Below are positions 1 to 64,000 of a stretch of 64,000 nt of DNA, in pieces. A model generated the notes under the pieces. It had not been told where the DNA came from. It did not search any database and saw nothing but the letters and a program-made list of their open reading frames with translations. How positions within the stretch are numbered: the stretch's first letter is position 1; every line of letters starts with the position of its first letter. The position numbers and the translations under genes were made by a program. Source of the stretch: a virus; the IMG/VR virus record IMGVR_UViG_3300044640_001495, positions 248,001-312,000 of that record. One strand, given 5' to 3'.

Positions 1-150
1 GACATGGGCGAAATACATAGAGAATACGATCCTATCAGAATTTTACCTGATGAGCGAGTGAACAGAATAAATGAAAATATCATGTCAATGACAGACGACA
101 TAACTACACTAGTAGTAAATCACGTATTAGGAAAAAAAGATGACAGTTAA
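1..150 (+). CDS. C-terminal fragment of an unidentified protein
   Basis: Reading frame 1 is open from the window edge to a TAA at 148-150, giving the last 49 residues of a protein that begins upstream. The tail is charged and has no motif I recognise. Its stop lies inside the start of the carbamoyltransferase gene (11-base overlap), which suggests translational coupling and the same operon. Function unknown. Confidence 0.6.
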   Translation, partial: DMGEIHREYDPIRILPDERVNRINENIMSMTDDITTLVVNHVLGKKDDS

Positions 151-1969
151 AACCATATCAGCAAAAAAATCAAATAAACCCGTGTGGGTCGCAGCCATTG
201 CTCGCGGACATAATGCAGGCATCTGTCTACTAAAAGACGGAGAGATTGTATTTTCTATCGAAGAAGAAAGATTGAGTCGTCAAAAGTATGACGGCGGTCC
301 GCTTGCGTCAATGGTTAAGATTTTAGAATACACAGATAAGCTAGACTTTTTGGTTGTAGCACATACACAGAGTCTTGCAGATTCTTCGGGAAAAATTGAT
401 TATACCGGCGACGATATGTACACTGGCCTAGCTCGAAAGTTAGGACTAATTGATAGAAAAGTAGCTAACCTACACAAACATCCTCAGGTGATTGATCTCA
501 GTTTCATGCATCACAAGCTGCATGCTGCCTGCGCATTTTATCGTTCAGGTTGGGAAGATGCAGTTTCTTTGATTGTTGATGGTGCAGGCACATTCTATCA
601 AATGAGTTACAACGACCAACCACTGTGGGTATGGGAAGTTGAGTCTATTGTTGATTGTGCATATCCTGCAGATTTCAAAACTCTTTACAAAAATTACGGT
701 GCAAGAGATCCTATTGTTGGAACATTTCAAGCTGAATTTCCTTCTGCAAATTTAGGCGAGGATGGCGAAACACACGAAGCATGGGTTAGTGATCGTGCAG
801 GCATTGTCAAGGCCTACGAGGGAGTAACTGAATATTGTGGATTCTCAGCTATTGAAGCTGGAAAGACTATGGGATTATTTCCATACGGAAAAGCCAACAA
901 TAAAATTCCTCCGTTGTTTGATACAACATCTAAAATTCCGTTAACAAATAGAAACTTATTGGTGCCAAAATATCCAATGAGTAGCATGGTTAATTCACAA
1001 CTATTTGATTATATTGACGAATTTCCTGAAGATCCTAAAGGTGATGTTACCTACATGGACAATCGTAGAGATATGGCCTATGCTGTTCAGACACAGACGC
1101 AAGAACAGGTGGTAAGACTAATCAAATTAGCCGCAGAAAAAAGTGGAAAGAATCGTGTTGTTATTTCCGGAGGCTATGGATTAAACTGTGTTGCTAACTA
1201 TCATTATCTAGAAGAATTAAAAGATAGCGGCATTGAAATTTATGTTGAACCTATCAGCAATGATGCAGGTACAGCAATGGGCGCAGGTCTGCTGTTCTAT
1301 CATGGCATGTATGACGATACTACCATACGTAAATACGATACTTTGTATTATGGCCCTGTACACACTTATACCAGTGAAGAAATTGCTGCAAAGGCAGAAG
1401 CTGCTAATGCAGAAGTTACAGATGCTACAGCTAAAGACATTGTCAAGCTGTTACGTGAAAAAAACATTGTGACTATCTTCCAAGGACGTTCAGAAAACGG
1501 ACCACGTGCCCTAGGCAATCGTTCAGTGCTGTTTGATCCAACATTTGAAGACGGCAAAGACTATGTGAATGCAGTCAAGCATCGTGAATACTTCCGCCCA
1601 TTTGCGGGAAGTATTCTAGAAGAAGATGTACACGAGTGGTTTGATTTACGTGGAATGAAAAACAGTCCATTCATGATGTACGCTGTAAACTGCCAGCCAG
1701 GAGTTGAAGAAAAGATTCCAAGCATTATTCACGAAGATCATACCTGCCGTATTCAAACAGTTAATCCTGAGCAGAACAAGCACTACTATGATTTGATCAA
1801 AGCATTCAAAGATGAAACAGGCGTTCCTATCCTGTTTAATACCAGCTTTAATCTAGGTGGCGAACCCCTAGTAGAAACACTAGATGATGCTATTTGGACA
1901 TTACAAAAGTCAGAAATTGAATACCTGTACTTGCCCGAGTACAGTAAACTAATTAAAATTGCCAACTAA
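140..1969 (+). CDS. Carbamoyltransferase, NodU/CmcH family (full length)
   Basis: A 609-residue protein of the carbamoyl-phosphate-dependent O-carbamoyltransferase family. The N-terminal Kae1/ASKHA-like domain starts with the GHNAG motif (residues 23-27) and an EEERLSR segment near 41-47. It has the metal-binding HH at 124-125 with His128, an acidic D147-GAG, and a GGYGLNCVAN motif near 344-353. The C-terminal domain (about 432-609) has the family signature NGPRALGNRS (453-462) and FRPFAGS (485-491). Full-length members carbamoylate hydroxyls on sugars, Nod factors or antibiotics; the phage substrate is unknown, possibly a virion or cell-surface glycan given the sugar cassette at 30-43 kb. 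It ends at a strong terminator. A second, truncated family member lies at 51834. Confidence 0.93.
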   Translation: MTVKTISAKKSNKPVWVAAIARGHNAGICLLKDGEIVFSIEEERLSRQKYDGGPLASMVKILEYTDKLDFLVVAHTQSLADSSGKIDYTGDDMYTGLARKLGLIDRKVANLHKHPQVIDLSFMHHKLHAACAFYRSGWEDAVSLIVDGAGTFYQMSYNDQPLWVWEVESIVDCAYPADFKTLYKNYGARDPIVGTFQAEFPSANLGEDGETHEAWVSDRAGIVKAYEGVTEYCGFSAIEAGKTMGLFPYGKANNKIPPLFDTTSKIPLTNRNLLVPKYPMSSMVNSQLFDYIDEFPEDPKGDVTYMDNRRDMAYAVQTQTQEQVVRLIKLAAEKSGKNRVVISGGYGLNCVANYHYLEELKDSGIEIYVEPISNDAGTAMGAGLLFYHGMYDDTTIRKYDTLYYGPVHTYTSEEIAAKAEAANAEVTDATAKDIVKLLREKNIVTIFQGRSENGPRALGNRSVLFDPTFEDGKDYVNAVKHREYFRPFAGSILEEDVHEWFDLRGMKNSPFMMYAVNCQPGVEEKIPSIIHEDHTCRIQTVNPEQNKHYYDLIKAFKDETGVPILFNTSFNLGGEPLVETLDDAIWTLQKSEIEYLYLPEYSKLIKIAN

Positions 1970-1991
1970 AAAAGCCCGCAAGGGCTTTTTT
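1968..1991 (+). terminator. Rho-independent terminator after carbamoyltransferase
   Basis: Stem AAAAAGCCC / GGGCTTTTT around a GCAA tetraloop, followed by a T run. It begins at the stop codon of the upstream gene and separates that transcript from the tail genes. Confidence 0.9.
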
Positions 1992-1998
1992 GTTTTAT

Positions 1999-2006
1999 GA
2001 TAAATA
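1999..2006 (+). promoter_or_regulatory. T4-type late promoter box (GATAAATA)
   Basis: GATAAATA lies directly after the terminator and ends 7 nt before the ATG at 2014. No Shine-Dalgarno sequence fits between box and start, so the mRNA would have almost no leader. Confidence 0.7.
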
Positions 2007-2013
2007 CACTACT

Positions 2014-2451
2014 ATGATCAACTTCACAAAATATTTCTTTCAAGGAGTTAAAAACACTCTTAGAATTCAGAACGGAGTGCAATTTGCCTACAAGGGTCCT
2101 TGGCAAACAGTAACACCCAACACCATTATAGACGAATGGTATGTTGGTGATTTTATGGCTGCAGAATACACAGTGGTAGTTGACGTGGGCAACACAAGAA
2201 AAGAAATAATCAAATGTCTAGTGGTAGCAGGCCCTGAAAATGCCAATCTTACCATTTATGGTCGTACCAATCTCAGCGAAAATCTAATAGATATCACAGC
2301 CACTGTTAATGCATCAAAAATGCAACTGGTGGCAAATCCGGCATCCAGCCCGGACGGATCAACCTATGATAACAGCACGTTGTTATTGGGTAGCAAGATG
2401 ATATTCAGTGCCACTTACTATCACACAATCAACGATCTTGCGATTACTTAA
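2014..2451 (+). CDS. Small virion-associated protein of unknown fold
   Basis: A 145-residue protein when started at the ATG at 2014. The frame also opens at a TTG at 1990, but that lies inside the terminator and late promoter, so I reject it. The sequence is rich in beta-prone and Asn/Thr residues, without signal peptide or membrane segment. It is expressed from a late promoter and sits directly ahead of tail-fibre-like proteins, so a structural role is likely. No family recognised. Confidence 0.7.
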   Translation: MINFTKYFFQGVKNTLRIQNGVQFAYKGPWQTVTPNTIIDEWYVGDFMAAEYTVVVDVGNTRKEIIKCLVVAGPENANLTIYGRTNLSENLIDITATVNASKMQLVANPASSPDGSTYDNSTLLLGSKMIFSATYYHTINDLAIT

Positions 2452-2463
2452 AGGTTAACTCCG

Positions 2464-2471
2464 TATAAATA
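2464..2471 (+). promoter_or_regulatory. T4-type late promoter box (TATAAATA)
   Basis: A perfect TATAAATA box 50 nt upstream of the ATG at 2522. Unlike many late genes here, this leader is long and has a GGAG ribosome binding site just before the start. Confidence 0.8.
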
Positions 2472-2521
2472 CACTAGCAATCTTTGTGGAAGTTGATGGT
2501 GGTGGAATAGCGGAGAACTAA

Positions 2522-3085
2522 ATGTCAGTAAATTACATACCTTTAGAATCAAAAAGCGGCTTTCGCAGCCCGGGCTTCTCAGTGGATGAATTGGGAAATT
2601 TAACGGTCACTGGTGCTGTATCTGTTGCAGGTTCTATCGATACCACTGGCAGTTTCAAAATCAACGGTATTCCTATTATAGATGCCAGCGATTCGATCAT
2701 CGGCCTTGACCCAATCATAGAAAGAGCCATCGGACTAAGACAGTTGGGCACTTTAGATTTTCTAAACATTGCCGGCGATCTTATTATCAGTGAAGGATCC
2801 ACACCTTATTTCAATGTGGTCAACGGACATGTCGAAATGACCAGTGTGTCTTCAGTTGGCGCTATTAATAACATGGATATTGGGTTAATTGAACCCGGTG
2901 ACGGAAATTTTAAATCATTAAATGTTGGACCTGGCGATAGTACAGGTGAGCTCACAGTACAGGGAAATATCTATACCACCGGAGTTATAGATATTGCAAC
3001 AGCCCCTACAGAAACTACACACGCCACTAGAAAAGATTATGTTGATGCAAGAGTAGCTGCATTTTCAATTGCTTTTGGTGCTTAA
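2522..3085 (+). CDS. Tail-fibre-like structural protein
   Basis: 187 residues. The body consists of short glycine-rich beta repeats (LTVTGAVSVAGSIDTTGSFK-type strands at about 26-46, and similar turns at 135-155) typical of trimeric beta-helical phage fibres. The C-terminal region has an ATRKDYVDAR motif (about 167-176), a segment commonly seen near the end of fibre-like phage proteins. It lies in a late operon, 10 nt upstream of the giant tail protein, and is probably a fibre or fibre-attachment subunit. Confidence 0.75.
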   Translation: MSVNYIPLESKSGFRSPGFSVDELGNLTVTGAVSVAGSIDTTGSFKINGIPIIDASDSIIGLDPIIERAIGLRQLGTLDFLNIAGDLIISEGSTPYFNVVNGHVEMTSVSSVGAINNMDIGLIEPGDGNFKSLNVGPGDSTGELTVQGNIYTTGVIDIATAPTETTHATRKDYVDARVAAFSIAFGA

Positions 3086-3095
3086 GGAAAAATAA

Positions 3096-6000
3096 ATGGC
3101 AAAGAAACAGATTAAACAATACGTATTTGAACCAGGAATAAGCAAAGATGCCAGCCTGTATCCTAAGGCAGTGGCTCTGCTGTTGGCCAACAAGGCCTTC
3201 CTTCAAGCTCAAGTTGTTGCATTTATCAATTATAATATCACAAATAATATTGCTCCGTATGTTGGATATACATTTGCTTCTGCAAAATGTACTAGAGACG
3301 TTGGTTTCTTTATTGATGCTGTTGCACATGATTTAAGATACGGCGGTAATGTCAATTCAAGACAGATAGCAGAATATTTCTGGATCGACGGCGAGCCAAT
3401 GATTCGCGGAGATGTCACTCCAGAAACCACGGGACAGGCCTATCTAGCCAGCGTTATCAACGACTATATCTTTACCAATACCACAGTGTCTCCTAGTTAC
3501 AGCAACGCCAGTGTGCAGACCAAATACATAGGTCAGAATGCAGAAGCAGGTGCTAGCTCAAGAAACACCAGCCTATGGAATATCTTTACCACAGTGATCA
3601 CCAATGGTGTTGATTCTGTACCTGCCAAAGTCACAGGTGTTAGCAGTATAAAATTATTGGGCAATTACACATCCAGCGAACTGTTGTTGATTACCAACAC
3701 AGCAAACAATGAGATTCTTTATAATTTTGCTGACTCTGCGTTTCCTGTCACACTGGTGCAAAAACAAGGTAGAAGCAGCGGCGACGGAAAACTACTTAGC
3801 GATCTAGATTTTCCCTCATGGTGGCAGACCAGTGATGCCATCACCACTCTGTATCTGGCCAAAGACACTTCTACTGCGTCTGCCACAGATGACATTCAGA
3901 TTTTTGTTGAAAATGAATCACAAACAATTAGACCTTGGGACTTTGGTACAGATGCTATTGAGCGTATGCGTGTGGCTGCTCCACAGGCCATGTTGGATGC
4001 TGACTTTGAATATGGATTGCAACCAACCAAATGGCAAGCAATTGGCCTAATGAGAGGTTATCCATCTCTTTTTGAAATTCCAGGCACAGATTTAACAGTG
4101 TCTGCGATGACAACCGATGCATCTGTGAACACAGGAAATTTTGGAAGTTCATTAATCACGGTTACCACTTCGGGTTCACATGGATTTAGTATTCAACAAC
4201 CAATTACAGTAAAAGGATTAAATGCTGCTGTGAGTGGTTTTGCAAGAGCAGAAGGCAGTTTCTTGATCTACAGCGTTCCAAACTCAGTGACATTTACCTA
4301 TTATGCATCAGCTCGAGTAGGATCATCAGATGGTCAGAGTTTGTTCACTTCGTTTGTTCAAATACGGCAAGCAGGATTTTACACAGGAGCCTCAATAGGC
4401 CAGCCCACTTTCAGTGTGTTCAGTAATGGCTCTAACAACAGTATTACCAGCGTGTTTTCAACTCCTTCCGGATCATTCAACATTGCATTTAATGGAACAT
4501 CACCTACACCAGGATCTCCTATATCCGGCAGTCCAAATATTGCGGCAGCAACATCTGTATCTGGTGTTGTTGGAGCATCTACAGTAACAGCCAATGCGAA
4601 ATTTACCACCTTGATCACTGATACAGAACTATCACTGGTGGATTTAACTGGAGTTCAACAGGCCATGGCCATTGACAACGGTTCAGGTAGCGCAATTTTT
4701 ATTAACTCACTTTCTGGCAACTTGTTAAACTTGTCAGGGGCTTGCGGACAGGTCTACATAGGTGCCAATGCAACCAATACAGCAGTGAGTGGTACCAATA
4801 TCAACGGTATTGGAACAAACGCACACTTTGATGTCAGCAGAAGTGGTACCAGCTACACAGTGACTGATGCTCTTGACAGCTCATCAAACGGAGAAAATTA
4901 CGCAGTAGGAGATTCTATAATAATTCTAGGATCAGTGCTAGGTGGCACAGATGGGGTCAATGACGTCATCATCTCAGTTACTGCGGTTGACAGTGGTGGT
5001 GCCATAACTAATTTTAGTTTTGCAGGCACAGCTATATCAGGCGGTGCCACTTATAATAATCAAAATTCTTCTTCAACAACCAGTATAGCTGGTGGAGGAG
5101 CTCAATTATCAGTTGCACGAACAGGTGGCACTGGCGCTTATGCCATAGCTTTATCTGCCGGTGGAGCAGATTACCTAGCTGGCGACACAGTTACTTGGGC
5201 AGGTACACTGTTTGGAGGCACAAGTCCAGCCAATGACATTGTTATCCAAGTTGACGGTGTTACTGCAGGAGCCATAGTAGATTTCCAGATAGTGGGAACT
5301 CCTGTAGGAGCTTCTGGTGATGCATCTTATCCAGGTGAGACAGCTGCCAATATACCAGTATCTGGTAGCGGCGCAACATTTACAATTATACGCACTGATG
5401 GTGTATATTCTATAGTGAGTCCTATAGTTGTGCCCACAGGACTAGGATATGCTATCGGAAACAGAATACTGATTAGTGGAGCCAACCTTGACGGTGCAGC
5501 AGGTGTCAATGACTGTACTGTACAGGTAACCAACGTTAACGGCACAGGAGAAATACTCAGTGCTACAACTACAGGAACTCCTTTTGCGGGTTCTCCTATT
5601 ACCATTTACCCAACACTGAGTATCAGTGAAGCTACCACGGGTATCATTGGATCTGGAACAGTGTTGAATGTGGGCGCCATTGCCACAGTGCAGGTTGACT
5701 TTGCCACAAATCATGGTCTAGTACCAGGCACAACTATTTTGACCAGCATTTCATCACTGCCTGCTCCTGATTTTACGGCCACAGCAAGAACGCTGCCATC
5801 GTCAGGATCTTGGAGCGGAGTTGCATTTGCTGGCAGTACATTTGTGGCCGTGTTACCAGCCACTCAAACATCAGCAAGATCTATAGATGGCAGCAGTTGG
5901 GCCAGCGGAGGCAATCTGCCGTCGTCAGCCACGTGGACTTCAGTGGCTGCAGGTGTAGTTGCATCCACTACCTATTTTGTTGCTGTGGCCAGCGGCGGCA

Positions 6001-9000
6001 CTGCCGCAGCATATTCCACTAATGCAGGAGTTTCTTGGTCAGCGGCCACCTTGCCATCAAGTTCAACTTGGTCCTCTGTGACCTACTACGGCGGATTTTT
6101 TGTAGCAGTAGCCAGTGGTGGTACTGCTGCCGCCTATTCTATAGATGGTGGTCAAACATGGGCAGCAGCAACCCTACCGTCCAGTGCCACTTGGACAGAC
6201 GTAGCAGGTGGACTAATTGGATCTTCAACATATTTTGTTGCTATTTCCAGTGGCGGTACAGCAGCTGCCTATTCAGTGGACAACGGAGCCAGTTGGCTGG
6301 CCACAGGAGCATTACCTGCCAGTACCACTTGGTCATCGATCGCCTACGGCAACAGTAGATTTTTTGCAGTTGCTACAGGAGGAACCATTGGAGCATTTAG
6401 CACCAACGGAAACACATGGACAGCTTCTGTGTTACCTGCATCCGCAAATTGGAACAGTGTGACATTTGGCGATGACTCGTTTGTTGCAGTTGCCAGCGGC
6501 AGCACATCCGCACTGACCAGCTTCACTGGTGAAACTGGCAGTTTTACATCACAAGTAACAACCTCTGCTGCTACCTGGGAAGAAATTGCATTTGGATCTT
6601 ACACAGGACTTGGTAAGTTTGCGGTTGTTGGCAACAGTAACAGTGCCATGGACATTGTGTTGACCAGCGCCAACCACCAAATTGCCACAGGACCACACGT
6701 GGTCACTCAAGTTCCCAGTCTAACCAGTATTAGATATCCTGCAAGAACCACAGGAGCAATCAATACCTCCGTGGCTGGCCTTACTGGATTTGTTTATGCA
6801 AGACCGGACAGTTTCTTTACTCATAGACCATTTGATGGTGGAGTGCAACTAGGAACCGGCGGCCCCAGTCACGGTGCGCAAGCCATACGTCAGAGCAAGA
6901 AATACATTCGTTACCAATCTGGTAAAGGCATGATGTATACCACAGGTGGCCTATTTGCACCTAGTTACAATTTATCATCAGCCACTGCGGTTTCTCCTGA
7001 AGTAAACAGTTTTATCACATTTACCTGTGATGATACAGATCACGGATTGCAACCTGGAGCTGAAATCGAAATAATTGGCTGTGTATCATTTGAATACAAT
7101 GGCGACTATGTGGTAGAAAGTATTGTTGATGCTAGAAGTTTTAGAGTGAGATCCAACGCTTATCTGTCAACTCTGTCTGCACAGTTGGGCACCGACTGCA
7201 AGGTTTTGTTGAAACGCTGGGCAGGCGCCACTGTGCGCATAGGTGCATTTGACGAACAAAATGGTATATTTTATCAATATGATGGTCAAGAAATGGCAGT
7301 GGTTAGACGAAGCAGTACTAACCAGCTCAGCGGTACATCCAGCATCACAGTGGACAGTAATCTAGTCACCGGCAGCGGCACACGTTTTCAAGATCAGTTG
7401 AAAGTGGGGGACAAAATAGTTATAAGAGGTATGAGTCATATCGTATCAGGTATCACCAGCCAAACTTCTATGACAATGACTCCAGATTGGCGAGGCGCCA
7501 ATTCAGTCACAGGCGCTAGAATATGTATCACAGAAGAATTGTATATTCCACAAAGTGATTGGAACGTTGATACTCTTGACGGTAACGGGCCTAGTGGATA
7601 CACCCTGCTGCCATGGCGCATGCAGATGTTGGGCATGCAGTATACCTGGTATGCTGCCGGATTCATTGAGTTCATGATGCGTGGAGCAGACGGTAAATTT
7701 GTATTCCTACACAGAATTAGAAATTCCAATACCAATACAGAAGCTTATATGCGTACAGCCAACTTGCCTGTGCGATATGAAGTTGAAAACAGATCAGCAG
7801 TGAATAAACTGGCACTGGCTCTTGGCAGTGGAGACAATAGTCTCACACTTACAGATGCCTATAGATTTCCAAGTACTGGAATCTTGTACATCGGCAACGA
7901 ATTGATCAGCTACTCTGGAAAATCAGGAAGAACACTCACAGGATTGTCCAGAGCTGCATCATTTACTGCATTCACTGCAGGACAAAATAGAACTTTCACA
8001 GCTGGTGTTACAGCATCACATGCTGCGGGAGCAGGAGTTTCATTGATCAGCTGCACCTGTAGCCCCACAATCAGTCACTGGGGATCAGCACTATTAACAG
8101 ACGGTTTGTTTGATTCTGACAGGGGATATTTGTTTAACTATGCGGTAACCGGATTGTCAGTAACTACAACAAGACAAACTGCTTTTATGTTGAGATTGGC
8201 TCCGAGCGTGTCAAACGCCATTGTTGGCGACCTCGGTGAACGAGATCTACTAAACAGAGCGCAGTTGTTGTTGAACGCTATCACATTAACAGCAGACACA
8301 GGAAGCGGTGCAATCGTTGTTGAAGGAGTTTTGAATCCTAGAAACTATCCTGCTAGTCCCAGCAATGTGACTTTCACGGGCTTGTCAAGTGCTGCCGCTG
8401 GCGGACAGCCAAGTTTTGCTCAGGTGGCACTGGGAGGATCTATCAACTGGGGTGGTGTACCTAGCTCAACAACCACTGCCACGGTGCAGGGAGCATTGAC
8501 CACCACTATCACAGCTAGAGGTTTTGCCACAGTCACACAGACCGTGACTGCTATAGCACTGCCTACCGGCATAGATATTTCAGGACTTGCAGTCAGCAGT
8601 GCTAGAACTGATTTTTATATTTTAAACAGTGCTTACGATTTGATCACAGCAACTCCTTTGAGAGTTGGTGATGGTGTTTTCCTAACTAGTAGAGTAACCG
8701 GCGGACAGACCATTGCCAGTATAACCAGAGCCTATCTAGGCACTGCCTATACAAGAATTGTAATGACAGCGGTGGCCAATTCCAGCAGTCCTGTAAATAC
8801 CAATCAAACCATAACCATAACCAACAGTATTTCTGTTAGCTATTCTAGGGCGTTTTTGGCGGGAAGAACAGATTTCTTGATAACAAATACCGATGCAACC
8901 ACTTCTAATGTGACGGCAGGCGACTCACTGAGTGCTACAACATATGTGATCGGCGGCCAAACTGCAAGTAGTGTGACTTCATCCTATGCCACAGTGGCTG

Positions 9001-9557
9001 GTGTAGCTTATACAAGAATCATAATGAACACCGCTGCCAACGCCTCTATTGGTGCTAACACCAACGTGTCAACCACAGTCACTGCTTCAGGCACCACAGC
9101 ATCATATTCAGGCACAAACTTTTTGTTCTTTACCAACGCTACCTGGAATTCATCTGGTGCTAGTGTGAGCACACGAGTGGCCACATCATTTACTCAATTT
9201 TCAGCGGGAACATCTGTATCTGCTGTGGCTACACGTAGACTGGGTGCTACCACAGTGGTTAGAGCTTCGTTCACACAGAACTTGAACACTGCTGTGGCAG
9301 CAGCAGCCACAGTGACATTCCAGTTTGGAGATCCGCAGTTTGCGCTGCCAGGTGAACAGGTGTTTTCATTCGTGGCAAATCCAGGTAATACCACAAGTTT
9401 AGATTTATTAGAATTGAAAGAGTTGACCACAACAGCAATTGGTGGACGAGGTGCGTTCCCCAATGGACCAGATGTGCTGGCCATCAATGTCTATAAGGTA
9501 TCGGGTACAGCAACTCCTGCTTCAATTATTCTGCGTTGGGGTGAAGCTCAGGCATAA
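3096..9557 (+). CDS. Giant virion structural protein with propeller-like repeats
   Basis: 2153 residues, the largest gene of the window. Near the N-terminus (about 55-95) it has a KCTRDVGFFIDA...DLRYGGN module common in large structural proteins of marine T4-like phages. Residues about 900-1160 hold seven repeats of roughly 38-45 residues built as LPSS-x-TW...FVAVASGGT...GxSW, which read like blades of a beta-propeller (BNR/kelch-like). Elsewhere it is rich in Gly/Ser/Thr with a PSDWNVDTLDG-type segment near 1490. The C-terminus (PGEQVFSF...LDLLELKEL) also resembles other marine phage tail proteins. Likely a tail-fibre or baseplate-periphery adhesin. The start has an AAGGA ribosome binding site. 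Confidence 0.88.
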   Translation: MAKKQIKQYVFEPGISKDASLYPKAVALLLANKAFLQAQVVAFINYNITNNIAPYVGYTFASAKCTRDVGFFIDAVAHDLRYGGNVNSRQIAEYFWIDGEPMIRGDVTPETTGQAYLASVINDYIFTNTTVSPSYSNASVQTKYIGQNAEAGASSRNTSLWNIFTTVITNGVDSVPAKVTGVSSIKLLGNYTSSELLLITNTANNEILYNFADSAFPVTLVQKQGRSSGDGKLLSDLDFPSWWQTSDAITTLYLAKDTSTASATDDIQIFVENESQTIRPWDFGTDAIERMRVAAPQAMLDADFEYGLQPTKWQAIGLMRGYPSLFEIPGTDLTVSAMTTDASVNTGNFGSSLITVTTSGSHGFSIQQPITVKGLNAAVSGFARAEGSFLIYSVPNSVTFTYYASARVGSSDGQSLFTSFVQIRQAGFYTGASIGQPTFSVFSNGSNNSITSVFSTPSGSFNIAFNGTSPTPGSPISGSPNIAAATSVSGVVGASTVTANAKFTTLITDTELSLVDLTGVQQAMAIDNGSGSAIFINSLSGNLLNLSGACGQVYIGANATNTAVSGTNINGIGTNAHFDVSRSGTSYTVTDALDSSSNGENYAVGDSIIILGSVLGGTDGVNDVIISVTAVDSGGAITNFSFAGTAISGGATYNNQNSSSTTSIAGGGAQLSVARTGGTGAYAIALSAGGADYLAGDTVTWAGTLFGGTSPANDIVIQVDGVTAGAIVDFQIVGTPVGASGDASYPGETAANIPVSGSGATFTIIRTDGVYSIVSPIVVPTGLGYAIGNRILISGANLDGAAGVNDCTVQVTNVNGTGEILSATTTGTPFAGSPITIYPTLSISEATTGIIGSGTVLNVGAIATVQVDFATNHGLVPGTTILTSISSLPAPDFTATARTLPSSGSWSGVAFAGSTFVAVLPATQTSARSIDGSSWASGGNLPSSATWTSVAAGVVASTTYFVAVASGGTAAAYSTNAGVSWSAATLPSSSTWSSVTYYGGFFVAVASGGTAAAYSIDGGQTWAAATLPSSATWTDVAGGLIGSSTYFVAISSGGTAAAYSVDNGASWLATGALPASTTWSSIAYGNSRFFAVATGGTIGAFSTNGNTWTASVLPASANWNSVTFGDDSFVAVASGSTSALTSFTGETGSFTSQVTTSAATWEEIAFGSYTGLGKFAVVGNSNSAMDIVLTSANHQIATGPHVVTQVPSLTSIRYPARTTGAINTSVAGLTGFVYARPDSFFTHRPFDGGVQLGTGGPSHGAQAIRQSKKYIRYQSGKGMMYTTGGLFAPSYNLSSATAVSPEVNSFITFTCDDTDHGLQPGAEIEIIGCVSFEYNGDYVVESIVDARSFRVRSNAYLSTLSAQLGTDCKVLLKRWAGATVRIGAFDEQNGIFYQYDGQEMAVVRRSSTNQLSGTSSITVDSNLVTGSGTRFQDQLKVGDKIVIRGMSHIVSGITSQTSMTMTPDWRGANSVTGARICITEELYIPQSDWNVDTLDGNGPSGYTLLPWRMQMLGMQYTWYAAGFIEFMMRGADGKFVFLHRIRNSNTNTEAYMRTANLPVRYEVENRSAVNKLALALGSGDNSLTLTDAYRFPSTGILYIGNELISYSGKSGRTLTGLSRAASFTAFTAGQNRTFTAGVTASHAAGAGVSLISCTCSPTISHWGSALLTDGLFDSDRGYLFNYAVTGLSVTTTRQTAFMLRLAPSVSNAIVGDLGERDLLNRAQLLLNAITLTADTGSGAIVVEGVLNPRNYPASPSNVTFTGLSSAAAGGQPSFAQVALGGSINWGGVPSSTTTATVQGALTTTITARGFATVTQTVTAIALPTGIDISGLAVSSARTDFYILNSAYDLITATPLRVGDGVFLTSRVTGGQTIASITRAYLGTAYTRIVMTAVANSSSPVNTNQTITITNSISVSYSRAFLAGRTDFLITNTDATTSNVTAGDSLSATTYVIGGQTASSVTSSYATVAGVAYTRIIMNTAANASIGANTNVSTTVTASGTTASYSGTNFLFFTNATWNSSGASVSTRVATSFTQFSAGTSVSAVATRRLGATTVVRASFTQNLNTAVAAAATVTFQFGDPQFALPGEQVFSFVANPGNTTSLDLLELKELTTTAIGGRGAFPNGPDVLAINVYKVSGTATPASIILRWGEAQA

Positions 9558-9828
9558 TTGGCGTTGATCGATAGTTGGCAAGTTTCTGTTCTAACTGAGA
9601 TTTGATTTTTATCAATTCTTGTCTTAGTTCAGAAACTTCAGAATTTATTTTGCCGTTAATGAACATCTGTTCATGGCATCGATCAATGTAGATCACTGTG
9701 TTCTTGAACTCTGCAAGCAGCTTGTTCAACTCATCTTGTTTTTCAGTATCCGAAATGTCCGTGATCTTTTTTTGAAAATTAGAATAATCTTCTTTGAAAC
9801 GTTGACTATTTTGTATTTTTAGCATCAT
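9526..9828 (-). CDS. Small coiled-coil protein, unknown function
   Basis: 100 residues, mostly charged alpha helix with heptad-like spacing (about 15-90), suggesting a coiled coil. It is the last gene of the minus-strand gp14-gp15 operon and overlaps both the Nudix-like gene upstream (23 nt) and, convergently, the end of the giant tail gene (32 nt). No family recognised; a chaperone or small structural role would fit its place. Confidence 0.65.
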   Translation of the reverse strand: MMLKIQNSQRFKEDYSNFQKKITDISDTEKQDELNKLLAEFKNTVIYIDRCHEQMFINGKINSEVSELRQELIKIKSQLEQKLANYRSTPIMPELHPNAE

Positions 9829-10198
9829 TTTCTAGTACCAGTATAGTGTCAATTTTAGCTCTAATCAGCTGATTGTTCAATGTGGTCTTTAATCCACCAT
9901 GTAGATTCTTAGGAAGACAATCCACGTTTGCCCAACAGATTGTGTCACTTGCATCCGTTAAGAATTCTAGATCAGTTAGACACACATATGTACCGTATTC
10001 AAATCCTCGATCTTCAGAAAGATACAGTTCAATAGGCAGTATCCTACCAACAGCATATCTAGACATCAGCTGCTCAGCATCTTCCAGCAATGTTGAATTT
10101 CTAGGAAATGTAGGCACAGTCCATTTTTGATCTTCAAGAATCAATAGAATTCTGCTAGTGTTTTTGGCAAGGAAAAGCAGTCCGGCACGTTGTTGCAT
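9806..10198 (-). CDS. Nudix-like protein with degenerate Nudix box
   Basis: 130 residues. The N-terminal layout (AGLLFLAKNTSRILLILED...WTVP) matches the first strands of a Nudix hydrolase, and a short helix follows where the Nudix box GX5EX7REUXEEXGU would be. The box itself is poorly kept (LLEDAEQLMSRYAVG), so pyrophosphatase activity is doubtful. It sits between gp15 and a coiled-coil gene on the minus strand and may be a structural or inactive relative. Confidence 0.55.
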   Translation of the reverse strand: MQQRAGLLFLAKNTSRILLILEDQKWTVPTFPRNSTLLEDAEQLMSRYAVGRILPIELYLSEDRGFEYGTYVCLTDLEFLTDASDTICWANVDCLPKNLHGGLKTTLNNQLIRAKIDTILVLENDAKNTK

Positions 10199-10205
10199 CT
10201 TGTAC

Positions 10206-11846
10206 TTATACAGGATCTAGATCAAACCTCCAGTATCCTGATGCATACTCTCCTTCGAAACTCTTCATCCATTGACCATCACTGCCCCAACGATACTGTA
10301 CCCCAGTTTTTAAATTTTGGAACAGTAGACTGATCTTGTCAAATTTATCATTGTTTTCTGGAATATCAGTGTTTTCAATCTGAGTAATATTGGCATTGGC
10401 CTTGTAGGCAACTCCATCATAGATCACAATCTGATTCACGGTATAGGCTACAAGAGCCGCAGTAGAAGGGCTAGGAGTAGATACCATCCATTCTGGCATA
10501 AGGTTAACCCAAGCTGCACCGCTCCATTCAATGATAGAATTGGCTATAATTACAGGATCGCTACCGTTGAGATTTTTCCAACCATCCGGACCATCGTAGT
10601 TGAATGTGGGATTGAATGGAGGTGTATCGACCTGTGTGCCCACGTTTGAACTGTTGTTAACGTCTTCTAACACCAAATATCGTGTGCCTGCTACCAATGG
10701 TTGGTCCGCAGTTTCTTTGTTGGGACGTTTGGGATTAAACTTGTAGGGATCTACTATGGCATCTATAGTGGTTCTACCACTGGGGTACACTGAACTCACT
10801 ACTACTGTATTGGAAGGCTTGTCCTCTAGATTGACCAGCAGTAGAGTGGGGTCAATCTCGTTGACCACAAACGTGCCGCCCAGTTCATTACCATCTGCCT
10901 GTAAGAAAAATATTTTGCTGATACCATTGATATAACCACCATACAGCGCAATAATGGCATTCCAATCAATTGGATCACCGGTTTTTGTTGGTGGCTCAAG
11001 TCCGTTAGCCAGCAAGGCTTCATTTGGCGCCACGATGGATACATCATAATCATTGGCTTGATTGTTGTTGCTTTTCAACAGTAAAATTCTAAAATTGGCC
11101 TGTGTGTTAGGAGTGCGAACGAGACTGGGTGATCCTGCATAGATCAAATCATCCAACGACAGAATATCACCAGTATCACCAAACACATTTGCAACGATAT
11201 TTCTCACCACGCCCAACTTCTTAACCTTGGTAGGCGGACTGATATAGATAGGCATTTTAAATTCTATGCTGCAAATGTCTATGTCACTGTCTGCGCCTTG
11301 AGGGATAGTACGTGAACTAAAGTTCAATGTGGCTAGATCGATCACACTTAGACTGGTCCAGTCAATGTAGTTGTCTGTGGTTTGTATTTCCAAGCTGGGA
11401 TTGAACAGCACCAAAATCTGTTCCATTAGTTGTAGCTTTTGATCAGTGTTTGAAGTCCATATATCCGCTTTCATTGACAGTTTGAAAGGAGTAGGCATGA
11501 GTCTTTCCACTGTGTACCCTGCTCCTTGATAATTTTTATAGTTAATTTCACCGTCAACACTGTCATAGGCACGTTCACTGATGTTGAGCTTGCTGACAAA
11601 ACTAGCATCAGCCAGCCTAGAAGTGTCTAACTCAAGTCCTGAAATATAACAGGCAATTTTTGGCACTGTGGACATCTTGTTTTCGCTGTTGTCTTTAATT
11701 ATACTGGCCACTTGTCTAGTAAGATCGCCATACATCACAGGCACATGGCGCAGAGTGTCGTCACCAGCCTTGTATTTAAATCCTATGAACACACGCATGA
11801 ACTGTGTGACATATCGTCTTATCTGCCCGTCATAAAAATAGTCCAT
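10206..11846 (-). CDS. gp15: gp15-like proximal tail sheath stabiliser, extended
   Basis: 546 residues. The start (MDYFYDGQIRRYVTQFMRVF) matches the T4 gp15 opening (MFGYFYNSSFRRYATLM), followed by a gp15-like core: PIKM/PFKLSMKADIWTSN, MEQILVLFNPSLEIQ and IEFKMPIYISPP to about residue 205. gp15 forms the ring that caps the sheath and joins the tail to the neck. T4 gp15 has 272 residues; here about 300 extra follow, including a segment near 465-490 that resembles a chitin-binding type 3 module (VNQIVIYDGVAYKAN) and a W-rich end. The start overlaps the gp14 stop as TAATG. Confidence 0.85.
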   Translation of the reverse strand: MDYFYDGQIRRYVTQFMRVFIGFKYKAGDDTLRHVPVMYGDLTRQVASIIKDNSENKMSTVPKIACYISGLELDTSRLADASFVSKLNISERAYDSVDGEINYKNYQGAGYTVERLMPTPFKLSMKADIWTSNTDQKLQLMEQILVLFNPSLEIQTTDNYIDWTSLSVIDLATLNFSSRTIPQGADSDIDICSIEFKMPIYISPPTKVKKLGVVRNIVANVFGDTGDILSLDDLIYAGSPSLVRTPNTQANFRILLLKSNNNQANDYDVSIVAPNEALLANGLEPPTKTGDPIDWNAIIALYGGYINGISKIFFLQADGNELGGTFVVNEIDPTLLLVNLEDKPSNTVVVSSVYPSGRTTIDAIVDPYKFNPKRPNKETADQPLVAGTRYLVLEDVNNSSNVGTQVDTPPFNPTFNYDGPDGWKNLNGSDPVIIANSIIEWSGAAWVNLMPEWMVSTPSPSTAALVAYTVNQIVIYDGVAYKANANITQIENTDIPENNDKFDKISLLFQNLKTGVQYRWGSDGQWMKSFEGEYASGYWRFDLDPV

Positions 11847-13111
11847 TACTCGTCCGCCTTGGGTCTAAGAGCCTTGCTGAGGCTTTGTTTTTCTTTGATT
11901 GTTTTACCGTTCAACACAGCCTCTGCATTGTTATTGATAAAACTGGTTTTGTGTGTGAGTCGCACATCCTTGTCAAGGAACACATCATTAGGAGACCCAC
12001 CCGCTGCCACATCTTCGGCGCCCATGTTGCTCATGGTCATTCTAGTGACATCTTCTACTTTTACCCAACGTGTGCCGTTGTATCGAAATAGACGCTTGGG
12101 TAAAAAATCGTTGCGTAGACAAAATTGACCGACGCTTGGCTGCAGAGGAAAACTAATGCCAGCTGAAAATGGAGCGCCGTTGGGAGGTACACCATCTCCG
12201 TCGCCAGTTCCTGGGCCATCATATTCCGGACTTTGATATATGGTGCTGGCTGTGTTGCCAACATATATTGGATCGTTATTTTGGTCGAACAACGGATTGC
12301 CTTCGGCATCGGTGGCCTGTGTTTGGAAACTGGCCAATGACGTGGTCAAAGATGCATCAACTAATTCTACCTTACCGTCTGAATCTTTCTGAATCATGTA
12401 ATGGCGAGTCGTATCGTAGCCACTCTTGGGCGCATCAGATTCTGCTTGATTCAGCACTGCCTGAGTGATCTGCATTTCCTTTTCATAGGTGCTCATGATA
12501 TCACGCAGTGATTGATCGCTACCTTCTCCAGCTGCTCCATCTAGAATTTCTTTGAATTCTTGACTGTCTACCAACGGCTTGCACTTGGCACGATATAAAT
12601 GCGGGTACCAAGTCACAGAAAATCCTTCGGCTGCTCGGTTAACTTCTTCTACCACAAAGAAACGCTTCAAGGCAAATTGAAAATCATTCAGCGCATACTC
12701 GTCTTTGAGATGCGGAAGTTCTATAACATCGCCGGATATTATTTTTCTACCTAGTTTCTCCACAGTGTCATTGATATGAAATGTAATAAAAATTGTGTCA
12801 TTTTGTAGGAATAAACCAAATTGACTGAGGTTGAAATCTATGTCCTGCAGACTATATACCCCTCGCAATTGATAAATGTCAGTGTCGTATTTACGATCTC
12901 TATTTTCTAAAAATAACAGATCCTGTATGTTACTGACACTGTTGCCTACATAATTAGGTGTAGTATCTGTGGTTTCTGTACTGCTTCCAGGGCCGATGTA
13001 CTTGTGAACCAGCACGTCGGTGCCGCCCACTTGAAACATTTCCCAGGCAGTTTTATCAATGAATTTATAATCGTTGCCTTTTTCGGGCCGATATAGTGAG
13101 AGTCTTGGCAT
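11846..13111 (-). CDS. gp14: gp14-like neck protein, extended
   Basis: 421 residues from the ATG at 13111 (MPRLSLYRPEKGNDYKF). The frame opens further upstream at 13162, but that would overlap gp13 and its promoter; an ATG at 13117 is also possible. Residues about 90-190 (FGLFLQNDTIFITF, GDVIELPHL, FFVVEEVN, WYPHLYRAKCKPL) follow the pattern of T4 gp14 (FGMQVQDEVTLSI, GDLIYFPM, FEINWVEPYDPFYQLG). gp14 forms the neck with gp13 and links head to tail. At 421 residues it is longer than T4 gp14 (256); a GQFCLRN...YNGTRWVKV module near 327-350 resembles modules in gp18. Confidence 0.8.
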   Translation of the reverse strand: MPRLSLYRPEKGNDYKFIDKTAWEMFQVGGTDVLVHKYIGPGSSTETTDTTPNYVGNSVSNIQDLLFLENRDRKYDTDIYQLRGVYSLQDIDFNLSQFGLFLQNDTIFITFHINDTVEKLGRKIISGDVIELPHLKDEYALNDFQFALKRFFVVEEVNRAAEGFSVTWYPHLYRAKCKPLVDSQEFKEILDGAAGEGSDQSLRDIMSTYEKEMQITQAVLNQAESDAPKSGYDTTRHYMIQKDSDGKVELVDASLTTSLASFQTQATDAEGNPLFDQNNDPIYVGNTASTIYQSPEYDGPGTGDGDGVPPNGAPFSAGISFPLQPSVGQFCLRNDFLPKRLFRYNGTRWVKVEDVTRMTMSNMGAEDVAAGGSPNDVFLDKDVRLTHKTSFINNNAEAVLNGKTIKEKQSLSKALRPKADE

Positions 13112-13118
13112 AGTCATA

Positions 13119-13126
13119 TATTTATA
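13119..13126 (-). promoter_or_regulatory. Late promoter box for gp14-gp15 operon (TATAAATA)
   Basis: On the minus strand a perfect TATAAATA, shared with the plus-strand box through the palindrome TATTTATAAATA (13119-13130). It ends 7 nt before the gp14 ATG at 13111, with no ribosome binding site between. Confidence 0.75.
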
Positions 13127-13130
13127 AATA
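13123..13130 (+). promoter_or_regulatory. Late promoter box for gp13 (TATAAATA)
   Basis: A perfect TATAAATA that ends exactly 5 nt before the gp13 ATG at 13136, so the start codon would lie at or next to +1. It overlaps the divergent gp14 box. Confidence 0.78.
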
Positions 13131-13135
13131 ACAGT

Positions 13136-13894
13136 ATGAGCCAAATTGATCAATCCAAACAAGGTGTTTACGACTACTGCAAAGCTATGCTGGGCGACGG
13201 CATGATCGATGTAGAACTAGACCCTATACATTATGAAACTGCCCTAAGTCGCAGTTTGGGCGTTTTCCGCCAACGTTCAGATAATGCTGTAGAAGAAAGT
13301 TATATGTTTTTGACATTACAAGAAAATCAAAATGACTATATTCTACCCAAAGAAGTGCAACAGGTTCGACAAATCTTTCGCCGGAGCATTGGATCACGCA
13401 CCGGCAACGGATCAGGCGGTACAGTATTTGAACCGTTTAACTTGGCTTACACAAACACCTATTTGTTAAGTTCTACTAACATGGGTGGCTTGCTAACCTA
13501 TGAATTGTTTAGTCAGTATCAAGAACTAGTAGGTAAAATGTTCGGATCGTTTATTAATTTTAATTGGCATCCACAAAGTCGCAAGTTAACTATTCTACAA
13601 CGTCCTCGTGGATTTGAAGAAATTATGATTCAGGTGTATAATACCAAACCAGATTTTGCTATCATTGACGATACTTATGCAGGACAGTGGATCAAAGATT
13701 ACACATTAGCTAACTGTAAAATGATGCTAGGTCAGGCACGTGAAAAGTTTGCTCAAATTGCAGGACCTGGAGGTGGATCAAGCCTTAACGGTGCAGCAAT
13801 GAAATCAGAAGCCACTGCTGATCTAGAAAGACTAACCAAAGAACTAGAAACTCTAGTATCTGGCGGATCTGGGTACACATTTATCATAGGCTAA
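13136..13894 (+). CDS. gp13: gp13-like neck protein
   Basis: 252 residues. It matches the gp13 neck protein of T4-like marine phages: an N-terminal helical part (KQGVYDYCKAMLGDGMIDVELDP), the FRQRSDNAVEESYMFL segment, a membrane-independent beta-rich middle, and a helical C-terminus with a Gly-rich tail. gp13 and gp14 together close the head after packaging and provide the tail docking site. Here gp13 is divergent from gp14-gp15, whereas T4 carries 13-14-15 in one direction. The start is leaderless-type, 5 nt after the late box. Confidence 0.8.
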   Translation: MSQIDQSKQGVYDYCKAMLGDGMIDVELDPIHYETALSRSLGVFRQRSDNAVEESYMFLTLQENQNDYILPKEVQQVRQIFRRSIGSRTGNGSGGTVFEPFNLAYTNTYLLSSTNMGGLLTYELFSQYQELVGKMFGSFINFNWHPQSRKLTILQRPRGFEEIMIQVYNTKPDFAIIDDTYAGQWIKDYTLANCKMMLGQAREKFAQIAGPGGGSSLNGAAMKSEATADLERLTKELETLVSGGSGYTFIIG

Positions 13895-13898
13895 TGTC

Positions 13899-13927
13899 TT
13901 GACCTTGTGCTAATTCTATAGTATAAT
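13899..13927 (+). promoter_or_regulatory. Sigma70-type promoter for gp1
   Basis: TTGACC, 17 nt spacer, TATAAT. It precedes a short leader with an AGGAG ribosome binding site and the ATG at 13946, placing this early/middle nucleotide-metabolism gene under host-type control inside a late cluster. Confidence 0.8.
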
Positions 13928-13945
13928 TGCTTATAGGAGACAATT

Positions 13946-14602
13946 ATGATTATTGGAATTTGCGGGTTTATCGGTTCAGGCAAGGACACAGTGGCTGACT
14001 ATCTAGTCAACTTCCACGAATTTAGACGAGAATCATTTGCCAGCACACTTAAAGATGCTGTTGCCGCAGTGTTCGGGTGGGATCGTACCATGCTAGAAGG
14101 TCGTACTAAACAGGCTCGAGAGTGGCGTGAACAAGTAGACCCGTGGTGGGCAGAACGTTTAGATATGCCAACGCTAACTCCACGCTGGGTATTACAATAC
14201 TGGGGTACTGAAGTTTGCCGCAAAGCCTTTCATGACGATATCTGGATTGCCTCCCTAGAAAATAAAATTCGAAATTCACGAGACCATGTGGTTATTTCAG
14301 ATTGCCGCTTCCCTAACGAAATACAGGCCATAAAAAATGCAGGCGGCAAGATCTATTGGGTACAACGTGGTGATCTACCAGAATGGTATGATGATGCTGT
14401 GTTGGCTAACAGTGGTAGCAATGTAGGATTAAACAGCATGAAGATGAAAAAAATTCATGCTAGTGAGTGGGCGTGGATCGGTTGTGAATTTGACGCTGTT
14501 CTTGACAACAACGGATCGATAGACGAACTATACAATAGATCAGAAAGCCTAGTAATCGGCGACAAGATCTCCCTGCCGCCAGATAATACCGTCCTTGCTT
14601 AA
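13946..14602 (+). CDS. gp1: Deoxynucleoside monophosphate kinase (T4 gp1-like)
   Basis: 218 residues. The P-loop GFIGSGKD occupies residues 7-14, followed by TVADYL, as in T4 gp1. The segment VLQYWGTEVCRKAF...WI and the DCRFPNE motif near 116-122 are typical of phage dNMP kinases. The enzyme phosphorylates dGMP, dTMP and hydroxymethyl-dCMP in T4; substrate range here is not readable. It has its own sigma70 promoter and is convergent with the HNH-like gene, whose end overlaps its last 54 nt. Confidence 0.88.
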   Translation: MIIGICGFIGSGKDTVADYLVNFHEFRRESFASTLKDAVAAVFGWDRTMLEGRTKQAREWREQVDPWWAERLDMPTLTPRWVLQYWGTEVCRKAFHDDIWIASLENKIRNSRDHVVISDCRFPNEIQAIKNAGGKIYWVQRGDLPEWYDDAVLANSGSNVGLNSMKMKKIHASEWAWIGCEFDAVLDNNGSIDELYNRSESLVIGDKISLPPDNTVLA

Positions 14603-14890
14603 TACGCTTACGCAATTAGCGCATACTGTTTTTAGATTGCTGTGACGACAATTGTCTAAATCACCGTCAACGTGAAATACTCTAAAAACTTCCGGGTGTA
14701 TTGATTTAAATCCGCACTTGTCGCATTGGTTTTTTATTCTATACCCTGCTCTAAACCAGCGGGGTATTCCATGATTAACTCCGTGAGCCATGCAGATTTC
14801 GCACAATGATCTATAATAGATCTTGTTGTTCTTTTTATAGTTAACAGCACGGGGTCTTTGCCCGCATCTACAAAGCGGTCTCATAAACAT
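14549..14890 (-). CDS. HNH-like zinc-binding protein
   Basis: 113 residues with several CxxC/CxC pairs (CRCGQ at 7-11, CEIC, CDKCG, CANC), followed by a FHVDGDLDNCRHSNLKTVCANC region that fits the HNH/zinc-finger fold seen in small phage homing nucleases. It lies between two conserved late genes on the opposite strand and overlaps the end of gp1, as expected for a mobile intruder gene. Activity cannot be judged because the first catalytic His is not certain. Confidence 0.6.
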   Translation of the reverse strand: MFMRPLCRCGQRPRAVNYKKNNKIYYRSLCEICMAHGVNHGIPRWFRAGYRIKNQCDKCGFKSIHPEVFRVFHVDGDLDNCRHSNLKTVCANCVSVLSKDGIIWRQGDLVADY

Positions 14891-14938
14891 ATTTACACCT
14901 TTTCAGCCCCTTTTTCATCTAGTATAACAGGCCAATTT

Positions 14939-14953
14939 TAGCGGATACCGCTA
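14939..14953. other. Perfect hairpin overlapping the gp18 late promoter
   Basis: TAGCGG-ATA-CCGCTA forms a 6-bp stem with a 3-nt loop, and its right arm shares bases with the GCTAAATA box at 14950-14957. It could be an operator-like palindrome or an RNA structure; no T run follows. Confidence 0.55.
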
Positions 14954-14957
14954 AATA
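14950..14957 (+). promoter_or_regulatory. Late promoter box for the sheath gene (GCTAAATA)
   Basis: CTAAATA variant of the T4 late box, 31 nt upstream of the gp18 ATG. The leader contains CCAGGAG at 14974-14980, so this high-output gene uses a normal ribosome binding site. Confidence 0.75.
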
Positions 14958-14988
14958 ATATGAGCAACTATTACCAGGAGAAAATGGG

Positions 14989-17900
14989 ATGGCACTACAA
15001 TCACCAGGCGTACAAGTTACGGTAATCGACGAGAGTTTTTATACACCAGCAGAACCTGGTACGACTCCTCTTATCGTTATAGCTACCGCAGAAAGTAAAT
15101 CTAATGCAGCAGGCACGGGCACTGCTGCTGGTACCACGCAGGCAAATGCTGGCAAGGTATTTAAAATTACCAGCCAACGAGAATTGGTCGACACATATGG
15201 TGTGCCGTTCTTTGAAAAGACGGCTTCGTCAAGCCCTATACACGGCAGCGAAAGAAACGAATACGGACTATTAGCAGCATACAGCTTTTTAGGCGTCAGT
15301 AATTCAGCATTTATTGTACGTGCAGACGTCGACTTAGATGAACTGCAAGGCCAAACTTCTGCTCCTGGAGCAGAACCAGCTGACGGACAGTGGTGGTTTG
15401 ATACTAGAGCAACATCATACGGTATTCAAGAATGGAATTCAGCCGCTGCATCGACTACAGGTGGTCAAAAGTTTGCATTGAAAATTCCTCTAGTACTTAC
15501 CGATGATGACAGTGCAAAAATAAATTCAGGCACTAATGCTCCAAAAGATTCTGTGGGCGCTGTTGGAGACTATGCTGTAGTGGCACAGACCATAGGTGAC
15601 ACAGGTGAGGCAGGATTCAGCCTTGCCAAAGAAGCAATTAAAATTTACTACAAACGCAACCAAGCTCTGCTAGGTGGCGATCATTGGGTCGAAGTTGGTA
15701 GCCAAGATTGGGCAGGAAGTCATCCCACAGTGTCGGGCGCCAGCACAGTGACCACAGTCACTCCTAGCCAAACTTTTTCTATCAACGGCACAACTATTAC
15801 AACGCCAGGCACCCCTACACTAGCAGGCTTTTTAACTTATTTCAACGGTGGCCTCGGTGGCCTAGTTACTGGTGTACGAGCAGTGGCATTGAACAGCCGA
15901 TTGTATTTGTACACAGACGGAGCCACTGAAACAGATGGTGACTCTGCTCTAGCAAACTCTATCACTATTGCCGGTAGTACCGCAGCGGGCTCAGCACTGG
16001 CACAGTTAGGTCTTACTACTGGTACATTTTACGGACCAGCAATACAACAGACACCGCACACTAGTGTACCAGAGTGGAAGTCAACAAACACTAAACCACG
16101 TCCAACAGGTTCTGTGTGGATCAAAACCACTGAACCCAACTTTGGAGCAAGATACATTGTCAAACAATGGAATTCAGCTACTAAGACTTGGGTGACCTAT
16201 TCTGCTCCTGTCTACTCAAGCACACACGCTGCCTTGTATTATCTAGATCGCAGTGGTGGTGGACAAGGCATTGCAACAGATAATTTATTTGTTCAAAGCA
16301 ACAGCGATGAAAACAGCAACTATGACACGTCACCAGAAACTGCGTCATTTAGAATTTTCAAAAGAGCAACCACAGGCAATACCGTGGTAACATCCAATCC
16401 TATAATTTCTGGCACATTTAGTGTAGGATCAAACACATTCACATTCAAGGCATCCAGCAAAGGTAATTTAACATTGGATACTGCCAGCTCAGTGAGCTTT
16501 ACTGCTCTAGGCACAGTAGGCGATGCAGAACTAATGGCCACAGCAATAAATGCTGTAGGCAGCACCACTGTTGAAGCTTCTGTGACTGCAGACAATGCGG
16601 TACAAATCATTCATAAAGAAGGTGGTGACATACGTTTTACAGATGGCACAGGCGCACCAATAAGTGATATATTCACTGCCTATAACATCGACACAGGCAC
16701 TGGTACACAGAATATGTACACACCAGGCTCTGGTGCTGCAGAAACTTTCCTTGCAACAAATTGGATTCCATTGGCTGCAGAAGATTTTGCTGCATCTGCT
16801 ACTGCACCTTTGGCCGAACCACAAGACGGACAACTATGGTACACTCCGGTGTTTGATCAAGTAGATATCATGGTACACAACGGTGATATCTGGGTTGGAT
16901 ATAAAACAACAACCAGTCCTTACTATGCTGCAAGCGCAGTTGATAAAACTGATCCAGCAGGACCAATTGTGGCGGCCAGCGAGCCAACAAAACAAAGCGA
17001 CGGGACAGATTTGAAAAATGGTGACTTGTGGATCAGCACAGCCGATCTAGAAAACTTCCCAACTATCTATCGTTATGATGGTCTGGCCCTAGAATGGGTG
17101 TTAGTTGACAAGACTGATCAGACCACAGAAGACGGTATCTTGTTTGCAGACGCTAGATACGGATCAAGTGGCGCTTCAGGTAACACAGCAGCCACTATCG
17201 GAGATCTGTTGTTAAGCAACTATGTAGATTTTGACTGTCCAGATCCAGCACTATACCCCAAAGGCATGCTGCTGTGGAATTTACGCAGAAGTGGCGGTAA
17301 TGTCAAAAGATACAGCAATAATTACATTGACACAGCAGCCGATAACGTGCGTTACGAAGCTTTATACAACGACAACGGCTCCAGTCCAGTTACCGGCGAC
17401 AGTCAAAGCGCCTACGCAACCGATCGTTGGGTCACAGCTTCACCAAACAACGAAGACGGGTCAGGCAGCTTTGGTCGCAAAGCACAGCGCAGTCTGGTTG
17501 TGCAAAAACTCAAATCTGCGATTGACACCAGTTCAGAAGCCAGAGATGAAGAACGTAGAAACTTTAATTTGATCGCTTGCCCAGGATATCCAGAAGCCTA
17601 CAGCAATTTGATCAACTTAAACCTAGATAGAGGAGTCACAGCATTTGTGGTAGCTGATACTCCACTACGTTTGCCGTCAGATGCAACCAGCCTCACAGCC
17701 TGGGGCACCAATGCTAATGGCGCACTAGACAACAATGATACAGGTATTGTTAGCTACGACGAATATTCAGCTGTGTATTATCCCAATGGATTTACCACTG
17801 ACCTAAGTGGTGCTAACGCAGTGGTTCCTGCATCACACATGATGTTGAGAACTATCGCTCTCAGCGACCAAGTTAGTTATCCATGGTTTGCACCAGCAGG

Positions 17901-18408
17901 CACACGTCGCGGCGGCATTACCAATGCCACAGCAGTGGGATACATTGATGCAGACACAGGAGAATTCCAGTCAGTGGCGTTGAATGAAGGTCAACGCGAC
18001 ACGCTGTATGATCTCAAAGTAAATCCAATTCCATTCTTTGTTGGAGTAGGACTAGTTGCATATGGTCAAAAGACTCGTGCTAGAAATGCCAGTGCATTGG
18101 ATCGTATCAATGTATCACGTCTTGTAGTTTATCTACGCAGTCAGCTAAACAAACTTGCTCGTCCGTATATCTTTGAACCCAATGACAAGATTACCAGAGA
18201 TGAAATCAAAGGGGCTGTTGAGAGTCTGTTGATTGAGTTGGTAGGCTTAAGAGCGTTGTATGATTTTGCCGTGGTCTGCGATGAGTCAAACAACACACCA
18301 ACAAGAATTGATCGCAATGAGTTGTATGTTGACATAGCGATTGAGCCAGTCAAAGCGATTGAATTTATCTATATTCCATTGCGTATCAAGAACACAGGAG
18401 AAATTTAA
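14989..18408 (+). CDS. gp18: Tail sheath protein (gp18), enlarged
   Basis: 1139 residues, against 659 in T4. The N-terminus (ALQSPGVQVTVIDESFY) and the C-terminal third (KARTRNAS-like region, LVVYLRSQLNKLARPYIFEPND, then DIAIEPVKAIEFIYIPLRI) are classical gp18. The middle carries extra surface domains; four copies of a GxxWWxxx...W-type module start near residues 128, 375, 612 and 676 (for example GQLWYTP and GDLWIST). The sheath contracts to drive the tube through the envelope. It is followed 2 nt later by the tube gene. Confidence 0.95.
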   Translation: MALQSPGVQVTVIDESFYTPAEPGTTPLIVIATAESKSNAAGTGTAAGTTQANAGKVFKITSQRELVDTYGVPFFEKTASSSPIHGSERNEYGLLAAYSFLGVSNSAFIVRADVDLDELQGQTSAPGAEPADGQWWFDTRATSYGIQEWNSAAASTTGGQKFALKIPLVLTDDDSAKINSGTNAPKDSVGAVGDYAVVAQTIGDTGEAGFSLAKEAIKIYYKRNQALLGGDHWVEVGSQDWAGSHPTVSGASTVTTVTPSQTFSINGTTITTPGTPTLAGFLTYFNGGLGGLVTGVRAVALNSRLYLYTDGATETDGDSALANSITIAGSTAAGSALAQLGLTTGTFYGPAIQQTPHTSVPEWKSTNTKPRPTGSVWIKTTEPNFGARYIVKQWNSATKTWVTYSAPVYSSTHAALYYLDRSGGGQGIATDNLFVQSNSDENSNYDTSPETASFRIFKRATTGNTVVTSNPIISGTFSVGSNTFTFKASSKGNLTLDTASSVSFTALGTVGDAELMATAINAVGSTTVEASVTADNAVQIIHKEGGDIRFTDGTGAPISDIFTAYNIDTGTGTQNMYTPGSGAAETFLATNWIPLAAEDFAASATAPLAEPQDGQLWYTPVFDQVDIMVHNGDIWVGYKTTTSPYYAASAVDKTDPAGPIVAASEPTKQSDGTDLKNGDLWISTADLENFPTIYRYDGLALEWVLVDKTDQTTEDGILFADARYGSSGASGNTAATIGDLLLSNYVDFDCPDPALYPKGMLLWNLRRSGGNVKRYSNNYIDTAADNVRYEALYNDNGSSPVTGDSQSAYATDRWVTASPNNEDGSGSFGRKAQRSLVVQKLKSAIDTSSEARDEERRNFNLIACPGYPEAYSNLINLNLDRGVTAFVVADTPLRLPSDATSLTAWGTNANGALDNNDTGIVSYDEYSAVYYPNGFTTDLSGANAVVPASHMMLRTIALSDQVSYPWFAPAGTRRGGITNATAVGYIDADTGEFQSVALNEGQRDTLYDLKVNPIPFFVGVGLVAYGQKTRARNASALDRINVSRLVVYLRSQLNKLARPYIFEPNDKITRDEIKGAVESLLIELVGLRALYDFAVVCDESNNTPTRIDRNELYVDIAIEPVKAIEFIYIPLRIKNTGEI

Positions 18409-18410
18409 AA

Positions 18411-19052
18411 ATGGCACTAACTTCCTTAAATAGAATTTCGGTTCCTACCTCAGGAGCCAACAGCGGCACAGCTTTGCTGATGCCAAAACTAAAATATCGC
18501 TTTCGGGTGATACTACTAGGATTTGGTGTTGAGGCCAGCACAGAACTAACAAAACAAGTTAGTGATGTAAGTAGACCAACTGTAACATTTGAAGAAATGA
18601 CTATTGAAGTCTACAACTCAAAAGTCAAACTGGCTGGTAAACCAAGTTGGGGAGATGTCACATTAAATCTACGAGACGATGCCAACGGCCAGGTGCAGAA
18701 AATTGTTGGTCAACAGGTACAAAAGCAGTTTGACTTCATGGAACAGGCCAGCGCCCGTTCAGGTATTGATTACAAATTCCAAATGAACATCGAAATGTTA
18801 GATGGTGGCAATGGTAGTTTTGAACCAAACATCCTTGAAAAATGGGAAACGTATGGTTGCTATGTATCAGAAGTCAACTATGGTGAAGCCAACTATGGTT
18901 CCAATGAACCAATGACAGTGGCTCTTACTATCAAGTATGACAATGCTGTACAGTTCGCAGGTGGCACAGGCACAGGCACAGCACGAGGTATCGGTGCAGT
19001 TGTAGGCCGAAGTCTTGGCGAGGCTGTAACAGGCCGCGGCAGCTCGAACTAA
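18411..19052 (+). CDS. gp19: Tail tube protein (gp19)
   Basis: 213 residues, close to the T4 family length. Motifs KYRFRVILLGFG, QVSDVSRPTVTFEEM and KLAGKPSWGDVTLNLRDD are typical of gp19, whose hexamers stack to form the inner tube. The Gly/Thr-rich tail (about 185-213) extends beyond T4 gp19. It directly follows the sheath gene, and both are closed by one terminator. Confidence 0.95.
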   Translation: MALTSLNRISVPTSGANSGTALLMPKLKYRFRVILLGFGVEASTELTKQVSDVSRPTVTFEEMTIEVYNSKVKLAGKPSWGDVTLNLRDDANGQVQKIVGQQVQKQFDFMEQASARSGIDYKFQMNIEMLDGGNGSFEPNILEKWETYGCYVSEVNYGEANYGSNEPMTVALTIKYDNAVQFAGGTGTGTARGIGAVVGRSLGEAVTGRGSSN

Positions 19053-19067
19053 TATCAACCGCTGATC

Positions 19068-19097
19068 AAAAACCCGGATTAATCCCCGGGTTTTTTT
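19068..19097 (+). terminator. Rho-independent terminator after gp18-gp19
   Basis: Stem AAAACCCGG / CCGGGTTTT with an 8-nt loop and a run of seven T. Confidence 0.9.
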
Positions 19098-19100
19098 ACG

Positions 19101-19108
19101 GCTAAATA
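19101..19108 (+). promoter_or_regulatory. Late promoter box (GCTAAATA)
   Basis: It starts a few bases after the terminator and ends 5 nt before the ATG at 19114, without a ribosome binding site. It is another leaderless-type late start. Confidence 0.75.
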
Positions 19109-19113
19109 ATTAT

Positions 19114-20217
19114 ATGTCAAATGTATTCACAAGATTTCTCGGCGGTGTAGGAGAAGGGTTACTTACACCCAAAGGCGGCCTCGCGGATTTCCGTCATGCC
19201 AGCAAACTGTTTGTTGAAAACGGCTACCGGCTTATGCCTCGCACCAAGTTCATGTTTTATGTGCGGTTTGAGATTGATAAAACAGTATTATCATCACCGG
19301 TATTCACTAACACTCATGCAGACGAAATTGGTTATCTTATCAAGAGTACTGATCTGCCTAAATTTAAATTTGAAACAGTCACCAAAAATCAATACAATAG
19401 AAAACACATAATTTATAAAAATTTTACCTATGAAGGTATCTCAATGAAATTCCATGACGACAGTGCAGGAGTAATCAATGCATTGTGGGCATTATACATG
19501 GGAACCTATGTACAAGATCGATTCAATCCCGAGGCAGCATTTAGCAAGACAAATCTTGCCGCTTCCGGAACTACATTTCAAGGCTTTAGATACAGTCTCG
19601 ACAAGCAGGGAAAAACTGTGGACTTTTTTAAGTCTATTACTATATATACTATGAGTCGTCGTAGGTTTTTAGGATATACATTAATCAATCCTAAAATTAC
19701 AAGTTGGCAACACGGTGATGCCGGATATAGTGCAAATGAATTTAATGAAACTACAATGAATATAGAATATGAGTCTGTAGTCTACAGCTCAGGAAGTGTT
19801 GCTAAGAATACTCCCAAAGGATTTGCTAACTTATACTACGATAGTGTGCCAAGTCCATTAACTGTAGCAGGCGGCGGCGTCGGAAACTTATTAGGCGAAG
19901 GCGGTGTACTAGACGGACTCGAAAGTATATTCGGAGATGTCAGTAGCGGAGCTGCATTTGGCAGTGTAGGAGGATTCCTTGGCACCGCCATTGCCGCAGT
20001 GAATACTGCAAAAAATATTGGAAAACTATCCAAGGCAAGCCTGCGAGCAGAAGCCATAGGATTATTAAGTAGTCCTGCTGCTATTGGAGGTATTATCAAT
20101 ACCGTAGGCGGAACTTTGGGATCAGTGTTTCCAAAAAACAACGGCGGCAACGGTGGTACACAGGCCACGCAACGCTCAATCGCCCCACCGCCACAAGACC
20201 TAGGACAATTCTTATAA
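19114..20217 (+). CDS. Tube-like baseplate protein (gp48/gp54 type)
   Basis: 367 residues. Residues about 35-230 have a gp19-like tube fold pattern (KFMFYVRFEID, STDLPKFKFETV, MKFHDDSAGVINALW, SWQHGDAGYSANEFNETTMNIEYESV). The C-terminal 120 residues are Gly/Ala-rich with an amphipathic AAVNTAKNIGKLSKASL helix. T4 gp48 (364 residues) and gp54 are tube-like caps that start tube assembly on the baseplate, and the length and position after gp19 fit one of these. I cannot tell which. Confidence 0.7.
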   Translation: MSNVFTRFLGGVGEGLLTPKGGLADFRHASKLFVENGYRLMPRTKFMFYVRFEIDKTVLSSPVFTNTHADEIGYLIKSTDLPKFKFETVTKNQYNRKHIIYKNFTYEGISMKFHDDSAGVINALWALYMGTYVQDRFNPEAAFSKTNLAASGTTFQGFRYSLDKQGKTVDFFKSITIYTMSRRRFLGYTLINPKITSWQHGDAGYSANEFNETTMNIEYESVVYSSGSVAKNTPKGFANLYYDSVPSPLTVAGGGVGNLLGEGGVLDGLESIFGDVSSGAAFGSVGGFLGTAIAAVNTAKNIGKLSKASLRAEAIGLLSSPAAIGGIINTVGGTLGSVFPKNNGGNGGTQATQRSIAPPPQDLGQFL

Positions 20218-20218
20218 T

Positions 20219-20584
20219 ATGCCAAGTTTACCAAATTCTCTTCAGCAAGATAGTGCTGCTGGAACAAAATTATTTTTTGATCGTTACGGCGAACGAACTT
20301 TGGAATTTGGAGCCAACGAAGTCGGTGCTGCTATTGCTTTTTTCCAAAGTCGTGGATTTGAAAACGAAGCGGCTCTTATCACAGCACAGGTTTTATTGAA
20401 TCAAGCCAAACTCGACGACGTTCCGGTGTTTAAAATCATCGACACTCTCAAGAATTTTAATGGCGTTCAAATTAGTGCTCTGGTGGCTGAGATTCTAAAC
20501 AACAATAGAAATGCCACAAGTTCACTGGGTTATCGCACTGACTTAATAGAAAAACAAAATCAAACTAGAAATATTTTTGCCTAA
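20219..20584 (+). CDS. Conserved-looking small protein, likely tail or head assembly
   Basis: 121 residues, soluble and mainly helical, with a short polar C-terminus (EKQNQTRNIFA). It is packed between the tube-like gene and gp4; its ATG follows 2 nt after the previous stop and its last bases overlap gp4 (TAATG type). The position implies a role in baseplate or neck assembly. No family recognised. Confidence 0.65.
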   Translation: MPSLPNSLQQDSAAGTKLFFDRYGERTLEFGANEVGAAIAFFQSRGFENEAALITAQVLLNQAKLDDVPVFKIIDTLKNFNGVQISALVAEILNNNRNATSSLGYRTDLIEKQNQTRNIFA

Positions 20585-21024
20585 TGCCAAAGTTTGCTCA
20601 AGGTCGATTTGAAATGAAAAATGTCGACAAATATGTTGGCAAAAAAACACCATTGGCTCGAAGTTCGTGGGAATTTATTTTTATGAAGATGTTGGACGAA
20701 CATCCGGGTGTTGAAAAGTGGGCCAGCGAAAGCATACAAATTCCCTACAGAGATCCGTTAACCGGCAAGTATACAATATATGTTCCTGATTTTTTTATCA
20801 CTTATGTGGATAAAAATGGGAAAAAACATGCAGAAGTTGTAGAAGTTAAACCAGCTAGTCAAACGTTTATAGAACAGGTGGGAAAGAGTCAGTACAATCA
20901 ACAGCAGTATGTTAAAAATATGGCCAAATGGGAAGCTGCCGCAGCCTGGTGCAAACAGCAAGGTGTCAAGTTCCGCATAGTCAACGAAGGCGATATTTTT
21001 CATCAAGGCTCAAAACGCAGATAA
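20584..21024 (+). CDS. gp4: Head completion protein gp4 (TnsA-like nuclease fold)
   Basis: 146 residues, like T4 gp4 (150). The opening SSWEFIFMKMLDEHP (28-41), SESIQIPY, YVPDFFI with Asp69 and the VEVKP at 86-90 form a PD-(D/E)XK-like pattern typical of the family. gp4 acts in head completion before tail joining and is needed for infectious particles. It lies just upstream of the small terminase gene in the late operon. Confidence 0.9.
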   Translation: MPKFAQGRFEMKNVDKYVGKKTPLARSSWEFIFMKMLDEHPGVEKWASESIQIPYRDPLTGKYTIYVPDFFITYVDKNGKKHAEVVEVKPASQTFIEQVGKSQYNQQQYVKNMAKWEAAAAWCKQQGVKFRIVNEGDIFHQGSKRR

Positions 21025-21031
21025 GTAATGT

Positions 21032-21514
21032 ATGACGAAAAAACTTGAAGAACTGTTTAATCTAGAAGAATCTAAACCTGCAAAGGAAACAGCCCCTGTT
21101 GAACCCAAAATAGATCACACAGAAGTTCGCAGTTTAGATGACAGCTATAAAGCGGTGGCTGAGATTACTCGCAGTTTACCACAAGTAAAAGAACTAGACG
21201 AACTTAATGATCACGAACTAGACAATCTAGCATCAAAAGCTGAACAGGCCTATGACGACCTAATGGATTTAGGAATGAATGTAGAAGTTCGTTATAGCAG
21301 TCGTATTTTTGAAGTGGCCAGCTCAATGTTAGGCCATGCAATTACAGCTAAGTCTAATAAAATTGAGAAAAAACTCAAGGCTATTGACATGCAAATGAAG
21401 AAATACAAAATTGACAAAGATAACAACGAAGACCCAAATGATGTTATTAACGGGCAAGGATATGTGATCACTGACCGCAACGAGCTGATCAAGAAACTGG
21501 GCGGAAAAGCATAA
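21032..21514 (+). CDS. gp16: Small terminase subunit (gp16)
   Basis: 160 residues, close to T4 gp16 (164). It shares an acidic N-terminus, the LDDSYKAVAEITRSLPQ segment, a long central coiled coil (about 62-125), and the ending VITDRNELIKKLG, which parallels the T4 ending VFMGSPTELMDEIG. The subunit regulates the packaging motor and recognises phage DNA. It is separated from gp17 by two virion genes, unlike T4 where 16 and 17 overlap. Confidence 0.85.
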   Translation: MTKKLEELFNLEESKPAKETAPVEPKIDHTEVRSLDDSYKAVAEITRSLPQVKELDELNDHELDNLASKAEQAYDDLMDLGMNVEVRYSSRIFEVASSMLGHAITAKSNKIEKKLKAIDMQMKKYKIDKDNNEDPNDVINGQGYVITDRNELIKKLGGKA

Positions 21515-21517
21515 ATA
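21510..21517 (+). promoter_or_regulatory. Late promoter box (CATAAATA) inside gp16 stop
   Basis: The box overlaps the gp16 stop codon and ends 5 nt before the ATG at 21523. No ribosome binding site lies between; leaderless-type start. Confidence 0.75.
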
Positions 21518-21522
21518 CTACT

Positions 21523-22083
21523 ATGAAAACTTTCAAAGAATATCTTGCCGAAGGCAAAAAATCATACAGCTTTAAAATTAAAGTTGCCGGTGATCTGCCC
21601 GAAGATTTCCAATCAAACTTAAAAACGTCCCTAGAAAGATGCAAAGTTATGAAAATGGAAAAACTCAGCACAACACCAATCCAAGCAGTTCCTATGGATT
21701 TTCCAACTATGAAAAACTGTGAAGTTCACGTTTTTGAAGTTGCTTGTGAATATCCTATTACTTCGCCTGAAATCAGCAGTGATATCAAGAGTATGGGTCT
21801 AGACGAAGCTAGTTTTAGAGTAAGAGGAAGCAACGAATCTTCTGAAACTGATCAAGGTGAAATAGAAATTTTAAACACTGACGGGCTGTTAACTGACAGT
21901 CAGTATAAAGAAGGTACCAATGTCAAGCACAAAGATTTCTTTGGCGATGACTTTAACAAGAGTTTTTTAAAAGATTTAAGCAAAGTTGCTAAACAACAAA
22001 AGAAAGACAACGGTCAGACAGAATATAAACTGCCCAAGGCCAAAATTGATAAGACCGGCGTAAAAAGCGCCCTAGGGAGTTAA
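21523..22083 (+). CDS. Candidate internal head protein with capsid-targeting peptide
   Basis: 186 residues. The N-terminus MKTFKEYLAE-G closely resembles the capsid-targeting peptide of T4 internal proteins (MKTYQEFIAE), which the prohead protease gp21 cuts after LxE/IxE. Here the cut would fall after Glu10, leaving a mature protein of 176 residues with an alpha/beta body and a Lys-rich end (KVAKQQKKDNG). If so, it is carried inside the head, possibly delivered with the DNA. Body family not recognised. It has its own late promoter. Confidence 0.65.
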   Translation: MKTFKEYLAEGKKSYSFKIKVAGDLPEDFQSNLKTSLERCKVMKMEKLSTTPIQAVPMDFPTMKNCEVHVFEVACEYPITSPEISSDIKSMGLDEASFRVRGSNESSETDQGEIEILNTDGLLTDSQYKEGTNVKHKDFFGDDFNKSFLKDLSKVAKQQKKDNGQTEYKLPKAKIDKTGVKSALGS

Positions 22084-22084
22084 T

Positions 22085-23029
22085 ATGAATTTCAATGAAT
22101 TGATGTCTAAAATGCGCGAGCTGGATGCTCCTGTCGCTCCATTGGGGGCGGTTGAGGCCTGTGGCGATCCAATGGGCATGCCCCCGCCGAGTATTCCTAG
22201 CAAGCCCGATGAACCTCCCCCAAGCATGAGTTTGAACCTCAATGCACAGGGCATGGACAACATTGCTGAATTAATGAAGTTGATGACCAAAGTCAATCCA
22301 GACATGATCAATCAACCAGCACCAATGAGCATGCCTCCAATGAGTGCCGAACCAAGCATCATGAGTATCAAGCCTCCAATGCCAGGCATTGGAGATCTAG
22401 GAAATCTAGATTCAGGACCATTAAAAATGTTGCCTGACCTAGACAAAGACGAACCACACAGTGAGCCTGATGCAGATAATAGAGGCGGTCCTAGTGACAT
22501 GGATGCAGACAATATGCCTCCAATGGGTGACCTAGATCGTGACGATAAAGGCATTGACTCTATTCAAAAGTCTATGGGCGACCGAGACGGTGACGGCGAT
22601 CATGACATGGATGATCATGACATGGAAAAAGACGGCAAAGAAGGCGACAAGAAAGACAAAGAAGAAGCATTCGGTAATGCACCGGAAGGCGCATCTGGAC
22701 AAGAATATCATGGCATAGATGCTGCTATTCCAGACGGCGACGACTTGAACAAGCCAAAGAAAAGTTTTAGCGGTAAACCATATCGTGGCGACAATCCTAT
22801 GGCTGCCGGCGCTTACGAAAGCAAAGAACAACTACGTGCCAGCATCAAGGAAGAATTACGTAGACGTTTATCAGAAGCAAAAAGTGAAAAGTTTGATCCA
22901 CTAAAACATGTTAAGAATCCAACACAGGGTGAGAAGAATGCAGCACCCGATGTTAATCGTGAAAAATATGGCGATCGGGCAGCAATATTAAGATCCGCCG
23001 AAAAAGACGGTCGCTTAAAGACTACGTGA
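22085..23029 (+). CDS. Met/Pro/Asp-rich, largely disordered virion protein
   Basis: 314 residues. A helical N-terminus (MNFNELMSKMRELDAP) is followed by a low-complexity region rich in Met, Pro and Asp, an acidic stretch with DGDGDHDMDDHD near 170-185, and a C-terminal helix (SKEQLRASIKEELRRRLSEA, about 247-266) ending in a basic tail. The start, 1 nt after the previous stop, implies co-translation with the internal head protein candidate. Its composition suggests a scaffold-like, ion-binding or DNA-condensing head component. No family recognised. Confidence 0.7.
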   Translation: MNFNELMSKMRELDAPVAPLGAVEACGDPMGMPPPSIPSKPDEPPPSMSLNLNAQGMDNIAELMKLMTKVNPDMINQPAPMSMPPMSAEPSIMSIKPPMPGIGDLGNLDSGPLKMLPDLDKDEPHSEPDADNRGGPSDMDADNMPPMGDLDRDDKGIDSIQKSMGDRDGDGDHDMDDHDMEKDGKEGDKKDKEEAFGNAPEGASGQEYHGIDAAIPDGDDLNKPKKSFSGKPYRGDNPMAAGAYESKEQLRASIKEELRRRLSEAKSEKFDPLKHVKNPTQGEKNAAPDVNREKYGDRAAILRSAEKDGRLKTT

Positions 23030-23043
23030 TACAAGTCAAATCC

Positions 23044-23071
23044 AAATAGGCTCTCCGGAGCCTATTTTTTT
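23044..23071 (+). terminator. Rho-independent terminator before gp17
   Basis: Stem AATAGGCTC / GAGCCTATT with a TCCG loop and a T7 run. Confidence 0.9.
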
Positions 23072-23073
23072 CA

Positions 23074-23080
23074 GTAAATA
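23074..23080 (+). promoter_or_regulatory. Late promoter box for gp17 (GTAAATA)
   Basis: Directly after the terminator, ending 5 nt before the terminase ATG at 23086. There is no Shine-Dalgarno sequence. Confidence 0.68.
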
Positions 23081-23085
23081 ACAGT

Positions 23086-24672
23086 ATGGCAAAATCACTA
23101 GACGGTAATTTAATTAAGAAAGCTCATGCACCTCAACGATATACTCTTGAGGAAGTCAAGCATCTTGAAGCATGTATGGATCCTGTCACTGGTCCGCTGT
23201 ATTTTTGTAAAAACTTTTTAAAGATTCAGCACCCTGTACGTGGATCAATTCCGTTTGCACCTTACGAATATCAAGAAAGACTAATAGATGCCTATCACAA
23301 CAACAAACAGTGTATTGCCATGCTGCCACGACAGATGGGTAAGACCACCTGTGCCACAGGATACTTGTTATGGTACACAATGTTTGTGCCAGAAGCACAG
23401 GTTTTAATTGCTGCTCACAAATACGAAGGTGCGCAGGACATTATGAATCGTTATCGATTCGGTTACGAAAACCTGCCAGATTTTATTCGTGCAGGTGTGT
23501 ATAGCTACAATAGAAACACCATTGAGTATGACAACGGAGCTCGTATACAGGCAGTGACAACTACAGAAAATACAGGTCGTGGTAAATCTCTTTCACTGAT
23601 CTATTGCGATGAGTTTGCGTTTGTGCAGCCTCCAGAAAAAGCCAAAGAATTCTGGACTGCACTGTCACCAACATTATCAACAGGCGGTAAATGTATTATT
23701 ACATCAACACCAAACAGTGACGAAGATCAGTTTGCGTTAATTTGGACTGAGGCTAACAAGCGATTCGATGAGCATGGGAATGAACAGCAATTAGGTATGA
23801 ATGGATTCCACAGTTTCTTTGCACACTGGGCAGAACATCCAGATCGTGATGAGAAGTGGGCTCAGACAGAACGTGCAAAGATTGGTGAAGAGCGTTTCCG
23901 TCGTGAATTTGATTGCGAATTCTTGATCTTTGACGAAACGCTAATCAATGCTGTGCGACTGGCAGAAATGAAAGGTGTTGACCCTATCATGACCATGGGG
24001 CAAACACGTTTTTATAAAGACATTGACCCAAGAGCAACTTATCTAGTTTCCCTAGATCCTTCATTAGGCACTGGTGGGGACTATGGTGCCATACAGGTGT
24101 TTGAAATGCCCAGTATGGAACAGGTAGCAGAATGGCGACATAATCTAACTCCTATTCAAGCACAGGTTAAACACCTAAGAGAAATTTGCAAGTACATTCA
24201 AGACCGAGGACTAGAAAAGGGCGGTATTCCGCAACTTTATTACAGTGTTGAAAACAATACACTAGGCGAAGCTGCTCTTATTGTTATTAGTAATCTAGGA
24301 GAAGAAAACTTCCCAGGATTATTCCTTTCTGAGCCTATGCGTAAGGGTCATGTACGTAAATTTAGAAAAGGATTTAACACAACACACAAGACAAAAATCA
24401 CTGCTTGTAGTCAGGTTAAACACATGTTAGAAACACAAAAAATGAAGATTTACTCTAAACCTCTAATATCTGAGCTTAAAACATTTGTGGCACACGGAGT
24501 GGGATTTGGCGCTAAAACAGGCGAACACGACGACCTAGTAAGTGCCATGCTGTTAATAATACGTATGGCTGGAGTATTATCAGATTGGGATCCCAAGATC
24601 TACGAAAAGATGACAGAAAAATTAAGCGAAGATCAAATGCCCATGCCGATATTTGTCTCTAGCGGTTTTTGA
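23086..24672 (+). CDS. gp17: Large terminase subunit (gp17)
   Basis: 528 residues. The ATPase domain has Walker A PRQMGKTT at 81-88, Walker B LIYCDEF at 171-177, and a coupling STPN at 207-210. The RNase H-like nuclease domain begins near 318 with VSLDPSLGTGGDYG (Asp324 and Asp332) and ends with EHDDLVSAML, which carries the last acidic residues. The enzyme translocates DNA into the prohead and cuts the concatemer. T4 gp17 has 610 residues, so this version is somewhat short. Its start is leaderless-type. Confidence 0.96.
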   Translation: MAKSLDGNLIKKAHAPQRYTLEEVKHLEACMDPVTGPLYFCKNFLKIQHPVRGSIPFAPYEYQERLIDAYHNNKQCIAMLPRQMGKTTCATGYLLWYTMFVPEAQVLIAAHKYEGAQDIMNRYRFGYENLPDFIRAGVYSYNRNTIEYDNGARIQAVTTTENTGRGKSLSLIYCDEFAFVQPPEKAKEFWTALSPTLSTGGKCIITSTPNSDEDQFALIWTEANKRFDEHGNEQQLGMNGFHSFFAHWAEHPDRDEKWAQTERAKIGEERFRREFDCEFLIFDETLINAVRLAEMKGVDPIMTMGQTRFYKDIDPRATYLVSLDPSLGTGGDYGAIQVFEMPSMEQVAEWRHNLTPIQAQVKHLREICKYIQDRGLEKGGIPQLYYSVENNTLGEAALIVISNLGEENFPGLFLSEPMRKGHVRKFRKGFNTTHKTKITACSQVKHMLETQKMKIYSKPLISELKTFVAHGVGFGAKTGEHDDLVSAMLLIIRMAGVLSDWDPKIYEKMTEKLSEDQMPMPIFVSSGF

Positions 24673-24678
24673 TAAATA
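24671..24678 (+). promoter_or_regulatory. Late promoter box (GATAAATA) at the gp17 stop
   Basis: The box overlaps the gp17 stop codon and ends 5 nt before the ATG at 24684; no ribosome binding site. Confidence 0.75.
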
Positions 24679-24683
24679 TAACT

Positions 24684-26651
24684 ATGGACGCAACAAACAA
24701 TATAGCCACCGATTTATTCTATAAAATTAGAAGCCGCTTCAAAGGCCTAAAACTAGGCGATGGAACCGGTTCAATTACCATCAATCCCGAAGATGCCCGA
24801 TTCTTTGACTTTGATTATATGGAAGGCGAAACTGCAATCGGGCATGTTAGTATTAGCCTAGCAGAACAAAATTCATTAAAAGTATATTTCTCAACAGGAA
24901 TTACAGAATCAATGGATGGCGGACAAAAAGATAATTGGTATGGATTTCTAAAAGAATTACGTACATTTGCAAAACGTAGACTAATGGCGTTCGATACTAG
25001 AGACATTGCCAAAGACAATCTAGATCAAAGAGATTATGAATTTCTAAGTCAGCACAATCAGCCTAAAGATCAAGCAAACACAGTAGTTAAACCTGTTGGA
25101 GAAAGCATTATGAGTGAAAGCGCACTATACGGATCAAAGACCGTTAGTTATCAAAAGTTAATGGACACACGTCTTATCATCAAACACAATCAAGCAGTAA
25201 TGGACGATGCAGCACCTGGTGCTAGAAGCCGTAACATTTCTGGACTGTTTGTTGAAAATCAAGACGGAGAACGTTTTAAATATCCATTTATTCATCTAGC
25301 AGGTGCCCGTGCAATGCAACGTCACGTGGCCAACGGTGGCGTGCCATATGACGACATTGGTAAAAGCATTGTTAACATGAGTGAAGAAATTGCACAGCTA
25401 AAGAGTTTTGGCAATTATGTTGTGCGCAACGATCTAATGAATTCAGATACAAATAATGTTGTAGAAAGATCAGCAGAACAACTAAACAGATTGCGCGAGC
25501 AAATTAAAGCTATGAGCAAGCAAAGCCACTACGAACAATATCGTGAATCATTCCAGGCACAAACACAAGAAGAAGTTCCACAAGAATTTGTAGAAGAATT
25601 TACAGAAAAATTCACAGTTAGAAACTTCAAAGAAGATATTAAAAATGTGTTCCCGGTCTTGTATAGACTGATGAAAGAAAGCGACATAGGCTATGACGAC
25701 ATAGTCGCAATGACAACCACAGAACAAGAAACCGTAGAGGATGTTGAGCTCGATGAACACAACGAGTTCGATCGCTTTGAATCTTGGGTTATGGGGTTAG
25801 GCGAAGACTCAGCTATTGCTAGTCAAGATCCACAAGAACAACAGACAGCAAAACAAGAATTACAAGAGTTGGTTAGTCAGGCATTCCCAACAGGCGTTGA
25901 TGGTTCAAATGCTATCGAAAGTCTAAAAGGCATCATTGAAGATCCACAATTATTTAAAGCTATCAAAGAACAAGCACAACAAGATCCAGACTCTGATGTT
26001 CGTGGTATGGTAAAAGATTGGCTAGAATCTAATGCTCCAGAAGCAATTGAAGGGTTAGATTTTGGAGACTTTGAGGAACAGCCTGCAATGGATGCTGAAG
26101 AACAACCACAAGAAGCCAGTGATGGTCCTAACAAAAGCGATGTACCTGCATATCTACGCAAACAAAAAGGTGGAGATGATTGGAAGGTCAGCACTAAAGA
26201 CGTAGAAGATGAAAAAACTAAATCTCCAACAAGTTCAGCAGGCTTAGCACGTAGAAAACAAGAACTAGGAATGGGAGAAGCTGATAGCGAGCCTAGCAAA
26301 AAAGATGACGACAATTCTCCTCCTTGGGATACCGACGACGAAGAAAAGTCACAATTTAAAAAGCCCAATAATCCAAATCGTACAGGCCAAGACAGTGCTA
26401 GAGCATTAGCACAACGAGGCATGCAGTCTAAAATGAATGTACAAGAGTTAGCAGAATTCATCAGTAGTTTTTATGATAGAAATTCAGGTACATTCCCTAA
26501 AGGTCCAGAAGGCGTTGTTATCATGGTAGGCAAAAAGTTTGGTGAACAGGCAGAAATGGTTGCTCGCAAAATGGTAGAAAGAATGGCTCCACAACAACAA
26601 GATCCACAAATTGCAGAATTAGCACGTATTAGAGAATTAGCAGGCTATTAA
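24684..26651 (+). CDS. Large virion protein of unknown fold
   Basis: 655 residues from the ATG at 24684. The frame also opens at a TTG at 24669, which would place the late promoter inside the gene, so I chose the ATG. The first 300 residues look folded (RSRNISGLFVENQDGERFKYPF, LAGARAMQRHVANGG). The rest is acidic and Gln-rich, including a disordered region near 470-560 and a C-terminal domain with NVQELAEFISSFYDRN. Position after terminase and own late promoter suggest a portal-vicinity or internal virion protein. Family not recognised. Confidence 0.78.
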   Translation: MDATNNIATDLFYKIRSRFKGLKLGDGTGSITINPEDARFFDFDYMEGETAIGHVSISLAEQNSLKVYFSTGITESMDGGQKDNWYGFLKELRTFAKRRLMAFDTRDIAKDNLDQRDYEFLSQHNQPKDQANTVVKPVGESIMSESALYGSKTVSYQKLMDTRLIIKHNQAVMDDAAPGARSRNISGLFVENQDGERFKYPFIHLAGARAMQRHVANGGVPYDDIGKSIVNMSEEIAQLKSFGNYVVRNDLMNSDTNNVVERSAEQLNRLREQIKAMSKQSHYEQYRESFQAQTQEEVPQEFVEEFTEKFTVRNFKEDIKNVFPVLYRLMKESDIGYDDIVAMTTTEQETVEDVELDEHNEFDRFESWVMGLGEDSAIASQDPQEQQTAKQELQELVSQAFPTGVDGSNAIESLKGIIEDPQLFKAIKEQAQQDPDSDVRGMVKDWLESNAPEAIEGLDFGDFEEQPAMDAEEQPQEASDGPNKSDVPAYLRKQKGGDDWKVSTKDVEDEKTKSPTSSAGLARRKQELGMGEADSEPSKKDDDNSPPWDTDDEEKSQFKKPNNPNRTGQDSARALAQRGMQSKMNVQELAEFISSFYDRNSGTFPKGPEGVVIMVGKKFGEQAEMVARKMVERMAPQQQDPQIAELARIRELAGY

Positions 26652-26693
26652 GATTGTTCGTAGCAGTTAGAGTCTAGTTAACTCTATTAGATT

Positions 26694-26718
26694 GGGCACT
26701 TAGGTGTCCTTTCTTTTG
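26694..26718 (+). terminator. Probable terminator after the 655-residue virion gene
   Basis: GGGCAC-TTAG-GTGTCC hairpin (one G-U pair) followed by TTTCTTTT. Weaker than the others. The surrounding 26652-26807 also holds a repeated TTGTCAAC/TTGTCAAC pair and a GTAGG...CCTAC hairpin, but no promoter I trust. Confidence 0.55.
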
Positions 26719-26807
26719 GCGAAATCAGTTGTCAACGTAATTGTCAACTAAGGCGTTATATATATGTAGGGGTAGAAATTCCTACTTAACCAAAAGGAAA
26801 CTTTAAA

Positions 26808-27026
26808 ATGAAATCAGCAATCGCAATCCTCGCTACCGTGTTCGCAGTATCAGCATTTGCACAAGCACCTGCCAAGAAAGAAGAAGCCAAGCCAGCAGCA
26901 CCGGCTGCAACAGCAAGTGCTCCAACACCAGCTAAGGCTGAAGTTAAGAAGGAAGAGAAAAAGCCTGCAAAAAGCGAACCTGCTAAGAAAGAGCCAGCTA
27001 AAGCAGACGCAAAAGCCGCTAAGTAA
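26808..27026 (+). CDS. Small secreted Lys/Ala/Pro-rich protein
   Basis: 72 residues. Residues 1-19 form a classical Sec signal peptide (MKSAIAILATVFAVSAFA, cut before Gln19-Ala20). The mature part is almost only Lys, Ala, Pro and Glu in AKKEEAKPA-like repeats, resembling small periplasmic proteins of Betaproteobacteria and histone-H1-like tails. It has a good AAGGAAA ribosome binding site. A secreted protein of host style inside a late virion region is unusual and suggests capture from the host. Its stop is followed by an out-of-frame coding segment at 27027-27201. Confidence 0.7.
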   Translation: MKSAIAILATVFAVSAFAQAPAKKEEAKPAAPAATASAPTPAKAEVKKEEKKPAKSEPAKKEPAKADAKAAK

Positions 27027-27201
27027 ACTTGACCTAGAAGATAGCGATCTCATTGTTGATGATGAGATCACATTTGGTCGTAATCTAAAGGCTCGCAATT
27101 TTGGTCAGTTAGTAGAAGATGACTTATCAGACTATGTGAAGTTTAGATTATGGCTAGCTAGACAAAGAGCAATGGCAGCATATAGAGAAAAGTGGGCTTG
27201 A
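27027..27201 (+). pseudogene. Out-of-frame coding segment: frameshift product or remnant
   Basis: Frame +1 relative to the preceding small gene reads on without a stop for 58 codons: KLDLEDSDLIVDDE..., then FGQLVEDDLSDYVKFRLWLA and AAYREKWA. The composition is that of a normal phage protein, not of shadow sequence. There is no usable start codon (ATG, GTG or TTG in frame) between the previous stop and the body. A +1 slip at AAG-TAA would fuse it to the secreted ORF; alternatively it is the tail of a broken gene, or an assembly error is present. The stop lies in the terminator stem. Confidence 0.5.
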
Positions 27202-27216
27202 CCCACTTTTTTCTTT
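27188..27216 (+). terminator. Rho-independent terminator overlapping a stop codon
   Basis: Stem AAAAGTGGG / CCCACTTTT with a CTTGA loop that contains the TGA stop of the upstream segment, then TTCTTTT. Confidence 0.88.
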
Positions 27217-27250
27217 TGGTAAAATAAATCAAAAAAATAGCAGATAATCA

Positions 27251-27279
27251 TTGACCTTGCTAAATAAAAAGCGCATAAT
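27251..27279 (+). promoter_or_regulatory. Overlapping sigma70 and late promoter for gp32
   Basis: TTGACC, 17 nt, CATAAT makes a sigma70-type promoter. Its spacer contains GCTAAATA (27259-27266), a late box, so gp32 could be transcribed early and late from nested signals. The gp32 leader has an AGGAGG ribosome binding site. Confidence 0.65.
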
Positions 27280-27336
27280 AATACATGTGCATAAGGCATA
27301 TAAACATTTTAGGCATAACACAAGGAGGCATTTAAA

Positions 27337-28320
27337 ATGGCATCACTCGCAGAAATCCGTGCTAAACTTCAAGAAGCACAATCAAAGTCCACAGGACAAT
27401 CCACAGGCGGTGGAGACAACGCAATTTACCCACATTGGAACATGCAAGAAGGCAAGGAAGCGGTCATCCGTTTGCTACCCGATGGCAACTCTGCCAATAC
27501 ATTTTTCTGGGTAGAACGTGCAATGATCAAATTGCCGTTCGCAGGTATCAAAGGTGAAACAGATAGTCGTCCAGTTCAAGTGCAAGTTCCTTGCGTTGAA
27601 ATGTACAACGATGGTACAGTTTGCCCAATCCTTTCAGAAGTGCGTGGTTGGTTCAAAGATAAATCATTGGAAGAGATGGGTCGTAAGTATTGGAAAAAGC
27701 GTTCATACATTTTCCAAGGATTTGTGGTTGAAGATCCTATTAAGGAAGATAAGCAACCTGAGAATCCAATTCGTAGATTTATCATCGGTCCTCAAATCTA
27801 TCAAATCATCCGTTCAGCATTGATGGATCCAGAGTTGGAAGAACTGCCAACTGACTACCTCAAGGGCGTAGACTTCCGTATTGCCAAGACATCTAAAGGT
27901 GGCTTTGCTGACTACTCTACATCAAAATGGAGCCGTCGTGAACGTTCTTTAACGGAAGTTGAAGCAGCAGCCATTGAAGCTCACGGCTTATTTAATTTAA
28001 GCGACTTCTTGCCCAAGAAGCCTACCGATGTTGAGCTCAAGGTCATGAAAGAAATGTTTGAAGCGTCGGTAGACGGTGAAGCATATGACATGGATCGTTG
28101 GGGTCAATACTTCAAGCCAGCAGGTATGGGACAGGCCACGGGCGATCCTAATAAAGCTGCCGCACCACGTGCCGCAGTGACCGCTCCTGCAGCCGAAGAC
28201 GCTCCTTTTGATGCTGATGAACCAGCTGTCAAAGCCAGTGCTCCGGCAGCTCAACCAGCTAGCGATGGTGCTAGTCGTGCGCAAGACATTCTTGCCATGA
28301 TTCGCAATCGTCAGAAGTAA
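27337..28320 (+). CDS. gp32: Single-stranded DNA-binding protein gp32
   Basis: 327 residues, similar to T4 gp32 (301). It has the N-terminal basic cooperativity arm (SLAEIRAKLQ), the OB-fold core (NAIYPHWNMQEGKEAVIRLLPDG, PVQVQVPCVEMYND, SEVRGWFKD), and an Ala/Asp-rich acidic C-terminal tail used for partner binding. Cys86 and Cys96 have the spacing of two T4 zinc ligands, but the third Cys is missing (CPIL), so zinc binding looks lost. It coats ssDNA in replication and recombination. It is the first gene of the gp32-uvsX block. Confidence 0.95.
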   Translation: MASLAEIRAKLQEAQSKSTGQSTGGGDNAIYPHWNMQEGKEAVIRLLPDGNSANTFFWVERAMIKLPFAGIKGETDSRPVQVQVPCVEMYNDGTVCPILSEVRGWFKDKSLEEMGRKYWKKRSYIFQGFVVEDPIKEDKQPENPIRRFIIGPQIYQIIRSALMDPELEELPTDYLKGVDFRIAKTSKGGFADYSTSKWSRRERSLTEVEAAAIEAHGLFNLSDFLPKKPTDVELKVMKEMFEASVDGEAYDMDRWGQYFKPAGMGQATGDPNKAAAPRAAVTAPAAEDAPFDADEPAVKASAPAAQPASDGASRAQDILAMIRNRQK

Positions 28321-28332
28321 ATTGCTAGTCAA

Positions 28333-28362
28333 GAGTACGAGCGTGAGCTCGTACTCTCTTTC
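28333..28362 (+). terminator. Terminator or attenuator between gp32 and uvsX block
   Basis: A perfect 10-bp stem GAGTACGAGC / GCTCGTACTC with a GTGA loop, followed by TCTTTC. The weak U run and lack of a clear new promoter before 28380 suggest partial read-through, giving more gp32 than UvsX. Confidence 0.75.
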
Positions 28363-28379
28363 ATTTCAGGAGAATAATA

Positions 28380-28592
28380 ATGGCAAAAATATTAAAAGTA
28401 AATGAGAACTTTTCTCTAAGTTATAATAGTCGCGAAGATCAATCTGGCGACACTGTGGCGGATATTGATATTAGATTCGATAATCCTAAGGATGATTCTG
28501 TTATAATTAAAAGACTAAACACTTGGCTACAAGCAATTGGTCGAGAAGACATTGTTGTAAGCCCAAAGAAATTACCAAAGGGTGAACTATAA
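28380..28592 (+). CDS. Small conserved-looking protein before uvsX
   Basis: 70 residues, alpha/beta-like, ending KKLPKGEL. It has an AGGAG ribosome binding site, and its stop overlaps the uvsX ATG (TAATG), so the two are translationally coupled. A recombination or replication accessory role is possible from position. No family recognised. Confidence 0.7.
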   Translation: MAKILKVNENFSLSYNSREDQSGDTVADIDIRFDNPKDDSVIIKRLNTWLQAIGREDIVVSPKKLPKGEL

Positions 28593-29671
28593 TGGCAAAA
28601 GCATTTGATATCAGTAAATTTAGAAAGTCAATTACCAAGTCTATCGACGGACTGAGTATTGGTTTTAATGACCCAACTGACTGGGTTAGCACAAACAACT
28701 ACGCATTAAACTATTTGATCAGCGGATATTTCGATCGTGGTATTCCGTTAGGTAAGGTAACAGTATTTGCTGGTGAATCTGGTGCAGGTAAGAGTTTTAT
28801 CTGTTCAGGTAACCTAGTCAAGAATGCACAAGCACAGGGCATTTATCCTATCTTGATTGATACAGAAAATGCACTTGACGAAAAGTGGCTACACGCTCTC
28901 GGTGTTGACACAAGTCCAGATAAGTTGTTGAAACTTAATATGGCCATGATCGATGATGTGGCAAAGACCATTACAGAATTTATTGCAGAATACAAAACAA
29001 TGGATGAAGCAGATCGACCTAAGATATTGTTCATCATAGATTCATTGGGCATGTTGTTGACTCCTACTGATGTTAATCAATTTCAAGCAGGTGATATGAA
29101 AGGTGACATGGGTCGCAAGCCTAAGGCGCTAACCGCACTTGTTCGTAACTGTGTCAATATGTTCGGTAGCTACAATATTGGCATGGTATGTACTAATCAC
29201 ACCTACGCCAGTCAAGACATGTTTGATCCAGATGACAAGATTTCGGGCGGTCAAGGTTTCATCTACGCCAGCTCTATCGTTGTTGCTATGCGTAAATTAA
29301 AATTAAAACTTGATGCAGATGGTAATAAGACTACAACTGTACAAGGTATTCGTGCAGCCTGTAAGATTATGAAAACTCGTTATGCAAAACCGTTTGAAAG
29401 TGTACAGGTTGAGATTCCTTATGAAACAGGTATGAGTCCATATAGTGGATTGGTCGATCTGTTCGAAGCAAAAGGCATGCTCAAGAAAGAAGGAAACAGT
29501 CTTGTATACACTACCAAAGATGGTGAGATTATCAAGCAGTTCCGCAAGGCCTGGGAACGCAACGAGAAAGACGGACTAGACATTGCAATGGCTGACATTT
29601 CAAAACACGGTGAAATTTCCACTTCTGAGATAACTACTACAGTTGAATCAGACTTGGAGGTCACCGAATGA
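28592..29671 (+). CDS. uvsX: UvsX RecA-like recombinase
   Basis: 359 residues. Walker A GESGAGKSF lies at 61-69, Walker B ILFIIDSLGML near 144-154, and the L2-adjacent NHTYASQDMFDPDDKISGGQG region near 203-224 is diagnostic for UvsX. It forms filaments on ssDNA and drives strand invasion and recombination-dependent replication with gp32 and UvsY. The acidic C-terminus fits T4 UvsX. It overlaps the next gene by ATGA. Confidence 0.96.
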   Translation: MAKAFDISKFRKSITKSIDGLSIGFNDPTDWVSTNNYALNYLISGYFDRGIPLGKVTVFAGESGAGKSFICSGNLVKNAQAQGIYPILIDTENALDEKWLHALGVDTSPDKLLKLNMAMIDDVAKTITEFIAEYKTMDEADRPKILFIIDSLGMLLTPTDVNQFQAGDMKGDMGRKPKALTALVRNCVNMFGSYNIGMVCTNHTYASQDMFDPDDKISGGQGFIYASSIVVAMRKLKLKLDADGNKTTTVQGIRAACKIMKTRYAKPFESVQVEIPYETGMSPYSGLVDLFEAKGMLKKEGNSLVYTTKDGEIIKQFRKAWERNEKDGLDIAMADISKHGEISTSEITTTVESDLEVTE

Positions 29672-29907
29672 AAGACGACTTGATTGCAGATATCTGGACA
29701 TTGGTCATTGAGCATATTCCAGAAAAGCATAGAAAAGATCTAGCTGCCGATTTTGTTAACACACTATTAGATTACGGTATTAAAGAATCAACACTTGAAA
29801 GCCTTCTTGGCGTCGATCCTTACCTAGACACTGCAATAGAATATTCAATCGACGGTGAAGAAATTGTAGACGAGGAAGAAGAATACTACGACGAAGACGA
29901 GGAATAA
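29668..29907 (+). CDS. Acidic small protein between uvsX and uvsY-like gene
   Basis: 79 residues; a helical N-terminal part (EHIPEKHRKDLAADFVNTLLDYG) and a strongly acidic tail (EEEEYYDEDEE). It is coupled to uvsX through ATGA and adjoins the next gene with no gap. The acidic end could mimic DNA or bind gp32/UvsX. No named family. Confidence 0.75.
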   Translation: MKDDLIADIWTLVIEHIPEKHRKDLAADFVNTLLDYGIKESTLESLLGVDPYLDTAIEYSIDGEEIVDEEEEYYDEDEE

Positions 29908-30363
29908 ATGAATTGGTATGACAGGGTTAGCAAAGATATAAGCAACATTCCCGATGCTGTGGCCTATTATGAAGCTGAGTTAATCGAAGCAAAACAAGAT
30001 GTCCGCATAGCGGGAAACATCGAGAAGGCAAGTTCGCAGATGCCCGGCATTGTGGAAGAACGCTTTAATCAACTTCAAGAAATTGAAGGTATCCTTGAGT
30101 ACTTAAACATTGAACTTCGTAGACTTCGCAGTCAACACTTTCGCAAATATCTCGAAAACTACCAACGTCAACTAAGCTCTAGAGACTGTGAAAAGTTTGT
30201 AGAAGGTGAAGCTGACGTGGTAGATTTTGAAAAAATTATCAACGATTTTGCCCTACTTAGAAACAAGTGGTTGGGCATTATTAAAGCACTCGATCAGAAA
30301 CAATGGCATCTCAGCAACATTGTTAAATTACGAGTGTCGGGATTAGAAGACGCATCATTATGA
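29908..30363 (+). CDS. uvsY: UvsY-like recombination mediator
   Basis: 151 residues, against 137 in T4. It is nearly all helical, with a central coiled coil (EGILEYLNIELRRLRSQHF) followed by an FEKIINDFALLRNKWLGIIKALDQKQWHLSNIVKLR segment that parallels the T4 UvsY end (YWGILLDFCSGALDAIKSRGFAIKHIQDMR). UvsY loads UvsX onto gp32-coated DNA. Its position two genes after uvsX supports the call; sequence identity is low. Confidence 0.65.
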   Translation: MNWYDRVSKDISNIPDAVAYYEAELIEAKQDVRIAGNIEKASSQMPGIVEERFNQLQEIEGILEYLNIELRRLRSQHFRKYLENYQRQLSSRDCEKFVEGEADVVDFEKIINDFALLRNKWLGIIKALDQKQWHLSNIVKLRVSGLEDASL

Positions 30364-31325
30364 ACATCTTAGTAACTGGCGGCCAAGGACTTATCGGACA
30401 CAATGTAGTAAGTAAATTAGAAACACAAGGACATAGTGTTGTAGTTGCCGATACTCAAACTAATTATGGAATTATCCCACAGCCAGAACTCGTTTACCTA
30501 TTATCTGAACGTTCTAAAAAAATAAAATCAAGCGAAGTTTATCTTATAGATATATGCGATCCAATTGGCATGAATCAGTTATTTTCAAAATATAATTTTG
30601 ATATTGTAATTCATCTTGCTAGTTTTCCAAGACAAAAAGTAGTTAATGCTAACCCAGCACTTGGCTCACGTACTATGAGTGAAGGACTGCTTAATCTATT
30701 AGAACTAAGTGTAAAGTATAATGTAAAGAGATTTGTTTACACGAGCTCTAGTATGGTCTACGGTGATTTTACAGATTTTGTTAAAGAAGATGCAGTATGC
30801 CGTCCGCAAGGACAATACGGCATTATGAAACTTGCAGGTGAGTGGTTAATTAAAGACTACACACGTAAGTATGGAATAGAACATACAATATTTCGTCCAA
30901 GTGCAGTGTATGGCCCGCTTGATGTTGAAGACCGCGTTATTAGCAAATTTTTGTTAACTGCCATGCGAGGAGGCGTTCTCAAAGTAAACGGCGTTAATGA
31001 AACTCTAGACTTTACCTATGTGGACGATGCGGCCGACGGAATTGTAGCAGCTTCTCTTGCAAAAAATACTGCAAATAAAACTTACAACATAACCAAAAGT
31101 CATAGTAAGACACTGTTGTCTGCTGCTGAATTAGCAGTTAGCCTAGCAGGTAAAGGCACAGTCGAAGTCAAGGAAAAGGATGCGGATTTTCCTAGTCGCG
31201 GTGCATTAGACATTACCGCAGCACGTCGAGATTTTGGGTTTGATCCTAAAGTTGATATCGACGAAGGATTTGAAATATATTATCGCTGGATTAAAAATTC
31301 AGAATACTGGAAGAAAAATTTATGA
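30360..31325 (+). CDS. NAD(P)-dependent nucleotide-sugar epimerase/dehydratase
   Basis: 321 residues of the extended short-chain dehydrogenase family. The Rossmann motif GGQGLIG is at 7-13; catalytic Ser (SSS 129-131), Tyr153 and Lys157 (YGIMK) are all in place. The C-terminal half (RPSAVYGP, NETLDFTYVDDAADGIV) is typical of UDP/GDP-sugar epimerases. It opens the sugar cassette and overlaps its neighbours by ATGA on both sides. With Gmd and the ColD-like enzyme it could act as the epimerase/reductase of a GDP-dideoxyhexose route, but the substrate is not readable. Confidence 0.88.
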   Translation: MNILVTGGQGLIGHNVVSKLETQGHSVVVADTQTNYGIIPQPELVYLLSERSKKIKSSEVYLIDICDPIGMNQLFSKYNFDIVIHLASFPRQKVVNANPALGSRTMSEGLLNLLELSVKYNVKRFVYTSSSMVYGDFTDFVKEDAVCRPQGQYGIMKLAGEWLIKDYTRKYGIEHTIFRPSAVYGPLDVEDRVISKFLLTAMRGGVLKVNGVNETLDFTYVDDAADGIVAASLAKNTANKTYNITKSHSKTLLSAAELAVSLAGKGTVEVKEKDADFPSRGALDITAARRDFGFDPKVDIDEGFEIYYRWIKNSEYWKKNL

Positions 31326-32008
31326 TTCCAAAAATAATACATCATGTTTGGCCAGGTGATGATCCTTTTAGAGAAAAGTTTCATGCTTGGAGAGAAAGTT
31401 GGATGCGACTGCACCCAGACTGGACTTTTTATTTTTGGAGAACTTCTAATCTACCTGAAAATATAAATTCTTTGGCAAAACAAATATTGTTAAATCCATC
31501 GTATGCAATCACTCCTAAATCCGATGTACTGAGATTTGAAGTATTACGAATATACGGAGGAATTTATGTCGACACTGATATGGAATGTCTACGTCCGTTT
31601 GACGAATTTTTAAATCTTGATATGTTCACTGGATTTGAAGATGATTATAGAAGAGTATGCCCAAGTTTAATAGGCTGTGTTTCGGATCACCATCTGTTAA
31701 CTGAAATGTCTAACGTTAGTGTTTCTAGAGCAATAAAATATGGACCTGAAGTTTCTAACGAAAGACCTCATGTTATCACTAGCGTAAAACCTTTTACAAA
31801 AATAATGCAAAAATACTTTAATGACGAGGATTTTGCACAAAGAAAAGTTGAAGACGAAAAAGTTAAAATATTTTCTAAAGATTATTTTTACCCTGTATAT
31901 TTTAACGAAAAGCATCGCCTTACCGAAGAAGCTCCAAATTCTTATGCCAAGCACCATTGGACAGGCAACGATCCCGATGGATGGACAAAAAATCCTAAGT
32001 TTCTGTAG
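31322..32008 (+). CDS. Glycosyltransferase with DXD motif (OCH1/capsular type)
   Basis: 228 residues. IPKIIHHVWPG at the start, the SDVLRFEVLRIYGGIYVDTD stretch near 67-86 (DTD is the metal-binding DXD) and WTGNDPDGW near the end mark the Gly_transf_sug (OCH1-like) family, which moves sugars from nucleotide donors. It is convergent with, and overlaps, the GT17-like gene. Confidence 0.9.
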   Translation: MIPKIIHHVWPGDDPFREKFHAWRESWMRLHPDWTFYFWRTSNLPENINSLAKQILLNPSYAITPKSDVLRFEVLRIYGGIYVDTDMECLRPFDEFLNLDMFTGFEDDYRRVCPSLIGCVSDHHLLTEMSNVSVSRAIKYGPEVSNERPHVITSVKPFTKIMQKYFNDEDFAQRKVEDEKVKIFSKDYFYPVYFNEKHRLTEEAPNSYAKHHWTGNDPDGWTKNPKFL

Positions 32009-32774
32009 TCCAGTATGGAAATTTAAAAATTACATCGGATACTGGCTTAGGATATTTGTAATCCACATATTGTGTTTCGCATTTGTGATTAATAGCTAAT
32101 TTAGTATCTTGTTTTTTAAGTGCATCGAGTACTTCGTTCGGATCTCGATACTGCGATTCTATACAACTTTCAACTTTACTTTTTATTCGATTGTCGTTGC
32201 CAATCCATGTCCAGTGCCAGCCTACTATATCGGGATGTCTAACACAATGACTTCTATTTTTTTTCTTGTATTGATCACCCTTGTATAATTCTTGAGGAGT
32301 GTTGAACATGCATTTTTTAGCAACAACTGGTCCACTCCATGTCCTGTATAATTTTTGATCAAATTTAAAGATGAACATATCTAACGTGCAATTTACTGGT
32401 TTATTTTCTTTTTCTAATAAATCTAAAATAGACTGTATCTTTTCAGGGTCTAATATTTCATCTAGATCTGAGTGAATTACAGTATCGTTTGCATCACATA
32501 GGTCAATTCCAGATTGCAAAGATGCTCTACTAAAATTTTCGCATTTCCAATCTTTGTAATCGGCCGGAATATCTAAATTTATTAACTGTATTTTGTTATT
32601 GTATTTTTGTTGATATTCGTCTATTCTAGCAGCCAAGTGGTACGGTTTTTCTTTCCCGCTCCATGTCCGATTGCCTTCTAAAATAATCCACTTATCTACA
32701 TAGTTGTTTGAAATGTCTAATCTGATATCTAACATTTCAAACTCGTCGTTAAACATAAAAGTATCAATAATCAT
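31995..32774 (-). CDS. Glycosyltransferase family 17-like protein
   Basis: 259 residues. FMFNDEFEMLDIRL near the start, ILEGNRTWSGKEKP at 31-44, and VIHSDLDEILDP at 99-110 (Asp103/Asp105) match GT17-type enzymes such as beta-1,4-mannosyl-glycoprotein N-acetylglucosaminyltransferases. The gene is markedly AT-rich, like the next four genes, which suggests separate acquisition. It forms a two-gene minus-strand unit with the methyltransferase. Confidence 0.85.
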   Translation of the reverse strand: MIIDTFMFNDEFEMLDIRLDISNNYVDKWIILEGNRTWSGKEKPYHLAARIDEYQQKYNNKIQLINLDIPADYKDWKCENFSRASLQSGIDLCDANDTVIHSDLDEILDPEKIQSILDLLEKENKPVNCTLDMFIFKFDQKLYRTWSGPVVAKKCMFNTPQELYKGDQYKKKNRSHCVRHPDIVGWHWTWIGNDNRIKSKVESCIESQYRDPNEVLDALKKQDTKLAINHKCETQYVDYKYPKPVSDVIFKFPYWTTET

Positions 32775-32776
32775 TT

Positions 32777-33412
32777 TTAAAATTTATAAATTACTTGATG
32801 AGCATCATAAATGGGGAATTTATTTTTTTTCTCTAAATATTCTATGATAAGTCTTCCTTTGCCAGTCCGTCTTTTAGAATCTTCAAAGGTTGAATTATCG
32901 TCAATAGCAACAATAGCACCTGGCTTTAAAAATCTTTCTATTTCTAAAAACTCATTGAGATGATGGGTGGCGCTACCCAAGTCGTTGTTCCATTTAACGT
33001 TCATACTATCTAGATAGAATAAATCAACCAAATTTAAATCTGGTTGATCCCTGAGCCACATAACACTGTCTGCACAATAAGATTGATGATATTTTTTATC
33101 TATGTATTGATTGGCTGATTCTACAGCTTCTAAATCAATATCAACCGACCTAACAAATCCACCGTGAAATTTTACAAAATCTGCAAAAATAAAGCCACTG
33201 TTCCCATCCTTCCAATTATTTGGTTTTCTTGTTGATCCAGTTTCTATAATTAAGAAATTATTAGGTTTTATCGAAAGAAGTTCTTTAAAAACAATCTCAA
33301 ATCCGTTGCCTCGGTGATACAATCCTGGCGTTAGTCCTCGTTTAGAAAAGCTAACATTTACGTCTAAATGAGGTTTAAAAATATTTTGATAATGCGAGAT
33401 CCATGTGTTCAT
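32777..33412 (-). CDS. Class I SAM-dependent methyltransferase
   Basis: 211 residues. Motif I is near 53-59 (LIIETGS), followed by GGFVRSVDIDLEAVESA (the acidic end of strand 2) and a LVDLFYLDSMNVKWN segment like strand 4/5. It resembles Methyltransf_24-type enzymes found in glycan loci and probably methylates a sugar in this cassette. The start is 6 nt after a minus-strand late box. Confidence 0.72.
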   Translation of the reverse strand: MNTWISHYQNIFKPHLDVNVSFSKRGLTPGLYHRGNGFEIVFKELLSIKPNNFLIIETGSTRKPNNWKDGNSGFIFADFVKFHGGFVRSVDIDLEAVESANQYIDKKYHQSYCADSVMWLRDQPDLNLVDLFYLDSMNVKWNNDLGSATHHLNEFLEIERFLKPGAIVAIDDNSTFEDSKRRTGKGRLIIEYLEKKNKFPIYDAHQVIYKF

Positions 33413-33418
33413 ATAGAA

Positions 33419-33426
33419 TATTTAGC
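33419..33426 (-). promoter_or_regulatory. Late promoter box for methyltransferase-GT17 unit (GCTAAATA)
   Basis: Minus-strand GCTAAATA ending 6 nt before the ATG at 33412; no ribosome binding site. Divergent from the box at 33442. Confidence 0.7.
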
Positions 33427-33441
33427 ATCATTAACTGCTCT

Positions 33442-33449
33442 GATAAATA
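33442..33449 (+). promoter_or_regulatory. Late promoter box (GATAAATA) for sugar genes
   Basis: GATAAATA ending 6 nt before the ATG at 33456, again without a ribosome binding site. With the minus-strand box it forms a compact divergent control region. Confidence 0.72.
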
Positions 33450-33455
33450 TTCGAT

Positions 33456-34184
33456 ATGAATAAAACGATTTTAATTTCTTCTATCTTCAGAAATTCTGAA
33501 AAAAAGTTAAACCGATATCATGAGCAATTAAAAACTTTAGTTTTAGGATTTCCTGATATTAAATTCCTGCTCTCTATTTACGAAAACGATTCGTCAGACC
33601 ATACTAAAGATATTTTACATTCTTTAGACTGGTCGTTTGTTTCTGAAAAATCTATAATAACAGAAAATATAGGAACTGACTTTTACGGGTCAGTAGTTGA
33701 CGAGCAACGGGTAAAAAATTTAGCAAGCGCAAGAAATAAAACACTCGATGTTGGAGATTTTTTAAATAAATCCAATTATGTTCTTTCAATAGAATCTGAC
33801 ATACAGTACGATTTAGAATGTGCTCAACGAATTATAAATTTTGAATCTGACTACGGAATTGAAGCCGATATTGTATCAGCTGTTAGTTGCAAACCTAGTA
33901 AATATGACAGAAAACGGTTATATGACCTTTGGGGGACTCGAAGAACTCCAGATGAAGAGTGGGGTAGTATTGATAACGGTACAGATTATAAAGAATATTA
34001 TGCTACCTACAACTGTTTTTGTTTTTACAAATCAGAACCAATAAAAAAGGGAGCAAAATTTGGATGGTATAACAATCGATTAAAAAAGTTTGATTGTGAT
34101 ACAATGGTCATTTGTGAAAATTTTAGAGACATCGGCCATAACAAAATTTATATAAATCACCTTGCCAATTGCTGGCATATTTAA
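33456..34184 (+). CDS. Glycosyltransferase resembling GT69 mannosyltransferases
   Basis: 242 residues. The sequence of landmarks, YENDSSDHT near 44-52, NLASARNKTL, SIESDIQYDLE and YNCFCFYKSEPI, follows the CAP59/CMT1 (GT69) alpha-mannosyltransferase pattern. It starts an AT-rich plus-strand operon and ends 3 nt before the PLP-enzyme start chosen here. The acceptor is unknown. Confidence 0.7.
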   Translation: MNKTILISSIFRNSEKKLNRYHEQLKTLVLGFPDIKFLLSIYENDSSDHTKDILHSLDWSFVSEKSIITENIGTDFYGSVVDEQRVKNLASARNKTLDVGDFLNKSNYVLSIESDIQYDLECAQRIINFESDYGIEADIVSAVSCKPSKYDRKRLYDLWGTRRTPDEEWGSIDNGTDYKEYYATYNCFCFYKSEPIKKGAKFGWYNNRLKKFDCDTMVICENFRDIGHNKIYINHLANCWHI

Positions 34185-34186
34185 CT

Positions 34187-35359
34187 ATGAAAAAATACAC
34201 CTGGCCCTTAATGAAAGACACAATAACATTTTTAGATAAACTAAAAATGATAAATTTTATTCTTAGATCAAATAAATTTACAAACGGTAATCAAGTCAAA
34301 CAATTTGAAAAAGAATGGAGTGAATGGTTGAATGTAGACCACAGTCTTTTTGTATCGTCTGGTAGTACTGCCAATTTATTACTACTGTCTGCTGTAAAAG
34401 AAAAGTTCGGATTAAAAGATCAAGACAAAATTGTTGTGCCTGCCTGCACTTGGGTCACAAACATATCCCCAGTTATACAATGCGGACTACAACCTATTTT
34501 TTGTGATATTAATTTTGAAAACTACAGTTTTGATCTTGACCACCTTAAAAAAATCTCGTTAGAGCATCCAGATATAAAAGGAATATTTGTAACTCACTTG
34601 TTGGGGTTTGATGCAAACATAGAAAAAATTAAAGAAATAATTCCCAGTGCGTTGATCTTAGAAGATGTATGCGAATCACACGGTGTTACAGATAGCATTG
34701 GGAATAAAAGAGGATCTTCTTCTTTAGGAGCTACATTTAGTTTTTATTTCGGACATCATATGACAACCATAGAAGGCGGCATGGTGTCTACGACTAACGA
34801 AGAGCTGCATGAACTAATGAGGCTGAAAAGAAGTCACGGATTAGCTAGAGAAGGTTCTCCTGCGTATTTTGAAAAATATAAAAAAGAATATCCAGATTTG
34901 CCTCCAAGTTTTCTTTTTTTAACAGAGGGCTACAATTTTAGAAATCATGAAATTCCAGCAGTATTAGGGCAAAGTCAACTAAAACGACTAACCAATATGG
35001 TAGATATTCGAAAAAACAACTTTATAAAATATTTTAATATAATAAAGAATTACGAAGATAAGTTTTACCTTCCGGAATTTAATGATACAAATAGTAGTTT
35101 TGCATTCCCGTTTGTGTCCAAATCTAAAAACACACACCTGCATCTTATTGAGGCTTTCACGAAATTCAATATCGAACATCGTCCAATAGTTAGCGGAAAT
35201 TTACTCGCCCATCCATTTTTAAAAGAATATAAGTTAGAGCCCGGGAGTAAAAATAATGTTAATCTTTTACACAATAATGGAGTGTATATTGGCAATAATC
35301 ATTTTGTAAATCAACAAGATTTCGATGTATTAACTATAATTTTAGAGAGTATAAAATGA
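34187..35359 (+). CDS. ColD/RfbH-like sugar 3-dehydratase (DegT fold, His for Lys)
   Basis: 390 residues from the ATG at 34187; an ATG at 34169 is possible but overlaps the previous gene. Type I PLP fold of the DegT/DnrJ/EryC1 family: SSGSTANLLLLSA near 58-70, PACTWVTNI, LEDVCESHG near 163-171. The usual Schiff-base Lys is replaced by His190 in FSFYFGHHMTTIEGG, which is the hallmark of GDP-4-keto-6-deoxymannose 3-dehydratase ColD (His188, 388 residues) and of E1/RfbH. These enzymes use PMP to remove the 3-hydroxyl, giving 3,6-dideoxyhexoses. Gmd, which makes ColD's substrate, is encoded at 40823. Confidence 0.85.
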   Translation: MKKYTWPLMKDTITFLDKLKMINFILRSNKFTNGNQVKQFEKEWSEWLNVDHSLFVSSGSTANLLLLSAVKEKFGLKDQDKIVVPACTWVTNISPVIQCGLQPIFCDINFENYSFDLDHLKKISLEHPDIKGIFVTHLLGFDANIEKIKEIIPSALILEDVCESHGVTDSIGNKRGSSSLGATFSFYFGHHMTTIEGGMVSTTNEELHELMRLKRSHGLAREGSPAYFEKYKKEYPDLPPSFLFLTEGYNFRNHEIPAVLGQSQLKRLTNMVDIRKNNFIKYFNIIKNYEDKFYLPEFNDTNSSFAFPFVSKSKNTHLHLIEAFTKFNIEHRPIVSGNLLAHPFLKEYKLEPGSKNNVNLLHNNGVYIGNNHFVNQQDFDVLTIILESIK

Positions 35360-36123
35360 AAACAATAGTAATTGCAACAGGTGGTTTTGACCCTATTCAT
35401 TCAGGTCATATTAACTATATCAAAGAGGCTAAAAAATTAGGCGATGTTTTAATCATAGGAGCAAACTCCGATGCCTGGTTGCGCCGCAAGAAAGGGCAAG
35501 AGTTTATGCCATGGGACGAACGTGCTAGTATTCTAAGTGCTATCAAAGATGTAGATCGTGTTATTAACTTTGACGACGCAGACGGTAGTGCAAAAGACGC
35601 TATTAGAAAAGTAAGATCAATATACCCCAACGATAAAATTGTATTCGCCAACGGCGGTGATCGTACTAAAACTAATATTCCTGAAATGGATGTACTAGAC
35701 GAAATGTTGCATTTAGAATTTGTTTTTGGTGTAGGCGGTGAACACAAAATGAATTCCAGTTCGTGGATATTACAAGAATGGAAAGCGCCTAAGACTGAAC
35801 GACAGTGGGGCTACTATCGTGTACTGCATGAAGTTCCTGGAATGAAAGTTAAAGAGCTCACTGTGGAGCCCGGAAAGAGCCTAAGTATGCAACGCCACCA
35901 ACTACGTGCTGAGTATTGGATGGTTAGTGAAGGCCAGTGTATAGTTAACAGCATGATGCCTAACGGGTATCGATTGCTACCTGCAGAATTAATTAAGCAC
36001 CAAGAATATAAAATTCCGGTTGCCGAGTGGCATCAATTAACAAACCCTTATGATGTACCTTGCAAGATTGTCGAAATACAATACGGGCAAAGCTGTATTG
36101 AAGAGGACATTGAAAGAGTATGA
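35356..36123 (+). CDS. Cytidylyltransferase fused to a cupin domain
   Basis: 255 residues in two domains. Residues 1-140 are a nucleotidyltransferase of the TagD/RfaE type: GGFDPIHSGHINYI with the HxGH at 15-18, then an R-containing GGDRTKTNIPE segment near 119-129. Residues 160-255 read like the mannose-6-phosphate isomerase cupin of type II GMP enzymes (VKELTVEPGKSLSMQRHQLRAEYW, PVAEWHQLTNP, VEIQYGQ). It would activate a sugar- or polyol-phosphate and isomerise or bind a sugar. ATGA overlaps link it to both neighbours. Confidence 0.85.
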   Translation: MKTIVIATGGFDPIHSGHINYIKEAKKLGDVLIIGANSDAWLRRKKGQEFMPWDERASILSAIKDVDRVINFDDADGSAKDAIRKVRSIYPNDKIVFANGGDRTKTNIPEMDVLDEMLHLEFVFGVGGEHKMNSSSWILQEWKAPKTERQWGYYRVLHEVPGMKVKELTVEPGKSLSMQRHQLRAEYWMVSEGQCIVNSMMPNGYRLLPAELIKHQEYKIPVAEWHQLTNPYDVPCKIVEIQYGQSCIEEDIERV

Positions 36124-36923
36124 ACAATTGGATCTTTCTCAGCAAGGGCGGCGAAGACGAATATATCAATTCCTTTGCTATAGGCAGTGGCGGTAGAGTA
36201 ATCAATTCTGATGATTTTAATTATGACGACAGTGAAGATCCAATTGTTTTACGCGGAATCCTAAAACATAAAATAATGAAACGCTGTTGGTTTGAAGGCA
36301 GAGATTTTTATTTTATGGACACCGGATACATGGGCAATCAACGAGGTCCGTTGAATCCCATGGGCTGGAAGTTTTGGCACCGTATTGTAAAAAATGATCT
36401 GCAACATGATCAAGTAATTCACCGACCGCCTGATAGATTCAAGAAGCTGGCCATTCCAGTACATCGCTGGAAAAAAGGCGGTAGAAAAATACTTATTGCC
36501 AAACCTGATGAAAAACCCATGAAGTTCTACAATCTAGAACTAGAGCAATGGTTAGAAGAAACCATTGCAACTATTAAGCAATATACTGATCGTCCTATTG
36601 AAGTTAGAGAACGTGTAAAAAGTCGCACTGATAGAATGATCACTAACTCACTCAAAGAAGCTCTAGACGAAGATGTTCATGCGCTAGTGACATTTAACAG
36701 CAACGCTGCCACTGAAGCAGTGTTGTATGGATATCCTGCTTTCACTCTATGCTCAACACACGCAGCTAAATCTGTAACTGAACAAGATCTCAGCAAGATT
36801 GAAACACCATATTATCCCGATCTACAACAAGTTGAAGCGTGGGCACATCATTTGGCCTACTGTCAATTTCATGTCAGTGAACTTAAAGACGGCTCAGCCT
36901 GGAGAATGTTAAATGAACAATGA
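36120..36923 (+). CDS. Capsule/KpsC-like glycosyltransferase, paralogue A
   Basis: 267 residues. The C-terminal half holds a GT-B donor-site-like motif, TFNSNAATEAVLYGYPAF near 202-219, similar to Kdo-transferase-type capsule proteins. Related proteins with NHNSSPTVGAAIEGFP and NHNSGPAVQAAISGIP follow at 38373 and 42320. Likely a glycosyltransferase of the cassette, substrate unknown. It overlaps the next gene by 11 nt. Confidence 0.65.
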   Translation: MNNWIFLSKGGEDEYINSFAIGSGGRVINSDDFNYDDSEDPIVLRGILKHKIMKRCWFEGRDFYFMDTGYMGNQRGPLNPMGWKFWHRIVKNDLQHDQVIHRPPDRFKKLAIPVHRWKKGGRKILIAKPDEKPMKFYNLELEQWLEETIATIKQYTDRPIEVRERVKSRTDRMITNSLKEALDEDVHALVTFNSNAATEAVLYGYPAFTLCSTHAAKSVTEQDLSKIETPYYPDLQQVEAWAHHLAYCQFHVSELKDGSAWRMLNEQ

Positions 36924-38376
36924 TTTTTTACCCGTATACATCGGTTATGACAGCAGAGAAGACATAGCGTATCGAGTCTGTGAATATTCCATATATAAAA
37001 ATTCTTCTACGGCCGAGGTTAAATCTCTTAATCAGTCTAAACTTCGTAGAGATGGTTTATATTCTAGAGATGTTGATCAATTGGGATCAACAGAATTTAC
37101 TTTTACAAGATTTCTTGTTCCAACACTGACTAATTTCCAAGGATGGGCCTTGTTTTGCGACTGTGATTTTGTATGGGACGGTGATATTCAAGAAGTTTTT
37201 AAACAGGCAGATCCAAAATTTGCTGTGATGGTTGTCAAGCACGATCATGTGCCAACCAATACAACAAAAATGGACGGAAAAACACAGACACAATATCCTC
37301 GAAAAAATTGGAGTTCGATGATACTTTGGAACTGCGAGCATCCCAGCAACCAGCGGTTGACCATAGATGATGTCAACACCAAAGATGGTGCTTATCTACA
37401 TAGATTTCAATGGTTGCAAGATAATGAAATTGGAGAACTGCAAACAAAATTTAATTTTCTAGTAGGATGGAACAAGGAATCTGCTACCGGAAAACCGTTG
37501 GCCTATCACTGGACCGAAGGTGGTCCTTGGTTTGAAAATTATAGAACCTGCGAATATGCTGATGTTTGGTGGAAGTATCTTATAGACTACGCCAATGAAA
37601 TAGGCAGAAATAATACGCAGGTATATGCACCTATTACCTGGGTGACTAGTCTATCTAGAGAGTATTATAATTATGCAGCCAATTTAACACTACCGTCGTG
37701 GGATAAATTGCCCGGAGATGTAGTTTTTGTTTGGGATGACAAGCCGGTGGATCTAGGTTTTGGCAAAGTCTATAATTTTTGGAAAGATGTAGCAAGTCCA
37801 GAAGACCCCTGGATAAAAGAAGGTATGGGCGGTAGCAAAGCTGATAGATTCTGGAAGAAGAGTCGTACACAAGTATGGGCTGCTAGAAAATTTCGAGGGC
37901 TGGTGGTGTGGATAGATGCTGATATAATGGTAGAAAAAGAGTTGTCACGAGCCAAGGCCATGGAAATTTTACATCCAGGCAACAATATCTGGGCAACACT
38001 AGACACTGGGTCAGATTGGCCGCACAAAGACGATTGCCCCATAGACACCGGTATAGTGGCATTTGATACAAAGAATCCAGAATTTAATAATTTTATTAGA
38101 GACTATTCTATGACCTGGTACAACGGCGATATTTTTAAATTGCCGCAGCCATACGATCATCATGCAGCAAATTATGTGAGACGAAAATGGCCCATGTCAA
38201 CATATTGTCCACACTACAACAATTGGTTAACTATTCCTCAAGGCCATATCAGTAGATTTGCCATGGAAAACAGCAGACTGAAAGATTATTTTACACACTA
38301 TCTTGGTATAGATAGAAAAGAACTGTTAAACAACAACAGTACCAAGAAAGAAAAGAAAGATAAAGGCACCAAGTGA
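36913..38376 (+). CDS. Tandem two-domain glycosyltransferase (GT-A folds)
   Basis: 487 residues. The N-terminal half (PVYIGYDSREDIAYRVCEYS, then FCDCDFVWDGDI with a DXD) is a GT8-like transferase. The C-terminal half (from about 265) has VVWIDADIMVEKEL with a DAD motif and is related to the single-domain enzymes at 39305 and 40002. The protein is therefore probably bifunctional, adding two sugars in turn. A Lys-rich tail ends the protein. Confidence 0.78.
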   Translation: MNNDFLPVYIGYDSREDIAYRVCEYSIYKNSSTAEVKSLNQSKLRRDGLYSRDVDQLGSTEFTFTRFLVPTLTNFQGWALFCDCDFVWDGDIQEVFKQADPKFAVMVVKHDHVPTNTTKMDGKTQTQYPRKNWSSMILWNCEHPSNQRLTIDDVNTKDGAYLHRFQWLQDNEIGELQTKFNFLVGWNKESATGKPLAYHWTEGGPWFENYRTCEYADVWWKYLIDYANEIGRNNTQVYAPITWVTSLSREYYNYAANLTLPSWDKLPGDVVFVWDDKPVDLGFGKVYNFWKDVASPEDPWIKEGMGGSKADRFWKKSRTQVWAARKFRGLVVWIDADIMVEKELSRAKAMEILHPGNNIWATLDTGSDWPHKDDCPIDTGIVAFDTKNPEFNNFIRDYSMTWYNGDIFKLPQPYDHHAANYVRRKWPMSTYCPHYNNWLTIPQGHISRFAMENSRLKDYFTHYLGIDRKELLNNNSTKKEKKDKGTK

Positions 38377-39308
38377 AATTTGTTTCCTATCTGGCCTGTT
38401 TACCGCCTAACAATAAAAATGTAGAGAAAGGCGAGATCCTTGATCGATACGCTATGGGAGTAGCCTACATGGGTGATCAAGTTATAGCCCATACTCAACG
38501 AACATTAGTAGACGCAGACGTGGCCATGATGATAGGTTGGGTACATGAAAATTCCAAAGAAAGTTCTCATTTGGATTTTCGCAAGCAGATTATCGATTAT
38601 CAAAGAGCCAAAGGCAAACGAGTGTTGCTTGCAGACAGCAATTTATTTCTTTATAAAAACACAGCCAACCCATTGCACTACTTGAGATACAGCTATGATG
38701 GAATATTTCCCAATACTGGTAATTACTGTGACAAAGAAATTGATCCTGCCCGCTGGAAAAAATTATCTACAGATCTAGGTATCAATCTTAGAGATTATAG
38801 ATCAAACGGCAATCATATTCTATTATGCCTTCAAAGAAATGGCGGGTGGAGCATGGGTGGCTACGATGTTATTGACTGGACAGCAAAAACAATCAAAGAA
38901 CTACGCAAACATTCTACGAGAGACATCGTTATTCGTGCGCATCCAGGAGACAAAGGAGCCAAGGGATATCTAAGTCCCAACAACCTCATTAAAAAAATAG
39001 GCATGTTGAAAGGAGTGAGATTATCCAGAGATGGACACTCGTTGGAACATGATTTAAAAAATTGTTGGGCAGTGGTCAATCATAATTCCAGTCCTACTGT
39101 GGGTGCTGCCATTGAAGGGTTTCCTATTTTTGTTACAGACCCTACAAGAAGTCAATGCGCAGAAATTGCCAACACTGATCTAGCCCAAATCGAAAATCCC
39201 AACCTTCCGGACAGACAAACTTGGGCAGAAAGACTGGCCATGTTTCATTGGAACTTTGCCGAAATTGAAAGCGGCGAGTGTTGGGCACATATGAGAAAAT
39301 ACGTATGA
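38373..39308 (+). CDS. Capsule/KpsC-like glycosyltransferase, paralogue B
   Basis: 311 residues, starting at a GTG that overlaps the previous stop (GTGA). IVIRAHPGDKGAKGY near 188-202 and VNHNSSPTVGAAIEGFPIF near 230-248 correspond to the capsule-transferase-like motif. The endings (LPDRQTWAERLAMFHWNFAEIESGECW) match paralogue C closely. Substrate unknown. Confidence 0.68.
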   Translation: MKFVSYLACLPPNNKNVEKGEILDRYAMGVAYMGDQVIAHTQRTLVDADVAMMIGWVHENSKESSHLDFRKQIIDYQRAKGKRVLLADSNLFLYKNTANPLHYLRYSYDGIFPNTGNYCDKEIDPARWKKLSTDLGINLRDYRSNGNHILLCLQRNGGWSMGGYDVIDWTAKTIKELRKHSTRDIVIRAHPGDKGAKGYLSPNNLIKKIGMLKGVRLSRDGHSLEHDLKNCWAVVNHNSSPTVGAAIEGFPIFVTDPTRSQCAEIANTDLAQIENPNLPDRQTWAERLAMFHWNFAEIESGECWAHMRKYV

Positions 39309-40018
39309 ACATAGAAATTATAACAAGTTTTAATCAAAGGTATTATGATCTTATAGGTAAAGATTGTGTTGAAACATGGCTCAAATACTGGCCAAAAGAA
39401 TTGACATTGACATGTTATGTAGAAGAATTTTATTTGCCGGAACATCCTAGATTGAAACAGATATCGTTTGACGATTTTAAATCTGAGTATTATGAATTTC
39501 AGACCACTGCTGAGAAACAGGTTAAAAAGTTTGCAAAAAAAGCATTTAGTTTTATCCATGCTATGGAAAACTCAACAGCAGATAGAATTGTTTGGGTAGA
39601 TGCTGATGTGTTATCAGTGAAAGAGTTGCCAATGGATTTATTATTGGAAGTACTACCCAATGAGGTACTTAGCACTCATATGGGAGTGACATACTTTGCG
39701 GCTAAAGATGGAAGTCCCGGTAGGTGGTTCGTTCCAGAGACTGGATTCTTTGCAGTTAATACTCGTCATCCGCAGTTTAAAGAATTTGCCAGTGAATACA
39801 AAAGACATTACGTAGAACGCGACAACACCATGTTGAGAAGATTTTATGACAACGATGTCTATGGATATGTTTTTGAGAAATTAAAAGCCCCGGGAAATGA
39901 TCTTTGCAAAGATTTCACCAAGGGCTATAAGACACCGTTGCGTCATACTGTGCTTGGACCTTACATTGAACACTACAAGGCCAAACATTCTAAACACGAA
40001 TTTAGCCTGGAGAACTGA
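39305..40018 (+). CDS. Glycosyltransferase with DAD motif
   Basis: 237 residues from the ATG at 39305, which overlaps the previous stop as ATGA; the frame opens at 39278 but that start is less likely. IVWVDADVLSVKELP near 98-112 gives the metal-binding DAD, and the ETGFFAVNTRHPQF segment is shared with the C-terminal half of the tandem enzyme (DTGIVAFDTKNPEF). It is convergent with its relative at 40002. Confidence 0.75.
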   Translation: MNIEIITSFNQRYYDLIGKDCVETWLKYWPKELTLTCYVEEFYLPEHPRLKQISFDDFKSEYYEFQTTAEKQVKKFAKKAFSFIHAMENSTADRIVWVDADVLSVKELPMDLLLEVLPNEVLSTHMGVTYFAAKDGSPGRWFVPETGFFAVNTRHPQFKEFASEYKRHYVERDNTMLRRFYDNDVYGYVFEKLKAPGNDLCKDFTKGYKTPLRHTVLGPYIEHYKAKHSKHEFSLEN

Positions 40019-40826
40019 TCCAGTATTTTTCGTGGCGATTTACAATTAAATCACTCTTTGCGCTCTTACCGTAGTCTTTGCGTTTGCCCTTAAGGTGATC
40101 AAGGTATGCACCCCATGCACTATTGATTAAAGGATGGCCTTCACCTTTGAATAAACCTGCACTCCAGTCATACCATTGCCATTCTGGATGACGTTGTTTG
40201 ACTTCTTTCCTAACAATGTCAAAAACCCAACAGTCGTTCCACTCACTCATGGTAAACAGTCTGCCAGTGTCGTAGGCTTTTTGAAATTCAACAAGAAACT
40301 CTTGAGTGTTTTTGTCCTGCAAGTTCATGGAATACAAGCCGCATTCTGTAAACTTTTTCTCTCTACCTAAAAACCCTAGACCAATGTTAGAAGCAGCCAT
40401 TTTATCTATAAAGTGATGGGGAACAGGTGTATGACACACCATATCAGCATCCATCCAAAATAGTACATCGGCATCACAGTTTGCGGCAGCGTGGCACACT
40501 GAATAAATTTTATGGCTAAACCGGATAGCGTCCCAGCGGAATCCCACTCCAGGTGCTTTGCCTTTTCGATCAACAGGTCCAGTGGCTACAAGACCATTGG
40601 CCCTGGGGTCATTTTTCCACTTTTCTTTAAATGCTACTAGTGCAGGCACAGTGGCATGTAAATCTCTAACCACTAGATTAGGGGCAGACTCGGTTATTTC
40701 ACAGTCTTCTGGGTAGACATACAATGTAATATCTGATGGCCATGTTTTTAAAAATGTTTCAATCATTTTTCGGCCATATTTTTCATAACCAGCCTTGTGA
40801 AATGTAGTGACTACTGCTTTTTTCAT
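40002..40826 (-). CDS. Glycosyltransferase with DAD motif, relative of the 39305 enzyme
   Basis: 274 residues from the ATG at 40826 (MKKAVVTTFHKAGYEKYG). It has ADVLFWMDADMVCHTPVP near 132-150 and ECGLYSMNLQD, paralleling the neighbouring enzyme's motifs, and the shared start pattern GRKMIETFLKTWP versus GKDCVETWLKYWP. The duplication with inversion suggests growth of the cassette by gene copying. Its start overlaps the end of gmd by 4 nt. Confidence 0.76.
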   Translation of the reverse strand: MKKAVVTTFHKAGYEKYGRKMIETFLKTWPSDITLYVYPEDCEITESAPNLVVRDLHATVPALVAFKEKWKNDPRANGLVATGPVDRKGKAPGVGFRWDAIRFSHKIYSVCHAAANCDADVLFWMDADMVCHTPVPHHFIDKMAASNIGLGFLGREKKFTECGLYSMNLQDKNTQEFLVEFQKAYDTGRLFTMSEWNDCWVFDIVRKEVKQRHPEWQWYDWSAGLFKGEGHPLINSAWGAYLDHLKGKRKDYGKSAKSDLIVNRHEKYWISSPG

Positions 40827-41836
40827 CTTGTTTGTAATGTCCAATCTGCACCTTGGTTGCCACCATATCGTTTAATGTCGGCGTCGACCATCATTTTAAC
40901 AAGAGCGTCAAAATCAGTCTTACGCTGCCAACCTAGCACTGATTCTGCCTTGGTAGGATTACCACATAGGCTGTGTAATTCAGCAGGACGTACAAATGCT
41001 GGATTAGTTTCAATATAATTTTGCCAATTGTCAATGCCAGCATACTTAAATGCACGTTCTAACAAATCGCCAATGGTATATTGCACACCTGTGGCGATCA
41101 CATAGTCGCCTGGCTCGGGCTGTTGCAACATCAACCACATGGCTTCCACAAAATCTCCGGCAAACCCCCAATCACGTTTGGCATCTAAATTTCCTAAGAC
41201 AATTTTATCTTGAAGGCCAAGTTTAATACGAGCAACACCGTCTGTGATTTTACGTGTGACAAATTCTTTGCCTCTAATAGGACTTTCATGATTAAACAAA
41301 ATACCGTTTGATGCATGTAGGCTATAACTTTCACGGAAGTTTACAGTCATCCAGTATGCATACAACTTAGCAACACCGTAAGGACTACGTGGCCAAAACG
41401 GAGTTTTTTCGTCTTGTTTTCCACCTGAAATTTCAATACTGTTGCCAAACATTTCACTAGTACTAGCTTGGTAATATTTGGTATCTGGACTATGTTGTTT
41501 GACAGCGTTAAGAATATTTAAAACTCCAACAGCATTGACCTCAGTGGTCATTTTATTAAGATCCCAACTGGCTCCGACAAAACTTTGAGCAGCAAGGTTA
41601 TAAAATTCGTTTGGTCTTAAACTCTTTACCAAATGATTCATACAACCGTCGTCTGTAATATCACCGGTAATTAACTCAATGTCGTTTTCAATTCCTAAGA
41701 ATTTGATATTATCCAAATTTGGATTTGAATATCGTTTGACCAGTCCGTAGACCTTGTAGTCTTTTTCTAAAAGTAGTTTGGCAAGGTAAGGACCATCTTG
41801 TCCTGTCATGCCTGTGACAAATGCAATTTTTTTCAT
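40823..41836 (-). CDS. gmd: GDP-mannose 4,6-dehydratase
   Basis: 337 residues, near the family length. The NADP-binding GMTGQDGPYLAKLLLEK is at 9-25, catalytic STSEMFG is near 125-131, YGVAK holds Tyr and Lys, and NHESPIRGKEFVTRKI is the Gmd hallmark (usually NHESPRRG). It converts GDP-D-mannose to GDP-4-keto-6-deoxymannose, the precursor of fucose, rhamnose, perosamine and colitose. The ColD-like enzyme at 34187 is a plausible next step. The start has an AGGAA ribosome binding site. Confidence 0.95.
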   Translation of the reverse strand: MKKIAFVTGMTGQDGPYLAKLLLEKDYKVYGLVKRYSNPNLDNIKFLGIENDIELITGDITDDGCMNHLVKSLRPNEFYNLAAQSFVGASWDLNKMTTEVNAVGVLNILNAVKQHSPDTKYYQASTSEMFGNSIEISGGKQDEKTPFWPRSPYGVAKLYAYWMTVNFRESYSLHASNGILFNHESPIRGKEFVTRKITDGVARIKLGLQDKIVLGNLDAKRDWGFAGDFVEAMWLMLQQPEPGDYVIATGVQYTIGDLLERAFKYAGIDNWQNYIETNPAFVRPAELHSLCGNPTKAESVLGWQRKTDFDALVKMMVDADIKRYGGNQGADWTLQTR

Positions 41837-41863
41837 ATTTTTCCTAGTTTCGATAAGGTGAAT

Positions 41864-41871
41864 TATTTATG
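41864..41871 (-). promoter_or_regulatory. Late promoter box for gmd (CATAAATA)
   Basis: Minus-strand CATAAATA, 27 nt before the gmd ATG, with a ribosome binding site in the leader. Confidence 0.6.
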
Positions 41872-41890
41872 AGATATTTTCAATGCTAGG

Positions 41891-42283
41891 TTATTTCTTC
41901 CACACGTAGTAATTTTTAGCAACTTCTCTAATAGCGTAGTGATCTGATTTCAATAATTTTTGACATTCTTTAGATATCAGTTCAGGTCCTTCAATTATGA
42001 TCGTGGGCTGTGTTCGGCGCCATATCTGCTGAAGTTCAGGTATAAATTCTTCATGTACAAAATCAATAATTATTAAATCCACATCAGACACCAAATGGAT
42101 ATTATCGAAATTTTCTCTGTATACCACATTTCTTTTTTGAATACGTGGTAGTGTGCCATTGACCACAAATACCGTGTCAAAGGTTTCTAACAGATCCTCT
42201 AGATTACCCAACGCCGTGCCTACAGCCAGCACATTTCGTGCTTTACGGTGAGCCTTCTTCATTCGTTTTGAAAATTTTGTCAT
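41891..42283 (-). CDS. Small Rossmann-like protein, possible methyltransferase relative
   Basis: 130 residues with a basic N-terminus (KRMKKAHRKARN). The pattern VLAVGTALGNLEDLLE...VFVVNG, VDLIIIDFVHEE and PTIIIEGPEL resembles alternating strands and helices of a Rossmann fold, like a reduced SAM methyltransferase, but a full motif I is absent. It may assist the sugar cassette. Function unknown. Confidence 0.62.
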   Translation of the reverse strand: MTKFSKRMKKAHRKARNVLAVGTALGNLEDLLETFDTVFVVNGTLPRIQKRNVVYRENFDNIHLVSDVDLIIIDFVHEEFIPELQQIWRRTQPTIIIEGPELISKECQKLLKSDHYAIREVAKNYYVWKK

Positions 42284-42291
42284 AGATATTG

Positions 42292-42299
42292 ATTAAATA
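42292..42299 (+). promoter_or_regulatory. Late-type promoter box (ATTAAATA)
   Basis: TTAAATA variant, 20 nt before the ATG at 42320; a weaker match than the other boxes. Confidence 0.5.
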
Positions 42300-42305
42300 C
42301 ACATA

Positions 42306-42313
42306 TATTTATT
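42306..42313 (-). promoter_or_regulatory. Late-type promoter box (AATAAATA), minus strand
   Basis: AATAAATA on the minus strand, 22 nt before the ATG at 42283, forming a divergent pair with 42292. Confidence 0.45.
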
Positions 42314-42319
42314 TGACTG

Positions 42320-43159
42320 ATGAGATTCAAAATTCATAAAACCCACGGAGCTCTTAACAGTGCTCCAATATTTGCAGCCTTGGAACAAGGTATCAAAAAT
42401 ACCGGTTTTTCGGTGGTAGATTCGGGTCAAGACGTGGATGTGATTTGGTCAGTGTTATGGCATGGTCGCATGCAGGCCAATCAACTCATCTACAATCAAT
42501 GCCGAGCAAAAAGAAAACCAGTGATGATCATTGAGGTGGGCAATCTCATCCGAGGCACCACTTGGCGTATCAGTTTAGACCACATCCATGGCCTGGGAAT
42601 TTTTGGAAATAGTGAAAATCTTGATCAAGCACGACCAAAAATTCTAGGCGTGGATTTGAAACCCGTTGACGATAATAGAAATAATAAAATTTTAATTGCT
42701 TGTCAACATGAGCGTAGTCTTCAGTGGGAAGGGCAATCATCCATGGCGGAATGGGTGAAACAAAAAGTGGCAGAAATTAGAAAATTCACTGATAAATCTG
42801 TGGTAGTGAGACCGCATCCGCGATCGCCGGTAAGTTTGAATATTCAAGGAGTCACAGTTGAGCAGCCAAAAAAAATTCCAAATAGCTATGATTCATTTGA
42901 TATCAATTACAAATATCACTGCGTGATAAATCACAACAGCGGTCCTGCTGTGCAAGCGGCGATCAGTGGAATTCCTGTGATCTGCGACCACACAAGTTTG
43001 GCATTTGACGTCAGCGATGTCATTGAAAATATCAATAGGCCAATCTTGCCAGACAGAACACAATGGTTTGTGAAACTGTGTCATACCGAATGGACAGTGC
43101 AAGAAATATCCACAGGGATTCCAATACAACGCCTTGTTGCCGCATTAAAAAATTATTGA
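42320..43159 (+). CDS. Capsule/KpsC-like glycosyltransferase, paralogue C
   Basis: 279 residues. VVVRPHPRSPV near 161-171 and VINHNSGPAVQAAISGIPVICD near 199-220 match paralogues A and B, and the end (LPDRTQWFVKLCHTEWTVQEISTG) matches paralogue B. It closes the sugar cassette before the UvsW region. Likely a GT-B-type transferase. Confidence 0.68.
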   Translation: MRFKIHKTHGALNSAPIFAALEQGIKNTGFSVVDSGQDVDVIWSVLWHGRMQANQLIYNQCRAKRKPVMIIEVGNLIRGTTWRISLDHIHGLGIFGNSENLDQARPKILGVDLKPVDDNRNNKILIACQHERSLQWEGQSSMAEWVKQKVAEIRKFTDKSVVVRPHPRSPVSLNIQGVTVEQPKKIPNSYDSFDINYKYHCVINHNSGPAVQAAISGIPVICDHTSLAFDVSDVIENINRPILPDRTQWFVKLCHTEWTVQEISTGIPIQRLVAALKNY

Positions 43160-43166
43160 AAAATCA

Positions 43167-43195
43167 TTGACTTTTGTTAAGAAATACAGTATAGT
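43167..43195 (+). promoter_or_regulatory. Sigma70-type promoter with leaderless geometry
   Basis: TTGACT, 17 nt, TATAGT. The -10 box ends 6 nt before the ATG at 43202 and no ribosome binding site is present, so transcription would start at or within a base of the start codon. Confidence 0.72.
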
Positions 43196-43201
43196 ATTAG
43201 T

Positions 43202-44398
43202 ATGACAAAATTTTCTTGTGTAGAAGATCTATTAGTTGAATTTTATAATCAGACACTGTTTGATATAACAATCTTGCAAGATCAAGATCGTGCTGCCATA
43301 CATGGATTCTATAATACACTAGATCTCGGTAATCAATTAACTGCTAATCAAGGTGGTTTTTTACTGAAAATTCTGTCCAAGTACAAAACGTTTGCCAACA
43401 GTCTCGGCATAGATTATGGCACGTTGATAGACACACCTATATGGAAAACCACCTTTAGAAAATTAGATCTTACTAGAAAAATATTTGTAGAACAGTCCGA
43501 AGAGGGTGAGATCACAGTGTGTTTAAAATTTCCATATGCATTGAAAGAAGCCTTCGAAAAAGAATTTCATACTGAAAATACACCATACAGTTCCAACACC
43601 TGGGACAGTGATAGAAAACTGCGTGTGCTAAATGTTTACAAATATAATATCATACAGCTTGAAGAATTTTGCAGAAAGCATGACTTTGAACTTGATGACA
43701 CTTTTCTCACGTTGGTTGACACAGTGGCAGAGATTTGGGATCAACAGGATCAAATTATCCCCTGTGCATATATCACAGCTGGTGAATTAGTGCTGTGTAA
43801 TGCCACTGAAGATGCAGAACTATTTTATCAAAAACACAAACAGGATGATATAGACCAAAATATATTCTTGGCCAAAAGCATGGGGTATCCTACTCGATTT
43901 GATCGACCAATAGAGACCAAACTTGAGGTTATCTGTTCATCTAAATCAAGATTTTTTTGGATGAAATCTAATAGAGATTTCTTTGACCTTTACAAGCAGG
44001 TCGATGGGATTGTCTGTGTGTTAATTGATCGCAATACTCAAGACAGCATTGATTGGTTGCAAAAATTTGTCGAGTCTGCTGATATTGCCGGTATACCAAG
44101 ATCAGATATCAGGGTGTGTTTTCGAGACCCCACTGAAAAGAAATCTCAGCTAAATGCATGGATCAAAGACAACAATCTTGGTGGTAAAGTTCAAGAAGGT
44201 AAAATACTTATATTCTTTCATAAACCCCCTAAGTGGTTGTTTAAAGACAACATTGATGTTAAAATAGTTGTAACAAATAGCTACACACCAATCAACGAAC
44301 CCACTTCATCTGTGTGGTTAGATACTCATCCTTGTGTGTGTTATTTGAGTGACATAAAACCAACTCCTACAAGGAAACAGAAAATTGTCAGTTTGTAA
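43202..44398 (+). CDS. Unknown protein coupled to UvsW
   Basis: 398 residues, soluble, alpha/beta. The N-terminal part has a LTANQGGFLLKILSKYKTFA segment (about 52-71), and the C-terminal half alternates hydrophobic strands (KIVVTNSYTPINEP, WLDTHPCVCYLSD). Its end overlaps the uvsW start by 14 nt, so the two are probably made together. A role in branched-DNA handling with UvsW is an inference from position only. No family recognised. Confidence 0.75.
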   Translation: MTKFSCVEDLLVEFYNQTLFDITILQDQDRAAIHGFYNTLDLGNQLTANQGGFLLKILSKYKTFANSLGIDYGTLIDTPIWKTTFRKLDLTRKIFVEQSEEGEITVCLKFPYALKEAFEKEFHTENTPYSSNTWDSDRKLRVLNVYKYNIIQLEEFCRKHDFELDDTFLTLVDTVAEIWDQQDQIIPCAYITAGELVLCNATEDAELFYQKHKQDDIDQNIFLAKSMGYPTRFDRPIETKLEVICSSKSRFFWMKSNRDFFDLYKQVDGIVCVLIDRNTQDSIDWLQKFVESADIAGIPRSDIRVCFRDPTEKKSQLNAWIKDNNLGGKVQEGKILIFFHKPPKWLFKDNIDVKIVVTNSYTPINEPTSSVWLDTHPCVCYLSDIKPTPTRKQKIVSL

Positions 44399-45839
44399 AC
44401 TAGTGATTCGAGATGAAGTTAATATCAAGTTGGAAGGACTCAGTGTTGAAACACGGCGTAAAATTGTTAACAAATTGAAATTTGATCTACCATATGCCCG
44501 ACACATGCCATCATACAAACTGGGTCGATGGGATGGTACAAAAACCTATTTTAGCATCGGTGGTACTGGTTATCTTGCACACCTTGATGTTATATTGCCC
44601 ATCGTAGAAGAAGCTGGATATGAAATAGATATTGAAGATCAACGACATCACACCAAGATAGAATTTGCTCCTATAACAGAAAACTACTGGGCAGACAAGG
44701 GCAAGACATGGCCCAAGGGGCATCCTGAAGCAGGAACTCCTATTGTACTTCGTGATTATCAATACGACGTTGTTAACAAGTTTTTAGAAAACTCACAATC
44801 ATTACAGGAGGTAGCTACAGGTGCAGGCAAAACAATTACTACAGCGACATTGTCGCATCTTTGTGAGGCGTATGGGCGTACGATGGTTATTGTTCCGAAC
44901 AAATCTCTTGTTGTACAAACTGAAGAAGACTACAAAAACCTTGGACTAGATGTGGGTGTATACTTCGGCGACAGAAAAGAATTAGGTAAGACGCACACTA
45001 TCTGCACCTGGCAAAGTCTTAATGTACTCGATAAGAAAAGTTACGATGACGAAGTGTTATCGTTAGCTGAATTTACTGCTGGAGTATCTGCAATTATTAT
45101 CGATGAAGTTCATCAGGCCAAGGCAGAAGTGTTAACGAAATTGTTGACACAGAACTTTAGCAACTGTGCTATACGATGGGGACTCACGGGAACTATTCCC
45201 AAAGAAGCATGGGAATTTCAAGGCATCCTTGCCAGCATCGGACCAGTTATCAATCAGGTATCGGCACATGACCTACAGGAGAAGGGCGTTCTAGCACAAT
45301 TACAAATTAACATTTTGCAAACCAACGAAGTACAGGAATTTAGAAGTTTTGCAGACGAATATGCATTTTTGGTCACCGACGATTCTAGAATTACTTGGAT
45401 GGCAAATAAAATACAATCACTAGCTTTAACAGGAAATACTCTAGTGTTAATCAACAGAATTGACACTGGGAATAAATTGATTGAGCGCATACCGGAAGCT
45501 GTATTCGTTAGTGGTGGAATGAAGCTAGGCGATAGGAAAGAAGAATATGACGAGATTAAAACAAGTGATGGTAAGATTATTGTGGCGACTTATGGTGTGG
45601 CCGCTGTGGGTATTAATATCCCTAGGATTTTTAATTTGGTTCTTGTGGAGCCCGGAAAGAGCTTTGTCCGAGTTATACAAAGTATTGGGCGAGGCATTAG
45701 AAAAGCGCAAGACAAAGACCACGTTGAAATCTGGGACATAACTTCACAGTGCAAATATTCCAAACGACATCTCACTGAACGAAAGAAATTTTACAAAGAG
45801 GCCAAGTACCCCTTTACAATTACCAAGGTATCCATATGA
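44385..45839 (+). CDS. uvsW: UvsW superfamily 2 helicase
   Basis: 484 residues. The Q-like LRDYQYDVVNKF (122-133), Walker A ATGAGKT (144-150), DEVH box (240-243), GLTGT (motif III), ATYGVAAVGINIP and QSIGRGIRK (motifs V and VI) are complete. UvsW unwinds R-loops and branched DNA and switches replication from origin- to recombination-dependent mode. The start is a TTG at 44385, supported by AAGGA 9 nt upstream; a GTG at 44403 is the alternative. Confidence 0.93.
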   Translation: MSVCKLVIRDEVNIKLEGLSVETRRKIVNKLKFDLPYARHMPSYKLGRWDGTKTYFSIGGTGYLAHLDVILPIVEEAGYEIDIEDQRHHTKIEFAPITENYWADKGKTWPKGHPEAGTPIVLRDYQYDVVNKFLENSQSLQEVATGAGKTITTATLSHLCEAYGRTMVIVPNKSLVVQTEEDYKNLGLDVGVYFGDRKELGKTHTICTWQSLNVLDKKSYDDEVLSLAEFTAGVSAIIIDEVHQAKAEVLTKLLTQNFSNCAIRWGLTGTIPKEAWEFQGILASIGPVINQVSAHDLQEKGVLAQLQINILQTNEVQEFRSFADEYAFLVTDDSRITWMANKIQSLALTGNTLVLINRIDTGNKLIERIPEAVFVSGGMKLGDRKEEYDEIKTSDGKIIVATYGVAAVGINIPRIFNLVLVEPGKSFVRVIQSIGRGIRKAQDKDHVEIWDITSQCKYSKRHLTERKKFYKEAKYPFTITKVSI

Positions 45840-46342
45840 AAATTTTAACCCTAAACAATAGATCTTTTGATCTAAACGAATTGCCAGATGAGGTAGACGA
45901 AGACACTAGATTTTCAGTATTAGATAATTCCAATCCTAACGAACCAGATTTCTTTTTTATGCCGTTGATATTTTTGGAATCATTTAACTCGCCTGCTATA
46001 TTATTAAGTGTGGGAGGTTATGAAGTACAAATGCCACTAGACTGGTGCATGATCGTTGGAGATCGAGATTGTGGACTAGACCCTGAAGTTTTGCCCCTGA
46101 CCAGCCTAAATGAACGTGGATTTGATGCATTTATTTTTAATCCCATAAATGGATTTAAATGTGAGTATATGCCCATTGAAATAGTAAATATCTATCAAGA
46201 CGTGAGATGGTACTTTCCTAAAATGAAAAACGGACAATTACTCACTGTGCCATTGCATGATGGTCCTAGTCCGCCATGTGCATATTTTGTTAAAGAAATC
46301 AGTAGACAGAGCGAAATTTTACAATTAGATAAGGTTATTTAA
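45836..46342 (+). CDS. Unknown protein after uvsW
   Basis: 168 residues, beta-rich, with an acidic N-terminal third, a VGGYEVQMPLDWCMIVGD core (about 61-78) and a PLHDGPSPPCAYFVKEI end. It overlaps uvsW by ATGA and precedes the cupin gene by 1 nt. Operon partners are replication genes. No family recognised. Confidence 0.72.
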   Translation: MKILTLNNRSFDLNELPDEVDEDTRFSVLDNSNPNEPDFFFMPLIFLESFNSPAILLSVGGYEVQMPLDWCMIVGDRDCGLDPEVLPLTSLNERGFDAFIFNPINGFKCEYMPIEIVNIYQDVRWYFPKMKNGQLLTVPLHDGPSPPCAYFVKEISRQSEILQLDKVI

Positions 46343-46343
46343 A

Positions 46344-46700
46344 ATGAAAGCAGGAAAAGTTTGGGGACAGACAGAATTATTAGAAGCCAATGGTGTATTG
46401 GAATTTCACCGCATTGAAGCCAAAAAAGGCGGCACATGTTCCAAGCATAAACATCAATACAAATGGAATGGCTTCTTTGTAGAAAAAGGTGAAATGATCA
46501 TTCGTGTTTGGAAAAACAACTATGATCTAGTTGATGAAACACTTTTACGAGCCGGAGAGTATACAAAGGTAGCACCCGGAGAATATCATCAATTTGAAGC
46601 AGTAGCTGATTGTGTTGCTTTTGAATTATATTGGGCAGAGTTTGATCACGATGATATAGAGCGTGAAACTGTAGGGTACGCAAAAAATGGGAAATCTTAA
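46344..46700 (+). CDS. Cupin-fold protein
   Basis: 118 residues. Cupin motif 1 is visible as CSKHKHQYKWNGFFVEKGEMII (about 31-52, with His34 and His36 and Glu47) and motif 2 as PGEYHQFEA (about 78-86, His82), so metal-binding residues are present. Small cupins act as sugar isomerases, dioxygenases or sensors; the role here is unclear. It overlaps the next gene by 14 nt. Confidence 0.78.
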   Translation: MKAGKVWGQTELLEANGVLEFHRIEAKKGGTCSKHKHQYKWNGFFVEKGEMIIRVWKNNYDLVDETLLRAGEYTKVAPGEYHQFEAVADCVAFELYWAEFDHDDIERETVGYAKNGKS

Positions 46701-46974
46701 ACCAGGTGCTACCTATACATACGAACACAAAGATAGCGTTGTATATGCCTCAGAAGCAGGCGACTCGAATAAACAAGTACAAGGGTGGATGTATAATAAA
46801 GATAATCCAAACTTTGATCCGCGCACGAGTGATGGAAGACCGTTGCACGATCACATGATGGAAGATCAACTTTGGGGTAAAATTCGGCGGGCTGCCCGGA
46901 CAAATCCCACTTTACAAGAAGCAATAGAACGTGTTATAATAATATATCACCTAAGCAAAGACAATGGCAAATAA
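46687..46974 (+). CDS. Small protein of unknown function
   Basis: 95 residues. A KPGATYTYEHKDSVVYA opening, an NFDPRTSDGRPLHDH middle and a helical C-terminus (LQEAIERVIIIYHLSK). The sequence looks well ordered, and the gene overlaps both neighbours. No family recognised. Confidence 0.7.
   Translation: MGNLKPGATYTYEHKDSVVYASEAGDSNKQVQGWMYNKDNPNFDPRTSDGRPLHDHMMEDQLWGKIRRAARTNPTLQEAIERVIIIYHLSKDNGK
46911..46940 (+). promoter_or_regulatory. Possible intragenic sigma70 promoter
   Basis: TTTACA, 18 nt, TATAAT inside the 95-residue gene, 23 nt upstream of the ATG at 46964. Could give extra expression of the downstream genes. Confidence 0.4.
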
Positions 46975-47440
46975 ACACATAGACCTCTTTAAAGAAATAA
47001 TTCCAGCAGTTGATCTTGGAATGAAAGACTTATGGGATGCCGCCACTGATGATGGAAGGAAAGAGATCAAAGGAGATTTCTGGAATCTTAATAGATATAT
47101 CAGCAGTGTTAAAAGCAGTGATCGGTCGCTTCAAGAGCATTTTGTTTTGACCGTAAATGAATACTACAATAAAAATTGGAATAATATTCAAAAACATCCC
47201 AAACTGGTTTGGCAGTCGTTGTGTGCCTGTAGTAGAGGCACAGGTCAAACCTATTTTCATGAATGGATTCCTCTTAAAAAACAAAAAAATAAAAAAGTAG
47301 ATTTTCTAGCAGAGCTGTTTCCGAACATGAAAATGACAGATGTTGAAACTCTAGCAGCAATAACTACAGACAAAGAAATAAAAGAATATGCTAAGGACCT
47401 TGGTTGGGATAAGAAGCAAATTGCAGACATTAAATTATAA
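46964..47440 (+). CDS. Unknown replication-cluster protein
   Basis: 158 residues. It has a helical N-terminus, a HPKLVWQSLCACSRGTGQTYFHEWIPLKK segment (about 79-107), and a C-terminal MTDVETLAAITTDKEIKEYAKDLGWDKK helix-turn-helix-like end. In T4-like genomes this neighbourhood often carries clamp-loader (gp62) or helicase-loader (gp59) genes, but I see no firm match. It overlaps the zinc-finger gene by 53 nt if that uses its ATG. Confidence 0.68.
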   Translation: MANKHIDLFKEIIPAVDLGMKDLWDAATDDGRKEIKGDFWNLNRYISSVKSSDRSLQEHFVLTVNEYYNKNWNNIQKHPKLVWQSLCACSRGTGQTYFHEWIPLKKQKNKKVDFLAELFPNMKMTDVETLAAITTDKEIKEYAKDLGWDKKQIADIKL

Positions 47441-48107
47441 GTGCGAATACTGCGGCAAAGAATTTGTCAAAGAAAAAACTTTGGCTGTGCATGTCTGTGA
47501 ACAGAAACGTAGACACATGAGCAAGAATGAAAGACATGTTCAGGCAGGCCTGTTAACATTCCAACGATTTTATGAACTGGCACAGCGAGGTTCTAGTCCC
47601 AAGACCTTTGATGATTTTGCAGGTAGTTCATTCTACAATGCCATGGTAAAGTTTGGTAGTTTTCTTGTAAACACTGCTCCTATCTATCCAGAGAGATTTA
47701 TTGACTTTGTGGTCAAGAGTGGAGTAAAACTAGATCATTGGTGCAGAGATGAACTTTATGATACCTATATCAGTGAGCTGATAAAAATAGAACCAGCAGA
47801 CGGTGCAATACAGAGAACCATCAAAACCATGATGGAATGGAGTGATGCTAACTCAGCCCCCTGGGAACACTACTTTCAATACGTTAATCTCAACCGCGCT
47901 ACGCACGATATCAAGGAAGGATTGATTAGTCCGTGGATGGTGTTAAATAGCAAGTCGGGGAAGGAAATGTTAAAGCGTATGAATGATGAGCAACTAGATA
48001 TAGTTGGTCCAATTATTGATCCTAACTATTGGTCCAGACGTTTTAAATCTTTACCCGCAGATGTAGAGTTAGTTAAAGACGTCATCAAGGAGGCGAAAAT
48101 ATTATGA
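47388..48107 (+). CDS. Zinc-finger protein of the replication cluster
   Basis: 239 residues from the ATG at 47388; a TTG at 47421 would shorten the overlap and give about 228. The finger CEYCGKEF...LAVHVCEQKRRH occupies about 19-42 (C2HC). The body is helical with MVKFGSFLVNTAPIYPERFIDFVVKSG near 85-111 and HDIKEGLISPWMVLNS. It might be a helicase loader or ssDNA-associated factor, given its place between UvsW and gp61, but this is only positional. Confidence 0.72.
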   Translation: MLRTLVGIRSKLQTLNYKCEYCGKEFVKEKTLAVHVCEQKRRHMSKNERHVQAGLLTFQRFYELAQRGSSPKTFDDFAGSSFYNAMVKFGSFLVNTAPIYPERFIDFVVKSGVKLDHWCRDELYDTYISELIKIEPADGAIQRTIKTMMEWSDANSAPWEHYFQYVNLNRATHDIKEGLISPWMVLNSKSGKEMLKRMNDEQLDIVGPIIDPNYWSRRFKSLPADVELVKDVIKEAKIL

Positions 48108-48352
48108 TTTATAAGAAAAGAAAAGAAGAAGCAAGCGCACCACCTGTAGAAGACGAAGAAGTAGAGTTAGCACACAACGAAGAACATATATCTAGAGACG
48201 ATATAGACATTGAGATAGTGATTGCGGAAGATTCCGACGATGTATTTGTAAAATTTACGGGGTTCAATGATCGCGAAGATTCTGAAGAGTATGCACAGTT
48301 TCTAGCAGATACATTGCCTTTGCTATTGTTTGAAACCACGAGATTGAACTAA
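48104..48352 (+). CDS. Small acidic protein
   Basis: 82 residues, rich in Asp/Glu (IEIVIAEDSDDVFVKF) with a C-terminal EEYAQFLADTLPLLLFE helix. Coupled by ATGA to the gene before and by TAATG to the DnaE-like gene after it. It may be an accessory subunit of that protein. No family recognised. Confidence 0.68.
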   Translation: MIYKKRKEEASAPPVEDEEVELAHNEEHISRDDIDIEIVIAEDSDDVFVKFTGFNDREDSEEYAQFLADTLPLLLFETTRLN

Positions 48353-48930
48353 TGCCGGATATTGACATAGACTTTGTAGACCGCGATCAAGCATTAAAAT
48401 TGTTTGAACACATCCCTGCCAGTAGACTAGACAATCAACGATTGGTCAAGCATAACACAGGTGTATATCTACACGCTGTTCCTGTAGATGCAGTTAGTGG
48501 TCTATGTCAACTTCCCTATGAACAGGCAGAAGAAGAAAAGTATTTTAAAATAGATTTTCTCAATGTTGGAATTTATAAAGGTGTTCGTGATGAAGAACAT
48601 CTAGTTTATCTAATGAATCAGGAGCCACTATGGGACTTACTTCAACAAGACGAATTTGTAAATCTGTTATTTCATTTGAACGGGCATGGAGATATAATCC
48701 GGAAGACCCTACCGACTTCCGTGGAACAATTATCTGCCGTCCTAGCTATGATCCGCCCAGCCAAACGTTATCTGATTGGGAAGCCTTGGACGACGATCAT
48801 GACGGAAGTATGGACCAAGCCAGAGACTGGTGATTACTACTTTAAGAAGAGTCATGCCACTGCCTATGCTGTTGCTATCGTTGTACAGATGAATTTAATC
48901 TGTGAACAGATTAGTTATGGATTCCAATGA
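48352..48930 (+). CDS. Miniature DnaE-like (DNA polymerase III alpha-derived) protein
   Basis: 192 residues. It contains, in the order found in DnaE, the PDIDIDF motif at 2-8 (Asp3, Asp5 and Asp7, matching the catalytic PDFDVDF), KIDFLNV at 66-72 (matching the KFDFLGL with the third catalytic Asp), LAMIRPA at 131-137 (matching FRPGP) and KKSHATAYA at 165-173 (matching NKSHAAAYA). Bacterial DnaE has about 1160 residues; fingers, PHP and most of the palm are absent here. It is probably not a polymerase by itself. It lies between replication genes, suggesting a host-replisome mimic, a primer-terminus binder or a relic under selection. Confidence 0.72.
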   Translation: MPDIDIDFVDRDQALKLFEHIPASRLDNQRLVKHNTGVYLHAVPVDAVSGLCQLPYEQAEEEKYFKIDFLNVGIYKGVRDEEHLVYLMNQEPLWDLLQQDEFVNLLFHLNGHGDIIRKTLPTSVEQLSAVLAMIRPAKRYLIGKPWTTIMTEVWTKPETGDYYFKKSHATAYAVAIVVQMNLICEQISYGFQ

Positions 48931-49487
48931 ACTTTGATGCCTTTAGCAGTGCTCAGATACAGAGCAAGATTTGGCTCGTGGATCGATTAGAGCGTACACT
49001 TGAAGAACATAGACCTATTGAGGACGGTTATCGTATATGGATTTTAGCGGGATGGTATGCCTTGGCTAATTTTTTAATCCGTACTAGAAATAAAATACCT
49101 GTGCTGGAGGTCCGTAGCTTTGACCAAGATCCCGCATGTGAACCTATAGCAGAGGCCATCAACAATCTATGGGTCTATCGAGCTTGGGAATTCAAGGCAC
49201 ATACCGTTGACATCAATCTGTTGGAATATAAACCAAGACCAGATGTGATTATAAATTCCAGTGTTGAGCACATGACTTCGAGTCAATGGTACGCAAATAT
49301 CCCAGCGGGCACAGTGGTATGTCTACAGGCCAGCGATATGCTAGATGAGGATCATGTTAATTCTATGTCCAGTATCAAGGACCTAATGCTAAAGTACCCC
49401 ATGAGCGAACAGCTCTACGATGGCATTAAAAGATTTGAATTTGAAGACAAGGCCTTTAATCGAGTAATGATTATTGGCATCAAGTAG
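48927..49487 (+). CDS. Methyltransferase-like protein of the replication cluster
   Basis: 186 residues. The opening GYRIWILAGWYALANFLIRT, VRSFDQDPACEPIAEAIN (about 66-84, like motif II with an acidic end) and VIINSSVEHM (motif IV-like) indicate a class I SAM methyltransferase fold. A clear glycine-rich motif I is replaced by AGWYA, so activity is uncertain. It overlaps the DnaE-like gene by ATGA. Confidence 0.65.
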   Translation: MNFDAFSSAQIQSKIWLVDRLERTLEEHRPIEDGYRIWILAGWYALANFLIRTRNKIPVLEVRSFDQDPACEPIAEAINNLWVYRAWEFKAHTVDINLLEYKPRPDVIINSSVEHMTSSQWYANIPAGTVVCLQASDMLDEDHVNSMSSIKDLMLKYPMSEQLYDGIKRFEFEDKAFNRVMIIGIK

Positions 49488-49851
49488 CCCGTCTAACCAA
49501 TGTGATTGATTTGCGCTTGATACGTTTTACAATGATATTATTAAGGCTGGTACAGGGACCAAATAACACCTTGACATCTTTGGTTGAAAAGTTTTTGATG
49601 GTGTATCGGAAAGCATAAATTTCTTTAAGTAAAAATATATTAATAGGAATCTGTCTATTTGATTCCCACCACCAAACTTCTCCTAGTTCTAAGAATTTTG
49701 CTTTTTCTTCTTCAGTTTTGATGTGTGCATAGTCATACATGCTGGTGATAGCAGAATCTTGGTTGATTATGATACCCACATATTCCTGATCAACGTGGGT
49801 TACAACACTGATAAAAGGAAAGTTTTCTTGTAAGTTATGTGTGATTCTCAT
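49480..49851 (-). CDS. Small protein of unknown function
   Basis: 123 residues, alpha/beta, with a VVTHVDQEYVGIIINQDSAITSMYDY pattern (about 16-41) and a basic C-terminus (KRIKRKSITLVRRAT). It is convergent with and overlaps the methyltransferase-like gene by 8 nt, and is divergent from the next virion gene. No family recognised. Confidence 0.65.
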   Translation of the reverse strand: MRITHNLQENFPFISVVTHVDQEYVGIIINQDSAITSMYDYAHIKTEEEKAKFLELGEVWWWESNRQIPINIFLLKEIYAFRYTIKNFSTKDVKVLFGPCTSLNNIIVKRIKRKSITLVRRAT

Positions 49852-49852
49852 A

Positions 49853-49860
49853 GATAAATA
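49853..49860 (+). promoter_or_regulatory. Late promoter box (GATAAATA)
   Basis: Precedes the structural gene at 49881 by 20 nt, with TAAAGG as a possible ribosome binding site. Confidence 0.7.
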
Positions 49861-49880
49861 GTGTAAAGGTCCGCTAGTGT

Positions 49881-50693
49881 ATGCAACTTATTTCAGTTTA
49901 TTTATATCCAAACAAGATAGACGTATTTACAAATACGTTAGCCGCCTGGCAAACAGAGAGGTATCGTAGAGTGTATAATCGCAACTTAAAAATCCATCGA
50001 GGTGTCGATAACAGAATAGACCTGCAGGTGCGTAATTCTGACCAGAAGGCCCAAGACATAACAGGATCATATCTAGTTTTCAATCTAGTGAATAGAGAAT
50101 CTAAAGAACTCATACTGCAAAAGGATTGTGTAATTCAGAGTGCGTCGAGCGGCAAGGCATATGTTATTTTATACAATTCGGAATTGAGAGACATCGAACC
50201 TGGCTTTTATCAATACTCTGTAAACACCGAGACACGAACGCTTGATGGTGATGCACATGTGACCACGGCTAAAAACTCCTTGTATATAGATAGTCAGTAT
50301 GGCGCATTTAGCCCCATAGAAATCACTGGGGATGTATTCGGAGAACCAGTTGATAGTCTAGTAATAAAAGAATTTAAAAATTATCAACCTTACGACCCCG
50401 GCACATCATTATACTATATCAGTGGTATTATTGATGCACAACCCCAGTACGGTACTCCGCAGAGTCTGCATACATTCCAAATCAACATGTCCAATTACAT
50501 TGGCGATATCATCATTCAGGGCAGTCAAAGTGCAGGCGGAAATCCTGAACGCTGGGTTGATCTAGAAACTATAAGTGCCATGCAGGATCCTGTTCTTTAT
50601 CAAAACATCACTGGCAAATTCAATTGGTTTAGAATCAAATATATTCCGGATTTATCAAACACAGGAAAAGTTGACAGCGTACTATATAGATAG
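49881..50693 (+). CDS. Virion structural protein, BppU-like N-terminal domain possible
   Basis: 270 residues, beta-rich. Residues about 20-130 (HRGVDNRIDLQVRNSDQKAQ, GSYLVFNLVNRESKELIL, IEPGFYQYSVN) read like the Ig-like N-terminal domain of baseplate upper proteins. The C-terminal half has a discoidin-like flavour (IIIQGSQSAGG, FNWFRIKYIPDL). Its late promoter marks it as a virion gene placed inside the replication region, probably a tail or baseplate component. Confidence 0.68.
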   Translation: MQLISVYLYPNKIDVFTNTLAAWQTERYRRVYNRNLKIHRGVDNRIDLQVRNSDQKAQDITGSYLVFNLVNRESKELILQKDCVIQSASSGKAYVILYNSELRDIEPGFYQYSVNTETRTLDGDAHVTTAKNSLYIDSQYGAFSPIEITGDVFGEPVDSLVIKEFKNYQPYDPGTSLYYISGIIDAQPQYGTPQSLHTFQINMSNYIGDIIIQGSQSAGGNPERWVDLETISAMQDPVLYQNITGKFNWFRIKYIPDLSNTGKVDSVLYR

Positions 50694-50699
50694 TATACT
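50671..50699 (+). promoter_or_regulatory. Sigma70-type promoter for gp61, leaderless geometry
   Basis: TTGACA, 17 nt, TATACT inside the end of the structural gene. The -10 box ends 6 nt before the gp61 ATG at 50706 and no ribosome binding site exists. Confidence 0.75.
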
Positions 50700-50705
50700 G
50701 TATGT

Positions 50706-51728
50706 ATGACTCTTGTTCTTGATAAGTTTAGAACTCTCCTTCCTTCAAAATTAAAGACCAGTCCCAGCGGCTGGATTAGTTTCAATGCTCCTTGCTGTCA
50801 GCATAGAGGTCATGCACACGACACTAGAAAGCGTGGCGGTATTATTATTACAGACAGTGTTGTCTATAATTGTTTCAATTGCAAATATTCTACAGGTTGG
50901 AAACCCGGCTCCCCAATCACTGCTAAATTTAAAAGTCTTTGTCAATGGTTAGGCGCCAATGACGACGATATCAAGCAGTTGATATTTGAAGCGATGAAAA
51001 CCGAATCTACAGAATATCAACCAGAAGCATTTGTAGAAAAACCCACATTCACAGAAAAGCCCTTGCCCGAAGGTGCATTACCTTTAATTGAATGGTTGGA
51101 TTCTCAATTGACTGATGTTCAAGAACAACAGTTGATCAAGGCGGTAGAATATGTGGTAGGTAGAGGCTACGATCCGTTGAGCGATCACTTCTTCTGGAGT
51201 CCAGAAGCAGGCTATGCAGATCGTGTCATCATTGCTTTCAAATATCTTGGAAAAATTGTAGGCAACACAGCACGTAAAGTCACAGACGGAAAGCCCAAGT
51301 ATTTGTCCGATCAACATCCATTCTTTGTGTTCAACGTTGACGAACAATGTGAGGCACATAGATATCTGTTTGTGGTAGAAGGCCCATTTGACGCTATCAG
51401 CGTCGGCGGGGTGGCCTTGCTCACTAATGAAATCTCCGACCAACAGGCTCGGATAATTAACAGTATAGGCAAAGAAGTGATTGTGATCCCAGATCAAGAT
51501 AAAGCAGGCACGTTTCTAATAGATCAAGCTAAAGAACTAGGTTGGTCAATTGCATTTCCAACTTGGGATGACTCTGTGAAAGATTGTGCAGACGCTGTGA
51601 AAAAATATGGCAAACTATTTGTTGTTGTTGATGCTATAAAAACAGCAACGGCAAATCCTGCAAAGATTGAAATTGAAAAAAGAAAGATGCTAAACAAGAT
51701 AGCAGTATTGGAGAATCAAAATGATTAA
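50706..51728 (+). CDS. gp61: DNA primase (gp61)
   Basis: 340 residues, as in T4 (342). The N-terminal zinc finger uses Cys30/31, His33 or His36, Cys56 and Cys59 (CFNC). The TOPRIM domain has Glu225 in VVEGPFDA and Asp263/Asp265 in IPDQDKAG. It makes RNA primers for lagging-strand synthesis together with helicase gp41, encoded three genes downstream. A sigma70-type promoter directly precedes it. Confidence 0.93.
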   Translation: MTLVLDKFRTLLPSKLKTSPSGWISFNAPCCQHRGHAHDTRKRGGIIITDSVVYNCFNCKYSTGWKPGSPITAKFKSLCQWLGANDDDIKQLIFEAMKTESTEYQPEAFVEKPTFTEKPLPEGALPLIEWLDSQLTDVQEQQLIKAVEYVVGRGYDPLSDHFFWSPEAGYADRVIIAFKYLGKIVGNTARKVTDGKPKYLSDQHPFFVFNVDEQCEAHRYLFVVEGPFDAISVGGVALLTNEISDQQARIINSIGKEVIVIPDQDKAGTFLIDQAKELGWSIAFPTWDDSVKDCADAVKKYGKLFVVVDAIKTATANPAKIEIEKRKMLNKIAVLENQND

Positions 51729-51837
51729 AAAAATATTAGATTTTATTTTATATCCGTGGCACAAGTATCAAGAACGCAAGGCATGGAAAAAACGTTTAGA
51801 AGAATTGCGTAAACGTGATCCATTTATCTACAAATGA
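51721..51837 (+). CDS. 38-residue basic protein after gp61
   Basis: A complete small gene: MIKKILDFILYPWHKY..., then a basic helix ending KRDPFIYK. A hydrophobic N-terminal stretch (ILDFILYPW) and a Lys/Arg-rich helix suggest peripheral membrane association. It overlaps gp61 by 8 nt and the next gene by ATGA, which supports real translation. Similar tiny proteins ending in DPFIYK occur in marine T4-like phages as far as I recall. Confidence 0.72.
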   Translation: MIKKILDFILYPWHKYQERKAWKKRLEELRKRDPFIYK

Positions 51838-52775
51838 TCATGTGGGGGGTAAATGCCCTTAATCATGGAAGTAGTCTTGCTGTATTCAAGGACGGCAGTC
51901 TGTGGTCCAATCAAGTGGGTTCTTCGGATGAATTAGACAGCAAAATAATTACCGATGCCCTGCATCTTGGAGCACCAGATCGTATCTTTTGGTACGAACG
52001 ACCCTGGATAAAGAAAGCAAGACAGGCATACGCAGGACAGTGGCATCGTGCCTTAGATATGAAGGTACTTCCACGTAGATATATGAAAGCGCAACATTAT
52101 GCTCCGATCACTTATACACCGCATCATGGTAGTCATGCAGCCGCAGGCTACTATACCAGTCCTTTTAATCATTGTGCTATTGTGGTACTCGACGCCATAG
52201 GTGAATTTGAATGTGCTACCATATGGGAAGGCCTACACGGAGAAATGCGCAAAGTGTGGAGCAGAAGTTATCCTAATAGTCTAGGGCTATTCTATAGCGC
52301 ATTTACTAACTTGTTAGGAATGACTCCAATACAAGACGAATATCTATTGCAACAAATGGCTAAGAAGGGCGACCCACATCGTTATAAACATGATGTTCAC
52401 AAATACATGAGCGGACTATTAATCTCTGGTAAGAACATGCACAAGGGCATCCTCGATTGGCCGCATGACATTGGAAATGAACAAGACCGTTACGATATTG
52501 CTGCCGCAGTTCAACGAGTGTTTGAAGATCAAATCCGTATGGTTATGCTAGAAGCTAAGAAATTAGTCAACACTGACTGTCTAGTTTATATGGGCGGTTG
52601 TGCTATGAATTCAGATGCTAATAAACGATTTGTGGAACCTGCATTTAAGTACAGGTGGAGTTTACCTAATCCAGGAGATCCATCTAGTTCTATCGGAGCA
52701 GTCTTGTATCACACTAAACAACGAGAGTGGAAATACAACTTTGGTGTTGCAAAGCACCTAGCAATTAGTGTATAA
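51834..52775 (+). CDS. Truncated carbamoyltransferase (N-terminal domain only)
   Basis: 313 residues of the NodU/CmcH family. It keeps the start (NALNHGSSLAVF), the metal site region (YTPHHGSHAAAGYYTSPF, about 94-111), a VVLDAIGEFE motif and MGGCAMNSDANK near 255-266. It stops where the full-length enzyme at 140 enters its C-terminal transferase domain (no NGPRALGxRS motif). It may be a regulatory or half enzyme, or need a partner; no stop-codon damage is seen, so it is a stable short form. Overlaps the previous mini-gene. Confidence 0.85.
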   Translation: MIMWGVNALNHGSSLAVFKDGSLWSNQVGSSDELDSKIITDALHLGAPDRIFWYERPWIKKARQAYAGQWHRALDMKVLPRRYMKAQHYAPITYTPHHGSHAAAGYYTSPFNHCAIVVLDAIGEFECATIWEGLHGEMRKVWSRSYPNSLGLFYSAFTNLLGMTPIQDEYLLQQMAKKGDPHRYKHDVHKYMSGLLISGKNMHKGILDWPHDIGNEQDRYDIAAAVQRVFEDQIRMVMLEAKKLVNTDCLVYMGGCAMNSDANKRFVEPAFKYRWSLPNPGDPSSSIGAVLYHTKQREWKYNFGVAKHLAISV

Positions 52776-52776
52776 T
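52747..52776 (+). promoter_or_regulatory. Sigma70-like promoter, leaderless geometry
   Basis: TTGCAA, 18 nt, TATAAT. The -10 box ends 7 nt before the ATG at 52784; no ribosome binding site. The -35 is weak. Confidence 0.55.
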
Positions 52777-52783
52777 AAAATAT

Positions 52784-53401
52784 ATGTTTTATTATAATAA
52801 GAAATATCAAACAGGTGATCAATGGCTAATTGATACAGAATATACCAAGTATCAAGACCTATTGCCACTGGTTGAATCAAATCCCAATACTGAATACAGC
52901 AACGAAACTGTGGCGTTTAATGCTAGACAGTACCCATTGTGGAGTGATCCTGTGGTTGCACAGACAGTGAGACACAAACAATTTCTTGATAACTATGTTC
53001 AACACCCCGCTTGGGAAGAAGCAACACATGGTATATTCGAATGGACCAAGCGACGATTAAAAAGAAATAAAATTGACCTAAATTTTGTGCCAACTATTTC
53101 ATGGAGCATGGAATATGCCGCAGGCGGCTGGCAAAGCATGCATACACACGACAACGATTGTGTTACACAGATATTCTATTTAGATGGAGAAATAAACCAA
53201 GACCCAAATGTTAGTGCAAAAGAAAATGCATGGGGGTCTATGTATGCTTTTTTAACTAAAGGCGATAAACCATTATACAAATCATTTAGCAGTTGGGCAG
53301 GCCGTTGCATAATACTTCGTGGCGATATTTTCCACGGTGTTTATCCTATAAAAACATTGCCACGCAGAACAATTATTATGGATTATAAAGTGATACGATG
53401 A
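52784..53401 (+). CDS. 2-oxoglutarate/Fe(II) oxygenase-like protein
   Basis: 205 residues. GGWQSMHTHDND near 113-124 supplies a His-x-Asp (HDND) iron site, RGDIFHGVYPI near 179-189 gives the distal His, and RRTIIMDY near 193-200 gives the Arg for 2-oxoglutarate. This layout matches small phage 2OG oxygenases. The substrate is unknown. It lies between the truncated carbamoyltransferase and gp41, overlapping gp41 by ATGA. Confidence 0.78.
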   Translation: MFYYNKKYQTGDQWLIDTEYTKYQDLLPLVESNPNTEYSNETVAFNARQYPLWSDPVVAQTVRHKQFLDNYVQHPAWEEATHGIFEWTKRRLKRNKIDLNFVPTISWSMEYAAGGWQSMHTHDNDCVTQIFYLDGEINQDPNVSAKENAWGSMYAFLTKGDKPLYKSFSSWAGRCIILRGDIFHGVYPIKTLPRRTIIMDYKVIR

Positions 53402-54834
53402 TAAAGACCTACGACTACGAAGTACAAAAATTATATCTTGAACTCATGCTGGCAGATGCCGAAGTATTTGTGCGCTGCCAAGGTATATTTGATCATTCAT
53501 TGTTTGACCGAAAACTACAGGATGCAGCAGAATTTATTCATGAATATGCCAAGGGCTATAATGTACTGCCAGACTATGAAATGGTCAATGCATCGTGCCG
53601 CACTGATATGAAACGTCCAGAAGATCTTAAAGAAGGTCACATGGACTGGTTCATGGATGAGTTTGAGAAGTTTACTCAACACAAGGCTCTTGAACGTGCA
53701 ATTATACAATCAGCTGATCTATTAGAAAAACATGACTATGGTGCAGTGGAAGTATTAATTAAAGAAGCTGTACAGATTGGACTTGCCCGAGATATGGGCA
53801 CAGACTACTTTGCTGATCCTCGTGGCCGATTGATGGGCATCAAAGACAAGAATGGACAGGTGAGCACAGGTTGGCCCTGTATGGATCGTAAGTTATTTGG
53901 TGGATTTAATCGTGGTGAACTAAACATCTTTGCCGGTGGATCCGGCGCAGGTAAAAGTTTGTTCTTGGCTAACTTGGGTGTGAACTGGGCATTGATGGGT
54001 CTTAATGTGGTCTATCTAACTCTTGAACTTTCAGAAGCACTGGTCAGTATGCGTATTGATGCAATGATAACAGGAACATCAACTAAAGACATTTTTAAAG
54101 ATCTAGATGATGTTGAAATGAAAGTTAAAATGATCGGCAAGAAGTCGGGCATGCTACAGATAAAATACATGCCCTCAGGCAAGACTGCCAACGACATTCG
54201 TGCATACCTGAAAGAATATGAAATTAAAGTAGGCAAAAAAGTAGACGTACTGTTAGTTGACTACTTAGACTTGTTAATGCCTGTAAGTAAAAAGATCAGC
54301 CCGGCTGACTTATTCATCAAAGACAAGTATGTGTCAGAAGAACTTCGTAATCTAGCAGTGGAGAAGAACTGTGTGTTCGTTACTGCGGCACAGTTAAATC
54401 GTGGTGCTGTAGAAGAAGTTGAATTTGATCACAGTCACATCTCGGGTGGTTTGAGCAAGATTCAAACGGCAGATAATGTGTTTGGTATCTTTACCAGTCG
54501 AGCTATGCGTGAACGTGGTCGCTATCAATTGCAGTTGATGAAGACACGGTCAAGTAGTGGGGTAGGCATGAAGATTGATCTAGAGTTCAATCTAGAAAGT
54601 TTAAGAATCAGTGACCTACCCGAGGACGAACAAGAAAATAACGGTGCAACAAGCAGAGGTAGTTCTAGTATAATTGAGTCAATCAAGGCTCGTAGTACTA
54701 TTCAAGGACGCATCGATGAAGATGGTGTTATACAAGATCCAACTCAAGGTGTTGGTCTAGGCAAGGTTCGTGCCAATGTTGAATCAAGTAAGATGCGTGA
54801 GATTTTAAACAAGCAGTTTGGCGATGAAGACTAA
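53398..54834 (+). CDS. gp41: Replicative DNA helicase gp41 (DnaB type)
   Basis: 478 residues, as in T4 (475). Walker A GGSGAGKSL is at 180-188, NVVYLTLELSEALVSMRIDAM is the H1a segment, Walker B VDVLLVDYLDLL is near 279-290, and AAQLNRGAVEEVEFDHSHISGG is the H3 region. It unwinds the fork and forms the primosome with gp61. The C-terminus is variable and polar. Confidence 0.95.
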   Translation: MIKTYDYEVQKLYLELMLADAEVFVRCQGIFDHSLFDRKLQDAAEFIHEYAKGYNVLPDYEMVNASCRTDMKRPEDLKEGHMDWFMDEFEKFTQHKALERAIIQSADLLEKHDYGAVEVLIKEAVQIGLARDMGTDYFADPRGRLMGIKDKNGQVSTGWPCMDRKLFGGFNRGELNIFAGGSGAGKSLFLANLGVNWALMGLNVVYLTLELSEALVSMRIDAMITGTSTKDIFKDLDDVEMKVKMIGKKSGMLQIKYMPSGKTANDIRAYLKEYEIKVGKKVDVLLVDYLDLLMPVSKKISPADLFIKDKYVSEELRNLAVEKNCVFVTAAQLNRGAVEEVEFDHSHISGGLSKIQTADNVFGIFTSRAMRERGRYQLQLMKTRSSSGVGMKIDLEFNLESLRISDLPEDEQENNGATSRGSSSIIESIKARSTIQGRIDEDGVIQDPTQGVGLGKVRANVESSKMREILNKQFGDED

Positions 54835-55060
54835 AAAAGTAGAGTTGTATAAATGGTTAGATAGCGAGGGCGAAAACATTGAAATTGATTGGCCCAAAGT
54901 GCATAAAACGCTAGGATTAGATCATACCAATTGGTTGTTAACGCAACCTGAAGATCAATGTCAAATAGTATTAGAAAAAAACGACATGTATTGTCGTTTA
55001 GTAGCAGAATTCTACAACGATCATGTACTAACACATTATCATTTAATGTGGGCTAAATAG
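54824..55060 (+). CDS. Small protein after gp41
   Basis: 78 residues from the ATG at 54824, which lies inside the gp41 end; a TTG at 54818 is less likely. It is a compact alpha/beta protein with IDWPKVHKTLGLDHTNWLL and a His-rich end (YNDHVLTHYHLMW). No family recognised. Confidence 0.65.
   Translation: MKTKKVELYKWLDSEGENIEIDWPKVHKTLGLDHTNWLLTQPEDQCQIVLEKNDMYCRLVAEFYNDHVLTHYHLMWAK
55052..55059 (+). promoter_or_regulatory. Late promoter box (GCTAAATA)
   Basis: It overlaps the end of the previous gene and ends 4 nt before the ATG at 55064. No ribosome binding site. Confidence 0.72.
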
Positions 55061-55063
55061 TAG

Positions 55064-55774
55064 ATGCGTCTAAGAGAATTACACGAACGATCAGATATAA
55101 TCACAGTTAATCGCCGTCTCAATCCCAAGATATGGAACGGTGATGCACTCGACCCAGCGGTGGCACAAAAACTCAAAGAAATTGCCGATGCATTTCAAGA
55201 GTTTATCGGCATTGATCTTGATGTAGTAGATTATACAATTACAGGATCAAATGCCAACTATACCTGGACCGAGCATTCAGACCTAGATCTGCATCTTATT
55301 GTTCAAGGTGAAGTAGATGATGCTGCTAGAGAACTATTCAATGCCAAAAAGGCACTCTGGGGCGAACAACACAATATCACCATCAAAGGTCTTCCTGTTG
55401 AATGTTATGTTCAGGGCAAAGAAGAAGAACACCACAGTACCGGAGTGTATAGCATAGCTGACAATCAATGGCTGGTCGAACCAAAGAAAATAAAACCAGA
55501 AGTAGATGACAGTGCTGTGGAAGCTAAAAAAGATTCAGTCATCCACGACATTGAAACTGCTCTATTAAGTAAAGATCTCAACCGCTTGAGACTAGTAAAA
55601 GAAAAGATCACTAAAATGCGTCAGGCAGGACTGGAACGTGCGGGCGAGTGGTCAGTAGAAAACCTAGTTTTCAAAATACTTCGAAACCTAGGTCTTATTG
55701 ATGAAATTACAGATAAAATTCGCGAACTAGAAGATCAAGAGCTGAGTCTAGAACAGGCCCAGTCTTTAGATTAA
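55064..55774 (+). CDS. Nucleotidyltransferase-fold protein, possibly head-packaged
   Basis: 236 residues. The Pol-beta-type nucleotidyltransferase motif is complete: GSNANYTWTEHSDLDLHLI with Gly61-Ser62 and Asp73/Asp75, followed by a strand with CYVQGKEE. The C-terminal third is a helical coiled region. The start MRLRELHE resembles a capsid-targeting peptide (LxE). Together with the late promoter this hints that it is packed in the head and injected, like T4 Alt. It could add a nucleotide to a host RNA or protein; target unknown. Confidence 0.8.
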   Translation: MRLRELHERSDIITVNRRLNPKIWNGDALDPAVAQKLKEIADAFQEFIGIDLDVVDYTITGSNANYTWTEHSDLDLHLIVQGEVDDAARELFNAKKALWGEQHNITIKGLPVECYVQGKEEEHHSTGVYSIADNQWLVEPKKIKPEVDDSAVEAKKDSVIHDIETALLSKDLNRLRLVKEKITKMRQAGLERAGEWSVENLVFKILRNLGLIDEITDKIRELEDQELSLEQAQSLD

Positions 55775-55905
55775 TCGATCTTATAACAGTCGTAGACATC
55801 CCAAGCGTATATAGAGTAAACTGAAAATCTCACAGCTTGCTCTAGTGTTGAGAATGTTTTAGATCTCAACTGCCCTGTGGCCAAATAGTATTTGAGTCGC
55901 CACAT
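55771..55905 (-). CDS. 44-residue protein coupled to the BI-1 gene
   Basis: MWRLKYYLATG..., then QAVRFSVYSIYAWDVYDCYKID: an aromatic-rich short protein. Its ATG overlaps the stop of the Bax-inhibitor-type gene as TAATG, a classical coupling arrangement, and its stop overlaps the convergent nucleotidyltransferase gene. No membrane segment is clear and no family is recognised. Confidence 0.6.
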   Translation of the reverse strand: MWRLKYYLATGQLRSKTFSTLEQAVRFSVYSIYAWDVYDCYKID

Positions 55906-56600
55906 TAATCTTTCTTAATGCCAAACAACTGTAGTAGGTTGATAAACAGATTGATAAAGTCCATGTAGAGAGTTAATGCGCCCATAACTTCTTCACGACC
56001 TGTATCGCCATCTACTGAAACCATTTCACGAATCTTCTGTGTGTCGTAGGCAGTTAGACCCAGAAACACAATGATAGCAATAGCTGAGATCACCATCTGC
56101 ATCACTGTTGAACCAATAAAGATATTGATTATACTTGCAATGATGATAGCAATCAATCCCACAAACATGAACTTGCCCATGCTGTCAAGACTCTGTTTGG
56201 TAAAGTAGCCATAACCACTCATTACAGCAAACAGTATACCTGCTGACATAAATGCCGATACAATTGATCCCATGGTGAACACCGCAAAGATTGTGGCAAA
56301 GCTCAAACCCATTAGAGCCGCAAACGCATATAAAAATAGTTGTAGTTGCCCTTTATTAAAATGCTGGGCAGCAAAAGCAAATGCCAGGATGACTACCAAG
56401 GGTGAAAAAATCACAATCCATTTCATTGCACCCGTAAAAAAGAACTGCAACAATTCTGGGCTAGAGCCCACAAAGTAACTCACAATCATGCTTACAATAA
56501 CAGCAAGACTCATATGTCCGTAGACACGGCCCATTGCTGAGTTTACTTCTTCTGCTGAGCGGTAGTCTGTGATACCACCTGTATAATTTGTTCCAAACAT
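55905..56600 (-). CDS. Bax inhibitor-1/YccA-family membrane protein
   Basis: 231 residues with about seven hydrophobic segments from residue 28 onward and the family-typical GLTAYDTQKIREM near the end (about 182-194), followed by LTLYMDFINLFINLLQLFG. Bacterial members (YbhL, YccA) modulate FtsH proteolysis or ion leak at the inner membrane. The gene has a strong sigma70 promoter and AGGAGG ribosome binding site, so it is probably expressed early, perhaps to protect phage proteins or hold the membrane. Likely captured from a host. Confidence 0.92.
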   Translation of the reverse strand: MFGTNYTGGITDYRSAEEVNSAMGRVYGHMSLAVIVSMIVSYFVGSSPELLQFFFTGAMKWIVIFSPLVVILAFAFAAQHFNKGQLQLFLYAFAALMGLSFATIFAVFTMGSIVSAFMSAGILFAVMSGYGYFTKQSLDSMGKFMFVGLIAIIIASIINIFIGSTVMQMVISAIAIIVFLGLTAYDTQKIREMVSVDGDTGREEVMGALTLYMDFINLFINLLQLFGIKKD

Positions 56601-56623
56601 AAAAATCCTCCTAGGTATAGTAC

Positions 56624-56652
56624 AGTATACACTATTATTATTTATTTGTCAA
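56624..56652 (-). promoter_or_regulatory. Sigma70 promoter for the BI-1 gene
   Basis: Minus-strand TTGACA, 17 nt, TATACT with a GG before the -35, as in the early-cassette promoters. The leader has AGGAGG. Confidence 0.82.
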
Positions 56653-57517
56653 CCTGTCCTGTGTATATCTTGCGACGTTTTGCCCAAGGTAATACGGGCC
56701 TGTATCTGTCACGATGTTCTAGATTTGATCGTACAGTGGCCACGTCTAATTCTTTGAAAATAAAGTCATCGTCTTTAAGCGCATTGTTTTTGATCAAGCC
56801 TTTGACAAATCCTTCTGTAAGGTCTAGCTGAGTGTCTGTGAGAAGACTGTGAACCAATTTATCCGCTAGAATTTTGTGATTGCTTAGGCACATGTGATTG
56901 TATCTGCCATCGAGTCCGTACCAAAATTTAGCATCAAGATCTGCCGTGATATCTTCAAATTCCCATTGTTGCACATCATCCATCAGTACGCCCTTGGCCC
57001 AATTGATTTCCTGCCAGGTTTCAGCTTGATCCACATCCTGCCCAAAGCATTTCATTATTATAGGTCTGTTGAGTTTTTTCTTTAGAGTCTGATAGGCAAG
57101 ATAGCCCATGCGATTGTTGATGTGTATGAGATCTAATCTAACTCGTTGAATATAACGTATGTAATACTCAATGGCTTTGGCTTCATCCTTGGTGACAAAA
57201 CTGTCCAAATCAATGATGTTGCTGTTGGTCATTTCGGGTAGTCTATCTAGGAACCAAAATCTACTGGGATGCGTTAGAGCTATGACAATGTAGTCATTTT
57301 CTGTAATTCTATGTTCTAACAAATGCTGCAGAACGTCCCAACAGTAGTCTTGAGCACAGCCCATGATGCTGAGATTTTCTAAAACAACATCATGCCCCAA
57401 TTGTTGTTTAAGTCCACGAGCCACCTGTTGTGGCCAAGTCACTGTGGTGTCTTCGGGTTTGGGCGGTACAGAAAAACTGTCACCGATCACATATAGTGTA
57501 GAGTATTTGTTGGTCAT
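56642..57517 (-). CDS. SGNH/GDSL-hydrolase-like protein, copy 1
   Basis: 291 residues. Block I IGDSFS is at 11-16, a GCAQDYCW block near 54-61 and IVIALTHPSRFWF near 77-89 follow, and the C-terminal DGRYNHMCLSNH near 203-214 gives the DxxH-like dyad. SGNH enzymes cut or transfer acyl groups on lipids and glycans. It is a tandem paralogue of the next gene and may trim or acylate cell-surface glycan. Confidence 0.78.
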   Translation of the reverse strand: MTNKYSTLYVIGDSFSVPPKPEDTTVTWPQQVARGLKQQLGHDVVLENLSIMGCAQDYCWDVLQHLLEHRITENDYIVIALTHPSRFWFLDRLPEMTNSNIIDLDSFVTKDEAKAIEYYIRYIQRVRLDLIHINNRMGYLAYQTLKKKLNRPIIMKCFGQDVDQAETWQEINWAKGVLMDDVQQWEFEDITADLDAKFWYGLDGRYNHMCLSNHKILADKLVHSLLTDTQLDLTEGFVKGLIKNNALKDDDFIFKELDVATVRSNLEHRDRYRPVLPWAKRRKIYTGQVDK

Positions 57518-57564
57518 ACAGTAGTTAGCTGCAGGGCATGGTCAGTGACAAAAAACTTGAAACT

Positions 57565-58395
57565 TCACCAACTGGGTCGTTTCATTATTTTTGACATAGT
57601 CCACGCAGGCCTAGCATGCATGTCCGTGATGCGATATTGATTGAATTCTCTCGCACAAAAATCTGTATCTCGCCAACTGTCTTTGAGAATAAGTCCTTGA
57701 ACGAATCCGTCAGCAAGATCCACTGTTAGACCTTGTTGGAAAAAATCCACAATTTTTTTGGCCAGTATGCCATGATTGCTCAAGGTGATGTGATTGTATC
57801 TACAGTCCACGCCTCTAAAATATTGATCACTTTGAGTGCCTGGTTCCGCAAACTCTTGCGTTTGGATATCAAACAAGGTGCCCGTGGCCCAGGCTATTTC
57901 TTGGTGGTGTTGAGCTTCACTGACGTCTATGTCAAAGCAGCGCAATATCAAAGGCTTGGGCAAGCCCAGTCTAGTGATGTAACTGGTGAGCCAACCCAAT
58001 CTCATCATCATGTGCAGAGTATCCAATTGTGGTCGTTGAATGTGCTGCATGAATCCTTCTATGGCCTTGTTTTTTTCCTTGGAAACATACTGATCCATAC
58101 CTATGATGTGCATGTTACTGAGATTGGGTTCATCTTGCACAAACCAATATCTGTTGGGATGTGTTAGACATATGACGATTCGATCTTCAGCTGTGATTTG
58201 ATTCACAGAATGAAATCCTGCTCTCAACTGTTGAAAGCACCAATCTTGACTGACTCCATGCTGACTCAGGGGCATTAATTTGAGTCCTAGGTCAGCAGCC
58301 ACCTGTCGCGGCCATGTGATGGTGGCGTCTGTTGATTCCATGGGTTCAACAGAGAAGCTGTCGCCTATCATGATTAGTCTCGGAGTTGTGGTCAT
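57565..58395 (-). CDS. SGNH/GDSL-hydrolase-like protein, copy 2
   Basis: 276 residues, clearly related to its neighbour: IGDSFSVEP at 10-18, GVSQDWCF, VICLTHPNRYWFV, MRLGWLTSYITRLGLPKPLILRCF, VDCRYNHITLSNHGILAKKIV and DGFVQGLI all align with copy 1. Both keep the GDS Ser and the terminal NH motif. A recent tandem duplication or co-transfer explains the pair. Confidence 0.78.
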   Translation of the reverse strand: MTTTPRLIMIGDSFSVEPMESTDATITWPRQVAADLGLKLMPLSQHGVSQDWCFQQLRAGFHSVNQITAEDRIVICLTHPNRYWFVQDEPNLSNMHIIGMDQYVSKEKNKAIEGFMQHIQRPQLDTLHMMMRLGWLTSYITRLGLPKPLILRCFDIDVSEAQHHQEIAWATGTLFDIQTQEFAEPGTQSDQYFRGVDCRYNHITLSNHGILAKKIVDFFQQGLTVDLADGFVQGLILKDSWRDTDFCAREFNQYRITDMHARPAWTMSKIMKRPSW

Positions 58396-58435
58396 TTGTT
58401 ATAATTATCTTCTTGATAATATTCACTGAATTTTC

Positions 58436-58464
58436 TTGACAAAGGTTAAATAGCAGTATATAAT
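58436..58464 (+). promoter_or_regulatory. Sigma70 promoter
   Basis: Consensus TTGACA, 17 nt, TATAAT, 23 nt before the ATG at 58488. The spacer contains a TTAAATAG late-like element. Confidence 0.82.
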
Positions 58465-58487
58465 TAAACATAACTTAGTGGACCATC

Positions 58488-58922
58488 ATGCTAGAAAGAA
58501 TCACCACACTCACAGACGAATTGATACGACTGCTCAAGGACGATCCTGTTCGACCTGAGATCCCTGCAGACTTTAGAGTGGACAAGAACTCCAGAGTTTA
58601 TGTGTTGAAGAGTGAAACAGGTGAGCCCATGGCTGTGACCTGTGTGAAGTTTCTAGCAGAAATTCCACAAAGTGTAGACGATCTTGCCAATGTGGCTGTG
58701 AATACTTCTACTGCGGTCTTCTATACCATTTGGAGTTATGCAGCCGGTGCGGGTCGCAGTCTTATAGAAGCGGCTCAAGAGGATATCAAGACTCACGAAC
58801 CCCAAGTTAAAACCTTTGTAACACTGAGCCCAAAAACAGAAATGGCTCGCAAGTTTCATCACAAAAACGGGGCCACTACCTATAGAGAAAATCAAGACTC
58901 AATTAACTATCAGTATCACTGA
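58488..58922 (+). CDS. GNAT-like acetyltransferase-fold protein
   Basis: 144 residues. PMAVTCVKFLAEIP near 47-60 (strands 3-4) followed by SYAAGAGRSLIEAA near 83-96 matches the acetyl-CoA pyrophosphate loop (Q/RxxGxG/A) in spirit, and KTFVTLSPKTEMARKFHHKNGATTYRE near 106-132 resembles the C-terminal N-acetyltransferase elements. The only plus-strand gene of this stretch, with its own sigma70 promoter, so probably early. Substrate unknown. Confidence 0.6.
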   Translation: MLERITTLTDELIRLLKDDPVRPEIPADFRVDKNSRVYVLKSETGEPMAVTCVKFLAEIPQSVDDLANVAVNTSTAVFYTIWSYAAGAGRSLIEAAQEDIKTHEPQVKTFVTLSPKTEMARKFHHKNGATTYRENQDSINYQYH

Positions 58923-59548
58923 TCGTTAAAATTACCACACAATGTATCAACTAGGTGTTTTTCTTTTAGTTTATCAACAGTTGAATAATAGTGGTCGGAT
59001 GTAATTGGCCCTTTGGTTATCAAGGGATTCAGTTCATAATAGCCCATTGACAAAACATATCTAGATTCAGTTCCGTAATTAATACTGTTATGTGGTATTT
59101 GTGTGTTTAACAGATAAAATTGATTGGGTTCGTAGGTGAGTCTAGTATAGGGGAAATAGACGTAGTCTCGAGGCATAAGCGAATCCTTCTTGTGCTCATG
59201 TGCAAACATAACCAAATACTGATCATCTTGTGTCAACATTAAATTAAATGCAGTAGCACGGTAAACATCTCTATGCCAATTATAGATGTATCCGGGTTCT
59301 ATTAACAGTATTCTTGGGTATAAATTAAACTCTTGTATTAGTTCTAGAATTGGTTCGTTCTCGAAATAATTCTGCGGAACTTTATGCTGTTTGAACGTGG
59401 CTGATATCGCAACATCGTGGGTGACCCTGCCTTCTTTGCCTTGATTTTTAGTAACATCAACATGCCCGTAATCAAAAGTTTTACAGTCTTCAAATAAAGG
59501 ATTAGACGGCGAAAGCCCTAGTGATAATTTTGTGAAACACTCATTCAT
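58916..59548 (-). CDS. 2OG-oxygenase-like protein
   Basis: About 210 residues when started at the ATG at 59548. The open frame extends to 59740, but that part overlaps the conserved-looking 68-residue gene and is probably not translated. NWHRDVYRATAFNLML near 104-119 gives His-x-Asp, QIPHNSINYG near 166-175 gives the distal His, and RYVLSMGYY the Arg. These resemble 2OG-Fe(II) enzymes and the protein at 59856. The exact start is uncertain. Confidence 0.6.
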   Translation of the reverse strand: MNECFTKLSLGLSPSNPLFEDCKTFDYGHVDVTKNQGKEGRVTHDVAISATFKQHKVPQNYFENEPILELIQEFNLYPRILLIEPGYIYNWHRDVYRATAFNLMLTQDDQYLVMFAHEHKKDSLMPRDYVYFPYTRLTYEPNQFYLLNTQIPHNSINYGTESRYVLSMGYYELNPLITKGPITSDHYYSTVDKLKEKHLVDTLCGNFNDQ

Positions 59549-59603
59549 GCTGCTATTTATTTTTTCATTTTGATCAATAGCAGCAAACGTGATTAGAACA
59601 TTA

Positions 59604-59810
59604 TCACTGACTACCGGGTTTAAAGCCCACTGTGTAGACAGCAACCACAGGTTCCCAATTTTCACGATCCTTGGCCGTTTGGCTTTCAGCAAACTGCTGT
59701 GCCACAAGATTGGCTCTGCTGAGATCGGTGATGTGTTCACCAGCGAGAAATTGACGCTGTAGTCTAATACCTGTGCGGCTGTTTCGGGCCATGATCTTGT
59801 ATGCTTGCAT
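59604..59810 (-). CDS. Small basic protein, unknown
   Basis: 68 residues: MQAYKIMARNSRTGIRL, then QQFAESQTAKDRENWEP and a short VVAVYTVGF strand. It has a late promoter (GATAAATA at 59829) and a GGAGC ribosome binding site. The pattern resembles small conserved phage proteins with a folded N-terminal strand-helix unit. No function known. Confidence 0.68.
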   Translation of the reverse strand: MQAYKIMARNSRTGIRLQRQFLAGEHITDLSRANLVAQQFAESQTAKDRENWEPVVAVYTVGFKPGSQ

Positions 59811-59828
59811 TGTGTGCTCCTGGTCGAG

Positions 59829-59836
59829 TATTTATC
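59829..59836 (-). promoter_or_regulatory. Late promoter box (GATAAATA)
   Basis: Minus strand; 18 nt before the ATG at 59810, with a GGAGC ribosome binding site between. Confidence 0.65.
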
Positions 59837-59855
59837 AACCTAGACACATCATTAC

Positions 59856-60431
59856 CTATTTGGATTCTTTAACTGTGTAGTTAATGGTTAACACATATCT
59901 GCTTTCGTGTGCAACGGGTGTGGTTGATGAGTGAAAATGCCTGCCGGGAAAGTCCATCCATAGATTGGCCGTGGGTTTTTGTCTGTGCCATTCTGTGTAC
60001 ATTTCCCTTTTAGGCTGTTCCTTGCGCTGATCAAATATGACAGTGTCACCATCACTGGTCGCAGGATAGAATATGCCTGTGCGATGATTCAGTACAGGAT
60101 GATCTATATGCGGTGTGTGTTCCACACTCCAGGGTGTGCGTGTGCATAGTCCCAGGCGCACTCTTAGTACTGAATCCAATTGTTGATCTTGATGATCCAG
60201 AGCAGCCAATAGTATGAGCAGACTGGGATCCCATAATGGACTGATATTTTGACTGTCCTTGTAGATCAAATGACTAAACGATCCCTGATACTGGGGATCC
60301 GCCCCACTGATATCATCAGGGTTAGCAGTAAAGGGCAGATAGAACCAATCTATAGCAGGATCAGTGAGGCGTTGGCAGACATAGCTGAATTGGTTGGGTT
60401 TGAGTAGATCTTGTATGAGTGTGATAGACAT
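59856..60431 (-). CDS. 2OG/Fe(II) oxygenase-like protein (prolyl hydroxylase type)
   Basis: 191 residues from the ATG at 60431; an ATG at 60446 is possible. EHTPHIDHP near 106-114 holds His-x-Asp, GRHFHSSTTPV near 165-175 the distal His and SRYVLTINYTV near 179-189 the co-substrate Arg. A GIFYPATSDGDTVIFDQ stretch fits the double-stranded beta-helix. Likely active; the substrate may be a nucleotide, peptide or sugar. Confidence 0.72.
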   Translation of the reverse strand: MSITLIQDLLKPNQFSYVCQRLTDPAIDWFYLPFTANPDDISGADPQYQGSFSHLIYKDSQNISPLWDPSLLILLAALDHQDQQLDSVLRVRLGLCTRTPWSVEHTPHIDHPVLNHRTGIFYPATSDGDTVIFDQRKEQPKREMYTEWHRQKPTANLWMDFPGRHFHSSTTPVAHESRYVLTINYTVKESK

Positions 60432-60480
60432 GTGAGTATATATCACATGTCAATGATCACCACTCACAGAGTGGCAGCGA

Positions 60481-60654
60481 TTAGGCCTGTCCTGCAGTGG
60501 GATCTAGTGAAGGCAGTGGGGGCTCAACGGGTGGCACATCTTTGGGACTCTGTAGATCCCAATAGGCCATGTGTGCTTTACGTTCAGTAGTTTCGGCTAA
60601 TTTTTTAGCAGTTTCTGTGGCTGCGATTGCTTCGGGTGTCATTGGTCTTGCCAT
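60481..60654 (-). CDS. 57-residue Ala/Pro-rich protein
   Basis: Start chosen at the ATG at 60654 (MARPMTPEAIAATET) because GGAG lies 6 nt upstream; an ATG at 60666 is weaker. A helical AAKKLAETTERKAHMAYW part is followed by a Pro-rich tail (PPVEPPLPSLDP). It has a late promoter (60681). Function unknown. Confidence 0.58.
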   Translation of the reverse strand: MARPMTPEAIAATETAKKLAETTERKAHMAYWDLQSPKDVPPVEPPLPSLDPTAGQA

Positions 60655-60680
60655 GAAGTTCTCCAAATTGGTTAATGATG

Positions 60681-60688
60681 TATTTAGC
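60681..60688 (-). promoter_or_regulatory. Late promoter box (GCTAAATA)
   Basis: Minus strand, 26 nt before the ATG at 60654, with a GGAG ribosome binding site in the leader. Confidence 0.65.
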
Positions 60689-60718
60689 TGTGAGATTTCA
60701 GTTGTTGATGGCGCAGCC

Positions 60719-60764
60719 TAGCGCAAAATTTTTTGCTGCGAAGCAGTAGCGCAGATTTTTTGCG
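60719..60764. repeat. Imperfect direct repeat flanking a short hairpin
   Basis: TAGCGCA(AA)ATTTTTTGC occurs twice (from 60719 and from 60747), with CTGC-GAA-GCAG between. It lies in the gap between the 57-residue gene and the acidic mini-gene; it could be a weak bidirectional terminator or a binding site. Confidence 0.4.
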
Positions 60765-60775
60765 ATCAAGAGTGT

Positions 60776-60910
60776 CTAGTCATCCTCATCATCGTAGTCC
60801 TCATCATCTTCTTCATCATCCTCATCGTAGTCGTCATAATCATCATCCTCATCGTAGTCGTCATAATCATCATCCTCATCATCGTCATAGAAGTGTGGAA
60901 CTGTGCTCAT
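60776..60910 (-). CDS. 44-residue hyperacidic mini-protein
   Basis: After MSTVPHFY the protein consists only of Asp, Glu and Tyr (DDYDEDDDYDDYDE-type repeats), 36 residues in a row. It has a good GGGAG ribosome binding site 6-7 nt before the ATG, which argues that it is translated. Such extreme acidity suggests a DNA mimic, a chaperone for basic proteins or an ion binder. A perfect 2 x 27-nt tandem repeat underlies it. Confidence 0.68.
   Translation of the reverse strand: MSTVPHFYDDDEDDDYDDYDEDDDYDDYDEDDEEDDEDYDDEDD
60821..60874. repeat. Perfect 27-nt tandem repeat, two copies
   Basis: Copies at 60821-60847 and 60848-60874 are identical and encode a nine-residue DDDYDDYDE-type unit on the minus strand. 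Keeps the reading frame, so copy number can change protein length without breaking it. Confidence 0.9.
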
Positions 60911-60982
60911 GATAATCTCCCTGTGATCATGTATATAGCTGAAAAAAGGCTAGACACCACGAAAAAATACGTGCGCAGTTTT

Positions 60983-61210
60983 TTAAAGCCCGGTGACTGG
61001 ATCTAGAGTGGGATCTACTAGAGGACAGTGATCACTGAAACGTAGCACAAACTCTGTGTATGCAGGCGTGTGAGTGTCTAGCCAAAAGCGAGTGCGATTG
61101 AGGTGTACTTCATGATCAAGCGCATGACACTGAATAAATTCAAAAACAGTCTTTAGAATGGGACTGGAGTTTAGAACATAGTATTGCTGCATGTGATTAT
61201 ATAGCGCCAC
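60983..61210 (-). CDS. Small protein of unknown function
   Basis: 75 residues (or 69 from the ATG at 61192). It contains an ILKTVFEFIQCHALDHEVHLNRTRFWLD segment and a Pro-rich end. It overlaps the following gene start by 14 nt, as is usual for this packed region. No family recognised. Confidence 0.55.
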   Translation of the reverse strand: MALYNHMQQYYVLNSSPILKTVFEFIQCHALDHEVHLNRTRFWLDTHTPAYTEFVLRFSDHCPLVDPTLDPVTGL

Positions 61211-61466
61211 GCAATATGCTCATGGTTATTTCTTGATCCGCTATACGAAGGACATTGTAGCACTCCCGCCGGATCTGCTTTTGACTGGGCTTGCTTCTAC
61301 GACCACCCGCAGAGCTATTAAGTGGCTGTAGCTGTAGAAAATTACTGTTGGGATAGAGTTTAATGACTCGGGCCAGAATGAGTCTATTGTGTTCAGTGAC
61401 TAGACAGTGATCTCCGGGTGCGAGAGTGTGGCCCGCAATGTCTCTGTGTTGTAAGGTATAGTTCAT
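61197..61466 (-). CDS. Small basic protein, unknown
   Basis: 89 residues. HTLAPGDHCLVTEHNRLILARVIKLYP near 13-39 reads like an SH3-like small beta-barrel, followed by a basic stretch (GGRRSKPSQKQIRRECY) that could contact nucleic acid. Function unknown. Confidence 0.58.
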   Translation of the reverse strand: MNYTLQHRDIAGHTLAPGDHCLVTEHNRLILARVIKLYPNSNFLQLQPLNSSAGGRRSKPSQKQIRRECYNVLRIADQEITMSILRGAI

Positions 61467-61574
61467 AGTAGGTATTGTGGTTAGTGTAGAAAAAGGTTAC
61501 AAGATGGGAAAAAATTGGTCGCGTAAAAAATTAGGGTGGAGTACTTATCGTTTCATGGTGGTGATTTGCTACCC

Positions 61575-61596
61575 CTAGTGTTGTATATACGCAACA
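61575..61596. other. Perfect 7-bp hairpin in an intergenic stretch
   Basis: AGTGTTG / CAACACT with an 8-nt loop, in the 171-nt gap upstream of the gene at 61466 and downstream of the lipoprotein gene. No T run follows on either strand, so it looks more like an operator or RNA element than a terminator. Nothing else is seen in the gap. Confidence 0.6.
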
Positions 61597-61638
61597 CTGT
61601 GCATGTATACCCCGACCCCCCACCATGACCCCTCCACC

Positions 61639-61872
61639 TCAGCACCGCCTGGTCATGCCTGGCTTCATCTCATCGGGTCTCAGGTGACTGCCGCACCGTC
61701 TGATGGCAGCGTCATCCCAATTGGGTATCTGTTCGAACAACATGCGGCCCTGTGGCGGGTCATGTGGCGCTGTGCCCGCAGGGCGCAACAGCTTTGCCCT
61801 GTCCTGCACAGCACAGCCCGCAGTACTAGCGGCTGCTAACACGAGCAATAAGGTCAAGAGTATCCTGCTCAT
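61639..61872 (-). CDS. Putative small lipoprotein
   Basis: 77 residues. MSRILLTLLLVLAAASTAGC is a lipoprotein-type signal with the lipidated Cys at 20. The mature part is polar with a Pro/Arg-rich middle and two more Cys. Small phage lipoproteins include outer-membrane spanins (Rz1) and superinfection-exclusion proteins; nothing here decides between them. It starts 47 nt inside the end of the upstream gene, in another frame. The opposite strand is also open (61603-61839), but without a recognisable signal. Confidence 0.6.
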   Translation of the reverse strand: MSRILLTLLLVLAAASTAGCAVQDRAKLLRPAGTAPHDPPQGRMLFEQIPNWDDAAIRRCGSHLRPDEMKPGMTRRC

Positions 61873-62059
61873 AGAGATCCAGTCTGTTATCTTGTTCTAG
61901 GCTTTCCTGCACAGCGATAGTGACTAGGCTAGCACAGTCCTGGCCATCACGTTTGGGCAGGCTCTTGATGAATGCTTCAACTGCGGGCATTGAATCCATA
62001 GCCCACATCACATCCATAAGCACCTTCTGCTTGTGAGTAAGTCCTTGTATAGTAATCAT
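61826..62059 (-). CDS. Small helical protein, unknown
   Basis: 77 residues: KQKVLMDVMWAMDSMPAVEAFIKSLPKRDGQDCASLVTIAVQE (about 10-52) is a run of amphipathic helices. Its ATG overlaps the stop of the membrane-protein gene upstream (ATGA), and it lies in the same early-type transcript. Function unknown. Confidence 0.65.
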   Translation of the reverse strand: MITIQGLTHKQKVLMDVMWAMDSMPAVEAFIKSLPKRDGQDCASLVTIAVQESLEQDNRLDLYEQDTLDLIARVSSR

Positions 62060-62247
62060 TCTGATGCTGCCTCGTTGGCATATGATGCACCCAGGGCCAT
62101 AAAGCCTATGCCTACCAGTGCAAACAGGCCTAGGTATGCGCCATCGCCTGACAGTAGATCTGGGCTGGTTTCAATGCCGCCCACAACTCCTAACAGTAGC
62201 ACAATACCTGCGTACAGGAAAGATAAAGCCTTTTGTCTAGTAGTCAT
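62056..62247 (-). CDS. Two-transmembrane small protein
   Basis: 63 residues with membrane segments at about 8-25 and 38-54 (FLYAGIVLLLGVVGG and YLGLFALVGIGFMALG) joined by a short polar loop. Transcribed from an early-type sigma70 promoter (62274), which fits host take-over or exclusion better than a late holin, although the holin-like topology and nearby lipoprotein leave lysis open. Confidence 0.68.
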   Translation of the reverse strand: MTTRQKALSFLYAGIVLLLGVVGGIETSPDLLSGDGAYLGLFALVGIGFMALGASYANEAASE

Positions 62248-62273
62248 TTAGTGTCCTTTGTGTGTATGTAGTA

Positions 62274-62302
62274 ATTATACGGCAGTTTGGCTAATGTGTC
62301 AA
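62274..62302 (-). promoter_or_regulatory. Early-type sigma70 promoter, copy 1
   Basis: TTGACA, 17 nt, TATAAT on the minus strand, preceded by GG and followed by a TACATACACACAAAG leader shared with the next three promoters. Confidence 0.9.
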
Positions 62303-62305
62303 CCA

Positions 62306-62623
62306 TTATTTGGCAATACGCACGATCAAGCCCTGTGGCGTAGCTGCCACATTGTAGCCATTGCTTTCGAATAACTCAACGACCTCTTTAGCCATACGAT
62401 CTCTAGCTCTAGCACCTTCTGCTTTGACTGCTATGAACTTCTTGCGATAGTTGATGTAGAGACTTTTGTAGCTGAACGCTGAATCAAGTAGGTCTCTTAC
62501 TGAGAGAGCCTTGCGGATCTGATCTTGTGAATAGGTGCTCTTGTTGTTTGAGTTTTGACGCTGTGCATCCATTGCGGCTGCAAATGCAAACCCGCCTGCG
62601 TCTTTAGTATCTAGTTCTTTCAT
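62306..62623 (-). CDS. Early-cassette protein, unknown
   Basis: 105 residues from the ATG at 62623, which follows AGGAG; the frame opens at 62653 inside the promoter -10 and is rejected. Helical and basic, with SVRDLLDSAFSYKSLYINYRKKF and an ARDRMAKEVVELFESNGYNV end. Function unknown. Confidence 0.68.
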   Translation of the reverse strand: MKELDTKDAGGFAFAAAMDAQRQNSNNKSTYSQDQIRKALSVRDLLDSAFSYKSLYINYRKKFIAVKAEGARARDRMAKEVVELFESNGYNVAATPQGLIVRIAK

Positions 62624-62651
62624 TACTCGCTCCTGTTTGTGTGTATGTGTC

Positions 62652-62680
62652 AATTATACTGCCAAAAAGCCTCGGTGTCA
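62652..62680 (-). promoter_or_regulatory. Early-type sigma70 promoter, copy 2
   Basis: TTGACA, 17 nt, TATAAT; leader TGACACATACACACAAACAG, then AGGAG. Confidence 0.92.
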
Positions 62681-62743
62681 ACCTACGAAGTGCCCAGGCG
62701 TGTTGCAGGGTCTAGTGGTAGGCTGACACTTTGGCAACCCCTA

Positions 62744-63292
62744 TTAAGCCGCTTGTCTAGCCATATGGATCATTTCAACGCGGCCCATGTATGCGGTATT
62801 TACAACGCAGGGCTGAGTCTTAGAAGCAATCAGTGTACCTGAATTCTCTGTAAGATGAATCTCTGTTACACGGCAGGTGAAAGGATACAGTTTTTTGGTC
62901 TCGCGATAGTCTTCAGCGGCCATCTCTTTCTCACGTGGCAAATATTCATACACACGCAGTTTGACCTTGCGCTCTTGTCCGTTAGGAAAGGCACTGGCAA
63001 ATCCAGGGCCACGAGCACGTCTACGCACTGGATCTTTTGCGCCATCATTCTGTTCAAGTACCAAACGATTAAACGCATCGTGATCTGGAATGCCAGCTTC
63101 AACCATCGCAGCCTTGTCTTCTAGCATCTTGATGTAGTTGAGGAATCGTTTGGCTTTGACTTTGCCACCTGCGCCGTTGACATTATAGGTCTTGCCATCA
63201 ATTAACCATTCAGCCACAAAGGTCTTATATGGACGGGCATCGCGAAACAGTTCTTTAGCTTTGGCCAATGTCATAATAGGATGTGTTTTCAT
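62744..63292 (-). CDS. Early-cassette protein, unknown (182 residues)
   Basis: Basic protein with a helical N-terminus (LAKAKELFRDARPYKTFVAEW), a KVKAKRFLNYIKMLEDKAAM segment and a PVRRRARGPGF stretch that could bind nucleic acid. The C-terminal half is beta-rich with FTCRVTEIHLTENSG. It might act on host transcription or DNA early in infection, but that is inference from its promoter. Family not recognised. Confidence 0.68.
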   Translation of the reverse strand: MKTHPIMTLAKAKELFRDARPYKTFVAEWLIDGKTYNVNGAGGKVKAKRFLNYIKMLEDKAAMVEAGIPDHDAFNRLVLEQNDGAKDPVRRRARGPGFASAFPNGQERKVKLRVYEYLPREKEMAAEDYRETKKLYPFTCRVTEIHLTENSGTLIASKTQPCVVNTAYMGRVEMIHMARQAA

Positions 63293-63324
63293 CTTGCTCT
63301 TTCTGTGTGTTTGTGTATGTGTTA

Positions 63325-63353
63325 ATTATAACAGGGTTTTGGCACCCTGTCAA
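63325..63353 (-). promoter_or_regulatory. Early-type sigma70 promoter, copy 3
   Basis: TTGACA, 17 nt, TATAAT; the spacer contains GGGTGCC...ACCCT, a short inverted repeat. Leader TAACACATACACAAACACAC. Confidence 0.92.
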
Positions 63354-63358
63354 CCAAA

Positions 63359-63742
63359 TTAGATCCAGCTGTCTACCATCATAACGGGCTTCTTCAAGAC
63401 CCGTTTAACAAAGTCCTCGGGCTCGTCGTCAGCACGTACTAACATAAAGCCCATGCTCTCTACCAGGTCTACCTCGCAGATCTGGAGGTCCACACCTGCC
63501 TTCTCAAATGCAATGTTCATCTTGGTCAGGGCATACTTAACGCCTGCTTCAAATGTCTGGTATTCGCCGTCATGGACTTCATCGTAGTCAAACTCTTTAA
63601 GCATGACCTCTGCGTACTCTTCACCGTCTGCTACGATGAAAGGGCGGATCTTCTTCCAGGCCCGTTGATCGGTACAGTCAAAGTGGTCACAGGCTTCGTT
63701 GAGGTCAAACGAGGCAAATGCGTCATAATTTACTTTAGTCAT
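63359..63742 (-). CDS. Early-cassette acidic protein, unknown
   Basis: 127 residues from the ATG at 63742 (after AGGAGCGA); the open frame to 63805 spans the promoter and is rejected. It is acidic, with DLNEACDHFDCTDQRAWKKIRPF near 11-33 and a FEAGVKYALTKMNIAFEKAGVDLQICEVDL core. Function unknown; the promoter suggests early expression. Confidence 0.68.
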   Translation of the reverse strand: MTKVNYDAFASFDLNEACDHFDCTDQRAWKKIRPFIVADGEEYAEVMLKEFDYDEVHDGEYQTFEAGVKYALTKMNIAFEKAGVDLQICEVDLVESMGFMLVRADDEPEDFVKRVLKKPVMMVDSWI

Positions 63743-63776
63743 TGGGTTCGCTCCTAATGTTTGTTTGTATGTGTCT

Positions 63777-63805
63777 ATTATACAACTAATTTGGCTAGTT
63801 GTCAA
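63777..63805 (-). promoter_or_regulatory. Early-type sigma70 promoter, copy 4
   Basis: TTGACA, 17 nt, TATAAT; leader AGACACATACAAACAAAC. The 195 nt beyond, up to the window end, hold no gene I can support; a 22-codon minus frame (63877-63945) is too weak to call. Confidence 0.92.
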
Positions 63806-64000
63806 CCTAGTTATGAACAGTTAGAAAAGAATTAAAGGAACCATTGTCAACTCTCTGTCTCTACCCTAACCAACGTCTAGCTAGGGCCGTGACGGTCATT
63901 ACTTCCTACAGTGCCCGCCAGCTTCAGCTTTCGCTTTGCCTTCATATACTTAGATTGAGCGTGAGCGGCCTCACTGTCCTCGCCTTAAGTACCTAACGGT

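Follow-up and report, generated by a model that had tools for sequence, protein, structure and literature searches.

The window analysed here (64,000 nucleotides, positions 248,001 to 312,000 of the 353,123-base virus record IMGVR_UViG_3300044640_001495, hereafter G000) contains a gene whose product we read, with a probability of roughly 0.7, as the C-terminal half (the "B half") of a trans-split minimal C-family polymerase of the Pol III alpha or DnaE type, its predicted partner (the "A half") being encoded by a distant gene of the same virus. The B half holds counterparts of the three metal-binding aspartates of bacterial Pol III alpha together with reduced fingers. The pair is a further case, and not a new kind, of the "split minimal Pol III alpha" described from sequence by Iyer, Burroughs, Anantharaman and Aravind in 2021 (Viruses 13:63, PMC7824862). 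That paper assigns it to group 2.2 jumbo phages and names Atu_ph07, which has homologues of both A and B. Set against that account, our case (here from a metagenome virus) presents no essential difference: the two genes are likewise distantly placed, 176 kb apart, and the same phage likewise has a family B polymerase. Added here are the conservation counts, the position of the split on solved structures, and the gene contexts.

The B half and its invariant residues

The open reading frame is present and reads as an earlier note on this DNA had described it, and the coupling by overlap claimed there is found on both sides: the frame shares 1 base (TAATG) with the 82-residue frame upstream and 4 bases (ATGA) with the 186-residue frame downstream (Table 1). 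In the PHROGs search the protein matches PHROG 11778, "DNA polymerase" (E 6e-64), and the full-length phage polymerases of PHROG 405 (E 1e-5); its match to the NCBIfam model polc (E 4e-4) lies far under the curated cut-off of that model. No Pfam match was obtained for the B-half protein, and the Pfam fingers model PF17657 gave zero matches across the whole virus record; the Pol III finger model was reached at E <= 0.01 by 12 of 84 aligned B relatives. A profile of these 84 relatives, searched against all PDB sequences, matched nine distinct sequences at E <= 1, every one a Pol III alpha (best E 0.0028).

On E. coli alpha the profile aligns in blocks at residues 399-420, 596-641, and 752-767, and the motifs PDIDIDF, KIDFLNV, LAMIRPA, and KKSHATAYA follow each other in the order known from DnaE, as noted before. 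The thumb domain of DnaE sits between the catalytic palm strands (PMC12641269); in the profile alignment the B half is without about 100 residues between E. coli 420 and 596, the site of that thumb, and without about 90 residues inside the fingers. The sixfold reduction claimed earlier holds for the whole length (192 residues against the 1160-residue E. coli chain) but not for the spacers, which measure 73 versus 176 residues (about 2.4-fold) and 23 versus 111 (about 4.8-fold).

Table 1. Features of the putative split polymerase and its surroundings (positions in the window unless marked G000 or L; fractions in the motif rows count distinct homologues among the matches listed; "with room" refers to B loci with room for the neighbour)
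Feature	Position	Strand	Remarks
Putative C-terminal half (B half) of split minimal DNA polymerase III alpha	48352..48930	+	192 aa, PHROG 11778; Mg2+-binding palm strands and reduced fingers
D3-x-D5-x-D7	48358..48372	+	each Asp 151/151
K66-I-D68	48547..48555	+	K66 and D68 each 151/151
R135-P136-A-K138	48754..48765	+	RPG motif of DnaE fingers; R135, P136, K138 each 151/151
K165-K-S-H168-A-T-A-Y172	48844..48867	+	NKSH motif of DnaE fingers; aligned to E. coli 752-767
UvsW-like DNA helicase	44385..45839	+	upstream cluster end; PHROG 16; uvsW/UvsW-like in RaK2, 121Q
Upstream neighbour	47388..48107	+	PHROG 11058; sub-threshold zinc-finger matches; homologue at 153/163 B loci with room
Small acidic ORF	48104..48352	+	82 aa; homologue at 70/171 B loci with room
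ORF overlapping B stop codon	48927-49487		186 aa; no PHROG or Pfam match; homologue at 9/162 B loci with room
Downstream neighbour	49480..49851	-	PHROG 11637; homologue at 159/161 B loci with room
DNA primase	50706..51728	+	same replication cluster; homologue at 131/143 B loci with room; primase in named phages
DnaB-like (gp41-type) replicative helicase	53398..54834	+	same cluster
Predicted partner (A half)	G000:119779-120246 (= L081:1285-1752)	+	outside window; 155 aa, PHROG 11127; Pfam DNA_pol3_alpha
A half, head-morphogenesis/GroES-like protein (PHROG 931), and gp44-type clamp loader	G000:119779-122586 (L328:7780-10587)		

Relatives of B were gathered from 63 phage records and from viral contigs; the counts for both halves are "at least" figures and refer to distinct sequences including the window's own, 151 for B (from 173 frames) and 125 for A (from 145). 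According to PMC3919608, D401, D403, and D555 of E. coli alpha are the metal ligands and absolutely conserved catalytic aspartates, and D405 is conserved across DnaE but replaced by Asn in PolC. By its numbering D3 and D5 correspond to D401 and D403, D7 to D405, and D68 to D555. The three palm acidic positions recognised earlier are thus kept (D3, D5, and D68 are invariant in all 151 distinct homologues listed, none of which has lost an Asp), and of the two assignments then offered for the first pair, D3/D5 is the correct one and D5/D7 falls away. In the fingers, the RPG-like motif aligns where the E. coli 596-641 block ends, while in the NKSH-like motif H168 is found in 151, K165 in 149, and Y172 in 148 of the 151 distinct homologues listed; H34 and G37 are also unchanged in all of these. 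The least similar homologue has 33% identity to the window protein, yet the invariant residues are kept. Both halves are under purifying selection, strong in the case of B, with a median dN/dS of 0.081 for B (114 pairs) and 0.114 for A (155 pairs), from pairs of 80-97% identity and a dS of 0.1-2.

The A half and the predicted folds

Across the entire virus record, Pfam DNA_pol3_alpha matched one place, the A-half frame, which also matches PHROG 11127 (E 8e-39); the same Pfam model matches 64/64 members of the A alignment. The C-terminal end of the A half is the DnaE segment directly before PDIDIDF, running from the GRGS loop to the "..EEFF" end, and its profile is placed on E. coli alpha 320-392, next to the first B block at 399-420. 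Against the PDB, all nine matches of the A profile at E <= 1 are Pol III alpha. The sequence G-R-G-S is present in 123 of the 125 distinct A sequences listed, the other two (L124 and L131) being cut by contig ends. The earlier description of the B product as a miniature DnaE-like protein is therefore apt in that it holds a reduced DnaE palm and fingers, but it is not a complete one: the GRGS part is a separate gene 176 kb away.

AlphaFold models of the two halves, calculated separately from alignments of the query with representatives sharing less than 80% identity, 83 for B and 63 for A (for A, the short representative L293 was left out and L081 was swapped for the identical L084), reached a pLDDT of 92.5 for B and 87.9 for A. 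The top PDB matches of both in Foldseek are Pol III alpha, at modest E-values (best 6.6e-4 for B and 1.1e-2 for A). In VIA-align the B model superposes with 184 residues on E. coli alpha 401-784 (2hnh; Z 8.3, rmsd 4.0) and with 189 on Taq 461-841 (3e0d; Z 9.5, rmsd 4.0), and all 13 of its best-scoring rows are DNA polymerases, with Z from 6.1 to 9.5 before a drop to 3.7. For A, residues 58-155 superpose on E. coli 278-395 (2hnh; 96 residues aligned, Z 9.6, rmsd 2.6), and residues 61-155 on Taq 303-457 (3e0d; 93 residues aligned, Z 7.2, rmsd 2.6); here DNA polymerases fill the 14 top rows, at Z 7.2-11.8, and the row after them stands at 2.8. The rmsd among these top polymerase rows, 3.3-4.4 Å for B and 2.2-2.9 Å for A, has the values of remote relatives. 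Rows under Z 4 (METTL15, FosB, and others for B; VP35 for A) were set aside as background, and no polymerase aligned to A residues 1-57, a stretch that VIA-align barely tested. The nearly full-length alignment of the B model to Pol III alpha in VIA-align, like its Foldseek matches, bears out the palm-like fold anticipated earlier. As modelled, A and B cover neighbouring parts of solved Pol III alpha without overlap, and the predicted fold is the Pol beta-like palm seen there.

With bacterial DnaE the pair thus shares the equivalents of D401/D403/D405 and D555, the RPG-like and NKSH-like fingers motifs, the partner's GRGS, and matching predicted folds; unlike DnaE (about 1160 residues), it consists of two polypeptides totalling 347 residues and lacks the thumb domain described above. 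Nearly all bacterial C-family members are described as having PHP and tandem HhH domains (PMC3919608). As neither PHP (PF02811) nor HHH_6 (PF14579) has a match in G000, where the controls did match, we do not class the pair as an ordinary DnaE. For these two domains G000 also agrees with the 2021 description, in which the phage carries none of the other Pol III alpha domains. The larger C-family phage polymerases (PHROG 405 and the BFVD rows) have a core homologous to the split pair, but those BFVD rows named polymerase are single chains of 463-1474 residues, and the pair here is split and minimal.

Pairing and gene neighbourhood across phages

The A half is present in 59 of the best 60 of 63 phage records matched by B, several of the 60 being duplicates of one phage: 57 are also among the A matches listed (60 of 354), and RAS14 and CM1 add an A half by profile search. 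The sole record with B and without A, PP728206, is unverified and, at 109 kb, about one third of the length of its Klebsiella relatives. Both halves occur in 12/13 named records tested, with some 14-224 kb between them; in the E. coli phage 121Q, A is gene 56 and B gene 16. Of 20 viral contigs with B (63-280 kb, picked mainly by length from the first 80 B contigs), four have A; the 16 without it include a 280-kb contig, and all may be fragments. No A-B fusion was found in the 320 loci examined, which hold 145 A frames and 173 B frames, and the split point is identical in 16/16 paired genomes, a set that omits CM1 (L144/L155) as identical to RAS14. Over these 16 pairs the distances among A halves and among B halves are correlated (r 0.81, with 0/5000 permutations as high), a correlation that the common descent of the phages, or mere co-inheritance, also predicts alone. 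A family B polymerase accompanies the pair in G000 (a frame of 892 residues), in 12/12 named phage records tested, and in 22/25 records overall, the three without a match being contigs of 47-95 kb. In cellular genomes there are at least two B-half matches, on MAG contigs labelled as archaea (L321, 3.7 kb, and L322, 29.7 kb; the labels are Natrialbaceae and Pacearchaeota), which are probably phage contigs that were binned wrongly.

Several phages have been reported with parts of a DNA polymerase III: a truncated alpha was noted in the genome paper of CBB (PMC5259590), which we identify as the A half; alpha together with an epsilon subunit was reported for Atu_ph07 (PMC6102473), a "DNA polymerase III (ORF111)" for Callisto (PMC11079468), and two "DNA polymerase III subunits" for AP-J-162 (PMC11242549). 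In Atu_ph07 the RefSeq start of the B gene (FDI40_gp074, NC_042013.1; L132:2992-3072) is set too late, the likely start being 27 codons further upstream, so that the annotated protein is without the DIDID metal-binding motif. An epsilon subunit is also reported for CBB (PMC5259590), and one is annotated near B in XacN1; in G000 a candidate frame of 193 residues (PHROG: exonuclease), 86 kb from A, was rejected, RNase_T matching it only below the cut-off.

The B gene lies in a replication cluster (Table 1). Downstream of B, at up to 3 kb, 9/11 annotated named records have a gene annotated as primase and/or replicative helicase; XacN1 and RAS14 show no such neighbours at that distance. Upstream of B, 4/11 named records have an annotated helicase of UvsW or DEAD/DEAH type, the others having unannotated genes or a P-loop NTPase there. 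The PHROG 11637 gene (median gap 3 bases) presents an unusually constant strand switch within the cluster. The 186-residue frame was considered as a partner of B and rejected, as it has a homologue at only 9/162 loci and no family match; it is probably a lineage-specific insertion, and the methyltransferase-like character once proposed for it finds no support in PHROGs or Pfam. Primase and helicase, which adjoin each other in several named relatives, are separated here (51834-53401) by a Nol-like carbamoyltransferase, matched to PHROG 1601, and a 2OG-Fe(II) oxygenase-like frame. The cluster also encodes, at 46344-46700, a small protein matching PHROG 7851 (cysteine dioxygenase). On the side of A, a gp44-type clamp loader follows shortly downstream in RaK2, XacN1, CBB, and the window's virus; none is annotated beside A in PA5oct. 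The grouping of A with the PHROG 931 gene and the clamp loader is the same in RaK2 and CBB.

Proposed activity and competing explanations

In the enzyme that we propose, the A and B polypeptides would associate non-covalently and rebuild one palm with fingers, A holding the dNTP triphosphate by its GRGS loop and B binding two Mg2+ and facing the template. Without thumb, PHP, and HhH domains it would be expected to act as a distributive, short-patch DNA polymerase, which might be recruited by the T4-type primase, helicase, or clamp-loader machinery of the phage and could work alongside the family B replicase to extend primers, fill gaps, or repair DNA. Both the synthesis of DNA by the pair and its purpose we infer. 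In the literature searched, with most subscription papers outside its scope, no laboratory test of a split Pol III alpha was found.

With the residues of the thumb site and part of the fingers gone, the predicted grip on DNA may not suffice for polymerisation, and the A-B pair might instead carry out transfer to another substrate. The pair might then be a catalytic nucleotidyltransferase that is not template-dependent and adds nucleotides to, for example, ends, tRNA, primers, or proteins. Such an enzyme would account for catalytic residues that stay invariant despite the loss of the thumb region and of much of the fingers, and the Pol beta fold is common to C-family palms (PMC3919608) and also to non-polymerase nucleotidyltransferases (PMC11646218). 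We consider it unlikely, however, in view of the fingers residues R135, P136, K138, and H168, which are as invariant as the metal ligands, and of the location of the genes near replication genes in most records examined. It is nonetheless the closest of the three guesses in the earlier note, where it figured as a minimal nucleotidyl-transfer domain; the other two, a replisome mimic and a terminus-binding regulator, are disfavoured by the invariant catalytic residues in both halves.

A catalytically inactive protein that mimics or inhibits the Pol III of the host, binding the host clamp, tau, or primer-template, would fit the recognisable similarity to bacterial alpha in a phage that owns a family B polymerase, but would not need metal ligands kept in 151/151 B sequences or a triphosphate loop kept in 123/123 A sequences that reach it; we hold it to be very improbable. 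Still harder to credit is that the genes are what is left of a captured dnaE in decay. Such a relic might well be split and show large internal deletions when compared with DnaE, and yet a dN/dS of about 0.1, invariant active-site residues, and the same split point in all 16 paired genomes largely contradict decay. Both halves, although 176 kb apart, keep every catalytic residue, which argues against mimic and relic alike; the split polymerase is our preferred reading.

If the split polymerase is placed in the replication cycle of the phage, a thumb-less, trans-assembled C-family core of about 350 residues might extend primers or fill gaps at the primase and helicase before the family B replicase takes over, a scheme that we advance as speculative and rather doubtful. 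By analogy, and just as tentatively, such a division of labour between two unrelated polymerases would resemble the passage from Pol alpha to Pol delta/epsilon. A core of about 350 residues is perhaps near the smallest workable C-family polymerase.

The invariant residues mapped here make the prediction of 2021 directly testable. An active pair would amount to a minimal C-family polymerase, far under the 909-1213 residues of the structure-matched polymerase chains; it would show what the core of the bacterial replicase needs and provide a natural two-piece reconstitution system, and it would raise the question of why an unrelated second polymerase, in two distant genes, is retained by a phage that has a family B replicase.
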